Positions 1 to 32,541 of a DNA stretch of 32,541 nucleotides are shown one piece after another. The DNA is taken from NCBI GenBank assembly GCA_016181585.1, contig JACOYX010000003.1, positions 1 through 32,541 of the forward strand. Direction: 5' to 3'. Numbering within the stretch: the stretch's first letter is position 1; every line of letters starts with the position of its first letter. This DNA is from Candidatus Sungiibacteriota bacterium. Its GTDB lineage: Bacteria; Patescibacteriota; Minisyncoccia; Sungbacterales; HO2-52-23. Position numbers and translations under genes: made by a program. Under the pieces are notes generated by a model. The model did no database searches. It was not told where the DNA came from and worked only from the letters and a program-made list of their open reading frames with translations.

Positions 1-1
1 C

Positions 2-2230
2 ATAAACGGCAACGACATAAATCTTGGCACCGGCACGGCAACATCGACTATCTCCGGAGGTTTCGGCATTGGTGTGGGTACTACAACTCCGGGCGCGGCA
101 TTTGCCGTGGCGACATCAACTGCCGGAGTGAATACCGCAATGCTTTTAAGTAATTTGGGAACCGGTTACACCTTCTGGGCGGAAGACAGCGCGAATGACA
201 CGACTCCGTTTGTGATTGATGCGAGCGGAAATGTGGGGATTGGGACGAGTAGTCCAAGTTATCCTTTCTCCTTTCAATCATCAAATTCAGGAACTATCGG
301 TAGCGTAGTTGGTACCAACAGTGGAGGTGCTCATACGGATTTTCGCATTGAGAACAATGCAGGTAACAATGCCGCTTTATCCATCCGAACAAGCACGCAA
401 GGATATACCATGCGTACACTAGCAGGAGGCAATCTTCATTTTGAGGATATTACCGCGGGAAATCTTGTGAGAATGGTTATAAACAACGCCGGCAACCTCG
501 GCATCGGCACCACAACTCCCGCTCAACTTCTCTCGGTGCAAGGCAACGCTTTGATTTCGGGAACTTCAACCGTAGGAAGTCTCATTGCAACAAGTACGTT
601 GTATGTGGGGAGTACTACGGGGTCAAGTTTTTATGTTGCAGAGAGCGGCAATGTCGGGATTGGCACTACAAGCCCCTCACAACTTCTTGTTGTATCGGGT
701 GATAGACTTCCCTTTATTGCTTTGGACATGAAGAATGATACAAGCAATTCACGAATTCAATTGTCTGAGAATCAATCAAACAAAGGTTTTATTCAATATA
801 TTGGTTCAAATTTTGCGACAGAAAATCGCCGCGGGAATTTGGAGATAGGAACTTTTTCTAATGCCGGAGCTTTAAGTTTTTATACAAATAGTTCAGAAAA
901 AGCACGTCTAACTACCTCTGGCGCCCTGGGCATCGGCACCACAACCCCCGGCGGATTTCTCGCTCTTTCCACCGCAACCTCCGCTCCCGGCTTTCTCTTA
1001 AACTACACCGGCTCCGGTCCTGCATTTTATGTTGAAGATTCAGCGAATGATACGACTCCGTTTGTGATTGATGCCTCCGGCAACGTCGGCATTGGGACGA
1101 CGAGTCCTACTTTGGGTACGGGCGGTGGTTTGCAAGTTGCCGGCGCACCGGGTGTTATTCGGATAACAAATACCAATGCAGGAGGGCGAGCTTATGAGTT
1201 TAGATCTGAAGTAACAGGTGTGGGCAATGCAGGTTTTGTGCTTTGGGATGTGCCAGCAGGTGTTAGCAGAATTGCTCTGGATACTTCCGGAAGAATTGGC
1301 ATGGGCGACGCTAGCCCTGACTACGGTCTCGACGTGGTGGCTGACATAAACAGTGATGACTGTTTCAGAGAAGCGGGGGCACAAATAGCGGGGACTTGTG
1401 CGTCAGACGCAAATCTTAAGCAAAACGTAGCAACCCTTGGAAATTCTCTTGAACAAATACTTAAATTACGTCCTGTAACTTTTGAGTGGAAGGAAGGTAT
1501 AGATCAATACGAAGGCGTACGCTATGTTCCCGGTACTCAAGTAGGACTTATCGCCCAAGAAGTAGAACAGGTATTCCCCGACTGGGTAACCGAAAAACAT
1601 GGATTTAAGGCAGTGGAATACAACCTTGAACTTCAGATGAGACTGGTGAAGGCGGTGCAGGAGTTGGATGAAAAAATTGTGCAATTGGCATCCTCAACAA
1701 TGGGTAGCACATCTCCTGAATTAACCACCAATGCGTGGTCTGTAGACCAAGTATCCGGCAAAGTGAATGTAGGGTTTTATGGAGATATCGATATGCATGG
1801 GAATAATATTTTAAATGTTGCAAGCATTGTTTCGGACGGGGGGAGGTGGAGCGTGGATGGGGAGGGGAAACTTACTGTTAAAGAGGTGCATACCGATATG
1901 TTATGCATTGGAAGCACCTGCGTTACAGAGGAACAATTGAGGGAATTGCTGGAAAATAAAACAGTTTCTACTCCTCCGCCGCCCTCACCCATACCTCCTC
2001 CTGCACCGCCAACGGCCGAAACATCATCAATAGAGCCGCCATCGCCTCCAGCAGAATATACTGCACCGGATGAAGAAGTGCCAGCTGAAGAAACTATTGT
2101 TTCCGATACAGCGGTTTCAGTGGATGATGTTCCTGCGTCCGATATCCCCGCCGCGGGAAGCCAGGTAGAGACGACGGCAGGAGAAACACAGGCGAGCGAA
2201 CTGCCCGCAGAATCTCCGCCCTCCAGTTAG
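2..2230 (+). CDS. Surface/fibre protein with S74 chaperone domain (5' partial)
   Basis: The frame is open to the left window edge, so the N-terminus is missing and 742 residues are visible. The visible part has about seven copies of a short module of the form GNVGIGTTSP, two of them preceded by a near-identical block around EDSANDTTPFVIDASGN. Such modules are typical of trimeric beta-structured fibres. An S74 intramolecular chaperone domain follows: SDANLK begins it (Ser codon at 1403), and GLIAQEVEQVFPDWV and AVEYNLELQ are family motifs. In this family the chain cuts itself at the Ser-Asp bond after trimerising. About 270 residues follow that site, ending in a tail rich in Pro, Glu, Ala and Ser. 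It is likely an exported cell-surface or adhesin-like protein; the ligand is unknown. A terminator-like hairpin lies 65 bases downstream. Confidence 0.85.
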   Translation: MNGNDINLGTGTATSTISGGFGIGVGTTTPGAAFAVATSTAGVNTAMLLSNLGTGYTFWAEDSANDTTPFVIDASGNVGIGTSSPSYPFSFQSSNSGTIGSVVGTNSGGAHTDFRIENNAGNNAALSIRTSTQGYTMRTLAGGNLHFEDITAGNLVRMVINNAGNLGIGTTTPAQLLSVQGNALISGTSTVGSLIATSTLYVGSTTGSSFYVAESGNVGIGTTSPSQLLVVSGDRLPFIALDMKNDTSNSRIQLSENQSNKGFIQYIGSNFATENRRGNLEIGTFSNAGALSFYTNSSEKARLTTSGALGIGTTTPGGFLALSTATSAPGFLLNYTGSGPAFYVEDSANDTTPFVIDASGNVGIGTTSPTLGTGGGLQVAGAPGVIRITNTNAGGRAYEFRSEVTGVGNAGFVLWDVPAGVSRIALDTSGRIGMGDASPDYGLDVVADINSDDCFREAGAQIAGTCASDANLKQNVATLGNSLEQILKLRPVTFEWKEGIDQYEGVRYVPGTQVGLIAQEVEQVFPDWVTEKHGFKAVEYNLELQMRLVKAVQELDEKIVQLASSTMGSTSPELTTNAWSVDQVSGKVNVGFYGDIDMHGNNILNVASIVSDGGRWSVDGEGKLTVKEVHTDMLCIGSTCVTEEQLRELLENKTVSTPPPPSPIPPPAPPTAETSSIEPPSPPAEYTAPDEEVPAEETIVSDTAVSVDDVPASDIPAAGSQVETTAGETQASELPAESPPSS

Positions 2231-2257
2231 TTTTATTTTATTTCTGCCCTCTCTCCC

Positions 2258-2280
2258 ACTTGGAAGCTAAGCTTCCAAGT
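2258..2280 (+). repeat. REP-like palindrome, copy 1 (centre A)
   Basis: This is a perfect inverted repeat with 11-bp arms, ACTTGGAAGCT and AGCTTCCAAGT, around one central A. It is the first of four near-identical palindromes near the RAYT transposase gene. The central base gives each copy an orientation; this one matches copy 2. Confidence 0.85.
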
Positions 2281-2295
2281 ATACAGATGTAAATA

Positions 2296-2326
2296 AAAAA
2301 GCCATTCATGATGTGAATAGCTTTTT
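2296..2326. terminator. Bidirectional terminator between convergent genes
   Basis: A 13-bp stem with one mismatch (AAAAAGCCATTCA against TGAATAGCTTTTT) closes a 5-nt loop. It has A-runs on one side and T-runs on the other, so it can serve both the fibre gene and the convergent gene at 2348-2806. Confidence 0.7.
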
Positions 2327-2347
2327 ACTGCAAACTCTTATATATTT

Positions 2348-2806
2348 TCAGTGCCCTCTCTCGCCTTTTTTTAGAACCACATTGAGCATAATATTGTCGA
2401 AATATTCAGTCGGTATGAAATGCGTGTCATTTGAAGTAAGAATCAGCGTGGGCGCATTGATAACCTCGATATTGTCTTTTCCGGTTATTTCATTTGCCTC
2501 GTTTACAAAAATCGTTATTTCGATTTCTGCGTGATTTATATCAAGGCAATCGTTATCGTTCGGGTGCAGTACGAAGGGCGTGTGTTCGATCGCATCACCC
2601 TTTTGCCTTTCGAAGAGCGGGGGATATTCAGTGCGGAGAAAGACTTCGATATGATATTCTGAATTTTCAAACTGTTCTATAATCGCCATGATTTCGTCCA
2701 TGTGCGCGTGCGCGGACTGCATATTTTCGCTGTAGTAGGCAAGGATCAAGTCTTGCGATGCTTTTCCGAGCTCTCGCAAGCCTGTTTCGATTTCAGAAAC
2801 TATCAT
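2348..2806 (-). CDS. Hypothetical protein, 152 aa
   Basis: I do not recognise this family. The gene has an ATG start with a good ribosome binding site (GGAGAG a few bases upstream) and a TGA stop just before a shared terminator. The product is acidic and soluble, with no signal peptide or membrane segment. The N-terminal third looks helical (residues 1-45). The rest looks beta-rich, with stretches such as HIEVFLRTEYPP and AEIEITIFVNEANEI. It is convergent with the fibre gene and stands alone. The composition and start signal support a real gene; the function is unknown. Confidence 0.7.
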   Translation of the reverse strand: MIVSEIETGLRELGKASQDLILAYYSENMQSAHAHMDEIMAIIEQFENSEYHIEVFLRTEYPPLFERQKGDAIEHTPFVLHPNDNDCLDINHAEIEITIFVNEANEITGKDNIEVINAPTLILTSNDTHFIPTEYFDNIMLNVVLKKGERGH

Positions 2807-2894
2807 TTCTCTCTCCTGCTTCCATTTTAAAAAAGTTTTATTCTGCCGCCAGCATATATGAAAAACGCTGCCCTTGTCAATTTACCGCCACACC

Positions 2895-2916
2895 CTTGGA
2901 AGCTAAGCTTCCAAGT
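2895..2916 (+). repeat. REP-like palindrome, copy 2 (centre A)
   Basis: The same palindrome as copy 1, with 10-bp perfect arms and the same central A. It lies 14 bases upstream of the RAYT start codon and may overlap its promoter (GGTATAGTATTCAC follows). Confidence 0.85.
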
Positions 2917-2930
2917 GGTATAGTATTCAC

Positions 2931-3587
2931 ATGCGCAAAACTTTATTCGCCAACGGGGAGTATTATCATTTGTATAACCGCGGGGTGGACAAGCGGAATA
3001 TTTTTTCTGATTCTTACGATACTTCACGCTTTTTTCAAAGTATATCCGAGTTCAATAGTGTAGAGCCGATAGGGAGTATTTACGAAAACTCTTTTTCAAA
3101 AACAATTAAAGATAAGCAGGTGCTAAAAAGGAAATCAGAAAGTAAACTTGTGAATATGGTAGCGTATTGTCTCAATCCAAATCACTATCATTTTGTTGTT
3201 GAGCAAGTTGTTGATAGGGGGGTAGAAAAATTTATGCATAGGCTATCAACCGGCTATACTAAATATTTTAACAAAAAACATGATCGATCGGGCACACTGT
3301 TTCAGGGACCGTATAAGGCGGTGCATGTTGGTTCGAATGAGTATTTCTTACATTTAAGTGCTTATGTAAATCTTAATTACAAGGTTCATCGACTTGGAAG
3401 CTTAGCTTCCAAGTCGAGTTGGGAAGAGTATATTGGAGAAACGAATATGAGTTTTTGTTCTACAAAGCCAATTTTAGAGCAATTTAAAAATCAGCAAGAG
3501 TATAAAATATTTGCTCTCGAATCTGTACAATGTACTGCTGAACGAAGGCGGGCAGATAAAGAATTAGGGGATAAACTGTTAGAATAA
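2931..3587 (+). CDS. REP-associated tyrosine transposase (RAYT, Y1_Tnp family)
   Basis: This is a single-strand DNA transposase/endonuclease of the HUH superfamily, 218 aa, close to the usual RAYT length. It has the N-terminal YYHLYNRGVDKRNIF motif, the metal-binding HUH motif as His85-Tyr86-His87 within LNPNHYHFVV, and the catalytic tyrosine region LSTGYTKYFN (Tyr109 or Tyr112), followed by RSGTLFQGPYKA. RAYTs recognise and cut short palindromes (REPs) and are thought to be domesticated IS200/IS605-like enzymes. Here palindromes lie 14 bases before the start, inside the gene (encoding RLGSLASKS, residues 154-162) and 3 bases after the stop, which strongly supports the assignment. Residues 45-70 are a charged insert between the first motif and the HUH motif. 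No partner tnpB is present. Confidence 0.9.
   Translation: MRKTLFANGEYYHLYNRGVDKRNIFSDSYDTSRFFQSISEFNSVEPIGSIYENSFSKTIKDKQVLKRKSESKLVNMVAYCLNPNHYHFVVEQVVDRGVEKFMHRLSTGYTKYFNKKHDRSGTLFQGPYKAVHVGSNEYFLHLSAYVNLNYKVHRLGSLASKSSWEEYIGETNMSFCSTKPILEQFKNQQEYKIFALESVQCTAERRRADKELGDKLLE
3389..3417 (-). repeat. REP-like palindrome, copy 3, inside the RAYT gene (centre T)
   Basis: The core is identical to copies 1 and 2 but in the opposite orientation (central T). The arms extend to 14 bp because TCG and CGA flank the core. It is read in frame as part of the transposase. Confidence 0.85.
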
Positions 3588-3590
3588 ATT

Positions 3591-3613
3591 ACTTGGAAGC
3601 TTAGCTTCCAAGT
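3591..3613 (-). repeat. REP-like palindrome, copy 4 (centre T)
   Basis: A perfect 11-bp inverted repeat with central T, 3 bases after the RAYT stop codon. It is in the same orientation as copy 3 and opposite to copies 1 and 2, so the outer copies bracket the gene as an inverted pair. Confidence 0.85.
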
Positions 3614-3619
3614 AGAAAG

Positions 3620-3648
3620 TTGGTATTTTTTAAATTTTTATGTATACT
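3620..3648 (+). promoter_or_regulatory. Probable leuS promoter
   Basis: TTGGTA, a 17-nt spacer, then TATACT. Initiation about 7 bases after the -10 would leave a leader of only a few bases before the leuS ATG at 3662, which has no Shine-Dalgarno. This suggests near-leaderless translation. Confidence 0.5.
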
Positions 3649-3661
3649 TTTTCATAATATT

Positions 3662-6658
3662 ATGCGCTATAATCCCAAACAAATTGAAAAAAAATGGCAG
3701 AAAGTTTGGCTGAAGAAGGGTGTATATGAGCCCGACTTGAAGCGCGCGAAAAAGCCGTTTTATAACCTCATGATGTTTCCCTACCCTTCGGCGGAGGGGT
3801 TGCATATCGGGAGCGTACGCACATTCACGGGCGTCGATATCTACGGGCGCTTCAAGCGCATGCTGGGGTTTGACGTGTTTGAACCGATTGGTCTCGATGG
3901 CTTCGGCATACACTCGGAAAACTATGCGCTCAAAATTGGAAAACATCCGATGAAGCTCGCCAAAATTACTGAAAAAAATTTTTACCGTCAGCTAGCTGAA
4001 ATTGGCAACGGATTTTCATGGAAAGAGCATTTCGAAACATATGATCAGGAATATTATAAATGGACGCAGTGGGTATTTATACAGCTTTTTAAAAGAGGGC
4101 TAGCCTACCGGAAAAAGCAGGCGGTCAATTGGTGTCCTTCATGCTTAACCGTGCTTGCGGACGAGCAAGTTGTCTCCGGCGAATGCGAACGGTGCGGCGC
4201 AAAGGTCACAAAAAAAGAGCTTGAACAATGGTTTTTCCGGATCACCAAATATGCGGAGCGGCTATTGAATAATATAGATGGTAGTCCCTCGACCCAGAAT
4301 CCGACCGCCGATGCGGATGCTACGGGGCAGGCAAGCTCGGGAACTAAAAATTTAAAAGGGCTGGACTGGTCTGAAAATATAAAAATTGCGCAAAGGAATT
4401 GGATCGGGCGTTCGGAGGGTGCTGCAATCAAATTTGAACTTATTGATGTCCCCGGACAGCCGGACAAGAAGCATGCAGTGGAAATCTTTACCACGCGGCC
4501 CGACACGCTCTTTGGTGCGACGTTTCTCGTTATTTCTCCTGAACTTGCAAAGTTTTGGCTCGAAATCGGATGGGAAGCGCCGGAGGGAATTCGGAATTAT
4601 ATTGATGAGGCGCTCAAGAGGCGGATCCTTGAAAAAAGAGACCGCGACGGAAAAGACAAGACAGGCATCGAGAGCGGTATTTTCGCACTCAATCCTGCAA
4701 ATAAGGAGAAAATTCCCGTATGGATCTCGGATTATGTGCTGGCAGGATACGGCACGGGAGCAATTATGGCGGTTCCTGCGCATGACGAACGCGACTTTGA
4801 ATTTGCAAATAAGTTTGGTTTGCCAATTAAGCAAGTAGTTGCTCCCTATATGGTTGTTGACGGTACTGATGCGCCTCGCTCAAGTAATAATATTGTCAGA
4901 TTTAATGCGGCAACCGTGATTATTAAGCATTGGGCAAAGGATCTTTATTATGTGGTTGATTTTTCCGAGCATCATCGTGGTCTCGTTGGCGGACATATAG
5001 AAGAAGGGGAAACATCTGAACAAACGGCGTTACGCGAAACTCGAGAGGAATCCGGATATACGGATATCAAATTCATCTCGCTTGTTCTCGAGCATGCATA
5101 TTCACGGGGATACAAAACAAGAAAATCACGGGAAGAAGAATGTCACGATAGTGTGTTTGCGATTATTCTTGGAAGCGAGGCGCGCGTTGATATTGTTGAT
5201 CGCGAAACAAAAAAAGGACAATGGAAAACAAAGGAAGATATTCTGAATGACGCGCAATTTTCTAATCACCATAAAGAGTTTTTCTCTTTATACATAGGTC
5301 ATAAGCCCTTTACAGGGTCGGGGGTGCAGGTGAATTCCGGCAAATTCGACCGTATGGGTTCCGAAGAGGCGAAGCGGGCGATTACGGAATTTGTCGGCGG
5401 AAAAAGAAAAATACAGTATCACCTGCGCGATTGGCTCATTAGCCGCCAGCGATATTGGGGTCCGCCGATTCCCATGATTTTTTGCGAAGTATGTTATGGC
5501 GCAGGACGCGGAGAACAAAAGGAAATGCCGGGGTGGCATACGGTGCCGGAACAAGATTTGCCGGTAAAACTTCCTTTTGTGAAGGACTTTCGGCCGAAGG
5601 GAACAGGAACATCTCCGCTTGCAGAAGCCTCCATATTTTCCAAAGTAAAATGCCCCGCATGCAAAAAAACGGCGCGGCGCGAAACCGATGTTTCAGATAC
5701 ATTTCTCGATTCCGCTTGGTATTATTTGCGCTATCCCTCGGTAAATGAAAAAAAAGCGGCATGGAATAAAGAAATAACAAAAAAATGGCTGCCGGTGGAT
5801 ATGTATATCGGCGGAGCGGAGCATTCGGTGTTGCATCTCCTTTATTCGCGATTTATCGCTATGGTATTTTGCGATGCCAAGGTATTGCCTTTTGAAGAGC
5901 CTTTCACCACGTTCCGCGCTCACGGACTTATTACCAAAGACGGAGCAAAAATGTCGAAATCCAAAGGAAACGTCGTAAGCCCCGATGAATATATCCGCGC
6001 GTATGGGGCCGATGCGGTGCGCATGTATTTGGCGTTTTTGGCGCCTTTGCCCGAGGGCGGGGATTTTCGCGATGAAGGAATTCGGGGAATTACGAGATTT
6101 TTAGATCGGGTGTGGAAGTTTACAAATGAAAAAATAAAAATAAAAAATGAAAAACCGCAACGAAAAAAGAAAAACGAAATTCAATCGGCAGTACATAAAA
6201 CTATTAAGAAAGTAACTGGAGATGTAGAAGCGTTGCAATACAATACAGCCATTTCGGCATTAATGATTTTGTTGAATAAATTTGAAGAAAATACGGAAGA
6301 GATTTCAAGCGAAGACTGCAAGGTATTTTTGAAGCTTCTTGCCCCATTTGCACCGCATATCACGGAAGAATTATATCAATCACTAAAATCTAAGAGCTAT
6401 AAGCTAAAAGCTTTTTCAAGCATTCATAGTGAACCGTGGCCGAAATTTAATGCGAAGTTTATCCATGAAGAAACCTATGAATTGGTCGTGCAAGTAAACG
6501 GTAAAATACGCGATAAATTTGAAGTAGCACAGAATGTTTCCGAAAAAGAAGCGGTAGATTTGACACTCGCACGGGAAAAAGTTAAATTGTTGCTCAACAG
6601 TAAGCCGTATAAAAAAATAATTTTTGTTCCCGGACGGCTGGTCAATATTGTTCTTTGA
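3662..6658 (+). CDS. leuS: Leucyl-tRNA synthetase with inserted Nudix domain
   Basis: It charges tRNA-Leu with leucine in the cytoplasm. I start it at ATG 3662 (MRYNPKQIEKKW), the usual LeuRS N-terminus, rather than at the upstream TTG at 3620; that gives 998 aa. The signature motif at 48-51 reads HIGS instead of HIGH, in FPYPSAEGLHIGS. A zinc module CPSC/CERC lies at 158-178 and a second CEVC/CPAC at about 608-667. The editing domain keeps TTRPDTLFGATF (277-288) and AVPAHDERDFEFA (370-382). KMSKS is at 763-767, and the C-terminal domain ends in a VNGKIRDK motif region. Two insertions stand out: a low-complexity segment at 207-230, and a full Nudix domain at about 396-550, between LPIKQVV and GVQVNSGKFD. 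The catalytic motifs and frame are intact, so this is a working synthetase with an added domain. Confidence 0.95.
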   Translation: MRYNPKQIEKKWQKVWLKKGVYEPDLKRAKKPFYNLMMFPYPSAEGLHIGSVRTFTGVDIYGRFKRMLGFDVFEPIGLDGFGIHSENYALKIGKHPMKLAKITEKNFYRQLAEIGNGFSWKEHFETYDQEYYKWTQWVFIQLFKRGLAYRKKQAVNWCPSCLTVLADEQVVSGECERCGAKVTKKELEQWFFRITKYAERLLNNIDGSPSTQNPTADADATGQASSGTKNLKGLDWSENIKIAQRNWIGRSEGAAIKFELIDVPGQPDKKHAVEIFTTRPDTLFGATFLVISPELAKFWLEIGWEAPEGIRNYIDEALKRRILEKRDRDGKDKTGIESGIFALNPANKEKIPVWISDYVLAGYGTGAIMAVPAHDERDFEFANKFGLPIKQVVAPYMVVDGTDAPRSSNNIVRFNAATVIIKHWAKDLYYVVDFSEHHRGLVGGHIEEGETSEQTALRETREESGYTDIKFISLVLEHAYSRGYKTRKSREEECHDSVFAIILGSEARVDIVDRETKKGQWKTKEDILNDAQFSNHHKEFFSLYIGHKPFTGSGVQVNSGKFDRMGSEEAKRAITEFVGGKRKIQYHLRDWLISRQRYWGPPIPMIFCEVCYGAGRGEQKEMPGWHTVPEQDLPVKLPFVKDFRPKGTGTSPLAEASIFSKVKCPACKKTARRETDVSDTFLDSAWYYLRYPSVNEKKAAWNKEITKKWLPVDMYIGGAEHSVLHLLYSRFIAMVFCDAKVLPFEEPFTTFRAHGLITKDGAKMSKSKGNVVSPDEYIRAYGADAVRMYLAFLAPLPEGGDFRDEGIRGITRFLDRVWKFTNEKIKIKNEKPQRKKKNEIQSAVHKTIKKVTGDVEALQYNTAISALMILLNKFEENTEEISSEDCKVFLKLLAPFAPHITEELYQSLKSKSYKLKAFSSIHSEPWPKFNAKFIHEETYELVVQVNGKIRDKFEVAQNVSEKEAVDLTLAREKVKLLLNSKPYKKIIFVPGRLVNIVL
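4847..5311 (+). other. Nudix hydrolase domain inserted in LeuRS
   Basis: Residues about 396-550 of the product have no counterpart in canonical LeuRS, where the chain runs directly from the end of the editing domain (LPIK) to the NSG.FD motif. The insert holds a complete Nudix box at 444-466: Gly444, Glu450, Arg458-Glu459, Glu462-Glu463 and Gly465, in the order G-x5-E-x7-RE-x2-EE-x-G. Nudix enzymes cleave nucleoside diphosphates linked to another group, such as Ap4A, ADP-ribose or oxidised dNTPs. The insert is in frame, with base composition like the rest of leuS. The substrate cannot be told from sequence. Confidence 0.9.
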
Positions 6659-6674
6659 TAGGGAGAATATATAA

Positions 6675-6896
6675 ATGAACTCATTACAGGATGCTAATAT
6701 TTCTGAAGAAGATTTGGATAAAGCAAGCGAGCGGATAAGCGCTGAAGCGATTAAGTTTTTTCCATGGGATTGTTTGGATAAGCGAGTGCAAGAGGTAGCA
6801 AAGCTTGTTATAAAGCGGGGGATTCGCAGAAAACTTCGTGAGTTATTTGGCAAGCCACTGCCCGCAGGACGCATGATCTCTCCGCGAAAACCCTGA
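6675..6896 (+). CDS. Small hypothetical protein, 73 aa
   Basis: No family recognised. It lies 16 bases after leuS with a good ribosome binding site (AGGGAGA, 8 bases before ATG), so it is probably co-transcribed with leuS. The product is charged and helical: an acidic first third (SEEDLDKASERISAEA) and a basic C-terminal part (KLVIKRGIRRKLRELFGK). The basic end could bind nucleic acid, but this is a guess. Confidence 0.6.
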   Translation: MNSLQDANISEEDLDKASERISAEAIKFFPWDCLDKRVQEVAKLVIKRGIRRKLRELFGKPLPAGRMISPRKP

Positions 6897-6982
6897 ACTC
6901 ATGAGAAAAAAGAGTAACAACAAGTTAATCGTTTATCGCTCGTGGTTTATGGCGGAAGCTGATGAAAATAATTTGAAACGTG

Positions 6983-7004
6983 ACCGCGTGTATCGCGGTT
7001 TTAA
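6983..7004 (+). terminator. Possible terminator before glmS
   Basis: A 6-bp stem ACCGCG/CGCGGT with a 5-nt loop is followed by TTTTAATTTT. It would end the leuS transcript. A weak -10-like TATAAG lies at 7012-7017, so glmS may start from its own nearly leaderless promoter. No supported gene lies between 6897 and 7031. Confidence 0.45.
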
Positions 7005-7031
7005 TTTTAGCTATAAGCTAACAGATGTTTT

Positions 7032-8873
7032 ATGTGCGGAATTATCGGTTACATCGGAAGACAGCAGGCATTGCCTATTATTTTAGACGGCCTGAAAAAT
7101 ATGGAATACCGCGGATACGACTCCGCGGGGACTATTGTTGCGACACAGACCGGAATTTTTGCGGAAAAGGCGGTGGGAAAAATCGCGGCGCTGGGCGCGA
7201 AAGTGGGAGATCCCTCCAAAATTATCGGGTCGCTTGCGATTGGCCACACGCGCTGGGCGACGCATGGCGGAGTAACCGAACAGAACGCTCATCCACACGC
7301 CGACTGCGGAGAAAATTTGTGGCTTGTGCATAATGGTATTGTTGAAAACCATAAAGAGCTGAAAAAGGAATTGATTGAGGTTGGTCACGTTTTCAAATCA
7401 GAAACCGATACGGAAGTTCTTGTCCACTTAATAGAAGAAGCGCGAAAAAAACACCGTGAGCTTGAACTTGAAGATGTGCTGCGGATTAGCCTGCAGAAAG
7501 TGCGGGGAACGTACGGCATCGCAGTGATGGACCGCCGCGAGCCGCAAAAGCTTATTGCCGCGCGGAATTTCAGCCCGCTCCTTTTGGGAATCGGCGAAAA
7601 TGAATATTTCGTGGCGTCAGATGTTTCAGCGGTTATTAAATATACCCGCAGTATAGCGTACTTAAATGATGGAGAAATTGCGGTATTAACTCCGGAGGGT
7701 TTTAGTGTTTACGATTTTGACCGGAATTTGCAGACAAAGAAATTGCATGAGATAGAATGGTCGGCTGAAGAAGCGGAAAAAGGCGGATATTCGCACTTCA
7801 TGCTGAAAGAGATTTTTGAAGAACCGGAGGCGATTGAAAATTCGATGCGGGGAAGACTATTTCCGGAAACAGGCGAGGTTCGCCTTGCCGGGCTTGAAAA
7901 ATTCCGAGGTATTTTAAAAAACACGCGGCGTATTCTTATTTCGGCTTGCGGCACCGCCTATCTTGCGGGGGTTGCCGGCAAATATATGCTGGAGGAACAG
8001 GTGGGTATCCCCGCGGAGGCGGATGTGGCGTCTGAATTTCGCTATCGCAAGCCTGTCTTTTGTGAAGGGGATCTTTTTCTCGCGCTTTCGCAATCCGGAG
8101 AAACCGCTGATACGCTTGCCGCACTGCGTGAGGCGGTGGATAAAAAAATTCCGGCGCTTGGTATCGTAAATGTGGTCGGGTCTACGCTTGCGCGCGAAAC
8201 GGATGCGGGCATGTATCAGCACATCGGTCCGGAAATCGGTGTTGCCTCCACAAAGGCGTTTACCTCGCAAATCGCTTTACTTACTTTATTGACACTTTTT
8301 CTAAGGCAGGATCGCGGTATGGATGCGGTGGAAAGCAAACGCATTGCTGATGCGCTCGCAAAAATTCCTGACTTAATGCGAAGGATTCTTGAGAAAAGCG
8401 AATACATAAAAGAAATCGCAAAAAAATATTGCAAATATGAAAATTTTTTATATCTTGGCAGAAAGTACAATATGCCGGTAGCGCTTGAGGGTGCGTTGAA
8501 GCTGAAAGAAATTTCGTATGTGCACGCCGAAGGATACGGCGCGGGGGAAATGAAGCATGGCCCCATTGCCATGATTGACGGCAATTTCCCTTCGGTATTT
8601 ATCGCCCCACAGGACTCGGTGTATGAAAAAATGCTTTCGAATATTGAGGAAGTACGTGCGCGCAAAGGGCCTATTATTGCGGTTGCGACGGAAGGAGATA
8701 TGCGTATTCGTGAGCTTGCCGACGACGTACTATATATTCCCAAAACGCTGGAACTTTTGACTCCCCTCCTGACCGTTGTGCCGTTGCAACTTTTTGCATA
8801 TTACATCGGGGTTTTGCGCGGTCTCGATGTGGATAAGCCAAGAAATTTGGCAAAGTCGGTAACGGTGGAATGA
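7032..8873 (+). CDS. glmS: Glucosamine-6-phosphate synthase (glutamine-hydrolysing)
   Basis: It makes glucosamine-6-phosphate from fructose-6-phosphate and glutamine, the first committed step to UDP-GlcNAc and peptidoglycan. The protein has 613 aa, normal for the family. The N-terminus MCGIIGYIG exposes the catalytic Cys2 of the glutamine amidohydrolase domain (about 1-220), with HTRWATHGG and HNGIVENH motifs. Two SIS sugar isomerase domains follow (about 285-420 and 455-600), with SACGTAYLAG, SQSGETADT and ALKLKEISYVHAEGYGAGEMKHGP. The C-terminus PRNLAKSVTVE is the classical GlmS ending, so the gene is complete and uses TGA as stop. No Shine-Dalgarno is evident. The GlmU-like gene lies convergently downstream and yvcK beyond it, so three genes of amino-sugar supply are clustered. 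Confidence 0.97.
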   Translation: MCGIIGYIGRQQALPIILDGLKNMEYRGYDSAGTIVATQTGIFAEKAVGKIAALGAKVGDPSKIIGSLAIGHTRWATHGGVTEQNAHPHADCGENLWLVHNGIVENHKELKKELIEVGHVFKSETDTEVLVHLIEEARKKHRELELEDVLRISLQKVRGTYGIAVMDRREPQKLIAARNFSPLLLGIGENEYFVASDVSAVIKYTRSIAYLNDGEIAVLTPEGFSVYDFDRNLQTKKLHEIEWSAEEAEKGGYSHFMLKEIFEEPEAIENSMRGRLFPETGEVRLAGLEKFRGILKNTRRILISACGTAYLAGVAGKYMLEEQVGIPAEADVASEFRYRKPVFCEGDLFLALSQSGETADTLAALREAVDKKIPALGIVNVVGSTLARETDAGMYQHIGPEIGVASTKAFTSQIALLTLLTLFLRQDRGMDAVESKRIADALAKIPDLMRRILEKSEYIKEIAKKYCKYENFLYLGRKYNMPVALEGALKLKEISYVHAEGYGAGEMKHGPIAMIDGNFPSVFIAPQDSVYEKMLSNIEEVRARKGPIIAVATEGDMRIRELADDVLYIPKTLELLTPLLTVVPLQLFAYYIGVLRGLDVDKPRNLAKSVTVE

Positions 8874-8874
8874 A

Positions 8875-8897
8875 AAATCCCGCTTCCGGCGGGATTT
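8875..8897. terminator. Bidirectional terminator, glmS / GlmU-like gene
   Basis: A perfect 9-bp stem AAATCCCGC/GCGGGATTT with a 5-nt loop lies directly after the glmS stop and 3 bases from the stop of the convergent gene. A-runs and T-runs on the two sides suit both strands. Confidence 0.75.
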
Positions 8898-8900
8898 GGA

Positions 8901-9761
8901 TTAGGCGGCTTGCGTTTGTTTTATAAGAAGTATTTGCTTATCGAATTCCGCAAGCTGATTGGTTTGAAGCAATGTGATGAGCGGGCCACCGCCGGTAAGC
9001 GGGTGTTTAGAGCATAGGAAATGCTCAAGACTGACCCCAAAAATTTCTTTCAATAAGGCGATCCTTGCCGCGCCGAGCCGGAATAATTCGTATCCGCGGT
9101 CAGTGTGTTGCGGGAATTTATTGGCGCTTGTGTACATGTTGATAATGGGGAGCACGAGCGAGTGGGGCGGCACATCTTCTTTGATCAATGATCCTGCGCC
9201 AATAAAGGCAGATGTACCAATGGTTCGCGGGGCTACGATATTGGCGTTGATTCCGACCATGACCCCTTCGCCGATCAAGGTTTTCCATTTCTTTACACCG
9301 TCATAATTTCCGGTAATAGACCCTGCACTGAAATTTATATGATCCCCGCCATCGGTATCTCCTACATAGCAGTGGTGATTGGCGTTTGTATTCATGCCAA
9401 GATTTGAACGTTTTATTTGCGCAGTGAAACCGATATGCGAATTTTTACCAATGCTTGAATGTTGAATCAATGCATGCGGGCCTACGGTGGAGTTGTCTCC
9501 GATAATCGAATCTTCAATTATTGAGTACGAATCCATAGTTGTGTTCGGCCCGATCCAACATTTTCCGCGAATTTGTACTCCCGAATGTAACAATACGTTT
9601 TCTCCCATGCGTACATCCGGACCAATCAACACGCCCTCCTCGTTGGAGCATTGGATGGAGCGCAACCACAAAGGATTATCCTTTTTCACTCGCGATAAAC
9701 GCCACAGTTTAAATGGTAGCAACTTATCTTGATCTTGATAGTCTTGATAACGTATATTCAC
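8901..9761 (-). CDS. GlmU-like left-handed beta-helix acetyltransferase (no uridylyltransferase domain)
   Basis: The protein has 286 aa with a GTG start and a strong ribosome binding site (AAAAGGAG, 7-8 bases upstream). Residues about 40-205 are hexapeptide repeats of a left-handed beta-helix. They match the GlmU acetyltransferase half: NHHCYVGDTDGG aligns with the GlmU segment carrying the catalytic His, and GSITGNYDGVKKWKTLIG aligns with the acetyl-CoA/sugar-binding segment. The N-terminal pyrophosphorylase domain of GlmU is absent. After the helix come about 80 helical residues I do not recognise. By family it would acetylate glucosamine-1-phosphate, with a separate enzyme adding UMP; another sugar acceptor is possible. 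The location between glmS and yvcK supports a role in UDP-GlcNAc supply. Confidence 0.8.
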   Translation of the reverse strand: MNIRYQDYQDQDKLLPFKLWRLSRVKKDNPLWLRSIQCSNEEGVLIGPDVRMGENVLLHSGVQIRGKCWIGPNTTMDSYSIIEDSIIGDNSTVGPHALIQHSSIGKNSHIGFTAQIKRSNLGMNTNANHHCYVGDTDGGDHINFSAGSITGNYDGVKKWKTLIGEGVMVGINANIVAPRTIGTSAFIGAGSLIKEDVPPHSLVLPIINMYTSANKFPQHTDRGYELFRLGAARIALLKEIFGVSLEHFLCSKHPLTGGGPLITLLQTNQLAEFDKQILLIKQTQAA

Positions 9762-9799
9762 GAATTTTCTCCTTTTGAGACCATAAAAAGGGCTGGGGC

Positions 9800-9808
9800 T
9801 GTTATACT
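9800..9808 (+). promoter_or_regulatory. Probable yvcK promoter (extended -10)
   Basis: TGTTATACT is an extended -10 (TGn followed by TATACT), without a clear -35. Initiation near 9815 gives a leader of about 20 bases before GTG 9834. Confidence 0.45.
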
Positions 9809-9833
9809 ATAAACGAATCCTAAATACAAATTT

Positions 9834-10796
9834 GTGAACAACAATGGAGTGAGCAAAAAACAAGCGCGGGTAGTGGTGATCGGCGGCGGCACCGGAGTTT
9901 TTACGGTGCTCTCGGGACTGCGCAAATATCCTTTGGATCTGAATGCGGTGGTTACCATGGCCGATGACGGAGGTTCAACCGGTATTTTGCGGGAAGAATT
10001 CGGCATCCTTCCGCCCGGCGATGTGCGCCGCGCATTGGTGGCGCTTTCGTATGCGGACAACCGCATCCTTGCGGATCTTTTTAACTATCGTTTTGAGGAA
10101 GGAAGCTTGAAAGGGCATGCGTTTGGCAATTTAATGCTTACCGCGCTTGAACGGCTTTGCGGCGACTTTGGTGATGCGGTTTCAGAAGCGGCAAAAATTC
10201 TTGCGGTGCGGGGAAAAGTATTGCCGGTCACTTTGGCAAATGTGCGGCTTCATGCAATGCTCGAAGATGGAACCATGATACGGGGCGAGGAAAATATCGA
10301 CATTCCGAAGCACGATCCGCGCCTTAAAATTAAAAAAGTTTTTCTTGAGCCGAAGGCATCTATTCATCCGAAAGCCGAGCATGCGATTCTTCGCGCGGAT
10401 TTGATTGTTATAGGCCCCGGCGATCTTTACACAAGCATCATGCCGAATCTCGTGGTGGGCGGTATGCGGGAAACGCTTGCGCGCGCCAAAGGAAAAAAAG
10501 TATATGTGGTGAATATAATGACCAAATGGGGCGAGACAAACGGTTTTTTGGTGAATGATTTTATCAGAGTAATCGAATCGGAACTGGGGCATGGTGTTTT
10601 GGATTATGCAGTCATCAACACAAAACGGCCTTCCGCCAGCCGCTTTTACCGCTATGAAAAAGAATTTTCCGAATTTGTAATTCCAGGGGATTTGCCCCAG
10701 AGCCCAATGCCGGTATTCGGCGATTTTCTGCGGCGGCAGGGCTTCGTGCGCCACGATCCGGAAAAGCTTGCTTCAATACTGGTTTCTTTGTTATGA
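9834..10796 (+). CDS. yvcK: YvcK/GlmR family (CofD-like) UDP-GlcNAc-binding protein
   Basis: A 320-aa protein of the YvcK/CofD-like fold. Motifs in order: VVVIGGGTGVFTVLSGLR (nucleotide-binding loop), MADDGGSTGILREEFG, PPGDVRRALVAL, GNLMLTALE, and IGPGDLYTSIMPNLVVGGM, all typical of YvcK rather than of archaeal CofD. In Firmicutes, YvcK (GlmR) binds UDP-GlcNAc and stimulates GlmS, steering carbon into peptidoglycan. The neighbouring glmS and GlmU-like genes fit that role here, although direct control is inferred. The start is GTG at 9834; an in-frame GTG at 9849 (MSKKQARVVV) is an alternative, and neither has a strong ribosome binding site. It is divergent from the GlmU-like gene. Confidence 0.93.
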   Translation: MNNNGVSKKQARVVVIGGGTGVFTVLSGLRKYPLDLNAVVTMADDGGSTGILREEFGILPPGDVRRALVALSYADNRILADLFNYRFEEGSLKGHAFGNLMLTALERLCGDFGDAVSEAAKILAVRGKVLPVTLANVRLHAMLEDGTMIRGEENIDIPKHDPRLKIKKVFLEPKASIHPKAEHAILRADLIVIGPGDLYTSIMPNLVVGGMRETLARAKGKKVYVVNIMTKWGETNGFLVNDFIRVIESELGHGVLDYAVINTKRPSASRFYRYEKEFSEFVIPGDLPQSPMPVFGDFLRRQGFVRHDPEKLASILVSLL

Positions 10797-10896
10797 ATAT
10801 ATCAGCGAATAGCGATTTTTTTGCAAATTTATCCATGATTAGTTGGTTTTCTATTTATTCGTAAATTCGTGCCTGATTCGTTATTCGTTGATTGTT

Positions 10897-11535
10897 GTGG
10901 AAATCGGATTACTTCAAGAAACTACCAAGGCCTATCTGTTCATGCGCGCCGTTTCTCTTTTAAAAGACGGCGGTGTGGTGGTAGGTCCTTCGGACACGGT
11001 CTACGGCGTATACGCCGATGCGAGCAATGAGCGCGCGGTGGAGAAAATTTTTGCGCTGAAAAAGCGGCCTGCGGAAAAACCGTTTGGTGTTTTTGTGCGC
11101 GATATTGCGATGGCGCGCCGTTTTGCCTATGTTTCCGACGCAAAAGCCAAATTTCTTGAGCGCGTCTGGCCCGGTGCGGTGAGCGTCATTTTTCATCATA
11201 AAGAAAAACTTCCTGCAAAACTTACAGGGGAAAAAGATACAATTTCTCTTCGTATTCCGAACGATTCGTTTCTCTCGGTGCTACTAGCACAGTGTGATTT
11301 TCCGATTTTACAAACTTCTGCCAATATTGCAGGCATGCAGCCTGCAAAAACAATCGAAGAAGTAAAAAATTATTTCACCGATATCAAATATCAGCCGAAT
11401 CTTATGATTGACGGCGGGGATGGAAAAGAAAATCCTTCGGCGATCATTGATTTTACCGGAGCAAAACCTTTAATTACGCGGATGGGGGTGATAACGAAAA
11501 ATCAGCTTGACGAGTTGCTTAATGGTGTAGTATAA
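10897..11535 (+). CDS. tsaC: Threonylcarbamoyl-AMP synthase (YrdC/TsaC/Sua5 family)
   Basis: It makes threonylcarbamoyl-AMP from threonine, bicarbonate and ATP, for the t6A37 modification of ANN-decoding tRNAs. YrdC motifs are present: LLKDGGVVVGPSDTVYGVYA, KKRPAEKPFGVFV (the K-x-R-P loop), VWPGAVSVIF, ISLRIPND, LQTSANIAGMQPAKT (SAN motif) and NPSAIIDF. The C-terminal Sua5 domain is absent, so it is the short TsaC type. The longest frame opens at 10843, but GTG 10897 (MEIGLLQETTKAY) gives a normal length of 212 aa; ATG 10942 is another option, and no ribosome binding site decides. The stop codon overlaps the -10 box of the next gene's promoter. Confidence 0.9.
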   Translation: MEIGLLQETTKAYLFMRAVSLLKDGGVVVGPSDTVYGVYADASNERAVEKIFALKKRPAEKPFGVFVRDIAMARRFAYVSDAKAKFLERVWPGAVSVIFHHKEKLPAKLTGEKDTISLRIPNDSFLSVLLAQCDFPILQTSANIAGMQPAKTIEEVKNYFTDIKYQPNLMIDGGDGKENPSAIIDFTGAKPLITRMGVITKNQLDELLNGVV

Positions 11536-11536
11536 T
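11507..11536 (+). promoter_or_regulatory. Strong promoter for the 99-aa gene
   Basis: TTGACG, an 18-nt spacer, then a perfect TATAAT that overlaps the tsaC stop. Initiation near 11543 leaves a leader of about 35 bases with a Shine-Dalgarno before GTG 11578. This excludes ATG 11545 as the main start. Confidence 0.65.
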
Positions 11537-11577
11537 GTGCCACAATGGAATTTAGGTTAATTTTTATAGGGGGTGTT

Positions 11578-11877
11578 GTGTCTAAAGCTGATACAAAGGA
11601 AAAAGAACGAACAGAAGATAAGTTCCTTGCAAAATTTGATGGCGATAATCTTAAAAAATTAGATGCGTTAAGAGGAAAAATTGCCTCTATACTGAAACTA
11701 GGTGAGCTGCCTAGTAGAATTTTTGCTCTTACGGCGGTATTTCAAGTCGGGTGTCATGTGCTTGAAGAAGCAAGCCAAGGAAGAGACCGTTTGATGACAT
11801 ATGAATATGTCAAAAACGGTGATGTTTTTATTAGGGTTGAGGAATGGCTTCATGATTTGCGGATGAAAACAAGGTAA
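11578..11877 (+). CDS. Hypothetical protein, 99 aa
   Basis: I do not recognise this protein. I start it at GTG 11578 (MSKADTKEKERTEDKF) because AGGGGG ends 4 bases upstream and a strong promoter starts transcription near 11543. The first 25 residues are highly charged. The rest looks helical (LKKLDALRGKIASILKLGELPSRIFALTAVFQVGCHVLEEASQG), followed by a short YEYVKNGDVFIRVEEWLHDL segment. There is no signal peptide. It is monocistronic: its own promoter upstream and a 13-bp hairpin downstream. Confidence 0.7.
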   Translation: MSKADTKEKERTEDKFLAKFDGDNLKKLDALRGKIASILKLGELPSRIFALTAVFQVGCHVLEEASQGRDRLMTYEYVKNGDVFIRVEEWLHDLRMKTR

Positions 11878-11911
11878 TTTAATTGTATTTATGGAGGATT
11901 CTTTTGGTCTT

Positions 11912-11941
11912 TATCCAGTTATACAAAAGTATAACTGGATA
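11912..11941 (+). terminator. Perfect 13-bp AT-rich hairpin, possible terminator
   Basis: TATCCAGTTATAC and its exact complement flank a 4-nt AAAA loop, followed by TTAATTT. It lies 34 bases after the 99-aa gene and 40 before dcd. It may end that transcript, although the stem is unusually AT-rich and the T-run is poor, so it could instead be an operator for dcd. Confidence 0.45.
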
Positions 11942-11981
11942 TTAATTTGCGAAAAATCATTTAGCACGCTACCATATATGC

Positions 11982-12656
11982 ATGCTTCTCTCTCGCAACG
12001 CAATTTTAAGGAACATGAAAGCGGGGAATATTGTGATCGATCCCTTTGATGAGCGTAAACTCAAGACTACAAGCTATGATATTACGCTGGGTGAGTGGTG
12101 CTGGCGTGAGGGGCATCCTGAAGGCAGGGCAACACTGCATAATTTATACGATGAATACTCAAGCCGCAGAGTGTGGCAAGGGCCATACCAAGCGGAAGGG
12201 GCGCATGAAGTCGCTTCGCGCCTTAATGCGGAATTGCAGAATATAAAACCAAGCGACAAGATTATTATGTTGCGCCCTGGCGAGACTATTTTGGGGCATA
12301 CTGATGAATTTATAGGGGGCGTTAATAATGTGGTCGGCAAAATGTATGCGCGCTCTTCGCTGGGAAGAAATTTTGTGGAAGTTTGCAAAGACGCCGGGTG
12401 GGGCGACATTGGCTATTTTAATCGCTGGACGATGGAGATTACGAATAACTCGCAGTATTTTACTATTCCTTTGGTGGCGGGCAGGCGGATCGGGCAGATT
12501 GTTTTTTATGAAGTGGAGCCTCTTGATAATGTTCCTGATTATGTGGGTGAAGGAGGGAAATATCAGCAGTCGCAGAATATTGAGGAAGTGAAAAAGTCGT
12601 GGCATCCGGAGATGATGATTCCGAAAATGCATTTGGATTGGGAGGTGAAAATTTGA
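11982..12656 (+). CDS. dcd: dCTP deaminase family protein
   Basis: It belongs to the dUTPase/dCTP deaminase superfamily, which turns dCTP into dUTP (or dUMP in bifunctional forms) for thymidylate synthesis. The core motif YARSSLGRNFVEVCKDAGWGDIGYF matches the Dcd substrate loop (R-S-S-x-x-R). The Glu in WTMEITN aligns with the catalytic Glu of bacterial Dcd. PLVAGRRIGQIVFYEVEPL is the usual final strand. The protein has 224 aa, longer than typical Dcd (about 190), mostly through an insert at about 45-80 (HPEGRATLHNLYDEYSS and what follows). The usual AG-x-IDPG-x-xG is replaced by AGWGDIGYFNR, so substrate preference is uncertain. It starts at ATG 11982; no ribosome binding site is visible. 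Confidence 0.82.
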   Translation: MLLSRNAILRNMKAGNIVIDPFDERKLKTTSYDITLGEWCWREGHPEGRATLHNLYDEYSSRRVWQGPYQAEGAHEVASRLNAELQNIKPSDKIIMLRPGETILGHTDEFIGGVNNVVGKMYARSSLGRNFVEVCKDAGWGDIGYFNRWTMEITNNSQYFTIPLVAGRRIGQIVFYEVEPLDNVPDYVGEGGKYQQSQNIEEVKKSWHPEMMIPKMHLDWEVKI

Positions 12657-12681
12657 GTTTTTGTTATAGAGTTTTTGTGCT

Positions 12682-12885
12682 GCGGATGCAGTTACTTCAA
12701 TTTCAGACCCGACAAATTCCGCCAGCGCGGAATTTGCTAAGGGATTGGCGGATTTTTTCGCGAGTACGCGAAAACCATGCAAATCCCCGTTTCGCTTTCC
12801 GACAAGCGAAACCCGGGGCGGAATACCGCCCGTCAAAAGCACTGCTTTTGACCCAATTGTCTGAAATCGAAATAACTGCATCCGC
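12682..12885. repeat. 204-nt multi-hairpin element closed by a 27-bp stem
   Basis: The ends (12682-12708 and 12859-12885) are complementary at 25 of 27 positions. On the minus-strand RNA both mismatches would be G-U pairs. Between them lie successive hairpins: 12714-12735 (9 bp, 4-nt loop), 12755-12774 (8 bp, 4-nt loop), 12789-12812 (9 bp, 6-nt loop), 12816-12831 (6 bp, 4-nt loop, competing with an outer CCCC/GGGG pairing of the previous one) and 12832-12852 (9 bp, 3-nt loop). The result is a branched, clover-like fold filling most of the gap between dcd and glyA. It may be a miniature mobile element, a structured RNA or a regulatory leader of glyA. Minus-strand frames cross it, but I do not believe they are genes. 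Confidence 0.75.
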
Positions 12886-12945
12886 CTCGTGCTCCAATTC
12901 TTCATGAGGGGGGCGATGATGAGAAAGAGGAGGAAAGGGAAAAAC

Positions 12946-14208
12946 ATGGAAAAATTAAATCATCTCAAAAAAAGTGATTCGGAATTGGCTAAATTGGTTG
13001 AAATGGAAACAAGGCGCCAGCAAGAGACGCTTGATTTGATTCCTTCGGAAAACAGCGTATCGAATGCCGTGCGGGAGGCGGTGGGTTCGCGATTGATGAA
13101 TAAATATTCGGAGGGATATCCGGGAAAACGGTATTATGCGGGAAATGCGCTTATCGATGAAATAGAACTTTTGGCGATAGAACGCGCGCGAAATGTGTTT
13201 CATCTGGGAAAACAGTGGCATGTGAATGTCCAGCCGTATTCCGGTTCTCCAGCCAATATGGCGGTCTACATGGCGCTTTTGAACCCGGGAGATACGATCA
13301 TGGGCATGAGTTTGCCGTTTGGGGGGCACTTAACGCATGGGTGGAAAGTGAATTTTTCTGGAAAACTTTATCGCGCGGTGCAATACGAAGTGGGACGCGA
13401 CGGGTTTTTGGATTATGACGATATCGAAAAGCTTGCAAAAAAAGAAAAACCAAAAATCATAGTAGCGGGTGCTACGGCATATCCGCGGATGATCGAGTTT
13501 GAAAAGTTTGCAAAAATCGCGGAAGCGGTCGGAGCGTATTTTATGGTGGACATGGCGCATATTGCGGGACTTGTGGCATCAGGTGCGCATCCTTCGCCGT
13601 TTCCGCACGCGGATGTCGTGACTACTACCACGCATAAAACGCTTCGCGGTCCGCGCGGCGCGATTATTTTCGTCAACGCAAAATCGGAAACCGCAAAAAG
13701 AAATGGAATTGATATTGCATCGGCAATCGATAAAGCGGTATTTCCGGGTTTGCAAGGAGGTCCGCATGACAACCAAACTGCTGCGATAGCGGTTTGTCTC
13801 AAAGAAGCGGCGGCTCCGGAATTTAAAAAATACGGAAAACAAATTGTGAAGAATGCCAAAGCGCTTGCAAAAGAACTTCAACGGCTTGGGTTTGAACTCG
13901 TGTCCGGCGGCACGGATAATCACTTGATGTTAATTGATCTTACGAGTCTTGGAATTTCAGGAAAAGAAGCCCAGGATCATCTCGAAAAAGTTGGTATTGT
14001 GGTAAACAGAAACACTGTTCCTTTTGACACGCGCTCTCCTTTCGATCCTTCGGGAATCCGGCTTGGTACGCCTCTTCTTACTACGCGAGGCATGAAAGAA
14101 AAAGAAATGGAGATGGTGGCGGCGCTTATTCATGCCGCCTTGACAGGCGGTAATAAACACGATATCTCAAAGAAGGTAAAGGATATTTGCAGGAGGTTTG
14201 TTTTATGA
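12946..14208 (+). CDS. glyA: Serine hydroxymethyltransferase
   Basis: A PLP enzyme that converts serine and tetrahydrofolate to glycine and 5,10-methylene-THF. I start it at ATG 12946, with AGGAGG and AAGGGA just upstream, giving 420 aa, normal for bacterial GlyA; the frame also runs back to 12889. Motifs: LDLIPSENSVS, GYPGKRYYAGN, QPYSGSPANMAVYMALL, GMSLPFGGHLTHG, the PLP-lysine segment VTTTTHKTLRGPRG, FPGLQGGPHDN and IRLGTPLLTTRGM. The gene is complete. It overlaps the next gene by 4 bases (ATGA) and lies 0.9 kb before folD, which uses its methylene-THF. The folded 204-nt element lies directly upstream. Confidence 0.97.
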   Translation: MEKLNHLKKSDSELAKLVEMETRRQQETLDLIPSENSVSNAVREAVGSRLMNKYSEGYPGKRYYAGNALIDEIELLAIERARNVFHLGKQWHVNVQPYSGSPANMAVYMALLNPGDTIMGMSLPFGGHLTHGWKVNFSGKLYRAVQYEVGRDGFLDYDDIEKLAKKEKPKIIVAGATAYPRMIEFEKFAKIAEAVGAYFMVDMAHIAGLVASGAHPSPFPHADVVTTTTHKTLRGPRGAIIFVNAKSETAKRNGIDIASAIDKAVFPGLQGGPHDNQTAAIAVCLKEAAAPEFKKYGKQIVKNAKALAKELQRLGFELVSGGTDNHLMLIDLTSLGISGKEAQDHLEKVGIVVNRNTVPFDTRSPFDPSGIRLGTPLLTTRGMKEKEMEMVAALIHAALTGGNKHDISKKVKDICRRFVL

Positions 14209-14507
14209 AGCACGAAGTAGAAACGCCGAAAGAATGGGTTGTATTGCTGAAAAGATTTAATAAGTTTCTCTTTGTTATGCCTGATGGATTTGCGGTTCTT
14301 TTAAAAAAAGATGATGCAGGACTGATTAAAGGCGCCATTATCACGACGGCCATACGTTTTTCGCGGTTTATGGAAATGTTCGGAGATTTGGTAAACGCCG
14401 GGGACTATAGTATAGAAAATTGGAAGAGGCGCAACCAAGAAAAAGAATTTGGGATTGATGATGGTGTTTTTACCGCGTGGAGAAACGCAGGATGTTTGAC
14501 TGATTAA
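14205..14507 (+). CDS. Hypothetical protein, 100 aa
   Basis: Not recognised. The start ATG 14205 has AGGAGG at the right distance and overlaps the glyA stop as ATGA, so it is translationally coupled to glyA. The product is soluble. A beta-like first part, EWVVLLKRFNKFLFVMPDGFAVLLKKDD, is followed by helices and a charged segment (NWKRRNQEKEFGIDDG). The coupling says it is made with GlyA but does not show a related function. Confidence 0.75.
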   Translation: MKHEVETPKEWVVLLKRFNKFLFVMPDGFAVLLKKDDAGLIKGAIITTAIRFSRFMEMFGDLVNAGDYSIENWKRRNQEKEFGIDDGVFTAWRNAGCLTD

Positions 14508-14876
14508 ATGGAAGTTGCCATGAAAAGAGAAGTTTCAGAAGAAGGTAAGAAGGCGCTTGCTGAATGGGCAAAAATTCGCGATTACATCACTCCTTCGGTA
14601 ACGCTATTGTTTAACGAAAAAACGGTGGAGCATGCGATCGAAATTGCACTGACGGAAAAGATACAATTCAGTTTCGGGCGTTTTGGTACTTATAGTTTAG
14701 AAGTCCCCGCGGCAGTGGTGTGCGTTTTTTCTCATTTATCGCCAAGAATTGCAGGCAAAGATGAGAATGACACTGAAAGAGTTGAATCGATGGGGCGAGA
14801 AAGAAGAAAATTGGTTACTGCGGAAGAATCGATAGAGAAAATGAAAGGGTTGACGCAAAAGCGATTAAAGGGGTAG
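14508..14876 (+). CDS. Hypothetical protein, 122 aa
   Basis: Not recognised. The ATG at 14508 follows the previous stop codon without a gap. A second ATG at 14520 (MKREVSEEGKK) has GGAAG close upstream and may be the true start. The protein has a helical N-terminus, a central segment VEHAIEIALTEKIQFSFGRFGTYSLEV, and a long charged, probably coiled C-terminal helix (RVESMGRERRKLVTAEESIEKMKG). It is the last gene of the glyA operon; a terminator lies 70 bases downstream. Confidence 0.65.
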   Translation: MEVAMKREVSEEGKKALAEWAKIRDYITPSVTLLFNEKTVEHAIEIALTEKIQFSFGRFGTYSLEVPAAVVCVFSHLSPRIAGKDENDTERVESMGRERRKLVTAEESIEKMKGLTQKRLKG

Positions 14877-14947
14877 ACGCGTGAGCAAGCTGCGGCGGTA
14901 CGGCGCTTTTTGTCGGCAGCGTATTCGCCGGCAAGGGCGATTGCAAC

Positions 14948-14980
14948 AAAGGAAGCATTAGCTTCCTTTTTCTTTTTCTC
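14948..14980 (+). terminator. Terminator of the glyA operon
   Basis: A 9-bp stem AAAGGAAGC/GCTTCCTTT around ATTA is followed by a long T-rich tract. The 70 bases before it hold no gene I can support. Confidence 0.85.
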
Positions 14981-14985
14981 ATCGC

Positions 14986-15027
14986 AAAATTACACTTTTT
15001 CGACGATCGTCGGGAAAATGTAATTTT
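14986..15027. repeat. Long imperfect palindrome upstream of folD
   Basis: The outer arms AAAATTACA/TGTAATTTT enclose T-rich and A-rich stretches that also pair, and at the centre is a perfect 12-nt palindrome, CGACGATCGTCG. It sits just before the folD promoter, so it may be an operator or a second terminator. Its ACGATCGT core also forms the centre of the 52-nt palindrome at 24657. Confidence 0.6.
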
Positions 15028-15032
15028 AACGT

Positions 15033-15060
15033 TTGGTTGTACTGTCGAGTTTTTTATGCT
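15033..15060 (+). promoter_or_regulatory. Probable folD promoter
   Basis: TTGGTT, a 16-nt spacer, then TATGCT. Initiation near 15067 would leave about 23 bases with the ribosome binding site AGAGGA before ATG 15090. Confidence 0.5.
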
Positions 15061-15089
15061 ATCGTTTTTTGTAGTGAAGAGGAATTGAT

Positions 15090-15923
15090 ATGCAAATACT
15101 CGATGGTAAAAAATTAGCGGAAAAGATCTTTGACCAACTAAAAACCGAAGTGGCGGCGCTTGGGGATATTCGGCTTGCGGTGGTTAAAATCGGCAGTCAT
15201 TCGGCAACGGATCAATTTGTCAGAATAAAAAAGAAAAGGGCGGAGGAGATCGGGATTAAGGTAAAAATTTATGACGATTTTGCGGAAGATATAAGTACCA
15301 ATGCATTGCGCGAACGGATGAAAGAAATTGTGCATGCGGAAGAAAATACAGGAGTGATAGTGCAGAGTCCGCTTCCGAAGCACATAGATGAGCAGGCAAT
15401 TTTTAACACGGTTATACCGGAAAAAGATGTGGATATGCTTTCTGCCCGTGCGGTAGGGGATTTTGCTGTAGGTAAAAGTAAAATCAAGCCTCCCGTCGTT
15501 GGCGCTATTGCCGCGTTGGCGCGTGAATATGGCATTAATCTTACCGATAAATATGTTGTTGTGGTGGGGGCGGGCGCATTGGTGGGAAGGCCGGTGGTTT
15601 CTTGGTTGATGCAGGAGAAAGTAACATTTTCCCAAGTGGTAAAAACAACGGCACATCCGGAACGATTTTTTAAAGAGGCGGACGTGATTATCTCGGGCGT
15701 CGGTAAGCCGAGTATAATCCGCGGGGATATGGTAAAAGAGGACGTGATTGTGTTCGACGCCGGAACGTCCACTGCGGCAGGGGTTACTTTGGGGGATGTG
15801 GATTTCAATACCGTGGCTCCGAAGGCTTCGCATATAACGACGGTTCCCGGCGGCATCGGACCTTTAACAGTCGCAGTGCTTTTAAGAAATCTGGTTACTT
15901 TTGCAAAACTTCAAAAACAATAA
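15090..15923 (+). CDS. folD: Methylene-THF dehydrogenase / methenyl-THF cyclohydrolase
   Basis: It converts 5,10-methylene-THF to 10-formyl-THF with NAD(P), for purines and initiator fMet. The 277 aa are of normal length. FolD features: MQILDGKKLAEKI, the catalytic Lys in QFVRIKKKRAEEIG, VQSPLPKHID, PEKDVDMLS, the nucleotide-binding VVVVGAGALVGRPV, ADVIISGVGKPSII and VPGGIGPLTVAVLL. Several normally conserved positions differ: the Tyr of the S-x-x-Y-V-x-x-K motif is Phe, DVDG is DVDM, and CTPxG is PPVVG. Lys is kept, so cyclohydrolase activity is plausible; dehydrogenase efficiency is less certain. It works with GlyA upstream but has its own promoter and terminator. Confidence 0.92.
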   Translation: MQILDGKKLAEKIFDQLKTEVAALGDIRLAVVKIGSHSATDQFVRIKKKRAEEIGIKVKIYDDFAEDISTNALRERMKEIVHAEENTGVIVQSPLPKHIDEQAIFNTVIPEKDVDMLSARAVGDFAVGKSKIKPPVVGAIAALAREYGINLTDKYVVVVGAGALVGRPVVSWLMQEKVTFSQVVKTTAHPERFFKEADVIISGVGKPSIIRGDMVKEDVIVFDAGTSTAAGVTLGDVDFNTVAPKASHITTVPGGIGPLTVAVLLRNLVTFAKLQKQ

Positions 15924-16006
15924 ACATTTCGGTCTGCAGAGGTGTTTTTAAAAGGAGTATGGCTAGCATTTGCGCAGATTCCGGATTTGAATAGTACTTA
16001 AAAATT

Positions 16007-16036
16007 TCACACTGTCACAAGTGTGATTTTATTTTC
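16007..16036 (+). terminator. folD terminator
   Basis: A 7-bp stem TCACACT/AGTGTGA with a 6-nt loop is followed by TTTTATTTTC. Its 3' arm and T-tract run into the 37-nt direct repeat. Confidence 0.75.
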
Positions 16037-16060
16037 TTCAAAAGAGCATGCTTTTATTGC
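16024..16060 (+). repeat. 37-nt direct repeat, left copy
   Basis: An exact 37-nt match to 21735-21771, same orientation. It begins TGATTTTATTTTC and ends GCTTTTATTGC. The right copy ends within the 3' terminus of tRNA-Leu. The pair encloses the AT-rich island and may be the attachment-site pair of an integrated element. Confidence 0.85.
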
Positions 16061-16195
16061 TTCATTCTTAAAATAGTTCGAACGCATTTCGCCGCCTGCG
16101 GCGGCGAGGAAGTTCCCCCGCGAAAATTCGGAAAAGCGGTGGAGCCGCACCACCGACAATTTCAAGTTTTTCTTTGGCGGCAAAAATTAAACACA
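16061..16195. other. Non-coding stretch with GC-rich palindromes
   Basis: No gene is visible. It contains CGCCGC/GCGGCG palindromic sequence near 16090 and a segment that resembles, in weaker form, the ends of the inverted repeats at 17020 and 21481 (GAACGC followed by a GC-rich hairpin, then TTTTTCTTTGGCGG). It may be a decayed third copy. Confidence 0.4.
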
Positions 16196-16807
16196 TTAGT
16201 GAATCATCGGTGGCAAAAGGCTACGCACAAAAATATTAAATAGTGAATATTTAAATACAATATTTTTATATTCAGACTCGCCACGTTCTCTGATAAAAAG
16301 ATCTTTGCAAAAATTAAACACCGTAGGATTTTCGTAAAGTGGACGGCGATCGGGATTAGGATAAAAGTAAAAAGCACTACACTGACATTTTCCGGTTCTT
16401 AGAACAATCTCGGCCGGATCATATGAACCACATTGCTCGTCGTAAATAGAACGGTTGGGATGCAAAGGAAAAAAATAGTCGGAAATTTCTGTTTTTGGTC
16501 CATTAGAGGAATATTGACCTGCAATAACAGTGCCGTTTAAAATTACAATAAGTAATATCAAAATTTCCAAAATACCCAGAGTGACTTTGAGCCATTGTTT
16601 GGTCGTGGCCACGATAATGCTTACTGGCAGAAAAATTAAGAGGATAACAAATCCGTAAGCCCAAAAAATGAAAAAATTATTTTGGTTTTCGGGCCAAACT
16701 GGATAAAGATCAAACGGGCTATCAAAATAAAGCATCAAAAATACAAAAAATACGGTGTAGACAAATGTTATAGTTAAAAAAATATATAAGAATTTTTTCC
16801 AAGGCAT
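16196..16807 (-). CDS. Hypothetical membrane protein, 203 aa
   Basis: Not recognised. It has three clear membrane segments: about 6-28 (LYIFLTITFVYTVFFVFLML), 45-67 (FFIFWAYGFVILLIFLPVSII) and 75-97 (LGILEILILLIVILNGTVIA). These are followed by a soluble domain of about 100 residues with several cysteines (DEQCGSYDP, GKCQCSAF, NFCKDLF), which could be extracytoplasmic and disulfide-bonded. It starts at ATG 16807 in a very AT-rich region with no Shine-Dalgarno. It is the only gene on this strand in the island and lies outside the inverted-repeat cassette but inside the direct repeats. The base composition is AT-rich like the cassette genes. Confidence 0.7.
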   Translation of the reverse strand: MPWKKFLYIFLTITFVYTVFFVFLMLYFDSPFDLYPVWPENQNNFFIFWAYGFVILLIFLPVSIIVATTKQWLKVTLGILEILILLIVILNGTVIAGQYSSNGPKTEISDYFFPLHPNRSIYDEQCGSYDPAEIVLRTGKCQCSAFYFYPNPDRRPLYENPTVFNFCKDLFIRERGESEYKNIVFKYSLFNIFVRSLLPPMIH

Positions 16808-17019
16808 ATATTAAAAATTAATGATTAAAAAATTTTCTTTTCCCCGAATTAAAATATAGTTCGCGCCGATGTTTTTCTACGGGTTCTTTTGCGGCTTTGA
16901 TTCGCGCGGTTTAAGTTTATAATAAAACCATTTCCTACGTGGTGTATCTATACAATCACGCTCGAACCTATTTTAGCAAAAATTTCTGAAATGGGCGAAC
17001 GCCCCGCCCCGCCGCAGAG

Positions 17020-17232
17020 CGGCGGCCACGCCTCAACAAAATTTTCTTCCACTTTTCTGATTTTGTGCGCGCCCATTTTCTTTTTCAATTAAGGAATAAG
17101 AAAATTTTGCTTCGGCGTTCTGCCCTGACGGGCAGGCGGAGGCGTGCTGACATTCCCATTTGGGCGCGGCGGAATTCCCCCCACACCCACCTTCCGCCGC
17201 GCCCTCGCAAAGAAAACATGGCGGTGTAAAAC
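17020..17232 (+). repeat. ~200-bp imperfect inverted repeat, left copy
   Basis: Aligned with the reverse complement of 21481-21688 it shows the same order of parts: a CACAAAA...TTTTCTTC segment, a tgtgcgcgc segment, AAGAAAA then TTTT, GCTTCGG, a GC-rich hairpin, GGCGGCGGAA, and a 37-nt inner end (17196-17232) that differs at only 3 positions. It contains a perfect 13-bp hairpin GGGCGCGGCGGAA/TTCCGCCGCGCCC at 17162-17204 and AAAATTTTCTT/AAGAAAATTTT arms. The rest of the gap 16808-17019 holds no gene; a TATAAT at 16918 is a possible promoter. Confidence 0.75.
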
Positions 17233-17243
17233 AGTTAAAATTC

Positions 17244-17252
17244 TGTTATAAT
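17244..17252 (+). promoter_or_regulatory. Probable promoter of the cassette operon
   Basis: TGTTATAAT, an extended -10 with a perfect TATAAT and no clear -35. It lies directly inside the left inverted repeat, about 40 bases before ATG 17293. Confidence 0.5.
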
Positions 17253-17292
17253 CAAATTGAGGTCGAGTTATAAACGATAATAAAAATACTCC

Positions 17293-17715
17293 ATGACTTT
17301 AATTCAAAGATTAGCATGGGCTTACGCAATCCTTTTTATACTCGTAACAGCTATAGGATATGTACCGGCTTTTAATGATGAGAGTGGTAATTTATTTGGC
17401 TTATTCTCGCTCCAATTTTATGATGATCTGTTGCATCTTGCGTCCGGCATTTGGGCGGGAATAGCCGCATGGCTTTCGTATCGCGCTTCGATTTCTTACT
17501 TCAAAATCTTTGGGATTTTATACGGAATGGATGGAATTGTGGGACTCCTAACCGGAAGTGGATATTTGGATCTTGGAATTTTTCTGAATGGTCCCTTAAA
17601 CCTAGATTTATGGACAAGAGTCGCAACCAATACCCCCCATATATTGATTGGAGGATTTGCGGCATATATAGGTTTTGTTTTAAGTAAAAAATTTAATAAC
17701 AAAACGAGGTTCTAA
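17293..17715 (+). CDS. DUF4383-like membrane protein
   Basis: The protein has 140 aa and four predicted membrane helices: about 9-26, 45-65, 68-90 and 112-132. The pattern GNLFGLFSLQFYDDLLHLASGIWAGIAAW resembles the DUF4383 signature (LFGLF, then a His-containing helix with a G in a vLHlltGi pattern). The function of that family is unknown. It is the first gene of a four-gene operon; the next gene begins 11 bases after its stop. Confidence 0.7.
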   Translation: MTLIQRLAWAYAILFILVTAIGYVPAFNDESGNLFGLFSLQFYDDLLHLASGIWAGIAAWLSYRASISYFKIFGILYGMDGIVGLLTGSGYLDLGIFLNGPLNLDLWTRVATNTPHILIGGFAAYIGFVLSKKFNNKTRF

Positions 17716-17726
17716 TTCAAAAATAT

Positions 17727-18905
17727 TTGAAAAAGATTTTATACATTATTTGGCATTCACGCACAGCCAAGGCTATTGTCTTGGTAATTTTGCTTAGCAT
17801 TTTAATTAAGTCGTATGAGGCTTTGACAAAGCCACAAACTAGCAATTATGAGTCTGGTAGTGTTGTAAATAATGAATCTCAAATAAATAAGTTTGAGGTA
17901 GAAAAATTTGAAATTTCTAAAGTGCCGAAAGATGAAAAGGATAAAATCCTTTCTGAATTTCCTGTTTATGGTTCGAGAAAAATAGAACAAACCTACTTAA
18001 CACTGCCTGAGTGGTATCAGGTTTATAGTTATAATGAGTTCGGCGATTTCCTGCATAGTGGCGGAAGACAATCTGATTTTCCATTTTTACGATCTATTAA
18101 GAATTTCTGGGGCTATTACCGCATTGCCTTAAGTGAGAGCAGAGATGAAAAATTTAATTGGCAATATAATTTTGTTACTTTGGTTATTGGGGCCAATTTA
18201 AGCGCAGAATACTTTATCAAATCGGTCTATGAAAATACAGTAGGAACGATTACTCAATTCATATCGGGGAGCAATACCGAGGCAGATAGATTTATCGCTA
18301 ACTCCTGGAATAACTATGCAAAAAAGATGTATCAAGCTACGTGGTATCACTATCCTTACTTTGACGACTTAAAAGGTATATGGTCAGAAACCCCGCTTTT
18401 CAATAAAAACTTTATTAGAAATTTTGAAAGAAAAATTGCATTTTCTATCTCCTATTTGATAAAAGGCACCTACGCAAAAATTTGGTTGCTGACGGCCGCT
18501 CAAAAGGAAAATCAAACTTTCAGTATTGTATATGCAAAAGATAAATTGGCACTAGAAAATGAAGGAATAAAAATTCTGAAAGAAATATCAGGTGATAAAT
18601 ATCTTATAGAAACCGAAAGATATGCCGGATTTGAAGAAGTACTTTTGAAATTAATATCTAAGGATGTGAAATTCGCAGAAATTCAGGGGCATGACATAAT
18701 TGCATTTTCGTATCTATCAAACAAAGAATTGGAACTGTTTTCAAATTCTGATGGTGCTGACATTTTAGATAAGAGAAAATTATTTTTTGAACCAAATGGT
18801 TATACGCATCGAGTAACATTAAGAGTCAAGGCCCAGAATTTAAAAGAGGTCATTGATGCCATAAACTCAAATGGAAATAAATTTGAAATGATTTATGATT
18901 TCTAA
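17727..18905 (+). CDS. Conserved-type hypothetical protein with N-terminal membrane anchor, 392 aa
   Basis: No function known. Residues about 14-30 (AKAIVLVILLSILI) form one membrane segment; the remainder would lie outside the cytoplasm. Characteristic phrases are TYLTLPEWYQVYSYNEFGDFL, NFWGYYRIALSESRDEKFNWQYNFV and YENTVGTITQFISG. From memory, unannotated proteobacterial proteins share a TLPEWY..VY pattern, which would point to a conserved family and to transfer. The start is TTG at 17727, since the frame is closed at 17697 and no ATG or GTG precedes the membrane segment; no good ribosome binding site is visible, so it may depend on coupling to the upstream gene. Its end overlaps the next gene by 11 bases. 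Confidence 0.72.
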   Translation: MKKILYIIWHSRTAKAIVLVILLSILIKSYEALTKPQTSNYESGSVVNNESQINKFEVEKFEISKVPKDEKDKILSEFPVYGSRKIEQTYLTLPEWYQVYSYNEFGDFLHSGGRQSDFPFLRSIKNFWGYYRIALSESRDEKFNWQYNFVTLVIGANLSAEYFIKSVYENTVGTITQFISGSNTEADRFIANSWNNYAKKMYQATWYHYPYFDDLKGIWSETPLFNKNFIRNFERKIAFSISYLIKGTYAKIWLLTAAQKENQTFSIVYAKDKLALENEGIKILKEISGDKYLIETERYAGFEEVLLKLISKDVKFAEIQGHDIIAFSYLSNKELELFSNSDGADILDKRKLFFEPNGYTHRVTLRVKAQNLKEVIDAINSNGNKFEMIYDF

Positions 18906-19872
18906 ATTTCGTGGAAAACTTATAAAATTTTTTTATTTTCTCCTTGGTTTTGTTATCCTAATTTTTTCTTGGCTATGGTTTGTAGATTTATTTCTTGAGA
19001 ACGATGATGTATATGTCTCTGCTCCACAAAATACTAAATGGGTAGAGGTGGGTAAGAATAAAATCGCCTATCAACATTTCATGGCCGATACCGGTAAAAA
19101 TGTGGCTTTAATTGGCGGTACAACGGCATGGAGCGGTGTTTGGAAAAATACAATCGAAGACCTAGAGGGCAAATACAACATTTACGCTATAGATTTACCG
19201 CCATTTGGATTTTCTATTGTCGATGAAGAATATAAATACAATTTAGCGAATCAAGCTGATCTGATTAATGGGTTCTTGAAAAAGTTAAACATTCAAGACG
19301 TTGTTTTTGTGGCCCACTCATACGGGGCTGGACCATCGATGGAGGCCGTATTGAGAAATCAAGACAATTATAGAAAGTTTATAATTATTGATGGGGCAAT
19401 TCATGTTGATAGAGAAAGTAAACAACCTATCGGATTCGTAAAAAGTTTTTTCAGCATACCGACTTTTCGATACTTAATTTCGAGCGTTGCGCTGCATCTA
19501 CCTGGGTTTATGGAAGCGTCTTTGAAATATTTAGTTTATGACAATAGCAAGGTAGATGATTTTTGGGTAGGCATATATAACCAACCACTAAGCGTAGAAA
19601 ATCAAAGTCAGAAAATAGCTAAATGGTTTTATGATTTTGTTTTTGAAAATGGAACAGGGCTTTCTAGCGAAGGCGGCAACTATAAAGATTTGGTAATTCC
19701 CGTTGTAATAATCTGGGGCAAGGAGGATACTTTCACTCCTCTTGAGCAAGGTTTATATTTACAAAAAATAATTCCGCAAAACAACCTGATTATATTGGAT
19801 AAAGTGGGGCATATTCCCATGATCGATGATCGTGAGGGTTTTACTAAGGTATTGAAACAAAATTTGGAATAG
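18895..19872 (+). CDS. Membrane-anchored alpha/beta hydrolase
   Basis: A 325-aa protein. Residues 11-31 form a membrane anchor, then an alpha/beta hydrolase domain follows. The nucleophile elbow is VAHSYGAG with Ser142 (Ala replaces the usual first Gly), the acid is Asp278 in WGKEDTFTP, and the base is His306 in VGHIPMID. ALIGGTTAWSGVW takes the place of the oxyanion-hole HG motif. By family it is an esterase, lipase or similar hydrolase; the substrate is unknown. ATG 18895 overlaps the previous gene by 11 bases and the next start is 1 base after its stop, so the three are tightly coupled. The active site would face outside the cytoplasm. Confidence 0.88.
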   Translation: MISKFRGKLIKFFYFLLGFVILIFSWLWFVDLFLENDDVYVSAPQNTKWVEVGKNKIAYQHFMADTGKNVALIGGTTAWSGVWKNTIEDLEGKYNIYAIDLPPFGFSIVDEEYKYNLANQADLINGFLKKLNIQDVVFVAHSYGAGPSMEAVLRNQDNYRKFIIIDGAIHVDRESKQPIGFVKSFFSIPTFRYLISSVALHLPGFMEASLKYLVYDNSKVDDFWVGIYNQPLSVENQSQKIAKWFYDFVFENGTGLSSEGGNYKDLVIPVVIIWGKEDTFTPLEQGLYLQKIIPQNNLIILDKVGHIPMIDDREGFTKVLKQNLE

Positions 19873-19873
19873 A

Positions 19874-21481
19874 ATGGAAACGCTTAAAAAAATAATTAAA
19901 AAGCCGCTAATAGTTGTTGTTATCGCGTTCGTGATTGCGGTTTTTGTCATTGGAAAGAAAATTAAGTATTATGCTGCCAATCCAGCAGGCGAGAAAGATT
20001 GTCCGCCGCTTTTTCCAAATTTTGTTGGTGATCCGTCTAAGCAAAACAGGATTGAAATTGATGTGTCTCAATATGAACTCCCTTGGACGCAAAAGGGTGG
20101 CTTTATCAACGATGCAAGCTGCCTTAACAAAACTTCGGTGCATGGAGTTGTTTCGATACAAAACGTAGATGATATAAAAAATGCTTTGATTTTTGCGAAA
20201 GATGAAAATCTTAAAGTATCTATTGCGGGAGTTAAACATAGCATGGGCGGGCACGCATTTTATAAAAACGCTCTGATTTTAGACATGACGAAATTTAATC
20301 AAATGACGCTTAATGAAGAAAGTAAAATCCTAAACGTCAAGAGCGGCGCAACATGGCACGACATTCAAAATTTCCTTCACCCTAAATTTGCTGTCAAAGC
20401 TATGCAGTCCACCGATATTTTTACTATTGGCGGGTCAATTTCTGTCAATGCTCATGGGATGGATCATCACGCTGGAGCGATTGCAAGAACTATTCGCTCC
20501 ATGCGAGTTATGCTTTCTGATGGCTCAATAAAGAACATAAGCCGTGCTTAAAATCCGGAACTGTTTAGCTTGGTTGTTGGCGGCTATGGTCTTTTTGGGA
20601 TAGTACTTGATGTTGATTTGGAGATTACAGACAATGTGGTTTACCAGTCCGAACGAGAAGTTATTGACTACAAAGAATTTCCGGACGTATTCAATCGTAA
20701 AATCGAAAATGACGAGAATATAGGCTTGTTTTATGGTCATCTTTCTACGGTGCCGCAATCTTTTTTGAAAGAGATGATTTTATATACCTATAAAAAAGTT
20801 GATGTGCCCGACGCGAAAATTCCTCCACTCGGGGAGGTGAGCAATATCAAGTTGCGGAGGTTTATTTTTAATTTTGCTAAACAAGGGTCAGTTCCAATGC
20901 GATTAAAATGGTTTGCCGAGAAATATATTGAACCAATGCTCGAAAATTGTCCGGTTTCAAGAAACCAGGCACTCGGCGAGGGGGAGGCCTGTTTGGTATC
21001 GCGCAATGAACCGATGCATGATTCTGTCCCATATCTTCGAAATAATCTGAAAAATGATACGGATATATTGCATGAATATTTTGTCCCCCGCGATCAGTTC
21101 GCTTCGTATATTGACGGGATGAGAGAAATTATACTTAAAAATAATGCAAACCTCCTTAATGCTTCAGTTCGCGTCGTGCACAAAGAAAATAACTTTTTAA
21201 ACTATTCTCCCGCCGATACGTTCTCGATTGTGTTGTATCTGAATCAAACTACGGACGAAAAAGGAAATCAGAATATGCAAAAGGTTACGCAAGAGCTTAT
21301 TGATCTGACTATTGCACACGGTGGAAGATTCTTTTTGCCGTATCAGCTACATTACACAGCTGATCAACTAAAGCAGTCATACCCTGAATTTAGGTCATTT
21401 TTGGCGATGAAAAATAAATATGATCCGCAAGAACGATTGACAAGCACATTCTATAAAAAGTATTCTGCTGAAATTGAGTAG
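19874..21481 (+). pseudogene. FAD-linked oxidase with one in-frame TAA
   Basis: The two halves (19874-20548 and 20552-21481) are in the same frame and together would make about 535 residues. An N-terminal membrane segment (about 10-27) is followed by an FAD-binding (PCMH-type) domain: VSIAGVKHSMGG, LNVKSGATWHDI, TIGGSISVNAHGMDHHAG. The codon at 20549-20551 is TAA, in SRA-stop-NPELF, where relatives have an acidic residue. GAA to TAA is one base change. After it the protein resumes with LVVGGYGLFGIV and a normal C-terminal part. By family it oxidises a sugar lactone or similar hydroxyl substrate and passes electrons on. It is either a very recent pseudogene, a read-through product or a sequence error; nothing else in it is damaged. 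Confidence 0.85.
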
Positions 21482-21688
21482 TTTTACACCGCCACGTTTT
21501 CACTGCGAGGGCGCGGCAGGAGGGTGTGTGTGGTTCCGCCGCCCCCGAGCCGGAAGCGAAGCCCCGTCGTCCCGCGCGATTGAGCGCGGAGCCGAGCAAA
21601 AAAGTTTTCTTTTCCTTTTAGAAGAAAAAATCCGGCGCGCGCACATCAGGAAAAGCGAAGAAAACTTTTTTGTGGGGTGGCGAGCGTC
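21481..21688 (-). repeat. ~200-bp imperfect inverted repeat, right copy
   Basis: The reverse-complement counterpart of 17020-17232. Its first 37 bases (21481-21517, starting GTTTTACACCGCC) match the left inner end at 34 positions and begin on the last base of the oxidase stop. It contains its own perfect 15-bp inverted arms, CAAAAAAGTTTTCTT (21597-21611) and AAGAAAACTTTTTTG (21658-21672). No gene is supported between 21482 and 21768. Confidence 0.75.
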
Positions 21689-21714
21689 AGCTCACCAATT
21701 TTCTTTGGTAAAAT

Positions 21715-21742
21715 AAAATCACGCTCGATAAGCATGATTTTA
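21715..21742. terminator. Terminator between the cassette and tRNA-Leu
   Basis: An 11-bp stem AAAATCACGCT/AGCATGATTTT with one wobble pair and T-rich flanks on both sides. On the minus strand it follows the tRNA-Leu gene; on the plus strand it would end cassette transcripts. Confidence 0.65.
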
Positions 21743-21771
21743 TTTTCTTCAAAAGAGCATGCTTTTATTGC
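21735..21771 (+). repeat. 37-nt direct repeat, right copy, touching tRNA-Leu
   Basis: Identical to 16024-16060. Its last three bases are the 3' terminal bases of the tRNA-Leu gene on the other strand. The repeat includes AAAAG-AGCATG-CTTTT, itself a small hairpin. Confidence 0.85.
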
Positions 21772-21851
21772 CGCGGGGGAGAGTCGAACTCCCATGAGGT
21801 TGCCCTCGCGGGATTTTGAGTCCCGTGCGTCTGCCATTTCGCCACCGCGGC
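21769..21851 (-). tRNA. tRNA-Leu (anticodon CAA)
   Basis: The acceptor stem GCCGCGG/CCGCGGC is perfect, with discriminator A. The anticodon stem CGGGA/TCCCG holds the loop CTCAAAA, giving anticodon CAA (codon UUG). A long variable arm (CGAGGGCAACCTCAT) marks a class II tRNA-Leu. The T-arm GGGAG-TTCGACT-CTCCC is perfect. CCA is not encoded. Confidence 0.95.
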
Positions 21852-21860
21852 ATTTTTTAT

Positions 21861-21889
21861 ATTTTACATACATTGGTATGAAAATTCAA
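21861..21889 (-). promoter_or_regulatory. tRNA-Leu promoter
   Basis: On the minus strand: TTGAAT, a 17-nt spacer, then TAAAAT, about 10 bases before the mature tRNA 5' end. Confidence 0.6.
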
Positions 21890-21938
21890 TAGGTCTGATG
21901 TATTGCGGGTGTAGCGCCGTTTTGTTACCATTGAATCA

Positions 21939-22715
21939 ATGGCACGGAGCATTGTGTTGATGAATCAGAAAGGAGGGGTGGGGAAAAGCACGACTGCGGC
22001 GAATTTGGCGGCATTTCTTGCGGCAATGGGAAAAAAAGTTTTGCTGGTGGATCTGGATCCGCAGGCAAATACGACTTCGGGAATCGGAGTAAATCCGCGG
22101 CGTCTGCAGAAAAGTTCGTATCATGTGCTTTTGGGAAGAGAAACCGCGCAAGCGCTTGTTACGAAAACAGCGCTCGCATCGCTTGAACTGATTCCAGCGT
22201 CTGCCTCGCTTGCGGGAGCTACCGTTGAATTGGTAACTATGCCGAATCGCGAGTTTCGCCTTCGCGAATCGCTCGATCCGATCCGCATGCAGTATGATTT
22301 TTTTATTATTGATTCTCCGCCGAGTTTGGGACTTTTAACGCTAAACGCGCTCACTGCTTCCCACCAAACTATTATTCCTGTTCAGTGCGAATATTTTGCG
22401 CTTGAAGGGCTTGCGGATTTATTGCAGACTATTCAGCTTATCAATGCTAACTTGAAAACAAAAATAGGCATCATGGGCGCGCTTTTTACTATGTATGACC
22501 GCAAATCGCGCTTGCACCGCGCGGTAGTGAAAGAGGTGAGAAGGAAGTTTCCGGGATACGTTTTTAAAACTATAATTCCGCGTAACACGCATCTTGCCGA
22601 AGCGCCCTCTTTTGGCAAAACAATTTTACAGCATGCGCCGTATAGCCACGGCGCCAAGGCGTATCGCGCATTGGCGGAAGAAGTGATAAGATTAGAAACA
22701 GGAAGAAAATTTTAA
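21939..22715 (+). CDS. parA: Chromosome partitioning ATPase ParA (Soj)
   Basis: A 258-aa ParA/MinD-type ATPase that drives segregation of ParB-bound origins on the nucleoid. It has the deviant Walker [18 protein letters not shown] (signature Lys11, Lys16), the Walker A' region [14 protein letters not shown], Walker [18 protein letters not shown], and a C-terminal [22 protein letters not shown] motif typical of chromosomal Soj. ATG 21939 is supported by the conserved start [13 protein letters not shown]. parB begins 11 bases after its stop, so they form an operon. No perfect parS-like 16-mer (TGTTTCACGTGAAACA type) is visible in the window. Confidence 0.96.
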
Positions 22716-22726
22716 TTTTATTTTTT

Positions 22727-23752
22727 ATGGATTCTCTTGGCAAAGGACTCGAGTCACTAATACCCAATAGAGAACCGGAAGAAATTCCGGCGGCGGATGG
22801 TCGTGCTGAAGAAACATCGGCAGTGCCGGTTCGCGATGTGCTGGAAACTACGGAGCCAGCACTTGCGTCGCCTGCGGAAGCGCAAGGCACTTCGGCGCGG
22901 AGTTTTAATGACCACTTTGCTCCGCGGCGCAACGACTCGGTCTTTTGGATTGAAATCGAAAAGATTCAAGCAAACCCTTATCAACCGCGGCGCGAATTTC
23001 AGGAGAGTGCGCTTCGCGATTTGGCAAGTTCAATCCGCGAGCATGGTGTGCTTCAGCCTATTTTGGTTTCCAAGCGCGAAATCGATACGCCGATGGGTCT
23101 TGAAGTGCGCTATGAATTGATTGCCGGTGAGCGGCGGTGGCGTGCATCACAGCTTGCGGGCCTTACACAAATTCCGGCGGTGATTCGCCGCGGCGTTCCT
23201 GACAATAAACTCAAACTGGAACTCGCAATCATTGAAAACGTTCAGCGCGAAGATCTGAATGCCATTGAACGCGCCAAAGCGTTTAAGCAGATGGTGGATG
23301 AATTTCACATGGTGCAAAAAGACATTGCGATCCGTGTGGGAAAATCGCGCGAGCTTGTCGCAAATACCATGCGGCTTTTGGCGCTTCCCGAAGAGATACA
23401 GCTAGCGGTTTCGGATGGGCGTATCAGCGAGGGGCATGCGCGCGCGGTTTTAAGCGCGGGTGATGATGCGGTAAAACAATTTCAGGTATTTAATGAAATT
23501 TTGGCGGATCGTCTTTCGGTGCGTGAAGCGGAAAGCCGCGCGCGGCAGGTGGCGGGGAAAATGCTGGTGCCAAAAAAACGCATGGGGCAAGCGCAGGATC
23601 CTGAAATGCGCCAATGGCAAAACCGTCTGCAGGAGCGCTTGGGAACTAAAGTCCAGCTTCAAAAAATGGGGGACAAAGGCAAAATTATCGTGGAGTTTTT
23701 CTCTGATGAAGAGCTCCGCGGGCTTCTTGACAAACTCATAAAAGAAGTTTAG
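22727..23752 (+). CDS. parB: Chromosome partitioning protein ParB (Spo0J)
   Basis: A 341-aa DNA-binding CTPase clamp that loads at parS. The N-terminal MDSLGKGLESLIPN is the ParA-stimulating peptide; an acidic, low-complexity linker of about 55 residues follows. The ParB N domain has IEKIQANPYQPRREFQ, GVLQPILVSKR and the CTP-binding GERRWRASQLAGL. The helix-turn-helix region is QKDIAIRVGKSRELVANTMRLLALP with ISEGHARAVLSAG. The C-terminal dimerisation domain ends in GKIIVEFFSDEELRGLLDKL. The linker is longer than in many ParBs; otherwise the gene is complete and in an operon with parA. Confidence 0.96.
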   Translation: MDSLGKGLESLIPNREPEEIPAADGRAEETSAVPVRDVLETTEPALASPAEAQGTSARSFNDHFAPRRNDSVFWIEIEKIQANPYQPRREFQESALRDLASSIREHGVLQPILVSKREIDTPMGLEVRYELIAGERRWRASQLAGLTQIPAVIRRGVPDNKLKLELAIIENVQREDLNAIERAKAFKQMVDEFHMVQKDIAIRVGKSRELVANTMRLLALPEEIQLAVSDGRISEGHARAVLSAGDDAVKQFQVFNEILADRLSVREAESRARQVAGKMLVPKKRMGQAQDPEMRQWQNRLQERLGTKVQLQKMGDKGKIIVEFFSDEELRGLLDKLIKEV

Positions 23753-23790
23753 TTTTCAAGCACGTTCTTTCTATGAAAGGGAGAGTATAA

Positions 23791-24111
23791 GTGAAAAAAC
23801 TTTCTGAATTTCAGGGAAATGTGTGCGGTCAATTTATTTTTATTAATGACGGAACTGTTACGCTTGGTGTCATTGAGGGATTTGTTCGTTCGGGAGCTCA
23901 GGCGGTTTACCCTGTACAACTGGAAATCAGAATGAGTACGACGGACAAACCACTGGTTAAATATATCGAAGATATCAAAGATGCTCTCATTCTCACTCCA
24001 TGGGAAGTGGTTGCGTTTATCAATAGGGCAGTCCTGAAAGCCGCAGAGGCGACAACTAAGTTAAAGGCTGTTATGGGTATTATTGAAAGAATAGCCGACG
24101 GAAGCCTTTAA
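23791..24111 (+). CDS. Hypothetical protein, 106 aa
   Basis: Not recognised. GTG start with a good ribosome binding site (AAGGGAGAG, about 7 bases upstream), 38 bases after parB with no terminator between, so probably in the parAB transcript. The first 60 residues look like a small beta-barrel (GNVCGQFIFINDGTVTLGVIEGFVRSG), followed by helical segments LTPWEVVAFINRAVLKAAEATTKLKAVMGIIERI. The next gene encodes a protein with a similar beta-then-helix layout, so they may be distant relatives. Confidence 0.72.
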   Translation: MKKLSEFQGNVCGQFIFINDGTVTLGVIEGFVRSGAQAVYPVQLEIRMSTTDKPLVKYIEDIKDALILTPWEVVAFINRAVLKAAEATTKLKAVMGIIERIADGSL

Positions 24112-24139
24112 ATTCAAAGATAGAGAAAGGAGATTTTTC

Positions 24140-24562
24140 ATGCCAACACTTTTAACGCCCGAAACCTGCAGAGTGGGGTCATTCATCCGCTACCGAAAAA
24201 ATGATGAAATTAAATACGCGATTATCCGCGGCAGAAGTCCCGAAAGAGTAACAGATGATGGTGTCAAACATCTGGCCATGTTGCTTCTTGAGTCACCGGA
24301 TTGGGCACTGCCGGGTGCAAACGCCTTGATGGGTTTTAGCTTCGAACAGCTCGCAGGCGCTGAAATTTTAACAAAAAGCGAAGCTTTGAACGAGCTTTGC
24401 CAAACTGCAAAATTATTTGCAGAAGTAAGCGAAGCTCTCGAAGAAGAAAAGAAATTACGCGAAGAAATTTGGCAAGCGTTGAGACACGCAGGGGGCGAAC
24501 TTTATAAACTCCAGCAGGTGGTACTACTGGAGAAAATAGGACATCCTGCGGACGGGGCGTAA
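24140..24562 (+). CDS. Hypothetical protein, 140 aa
   Basis: Not recognised. ATG 24140 has AAAGGAGA at good distance and lies 28 bases after the previous gene. The N-terminal part (CRVGSFIRYRKNDEIKYAIIRGRSPERV) looks like a small beta domain; the C-terminal half (EALNELCQTAKLFAEVSEALEEEKKLREEIWQAL) is a charged, probable coiled coil. It is the last gene before a strong terminator and thus the likely end of the parAB operon. Confidence 0.72.
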   Translation: MPTLLTPETCRVGSFIRYRKNDEIKYAIIRGRSPERVTDDGVKHLAMLLLESPDWALPGANALMGFSFEQLAGAEILTKSEALNELCQTAKLFAEVSEALEEEKKLREEIWQALRHAGGELYKLQQVVLLEKIGHPADGA

Positions 24563-24569
24563 GAAACCG

Positions 24570-24596
24570 AAAAGAAGGAGTAATTCCTTCTTTTTT
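24570..24596 (+). terminator. Terminator of the parAB operon
   Basis: A 10-bp stem AAAAGAAGGA/TCCTTCTTTT with a 5-nt loop, ending in a T-run. Confidence 0.85.
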
Positions 24597-24600
24597 ATAT

Positions 24601-24653
24601 TAGACCTACTGCGTAAAGATTTGCGTAACGAAAATCTTTACGCAGTAGGTCTA
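24601..24653. repeat. Perfect 22-bp inverted repeat with 9-nt loop
   Basis: The arms run from 24601 to 24622 (starting TAGACCTACTGCG) and 24632 to 24653 with no mismatch. It lies 4 bases from the 52-nt palindrome. There is no T-run after it, so it is not an ordinary terminator. Confidence 0.85.
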
Positions 24654-24656
24654 TTG

Positions 24657-24708
24657 GTTTATAATTAACAAAATCCCCACGATCGTGGGGATTTTGTTAA
24701 TTATAAAC
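24657..24708. repeat. Perfect 52-nt palindrome
   Basis: Each half is 26 bases and the centre is CGATCG with no loop. The inner part (AAAATCCCCACGA and its complement) could act as a two-way terminator between the parAB operon and rel, which converge here. The outer parts are AT-rich and carry TATAAT on each strand; on the plus strand TTTACG lies 17 bases upstream of it. Confidence 0.85.
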
Positions 24709-24747
24709 TTTGGTGGATTCGGGTATTCGGCATTGCCGCTGTTGATG

Positions 24748-26475
24748 TTATAGAAGTTTATAACTTACCTCTTCCACTCCTTTTATGGTTTTCAATTTTA
24801 CCATGGTTTGCTCGAGGTCTTTGCGGCTTTTGAAGGGCGCTTGTATTATGATCACCGGCCAGGAACGGTGCTTGGTGTCCGTGGTAACGCTTTTTACGTT
24901 TATTTTTTGCTTCGCCAAAACATTGGTAACGTCGCGCAAAAGCCCAATGCGGTCTTGCACGGTCAAGCGGAGTTCTGTTAGTTCGCCGCCGCGCTTTTCA
25001 AACGCTTTTTCTTCCGAAAATTTTTTAAGCAGAGAAGAAACCGATTTTCTCGCGTGTCCGGTTTTTACGAATTTAAGCCAGTCCGATGACGGCTTTTTAT
25101 TTTTTTGTGTTACGATTTCCACCACATCGCCGTTTTTAAGCTGATAGTCTAGTGATGTCATTTTGCCATTGACGCGGGCTCCGGTTGCGGTATTGCCGAT
25201 GGTGGTATGCACGTTATATGCAAAATCAACCGGAGTTGATCCCTCCGGCAAATCAAATACATCTCCTTTTGGAGTTAGCACAAAAATCCTGTTTTTAAAA
25301 AAATCAATTTTCAAAGATTCCAAAAATTCGTCGGGATTTTCGAATTCTTTCTGCCATTCGCGAAGTTGTCCTATCCATGCGTACTGCTTTTTATTCATTA
25401 GCGCCGTATTTGCTTTCGCGTATTCTTTGGTATTGGCGCGTTTCAGTTCGGAATACGACCAGTGCGCCGCGATGCCGTTTTCCGCTTCTTCGTGCATTTC
25501 TCGGGTGCGCATTTGAAATTCAACCGGCCGTTCGTCCGGCCCGAAGACCGTGGTATGGAGCGAGCGGTAGCCATTTGGTTTGGGAAGCGCGATATAATCC
25601 TTGATCTTTCCCGGCATCGGACGCCAAAGTTTGTGCACAACGCCCAGCGCTCCGTAGCAGTCTTCGATCGATGGCAGGATAACGCGCAGAGCCACGATGT
25701 CGGCGATTTTTGCAAGATCCATGTCGTATTTTAGAAGTTTTTTGTATAAACTGTAGTAATGTTTTGCGCGGGCGTGGATATCTTGAAAGGGAATTTCTTC
25801 CCGTTGGAGTTCTTCGGCGAGTCTTGGCTTTAGCGTTTTTAAATATTCATCGAGATTTTTGTATTGTTCTTTAGTGGTGCGAATGAGCCAATCGTATTCT
25901 TGGGGGTAAACGTATGGAAATGCAAGATCTTCCAAATCTCCGGAAAGCTCGGTCATGCCGAGGCGGTAGGAAAGCGGCGCGTAAATATCGAGCGTTTCAA
26001 GCGCGATTCTTTTTTGCTTTTCCGGCGGTAAATGTTCCAGTGTTTCCATATTGTGCAGGCGGTCAACAAGTTTTAATAGCACGATACGAATATCTTCCGC
26101 GATGGCAAGAAACATTTTTCTTAAACTTTCCGCCGAGCGTTCAGTTCCTTTATAGCGGATTTTATCGAGCTTGGTAACGCCTTCCACGAGCACTGCTATT
26201 TCCTCTCCGAATTCTTTGCGGATGTCTTCTATGGAAATTTCGGTGTCTTCGCATACGTCGTGCAGGAGGGCTGCGGCAACGGTGGCGGCATCAAGATGCA
26301 TTTCCAAGATCCGGCTCGCGGTGGCGAGGGGGTGTGTGATATATGGCTCCCCGGATTTTCTTTTTTGTCCTTTATGCGCGCGTTCGGCGAATTTATGCGC
26401 GCGTTCAACAAGCGCACAGTCTTCTTGCGGCCGGTTTTGTTTTATTAAGATTTCGCGGATAGCATTGACATTCAT
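24748..26475 (-). CDS. rel: Bifunctional (p)ppGpp synthetase/hydrolase (Rel/SpoT family)
   Basis: It makes and degrades the alarmone (p)ppGpp. The 575 aa are shorter than the usual ~720. The N-terminal HD hydrolase has HPLA (48), the HD pair His72-Asp73 in LLHDVCEDT, and VDRLHNMETL (137-146). The synthetase has DIVALRVILPSIEDCYGALG, PMPGKIKDYIALPKPNGYRSLHTTV and EFQMRT with the catalytic Glu319. The TGS domain is at about 395-450 and the ACT domain at about 507-575. The helical and zinc-finger modules normally between TGS and ACT are mostly missing. Both active sites look intact, so it should be bifunctional; ribosome sensing may differ. ATG 26475 has no Shine-Dalgarno and an almost leaderless promoter. 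Confidence 0.95.
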   Translation of the reverse strand: MNVNAIREILIKQNRPQEDCALVERAHKFAERAHKGQKRKSGEPYITHPLATASRILEMHLDAATVAAALLHDVCEDTEISIEDIRKEFGEEIAVLVEGVTKLDKIRYKGTERSAESLRKMFLAIAEDIRIVLLKLVDRLHNMETLEHLPPEKQKRIALETLDIYAPLSYRLGMTELSGDLEDLAFPYVYPQEYDWLIRTTKEQYKNLDEYLKTLKPRLAEELQREEIPFQDIHARAKHYYSLYKKLLKYDMDLAKIADIVALRVILPSIEDCYGALGVVHKLWRPMPGKIKDYIALPKPNGYRSLHTTVFGPDERPVEFQMRTREMHEEAENGIAAHWSYSELKRANTKEYAKANTALMNKKQYAWIGQLREWQKEFENPDEFLESLKIDFFKNRIFVLTPKGDVFDLPEGSTPVDFAYNVHTTIGNTATGARVNGKMTSLDYQLKNGDVVEIVTQKNKKPSSDWLKFVKTGHARKSVSSLLKKFSEEKAFEKRGGELTELRLTVQDRIGLLRDVTNVLAKQKINVKSVTTDTKHRSWPVIIIQAPFKSRKDLEQTMVKLKTIKGVEEVSYKLL

Positions 26476-26493
26476 TACATTTTATATTACCAT
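26465..26493 (+). promoter_or_regulatory. Possible promoter of the Qng1-like gene
   Basis: A perfect TTGACA, inside the start of rel on the other strand, is followed after 17 nt by TACCAT. Initiation near 26500 leaves about 25 bases with the ribosome binding site GAGAGG before ATG 26525. Confidence 0.45.
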
Positions 26494-26511
26494 AACTACA
26501 GTTTTTTACAA
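26484..26511 (-). promoter_or_regulatory. Possible rel promoter
   Basis: On the minus strand: TTGTAA, a 16-nt spacer, then TAATAT. Initiation would fall only a few bases before ATG 26475, giving a nearly leaderless mRNA. It overlaps the divergent promoter. Confidence 0.45.
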
Positions 26512-26524
26512 AGAGAGGCGACAA

Positions 26525-27580
26525 ATGAATAAAGATACCGCGCGTCTTGTTGAAGTATGGAAAAAGATCGAGTCAGGCAAAAAAAATAAGTTTGTATCGA
26601 TTGACTATGACAATATCGAGCGATGCGTCATTGATAATTTCGTAGCGGGAAAAACTATACTGCAAACTCCGGATTGGCGGATTGAAGGCGCATTGGCGCG
26701 TCACGATTGGGTGTTTGCGGCAAACAGCATCGTTATCAATGCGCTCAATTTTGCCTTCAATATTTTTGAAAAACCGGATACAAAATATCGGTGGAGAAAA
26801 AGCGGATTCAGCGGATCGCTCGCTATGGCGGAGCGATTTTATCACCTGTATGGCGAGCGAATTATTCAAGCGCACGATATTGCGCGCTTGAATGCATCGC
26901 ATATGATACGGACAAAATATTTTCTTGACGGCGAAGAAGCGATTTCTTTGCGGGACACGCGGACAAGGTGTCTTATCAATATTGCCGAAGTTTTAGAGGA
27001 AGAATACGGAGGAAGTCCGTTAAATCTTTTAGAGGACGCATTGGTATGGGACGAAGAACGGAAGCGCAGTGTTTGGTATGCTTTTCATGATGGAAAAGGG
27101 TTGGTGGAACTATTGATCAAAAAGTTTCCCATCGCATACGGCGATGCGTGGAAAATGGCGGACGGTACGGAAACTTACACGCTAAAATTCAACAAAAAAG
27201 CCCAGCTTGTGGCGCTCTTGCTCTATGGCCGCGGAAAAACTTCATATGTGCTTCCGCCGCTTGTCGACATTAATGAAGTGGGCCAGCTTACGGACTATCA
27301 GGTGCCAAATGCTTTGCATGCGCGGAGGATATTGAGGTATAATCCCGTGCTTGCGGCAAAGATAGATAATTGGCAGGAAATAAACGCGGGGAGCAGGGAA
27401 GAACTGGAAATCCGCCTTGCAACAACGGCGGCGTGCGTTGAATTGCTTGATCAAATCAACAAGTGCCCCGAAATAAATTTTGAGCCATCGGTTACGCTTG
27501 CGGATCTTGATTATTGGCTCTGGGTGAAGGGAAAACAATCCCCGTTTCGTCCACATCTGGTGCGGACGAGCGCGTACTAA
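26525..27580 (+). CDS. Queuosine-nucleotide N-glycosylase/hydrolase-like protein (DUF2419, Qng1 family)
   Basis: A 351-aa protein; ATG 26525 has GAGAGG upstream, and the longer frame back to 26171 only shadows rel. The layout follows the DUF2419 family: INALNFAFN (72-79, compare LNFsFW), KAQLVALLLYG (225-235, compare KRAQILV), DINEVGQLTDYQVPNALHARRILRYN (248-273, compare the T.FADYRVPQ.L motif with the active-site Asp), an NAGSREELEIRLATTAACVELL helix, and a final LDYWLWVKG (compare IDfYLW). Family members release queuine from queuosine nucleosides or 5'-monophosphate, a salvage step for tRNA modification. The match is motif-based and some positions differ (DYQVPN for DYRVPQ), so substrate is less certain than family. 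It is divergent from rel. Confidence 0.72.
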   Translation: MNKDTARLVEVWKKIESGKKNKFVSIDYDNIERCVIDNFVAGKTILQTPDWRIEGALARHDWVFAANSIVINALNFAFNIFEKPDTKYRWRKSGFSGSLAMAERFYHLYGERIIQAHDIARLNASHMIRTKYFLDGEEAISLRDTRTRCLINIAEVLEEEYGGSPLNLLEDALVWDEERKRSVWYAFHDGKGLVELLIKKFPIAYGDAWKMADGTETYTLKFNKKAQLVALLLYGRGKTSYVLPPLVDINEVGQLTDYQVPNALHARRILRYNPVLAAKIDNWQEINAGSREELEIRLATTAACVELLDQINKCPEINFEPSVTLADLDYWLWVKGKQSPFRPHLVRTSAY

Positions 27581-27597
27581 GAAACAGCAGTTTGAAC

Positions 27598-27623
27598 AAA
27601 AGTCCCTATTACCCGGGACTTTT
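27598..27623. terminator. Bidirectional terminator, Qng1-like gene / topA
   Basis: A 9-bp stem AAAAGTCCC/GGGACTTTT with an 8-nt loop. The topA stop codon (complement at 27609-27611) lies within the loop, so the hairpin is part of the topA 3' end. Confidence 0.8.
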
Positions 27624-29675
27624 TTCTTTTGCTTCTTCGTTTTCTTTTCTTGGATCGGTCCATGATGCAAAGTCGCAAGCGGGGTAGCGGGAGCATCCAA
27701 AAAATATTTTTCGGCGTTTGGTGCGTTTGACGATAATATCTCCTTCAACGCATTTGGGGCATTTCATGCCGATGGTTTCCGGTTCCTGTTTTATTGGTTT
27801 GGTAGTTTTGCAGTCGGGGAAGCCGGAGCATGCCAAAAATTTTCCGAAGCGGCCGAGCCGCACGATCATCGATTTCCCGCACTTTTCGCAGATTTGATCG
27901 GTGGTTTCCAACACTTCGTGTTTTTTCACTTCTTTATATTTTTCTTCCAGTATTTTTTCGAAGGGTTCGTAAAATGCGCGGATGACCGGCTGCCATTCTT
28001 TTTCTCCTTCCGCGATTTCATCAAGTTCGTCTTCCATTTTAGCGGTAAATTGGATGTCTACCACGCGCGGAAAATGCTCGACCAGAAGGTCATTTACGAT
28101 TGTGCCGGTTTCGGTGGGTCTTAAATGTTTTTTCTCGTCGCGCTCAACATAGCGGCGTTCCTGGATGGTGGCAATGGTAGGCGCATAGGTCGAAGGGCGC
28201 CCGATGCCGTATTTTTCAAGCGTTTTTACCAGTGTGGCTTCAGTGAAGCGCGCGGGAGGCTCGGTGAAGTGCTGAAGCGGTGAAAGTTTTTGGAGTGCGA
28301 GCGGTTCTTTTGCTTCGATAAGCGGGAGTGTGGTCTCGGAAAATTTCAAAGGATACGCTTTTAAGAAGCCGTCGAAAGAAAGCGTTTGTCCGGTAACGCG
28401 AAACGTAGTGTCGGCCGCGGCGCTGATATCCACAGAGGTGCTATCAAAAATTGCCGGAGGCATTTGTGTTGCCATAAAGCGGCGCCAAATAAGTTCGTAC
28501 AGTCTGAACTGTCGTTTTTCCAAAAACGGTTCGACAGACTTTGGCGTGCGCGAAGGATCGGAAGGACGGATTGCTTCGTGCGCTTCCTGCGCGCCTTTTG
28601 ATTTTGTTTTAAAACGGCGTGGCGCGGGAAGGTTGTATTTGTCTCCGAATTCGGATTTTATAACAGCATGCGCCATTTTGAGTGCGTCTTCGCTCAAATT
28701 TACGGAGTCGGTGCGCATATAAGTGATAAGTCCGACAGGACCCTCTTCGCCGATGTCGACGCCTTCGTACAATTGCTGGGCATACATCATGGTTTGCTTC
28801 GCGCTCATGCCGATTTTGCGAAATGATTCTTGTTGGAGGGTTGAAGTAGTGAAGGGAGGCAGAGGGTTTCGGGACACCGCTTTTTTCTCGACCATATCGA
28901 CGATCCACGGCGAATTTTCAAGCTTTGCGAGAATGTCCTCCGCTTCTTTTTGGTTTTTAATCGCAAATTTATCGAGCGTTTCTCCTTTTATTTTTACGAG
29001 CGTCGCGTCAAACGGAGTTTTGTCTCCGGTTTCTTTTGTCAAAGTTGCCGTGATATTCCAATATTCCTGCGGGACGAATTTTTCAATTTCGCGTTCGCGC
29101 TCCACGATCAAGCGAACGGCGACCGATTGCACTCTGCCGGCGGAAAGTCCGCGATATACTTTTTTCCATAAAAATGGCGAAAGTTTGTAGCCAACCAGCC
29201 GGTCAAGCACACGCCGTGCCTGCTGTGCGTTTACTAGCGGGATATTGATGGCGCGGGGATGCGCGAGCGCTTCCTCGATTGCGCGTTTGGTGATTTCGTG
29301 GAAAACAATCCGCTCAATGATATGAGGAGTTTTTTCTTCGGACGGGGTTTTTGTTTTTTTCTTCGATTTTTTATCAAGTTCAAGCGCGCTCACCAAGTGC
29401 CAAGCGATAGCTTCTCCTTCGCGGTCTTCATCGGTTGCGAGTACGATGCGGTCGGCGTGTTTCGCTTCTTCTTTCAGTTTTTTGACTACACGGTTTGCTT
29501 TGCGGGGGATAATGTATTGCGGCTCAAAATTGTGTTCGACATCGACGCCCAGCTTTGACGATGGCAAATCTCGCGTGTGCCCGAAGGAAGATTCCACGAT
29601 AAAATCGCTCCCGAGAAAGCGGGAGATGGTGCGGGCTTTTGTGGGAGATTCTACGATTACAAGACTTTTAGACAT
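27609..29675 (-). CDS. topA: DNA topoisomerase I
   Basis: A type IA topoisomerase that relaxes negative supercoils, 688 aa. The N-terminal TOPRIM domain has Glu9 in VIVESPTKA and the acidic triad Asp82-Asp84-Glu86 in ATDEDREGE. The catalytic Tyr319 is in GLITYMRTDSV, and TLVKTLEKYGIGRPSTYAPTI is a family motif. The C-terminus has two C4 zinc fingers: CEKCGKS...CSGFPDC and CPKCVEG...CSRYPAC. A charged insert (KKSKKKTKTPSEEK, about 102-115) lies after the TOPRIM region. It starts 9 bases after dprA, the usual dprA-topA operon. The C-terminus is shorter than the E. coli enzyme, which has more zinc and ribbon modules. Confidence 0.97.
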   Translation of the reverse strand: MSKSLVIVESPTKARTISRFLGSDFIVESSFGHTRDLPSSKLGVDVEHNFEPQYIIPRKANRVVKKLKEEAKHADRIVLATDEDREGEAIAWHLVSALELDKKSKKKTKTPSEEKTPHIIERIVFHEITKRAIEEALAHPRAINIPLVNAQQARRVLDRLVGYKLSPFLWKKVYRGLSAGRVQSVAVRLIVEREREIEKFVPQEYWNITATLTKETGDKTPFDATLVKIKGETLDKFAIKNQKEAEDILAKLENSPWIVDMVEKKAVSRNPLPPFTTSTLQQESFRKIGMSAKQTMMYAQQLYEGVDIGEEGPVGLITYMRTDSVNLSEDALKMAHAVIKSEFGDKYNLPAPRRFKTKSKGAQEAHEAIRPSDPSRTPKSVEPFLEKRQFRLYELIWRRFMATQMPPAIFDSTSVDISAAADTTFRVTGQTLSFDGFLKAYPLKFSETTLPLIEAKEPLALQKLSPLQHFTEPPARFTEATLVKTLEKYGIGRPSTYAPTIATIQERRYVERDEKKHLRPTETGTIVNDLLVEHFPRVVDIQFTAKMEDELDEIAEGEKEWQPVIRAFYEPFEKILEEKYKEVKKHEVLETTDQICEKCGKSMIVRLGRFGKFLACSGFPDCKTTKPIKQEPETIGMKCPKCVEGDIIVKRTKRRKIFFGCSRYPACDFASWTDPRKENEEAKEKSPG

Positions 29676-29684
29676 TTTTTAAAA

Positions 29685-30761
29685 TTAAATTTTCTGATAT
29701 GTATCTTGCCCCAAGTTTCTTATATACCCATTAAGTTCAAGCCGTGAAATTGCGGCATTTATAACCGAGCTTTCCAATCCGGAGCGCTCCTTTATGGCAT
29801 CAAAAGAAAGCGGTTCTTCGAGGAACGTTATAATTATTTGATCAACTTCATTTTGAGGCTCCCGGGACATTCTCTCGCTTTGAGTATACGATAATCCGAG
29901 CTCATCTAACAGGTCTTTCGGTTCGATGACCAATTTTGCGCCTTGCTGTATGAGAAGGTGCGGACCTTTTGAAGTGGGAGAGAAAATAGAGCCCGGTACC
30001 GCAAAGACTTCGCGATTGTGCTCGAGTGCAAAGTGCGCGGTGATCAGCGCTCCCGAGCGCTCGCGCGCTTCTATGACGAGTACTCCTCGCGAGAGTCCCG
30101 AAACAATTCTGTTTCTTTGAGGGAAATGTTCTTTTACCGCCGGTGTTTTCGGCGCGTATTCGCTCAACACGGCGCCTCCGGATTCTACGATCTTTCGTGC
30201 GAGCATGCGGTTTTCTTGGGGGAAAATGGTATCGCGGTCAATTCCAGAGCCTAATACTGCAACAGTTTTACCTTTTATGTCAAGAGTGGTGAGGTGTGCC
30301 ACTGTGTCTATGCCGATGGCAAGCCCGCTTACGATCCCAAGCCCCGCTTCCGCGCATGCGCGCGTAAACACTTCGGCGGTTTCCCTGCCGTAGGTGGTGG
30401 GACGCCGCGTGCCGACAACGGCAATGCACTGGTTCTCGGGAAGCTTTCCTTGCATATATAAAACAACCGGCGGTTGCGGTATTTCTTTGAGTGGTGCGGG
30501 ATATTGAGGGTCATTTTCATGAATGAAAGAAATTTGCGCGCGTATAAGACTTTCCATCTCCTTATCGGGATTGAGCGAAGGTTTTTTCCAAGCGATGATG
30601 CGTTCGGCGCGCGCTTCCGAAAGCGCTTCCTTAAGTCCGCTGGGGGTTGCATGCCACGCGGCCTCAAAGGAACCGAAGTAAGACTTCAGTGTGCGCAGTG
30701 TTGCGGGGCCGATGCCGGGGATTGTGTTGAATGCATGAAGAAATTTAATGTCGGTAGTCAT
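29685..30761 (-). CDS. dprA: DNA processing protein DprA
   Basis: It binds incoming single-stranded DNA and loads RecA during natural transformation; 358 aa. The N-terminal part has a helix-hairpin-helix/SAM-like region (NTIPGIGPATLRTLKSYFG). The Rossmann-like core has VVGTRRPTTYGRETAEVF, GIVSGLAIGIDTVAHLTTL, KTVAVLGSGIDRDTIFPQEN, FPQRNRIVSGLSRGVLVIEA and SGALITAHFALEHNREVFAVPGSIF. The C-terminal winged helix (DQIIITFLEEPLSFDAIKERSGLESSVINAAISRLELNG cut into its parts) is present. The gene is complete. It suggests DNA uptake ability, as in many Patescibacteria, but the pilus genes are not in this window. topA follows in the same operon. Confidence 0.96.
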   Translation of the reverse strand: MTTDIKFLHAFNTIPGIGPATLRTLKSYFGSFEAAWHATPSGLKEALSEARAERIIAWKKPSLNPDKEMESLIRAQISFIHENDPQYPAPLKEIPQPPVVLYMQGKLPENQCIAVVGTRRPTTYGRETAEVFTRACAEAGLGIVSGLAIGIDTVAHLTTLDIKGKTVAVLGSGIDRDTIFPQENRMLARKIVESGGAVLSEYAPKTPAVKEHFPQRNRIVSGLSRGVLVIEARERSGALITAHFALEHNREVFAVPGSIFSPTSKGPHLLIQQGAKLVIEPKDLLDELGLSYTQSERMSREPQNEVDQIIITFLEEPLSFDAIKERSGLESSVINAAISRLELNGYIRNLGQDTYQKI

Positions 30762-30885
30762 AACCTACACTACTATATTGTATTTTACACCTTGTGTCAT
30801 GTGTGAATTTCTCTGCTTGTGCGATGGCGGGGATAATCGTATTCTGGAGGCGGAACTCAAGCTCTTTCAAAATTGGAGTATCGTC

Positions 30886-31818
30886 ATGAGCCGTTTGTCT
30901 AAAAAAATAATGATGTTTTGCGTGTTTCTGCTTGGTCTTTTTTATGTTCCGCACGATGCGCATGCGGGCGGATCTTTTTGCGAGGAACCGTTTTCCGGTT
31001 TGGTGCCAGACGGGAAGTACGATTTTTCCCCGGTGCTTTTTCCCGGCGGATGGGAAAAATTTGCGAGTGACTGGCCGCGTATTTTTGCATCAGGAACTCC
31101 GGTAAAGAAAAACGAGAAGGGCGAGGAAGAAGTCATGCAATTTGCACAGCGATCCGGCCGTGTGATTGTAGTGCCTCCGCATCATATTATCACTCCGTTT
31201 CATGTTGTTGATCTTTTGTCTTATGCCGTACGGCGTCCCACGCCTTTTGGAATTATCGAAGTCGAAGAGAAAGCTGATGGCATCCGCAATGAGTCTTACT
31301 GGCTCCAGCTCGCCGCCGGAGCTCCGCGGATTCAACTGAAAAAAATAATAGGATTTGCAGATATAGATACGGCATTATTTGAAACCGCAGACATTACTGT
31401 GGCGCTTACGGCGTTTCTTCCTTTGGGGAAAAGCACAGAGCTTTGCTTGGGGCATACGTTGTTAGTGCTGGGAAGTCCCGCGCTTCTTGGAACGCACATT
31501 CGCGCAGGGATTGCTTCAGCATTTCATTTGATTCCGCAGGAGCTTGCGGAACATAAGCGGTTTGCGCCGCTTAAGTTTAATGTTTTTATAAGCATTTCTA
31601 TCCCGATTGATATTGGAGACAGCGGGTCGCCGGTGGTTGCGCTTCGGGACGGTGCTCCGGAAATTATAGGCTTTGCAAGCAATGCGCTGCGCATTTCAAA
31701 TTTGATGCACAATCTCAATATGGTTGTGCCGGTTAATGAAATTATAAAAAATATTCTGCAAGCAAGCGGAATTGATTTGCAGAAGTTAAGCGAGGACTAT
31801 TTTCATACGAAAGATTAA
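30886..31818 (+). CDS. Secreted trypsin-like serine protease
   Basis: I start it at ATG 30886, with GGAG 8 bases upstream; the open frame extends back to 30748 but over non-coding sequence. 310 aa. A signal peptide is clear: a basic N-terminus (MSRLSKK), a hydrophobic core (IMMFCVFLLGLFYV) and cleavage after AHA at 27. The chymotrypsin-fold triad can be placed: His106 in HIITPFHVVD, Asp161 in DIDTALF, Ser246 in GDSGSPVV. No PDZ domain follows, unlike HtrA. It would act at the cell surface or outside. Cys32 and Cys187 could form a disulfide. It is divergent from dprA. The target is unknown. Confidence 0.82.
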   Translation: MSRLSKKIMMFCVFLLGLFYVPHDAHAGGSFCEEPFSGLVPDGKYDFSPVLFPGGWEKFASDWPRIFASGTPVKKNEKGEEEVMQFAQRSGRVIVVPPHHIITPFHVVDLLSYAVRRPTPFGIIEVEEKADGIRNESYWLQLAAGAPRIQLKKIIGFADIDTALFETADITVALTAFLPLGKSTELCLGHTLLVLGSPALLGTHIRAGIASAFHLIPQELAEHKRFAPLKFNVFISISIPIDIGDSGSPVVALRDGAPEIIGFASNALRISNLMHNLNMVVPVNEIIKNILQASGIDLQKLSEDYFHTKD

Positions 31819-31819
31819 A

Positions 31820-32541
31820 TCACCCTGTCCGGTTTTCGGACGGGGATTTTAATTCTTCGATCGCATTCCCGAGCATTTGGTAATACAAATTGAGACCTAC
31901 TTTGTTGATCGAGCCCGATTGTTCGCGGCCCAAAATATTGCCCGCGCCGCGGATTTCTAGATCGCGGAGGGCGATTTCGTATCCCGATCCGAGCTTTGCA
32001 TATTCTTGCAATACTTCGAGCCGTTCGAACGCGCGGGAGTGAGGGATCGCCTGTTTTTTTCTTTTTGGTGCGCCATTGTTTTGCGGTACGGTTTGCATTA
32101 TGCGCGGGGGATAGAGGAAATAAGCAAATGCTTGTGCACTGCCCCTGCCGATGCGGCCTCGAAGCTGGTGCGCCTGCGCGAGGCCGAGGCGCGTGGCGTC
32201 GTCTACTATTAATGTATTGGCATTGGAAATATCCAGTCCGTTTTCGATAATGGTAGTGGCTAAAAGCAGATCAAGCTCGTGATTGCGGAATTTTTGCATA
32301 ACGCTTACCACGCCTTTTTCATCCATGCGGCCGTGAATAATGCCGATACGGATGCGGTACGATTTATTTTTTGCTAAAAGAGTTTCCATTTTTTCTTTCA
32401 CGCGGCCGAGCGTTTCTATGCGGTTATGAAGAAAATAAATCTGGCCTTTTCGGGAGATCTCCGCTTCAATTGCACTGCGGATAGTTTTTCGGGAATACGG
32501 AAGTACGTATGTTTGTATGGGAATGCGTTCTGGGGGCGGCG
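31820..32541 (-). CDS. mfd: Transcription-repair coupling factor, C-terminal part (5' end beyond window)
   Basis: The frame is open to the right window edge, so only the last ~240 residues are seen. They match the second helicase lobe of Mfd: PPPERIPIQTYV, ISRKGQIYFLHNRIETL, IGIIHGRM, LLLATTIIENGLDISNANTLIVDDATRLGLAQAHQLRGRIGRG (motifs V and VI; read as several pieces), LGSGYEIALRDLEIRGAGNILGREQSG and VGLNLYYQML. This is Mfd rather than RecG, from GLDISNANTLI and GAGNILG. The protein ends about 15 residues after the helicase core, so the C-terminal D7 domain, which in E. coli masks the UvrA-binding surface, is absent. Confidence 0.88.
   Translation of the reverse strand, partial: PPPERIPIQTYVLPYSRKTIRSAIEAEISRKGQIYFLHNRIETLGRVKEKMETLLAKNKSYRIRIGIIHGRMDEKGVVSVMQKFRNHELDLLLATTIIENGLDISNANTLIVDDATRLGLAQAHQLRGRIGRGSAQAFAYFLYPPRIMQTVPQNNGAPKRKKQAIPHSRAFERLEVLQEYAKLGSGYEIALRDLEIRGAGNILGREQSGSINKVGLNLYYQMLGNAIEELKSPSENRTG
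31822..31850. terminator. Terminator of the protease gene, inside the mfd 3' end
   Basis: A 9-bp stem CCCTGTCCG/CGGACGGGG with one wobble pair and TTTT in the loop, followed by ATTTTAATT. On the other strand the same bases encode the last eight residues of the Mfd protein. Confidence 0.7.

Follow-up and report, generated by a model that had tools for sequence, protein, structure and literature searches.

A RAYT-type transposase gene that has copies of one short palindrome on both sides, and another copy inside its own coding sequence, raises the question of how the enzyme and the palindromes are related and how the copies stay alike. Such a gene lies in the window, the whole stretch of 32,541 nucleotides analysed here. 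The palindrome core, CTTGGAAGCTWAGCTTCCAAG, occurs with 0 mismatches at positions 2259-2279, 2895-2915, 3393-3413 and 3592-3612, and shuffling of the window gives an expectation of 0.00 core copies even with 3 mismatches allowed. A preliminary description of this DNA had reported four copies of one palindrome around the gene, with central bases A, A, T and T, and both statements hold exactly at all four places. The first copy (2258-2280, central A) is intergenic and follows an ORF with an S74 domain. As it lies about 650 bp upstream of the RAYT gene, behind another ORF, it is a neighbour and does not mark the gene edge. The second copy (2895-2915, central A) ends 15 nt before the start codon, and the fourth (3590-3614, central T) begins 3 nt past the stop codon. 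The third copy (3389-3417, central T), whose location inside the coding sequence had been overlooked, is in frame: CTT GGA AGC TTA GCT TCC AAG is read as LGSLASK, at about residues 154-161. In the structure model, this peptide falls in the loop after the Tyr145 helix.

The gene (2931-3587, forward strand) encodes a 218-residue protein, which matches PF01797 with an E-value of 2.7e-9 and a profile score of 37.7 bits against a cut-off of 23, and thus belongs to the Y1 HuH superfamily. Its translation contains the HuH motif H85-Y86-H87 (HYH, residues 85-87; 3183-3191, forward strand) and a YVNLN motif with the putative catalytic Tyr145 (3363-3365, forward strand), the role of which is assigned from the family. 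N84, H85, H87, Y145 and N149 are invariant in an alignment of 69 sequences. The structure model has a mean pLDDT of 92, and the best fold match in the PDB is 4er8, the E. coli RAYT bound to a REP hairpin (E 2.2e-5). The NCBIfam equivalog NF047646 gives E 8.4e-5 and 22.5 bits, its cut-off being 80 bits, and scores 35-42 bits on four relatives. The fold and the association with cognate palindromes support a protein of the RAYT type, in agreement with its first annotation.

The same layout is found in related genes. The source genome (G000; 0.87 Mb, 31 contigs, 86% complete) has four such RAYT genes. In three of them a private palindrome, different for each gene, occurs on both sides and within the coding sequence; the fourth (L002) has a palindrome upstream only. 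The taxonomic family (13 genomes) contains 19 RAYT matches in 8 genomes. Cognate palindromes, defined as sharing a 9-mer, form a pair at 15 of these 19 loci and include an internal copy at 14. The corresponding counts are 60 and 39 for 80 loci from named genomes, a set consisting mostly of Patescibacteria, in which a few MAGs labelled Gammaproteobacteria, Spirochaetia and Omnitrophota may be misbinned. Across the phylum, 60 loci were drawn from 68 candidates among the matches listed, by frame length and E-value, and 12 of them have a cognate pair and 5 a cognate internal copy. With the pair present in only 12 of the 58 RAYT-like genes of this even sample, the link between RAYT and palindrome is clade-specific. 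Removal of 6 proteins below 180 residues and 2 near-identical ones from 159 loci left a non-redundant set of 151 RAYTs of at least 180 residues; 64 of them have matching palindromes before and after the gene, 54 have an internal one, and 82 have either. On a quick RAYT tree of 150 rows, many branches of which are weak, the palindrome trait needs at least 24 changes.

A chance origin of the palindromes was rejected by the reversed pattern, codon shuffles, window shuffles and cognacy in unselected loci. Counted without preselection for matches, 49 RAYTs carry a strong palindrome within the two loops. A strong flanking one accompanies it in 42 genes, and in 39 of these 42 the two are cognate. When loci of the 80-locus set are swapped, an internal palindrome matches the flanks of another locus in 150 of 6320 ordered pairs, compared with 39 of the 80 real loci. 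Under a looser definition, an internal palindrome is observed in 41 of 79 genes and in 10.65 of 79 after codon shuffling, a background that counts against the finding.

The internal copies are centred at residues 54-72 or 148-162, except for two near the C-terminus. In the non-redundant set, the first loop holds a copy in 39 RAYTs and the second in 19, with 4 RAYTs having copies in both. Of the 65 internal copies, 41 precede HuH, 20 follow the Y motif (the two C-terminal ones included) and 3 were not placed; a single copy scored between HuH and Y (L049) is a motif-search error. The 65 copies thus do not show the location between HuH and Y that marks subclass 2.4 of the RAYTs. A conserved peptide was rejected as the cause of the internal palindrome, because all three reading frames are used over the whole set. 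The window's clade, though, uses a single frame.

In the 18 loci of this clade, the palindrome has a nearly invariant foot (ACTTGG/CCAAGT) and a variable upper stem, with stem pairs 7-9 changing on both sides together. All 162 of 162 cells are paired. Double-side changes number 21, compared with 4.7 in shuffles, and when the alignment is slid no more than 57.6% of cells pair. Judged by this covariation, the stem is selected as a stem. The symmetry extends up to a single central base in 102 of 216 cognate palindromes. For 82 RAYTs, the distance between palindromes correlates with that between proteins, the palindrome-coded residues being masked (Mantel r 0.395, 0 of 2000 permutations). The private palindromes track the RAYT phylogeny, so that gene and palindrome appear to evolve together.

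The palindromes are also dispersed. A genome-wide count of the 21-mer, which had been suggested as a check, finds the window palindrome at 10 places in the source genome (7 exact, 1 with 2 mismatches and 2 with 3) and the reversed-pattern control at 0. Besides the four exact copies in the window, two are intergenic (C2:650 and C24:87011), and one is in frame in a gene (C20:59757) which, from its motifs, we take to be uvrA. Among the 13 family genomes, exact copies are confined to the source genome. A version with 2-3 mismatches is present at 4 places in G010, yet this genome has no Y1_Tnp match, which counts against the link. The same genome has two paralogous ORFs (L275 and L276) with an identical in-frame palindrome. 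The palindrome of the L004 type has 34 exact copies in the 13 genomes (G011 18, G002 10, G000 4, G004 1, G012 1). As many as 32 of the 34 fall in G011, G002 and G000, the three that possess the L004 type of RAYT, and this palindrome is thereby linked to its RAYT type; the remaining family genomes have variants with 1-2 mismatches or none. The L003-type palindrome occurs 3 times in G000, 6 times in G002 and once, with 3 mismatches, in G011. Exact solo copies are few, with a maximum of 18 per genome. In one solo copy of the source genome (L005, 636-684 on C2), the palindrome continues for another 14 nt of locus-specific sequence on each side, as if the copy had entered the loop of a hairpin that was already there.

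Several solo copies fall within host genes and keep the reading frame: ileS, miaA, mnmA (a 2-mismatch copy) and rsmA in G002, rsmA in G010, tsaE in G004, leucyl aminopeptidase in G011, and a peptidase-like gene in G002 and G012, named in G012 by likeness only. Some of the proteins behind these names are fragments or score below the cut-off. A copy in PolX (L271) may be native sequence. The host loops could be read for UvrA in 8 of the 9 other genomes with a match, for IleRS in 7 of 13 genomes with a match, and for RsmA in 6 of 12 such genomes (5 by motif, G002 separately). The palindrome is absent from the ileS loop in 6 of 6 other genomes read and from the uvrA linker in 8 of 8. No clean, base-exact empty site for uvrA, ileS or rsmA was found among the readable loops of relatives; the host loops are hypervariable and differ in length in all relatives, so the exact ends of the insertions are unreadable. 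In G007, the loops of IleRS (L284) and UvrA (L220) that accept the palindrome elsewhere hold other long repeat-like inserts, such as HSERSEES in UvrA, as if these loops were general landing sites.

Copies within one locus resemble each other more than they resemble their counterparts in relatives. In 29 of 37 comparisons, the internal copy is closer to its own flanks than to the corresponding site in the nearest relative; 3 are equal and 5 show the reverse (L045, L052, L060 twice, and L020). The mean likeness is 0.86 to the own flanks and 0.63 to the relative's site. With the comparison limited to cognate copies, 29 of 40 are closer to their own flanks and 7 show the reverse. Such a concerted pattern requires either that sequence is copied from one site to another or that new copies keep being inserted at one spot and in one frame. 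Of the two, copying seems to us the more likely.

By combining these observations, it is possible to describe a likely course of events. The RAYT gene and its palindromes probably constitute a REPtron-like unit, in which the enzyme recognises its private hairpin, copies land in tolerant protein loops, and the copies are kept alike. The RAYT, with its HuH motif and one tyrosine, would recognise the private palindrome as a single-stranded hairpin. Binding, nicking and joining of this hairpin are presumed by analogy with the E. coli and Stenotrophomonas TnpA_REP, for which these reactions are reported (PMC8266576). Now and then, the enzyme might nick and transfer copies, leaving a few to about 18 exact ones scattered in the genome. 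Some of these would fall within surface loops of proteins, in frame, and be tolerated there. The RAYT gene itself has copies at its start, at its stop and, within the coding sequence, in one or two loops. As these copies remain similar even though the palindrome changes from lineage to lineage, we infer that they are repeatedly replaced or re-inserted from one sequence pool.

It is quite possible, if not the probable course, that insertion and turnover suffice: the copies would be independent recent insertions, favoured in cis near the RAYT gene, and the internal ones would survive in two tolerant loops and never be replaced. Tolerance predicts the two-loop distribution, and the loops in question coincide with parts of low confidence in the window's structure model (lowest at residues 51-70, with pLDDT 72 for 51-60 and 65 for 61-70, and a dip to 83 at 151-160). 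Some loci also have unlike copies (L049, L052 and L045), which weighs against the REPtron-like reading as well. Re-insertion alone explains poorly, however, that in sister genes the palindrome keeps its place and its frame although its letters differ, as in the LGxxxxK series and the SYExRSH series (L003/L022).

A further extension of the REPtron-like reading, which we regard as rather doubtful, is that the RAYT product rewrites its own coding sequence by replacing the palindromes in and around the gene with the current copy. If so, a protein segment such as LGxxxxK would be set by homogenisation at the DNA level and not by protein selection, and the enzyme could drift along with its recognition site, the two still matching.

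Control of expression seems an unlikely primary role. The palindromes at the start, inside the coding sequence and at the stop would then be operators or mRNA hairpins controlling the RAYT gene, with mobility being minor. The cognate upstream copies are indeed mostly 5-50 nt from the start codon and the downstream ones cluster at the stop codon, and the transposase of ISPpu9, an IS inserted in REPs, is reported to be controlled by a structure in the mRNA 5' UTR (PMC8450116). Solo copies in unrelated intergenic sites and in host genes, however, do not fit an operator private to one gene, and the internal copy is missing or shifted in many relatives.

The preliminary description had compared the locus, in a very different lineage, to gammaproteobacterial REPtrons with a mirror arrangement. 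The distance between the lineages is borne out. The likeness extends to cognate palindromes and dispersed copies and stops short of the palindrome type: a GT[AG]G foot is present at 6 of 432 palindrome feet, compared with 136 of 4100 random 10-mers, and is thus rarer than random, so that a GTAG-type foot was rejected. The mirror arrangement is real in the window but reflects no conserved rule. With orientation judged by the apex bases, the before/after copies of the 64 RAYTs are direct in 28 cases and inverted in 25, with 4 undecidable and 7 unscored; before/inside copies are direct in 16 and inverted in 22, and inside/after copies in 19 and 20. A conserved inverted arrangement as in canonical REPtrons was rejected on these near-even counts, and the window shows one possible outcome. 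That a canonical gammaproteobacterial REPtron was acquired by transfer is very improbable. The RAYT fold, the flanking and dispersed palindromes and a coevolution like that in Nunvar 2010 (PMC2817692) speak for it; the missing foot already contradicts it, and the lack of inverted preference, the low copy number and the NF047646 score speak against it.

Comparison with known systems places the locus more closely. The gammaproteobacterial REPtrons have a GT(A/G)G head, fixed inverted flanking and usually >100 copies per genome (PMC2817692); they share with the loci here a RAYT with coevolving, flanking cognate palindromes, whereas here there is no such head or fixed orientation, and exact copies number up to 18. 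In subclass 2.4 (Bertels group 4), REPs flank the RAYT gene and are inserted in frame within it, as here, but generally between HuH and Y (Quentin et al. 2018, PMC6006769). That subclass has a GT[AG]G foot or double foot, a median HuH-Y distance of 88 residues and the Y motif YIxNNP; here the inserts lie before HuH or after Y, the foot is absent, the distance is about 60 residues and the motif is YIHLNP/YVNLN. Compared by motifs only, the consensus of the RAYTs here (NHYH/NHFH, FQG, YIHLNP or YINLN, SS) is similar to subclass 2.1 (Bertels group 1), with NH[YF]H, FQ, Y[IV]HLNP and SS, about 240 residues and about 60 between HuH and Y. No REP-like sequences are reported near subclass 2.1 genes (PMC6006769). 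Many of the RAYTs here do have palindromes; the part of the RAYT tree with MPRQPR/MARQPR-type proteins has none (0 of 18 rows), and the sampled genes of this type are in that respect like subclass 2.1. Intragenic REPs and Rickettsia RPEs, short palindromes in host genes including uvrA, are tagged by GTAG/CGTC in the 2013 paper PMC3733652, whereas the palindromes here are untagged and tied to a private RAYT. TIRYTs, described in the same paper, are likewise Y1 transposases flanked by non-GTAG repeats, some of them self-complementary; copies within the TIRYT gene are not described in the text available, and are present in the RAYT genes here. Intragenic REPs in RAYTs and host genes having been published already, the present system is a variant. 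No description of RAYT palindromes in Patescibacteria was found in the main texts of the open-licence papers searched. The new part is the lineage, the insertion sites, the missing foot and the concerted evolution.

The movement of REPs is not known to have been seen directly. The loci described here bear on how REPs spread and on how RAYT and REP stay matched, as they provide a broad natural series of RAYTs with private hairpins, one copy of each being fixed at a defined position within the gene. Since this internal copy separates inheritance of the site from replacement of the sequence, copying driven by the RAYT becomes testable by comparison. Copies in host genes, among them ileS, miaA, tsaE and rsmA, also show that streamlined genomes accept short inserts in frame.

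Other features of the window deserve mention. The ORF at 74-2230 is repetitive, with an S74 endosialidase-chaperone domain at residues 444-505 of 718. The leucyl-tRNA synthetase ORF at 3620-6658 has a NUDIX domain (residues 450-556, E 2.9e-12) between its editing and catalytic parts. A 42-nt direct pair (95%; 16019-16060 and 21730-21771) and a 54-nt inverted pair (81%; 17190-17243 and 21470-21523) are unrelated to the palindrome. Two long, near-perfect hairpins with arms of 26 nt each are adjacent to one another at 24601-24708.

Follow-up and report, generated by a model that had tools for sequence, protein, structure and literature searches.

Introduction

The serine-recombinase IMEs that have been reviewed are bounded by very short direct repeats, and the site-specific ones disrupt dispensable genes (PMC5704250). 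The 3′ ends of tRNA genes are described as the usual sites of tyrosine integrases (PMC4701971; PMC5704250). The elements described here resemble a tRNA-targeted genomic island in that they end in a tRNA 3′ end at a locus that is unoccupied in relatives, but differ from the tyrosine-integrase islands and ICEs in that they carry a serine recombinase and are found at tmRNA and many tRNAs. The starting point was a window of 32,541 nucleotides, i.e., the whole stretch of DNA analyzed, which represents contig C5 of a Candidatus Sungiibacteriota genome (G000; 867 kb in 31 contigs). Patescibacteria have very small genomes, and the routes by which they gain genes are poorly known. With a probability of about 80%, we read the locus as part of a two-module integrative element with a serine recombinase at tRNA ends, of which the window would hold a decayed remnant.

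Inverted Repeats and the Operon They Frame

The original prediction, made from the window alone, described four genes at 17020–21688 framed by inverted repeats of approximately 200 bp. These repeats proved to be real: L (17025–17232) and R (21481–21681) were identical at 155 of 213 positions (73%) in inverted orientation (E value, 7e-24). Reading of the sequence also bore out the near-identical 37-nt inner ends (34/37 in agreement) and the overlap of R with the oxidase stop codon, whose final base is the first of R. The cargo had the different composition that had been ascribed to it (GC 0.33–0.39 compared with 0.45–0.52 in the neighbors), and Pfam analysis returned the genes as they had been named, with the second lacking any match. 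The features of this unit, designated module B, are as follows.

16940..17232, + strand: left inverted repeat, composed of an outer P-half (16940–16984), a cloverleaf-like palindrome and an inner G+C hairpin
17293..17715, + strand: DUF4383 membrane protein (Pfam PF14325; E value, 7.6e-8)
17727..18905, + strand: 392-aa protein without an assigned function (0 Pfam matches; relatives at 28–29% in 2 other genomes of 384)
18895..19872, + strand: alpha/beta hydrolase (Pfam PF00561; E value, 1.5e-20)
19874..21481, + strand: FAD-dependent oxidase (FAD_binding_4 and ALO), with an in-frame TAA at 20549–20551
21481..21693, − strand: right inverted repeat, its outer P-half missing or unrecognizable (nhmmer E value, 1.9e-44)

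An nhmmer model of the ends that was built from other genomes only matched R at an E value of 1.9e-44 and L at 1.9e-33, which indicates that the window repeats did not arise by chance. The match to R spanned model positions 98–261 of 265, and the left repeat reached outward to approximately 16940, where the P-half model matched 16940–16984 (E value, 3e-4). A search for the same four genes elsewhere was unsuccessful: relatives of the 392-aa protein numbered zero in a scan of GTDB contigs and two, both distant, in 384 genomes of the class, so that the four-gene set was found nowhere else in these collections.

Two further observations were made in the window. A leucyl-tRNA synthetase gene (3620–6658) carries an apparent mid-gene Nudix-like insert (GGHIEEGETSEQTALRETREESGY), read by eye. 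Copies of a short palindrome (CTTGGAAGCTAAGCTTCCAAG) at 2259–2280, 2895–2916, 3392–3414, and 3591–3613 surround a 218-aa ORF (2931–3587) that resembles a REP-associated transposase.

Insertion at tRNA-Leu(caa)

Perfect 37-bp direct repeats, the longest exact repeat in the window, were found to bound an insertion that contains module B and a second unit, module A. The additional features are listed below.

16024..16060, + strand: left copy of the 37-bp direct repeat, whose last 6 nt (16055–16060, TATTGC) are the predicted core
16061..16091, + strand: weak P-half (recombinase half-site) at the far end of the insertion (nhmmer E value, 0.06)
16196..16807, − strand: 203-aa membrane-protein gene, the only gene of module A (GC 0.34), inside the 37-bp direct repeats
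21735..21771, + strand: right copy of the 37-bp direct repeat, overlapping the last 4 nt of tRNA-Leu(caa)
21768..21852, − strand: tRNA-Leu(caa), the inferred integration target, with its 3′ end facing the insertion

The hexamer TATTGC corresponds, on the opposite strand, to GCAATA, the 3′ terminus of tRNA-Leu(caa). The P-half that follows it was matched at an E value of 0.06 in a search of the window plus five loci and at 0.0011 in a search of a 1-kb region, and the distance from the end of its CGAAC to the core start is 29 nt, matching the other P-halves. Based on the direct-repeat end TATTGC and this weak P-half with its usual spacing, the insertion was placed at approximately 16055–21771. 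The unit at 17020–21688 thus stands as a repeat-framed module, but the whole insertion is larger. An empty site, for which the original prediction had proposed a search, was represented by two relatives of the same family (G006 and G011), where folD directly adjoins tRNA-Leu(caa) and parA; the window therefore has an insertion between folD and the tRNA.

Under the proposed model, the window would contain two tandem cargo modules at tRNA-Leu(caa), with the recombinase module absent. Reading of 16024–21852 throughout revealed no recombinase module with X repeats, which are described below. Together with the missing recombinase, the missing right terminus and the in-frame stop of the oxidase are signs of decay, and we interpret the window copy as the old and decayed remains of a two-module integrative element; such a decayed copy is unlikely to be mobile at present. 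The left core of module B, TGGTGT, fits a tRNA ending in ACACCA and not the tRNA-Leu of the window, so module B may have originated at another site. The tRNA-side junction was rearranged: after tRNA-Leu come 33 nt that duplicate its flank, a hairpin, and the truncated right repeat, with no X or intact P-half after the tRNA. The duplication of the locus’s own downstream flank after tRNA-Leu(caa) at 21735–21771, along with the new hairpin, is a feature of this junction that our model does not explain.

A shared core of approximately 2 bp suffices for serine recombinases, and the 37-bp direct repeat of the window is longer than their mechanism predicts. This length and the non-canonical right junction would suit an explanation confined to the window, in which homologous recombination or another integrase put the genes at tRNA-Leu and the family ends were acquired later. 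Considering that both repeats frame the operon exactly in the style of the family and that a P-half follows the left direct repeat with the expected spacing, this explanation appears unlikely, and the remnant of a two-module integrative element is preferred.

Distribution and Pairing of the Repeat Family

The original prediction had called for a search of related genomes for the repeats, and they turned out to be widespread, with the same ends around unrelated cargo. The family, hereafter T ends, was detected in 48 of 142 relatives in one search and in 107 of 384 genomes of the class in a consensus search. From the outside in, a T end consists of a terminal core, a P-half of approximately 30 nt ending in CGAAC, a branched-hairpin palindrome and often a G+C hairpin. 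The main stem is maintained by paired changes: for 12 of 22 predicted pairs, both partners were changed in one or more sequences. The hairpins of the T ends are probably bidirectional terminators that would shield the cargo from transcription originating outside it.

Pairs were counted by hand as neighboring T repeats on one contig no more than 15 kb apart, with split matches within one repeat merged, and 23 of 26 such pairs were convergent. A common intergenic element that flanks unrelated genes singly, which could have made the pairing in the window a coincidence, is therefore not what was found. The two arms of the fetched loci were 71–100% identical, mostly more than 90%, over 87–393 bp. 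Many apparently single T repeats were located at contig ends, as is expected when assemblies break at near-identical arms. Chance pairing of a common single repeat was ruled out by orientation and pair identity.

A related possibility is that the operon is framed by coincidence, by dispersed palindromes or terminators of an ordinary kind, and came to a tRNA hotspot in some other way. It would be compatible with the identity of just 73% between the window repeats and with the partial single copies on contigs C14 and C23, the sole clear matches in the same genome beyond L and R. Only about a quarter of neighboring pairs would be expected to be convergent in that case, compared with the 23 of 26 counted; moreover, many apparent singles are contig ends and the pairs in other genomes are near-identical. 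Such a chance arrangement is extremely improbable.

Tandem cargo modules are present at G080:C1. A second end type, common to this locus (L077 1609–4516), was observed at C14:1–1345 of G000 (L002, L142) as 102-bp inverted repeats, 99% identical, on either side of a 336-aa gene. A partial type-1 end lies directly after this second-type module, representing another module pair in G000.

Cargo of the Framed Loci

Pairs of T repeats framed unrelated cargo of 1–10 kb that differed from locus to locus. The restriction-related cargo included type I and type II restriction-modification systems, a fusion of a LexA-like regulator and a methylase, an EcoRI-type methylase, and GmrSD, and many of the 82 scanned cargo proteins belonged to restriction-modification. 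Other loci carried an SNF2 helicase, a Z1 domain protein, an Hsp70-like protein, a carbamoyltransferase, a DsbD-like protein, and reductase genes, among others. No transposase or recombinase and no relaxase or conjugation gene was present among the Pfam families listed for the 82 cargo proteins, a listing that covers the first 25 families for two of the three batches, and no transposase was seen when the ORFs of 17 + 17 framed loci were read.

These results agree with the part of the original prediction that described a cargo unit without an internal transposase, since unrelated cargo lies within the same ends. The mover is where it must be revised. The likely candidate is no transposase that works on the repeats; it is a large serine recombinase whose gene lies immediately beyond them and which would act at a short core derived from the tRNA.

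Recombinase Module and tRNA Core

In ten fetched loci, the gene for a large serine recombinase started approximately 90–240 nt outside one T terminus and was transcribed away from the cargo. In place of the trans-acting transposase that the original prediction had suggested looking for, a serine recombinase module lies against the ends. The family recombinase contains Resolvase, Recombinase, and Zn_ribbon_recom domains; YokA of SPbeta and the A118 integrase are the closest of its relatives with a solved structure. Phage relatives were less than 30% identical among the best matches listed, and no family recombinase was confirmed in viral contigs.

The recombinase gene is framed by inverted repeats of its own, termed X, one upstream of the start and the other over the 3′ end. 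Of the 40 loci with X, 30 had an outer X that ran into the final 4–9 nt of a tRNA or tmRNA (counted by script; L193 was read by hand). Intact junctions read tRNA...CCGCCA followed by X; X, TGGCGG and cargo end; and cargo end, the core again, and flank. The core followed the tRNA, being CCGCCA at tRNA-Ser, CAGCCA at tRNA-Gln, CCACCA at tRNA-Ala and tmRNA, and GCACCA at tRNA-Arg and tRNA-Leu, and where the tRNA lacked an encoded CCA, the core was the local sequence. The inner junction had the same hexamer inverted (CCGCCA/TGGCGG, CAGCCA/TGGCTG, CCACCA/TGGTGG, and GCACCA/TGGTGC). In intact elements (e.g., L191 and L195), the core was directly repeated at both outer ends, i.e., in the tRNA 3′ hexamer and at the far cargo end. 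The co-variation of core and tRNA is the strongest evidence for the repeats as putative recombinase sites.

The same data bear on a non-autonomous DDE transposon, MITE-like or a mobile insertion cassette, in which a distant transposase would recognize the inverted ends and carry passenger genes. Long terminal inverted repeats, a transposase-free interior, and many unrelated cargos are what such an element would show. The flanks of the fetched loci contained no target duplication of constant length at the T termini, however; the terminal 6 nt vary with the adjacent tRNA, while the ends recognized by a transposase would be fixed, and directly next to the T termini lies a recombinase module that has this same core. 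A DDE transposon is accordingly very unlikely compared with recombination by the serine recombinase.

On contig C6, which breaks near the upstream X, the genome of the window also encodes a family recombinase of full length, positioned at a tRNA-Ala 3′ end. Contig C22 carries a decayed family recombinase near a restriction-modification gene pair related to that of G080; at C22:1160–4770 (L141), the methylase and its partner gene were 81% identical to the G080 cargo at the DNA level.

Independent Sample and Control

Twenty loci were picked from a phylum-wide search with the recombinase only, provided that the contig extended on the expected cargo side. The script detected X in 17 of the 20, leaving 3/20 without it, and a cargo inverted repeat beside X in 14/20; at L183, a second X copy lay beyond the cargo, in addition to the script count. 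Most of these loci ended at a tRNA or tmRNA, several had no detectable tRNA, and several were in closed or near-closed genomes. X or cargo repeats were found in none of 16 divergent recombinases of the same class (27–36% identity), indicating that the architecture belongs to the clade of the family recombinase. Most of these divergent serine recombinases (L207–L222), which lack inverted repeats, nevertheless lay near a tRNA 3′ end, often at a distance of a few hundred bases, and serine recombinases may target tRNAs generally in the class.

Signs of Movement

Beside unrelated cargo, the recombinase modules of three taxonomic families shared 88–90% DNA identity over approximately 1.8–1.9 kb, and two other families shared one restriction-modification cargo at 87% identity over 3.1 kb. 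The tRNA locus was free of the element in congeners, namely, in G371 and G332 for a G366 element and in G729 for a G510 element. An exact empty site was sought for one G366 element; G371 and G332 lacked the element, yet had other sequence there. These comparisons suggest movement of the element and exchange of its cargo.

Inverted repeats with an adjacent serine recombinase could also form an invertible switch, in which the recombinase flips the cargo and turns its expression on or off. Inversion would change little, as the same hairpin-rich repeat lies at both cargo ends; furthermore, wholly different cargo stands beside near-identical recombinases, and the absence of the element at the same tRNA in congeners indicates gain or loss, not switching. 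We consider a switch improbable as the explanation of the locus. Switching could nevertheless coexist with the mobility of an integrative element.

Proposed Mechanism

What the sequences themselves show is the architecture, the agreement of core and tRNA, the unrelated cargo beside near-identical recombinase modules of different families, and the unoccupied tRNA loci in relatives; on this basis we infer catalysis, excision, cargo exchange, and a route between cells. The intact order would be tRNA 3′ end, X′, recombinase gene, X, T, cargo genes, T′, and host flank. The recombinase is predicted to cut at a short core consisting of the last nucleotides of the tRNA, with the X ends and T ends serving as its pair of half-sites. 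The inner junction, X-core-T, would then be an intact attP-like site, tRNA-core-X′ would be attL, and T′-core-flank would be attR. As the outer cores are direct, recombination of attL with attR would cut out the complete element, and the tRNA would stay intact. As the inner core is inverted, its recombination with an outer core would flip one module, and this flip would be silent because the two ends of each module are alike. A cargo module could be mobilized in trans, provided that it carried the right T ends.

It is also conceivable, with somewhat less than an even chance, that the element is a platform for cassette exchange, where X-core-T is the capture site and T-framed modules, mainly of defense genes, are gained, swapped, and stacked at tRNA ends. 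If true, this would be a serine-recombinase counterpart of the integron across Patescibacteria.

Comparison With Known Systems

No description of the element was found in the open-licence literature (preprints were outside the scope of the search), and this kind of element, widespread in Patescibacteria, is apparently undescribed so far. A phylum-wide element with a clear architecture, a defined target and much restriction-modification among its cargo would offer a concrete answer to how Patescibacteria gain genes, and existing long reads could be screened for it. It would also account for the many Patescibacteria assemblies that break beside such recombinases. Serine recombinases that target tRNA ends, with a core that follows the tRNA, may be of interest to users of DNA integration.

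Elements with a single large serine recombinase (Tn4451 type IMEs, SPbeta/YokA, and A118) share the recombinase domains and the short outer direct repeats with the element described here. In contrast to them, the recombinase and the cargo are here separate modules, each within long inverted repeats, and an inverted attP-like site lies between the modules. Terminal inverted repeats, passenger genes, and an enzyme-free interior are shared with MITEs and mobile insertion cassettes, whereas here the termini follow the tRNA, no constant target duplication is present, and a recombinase module abuts. As in integrons, a recombinase stands beside interchangeable cargo with structured repeats, and modules occur in tandem (G080:C1). 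An integron itself was rejected, as there is no tyrosine IntI with attC sites in direct order. Compared with integrons, the recombinase is of the serine type instead of a tyrosine IntI, inverted repeats lie at both ends of each module instead of one attC each, and the site is a tRNA end.
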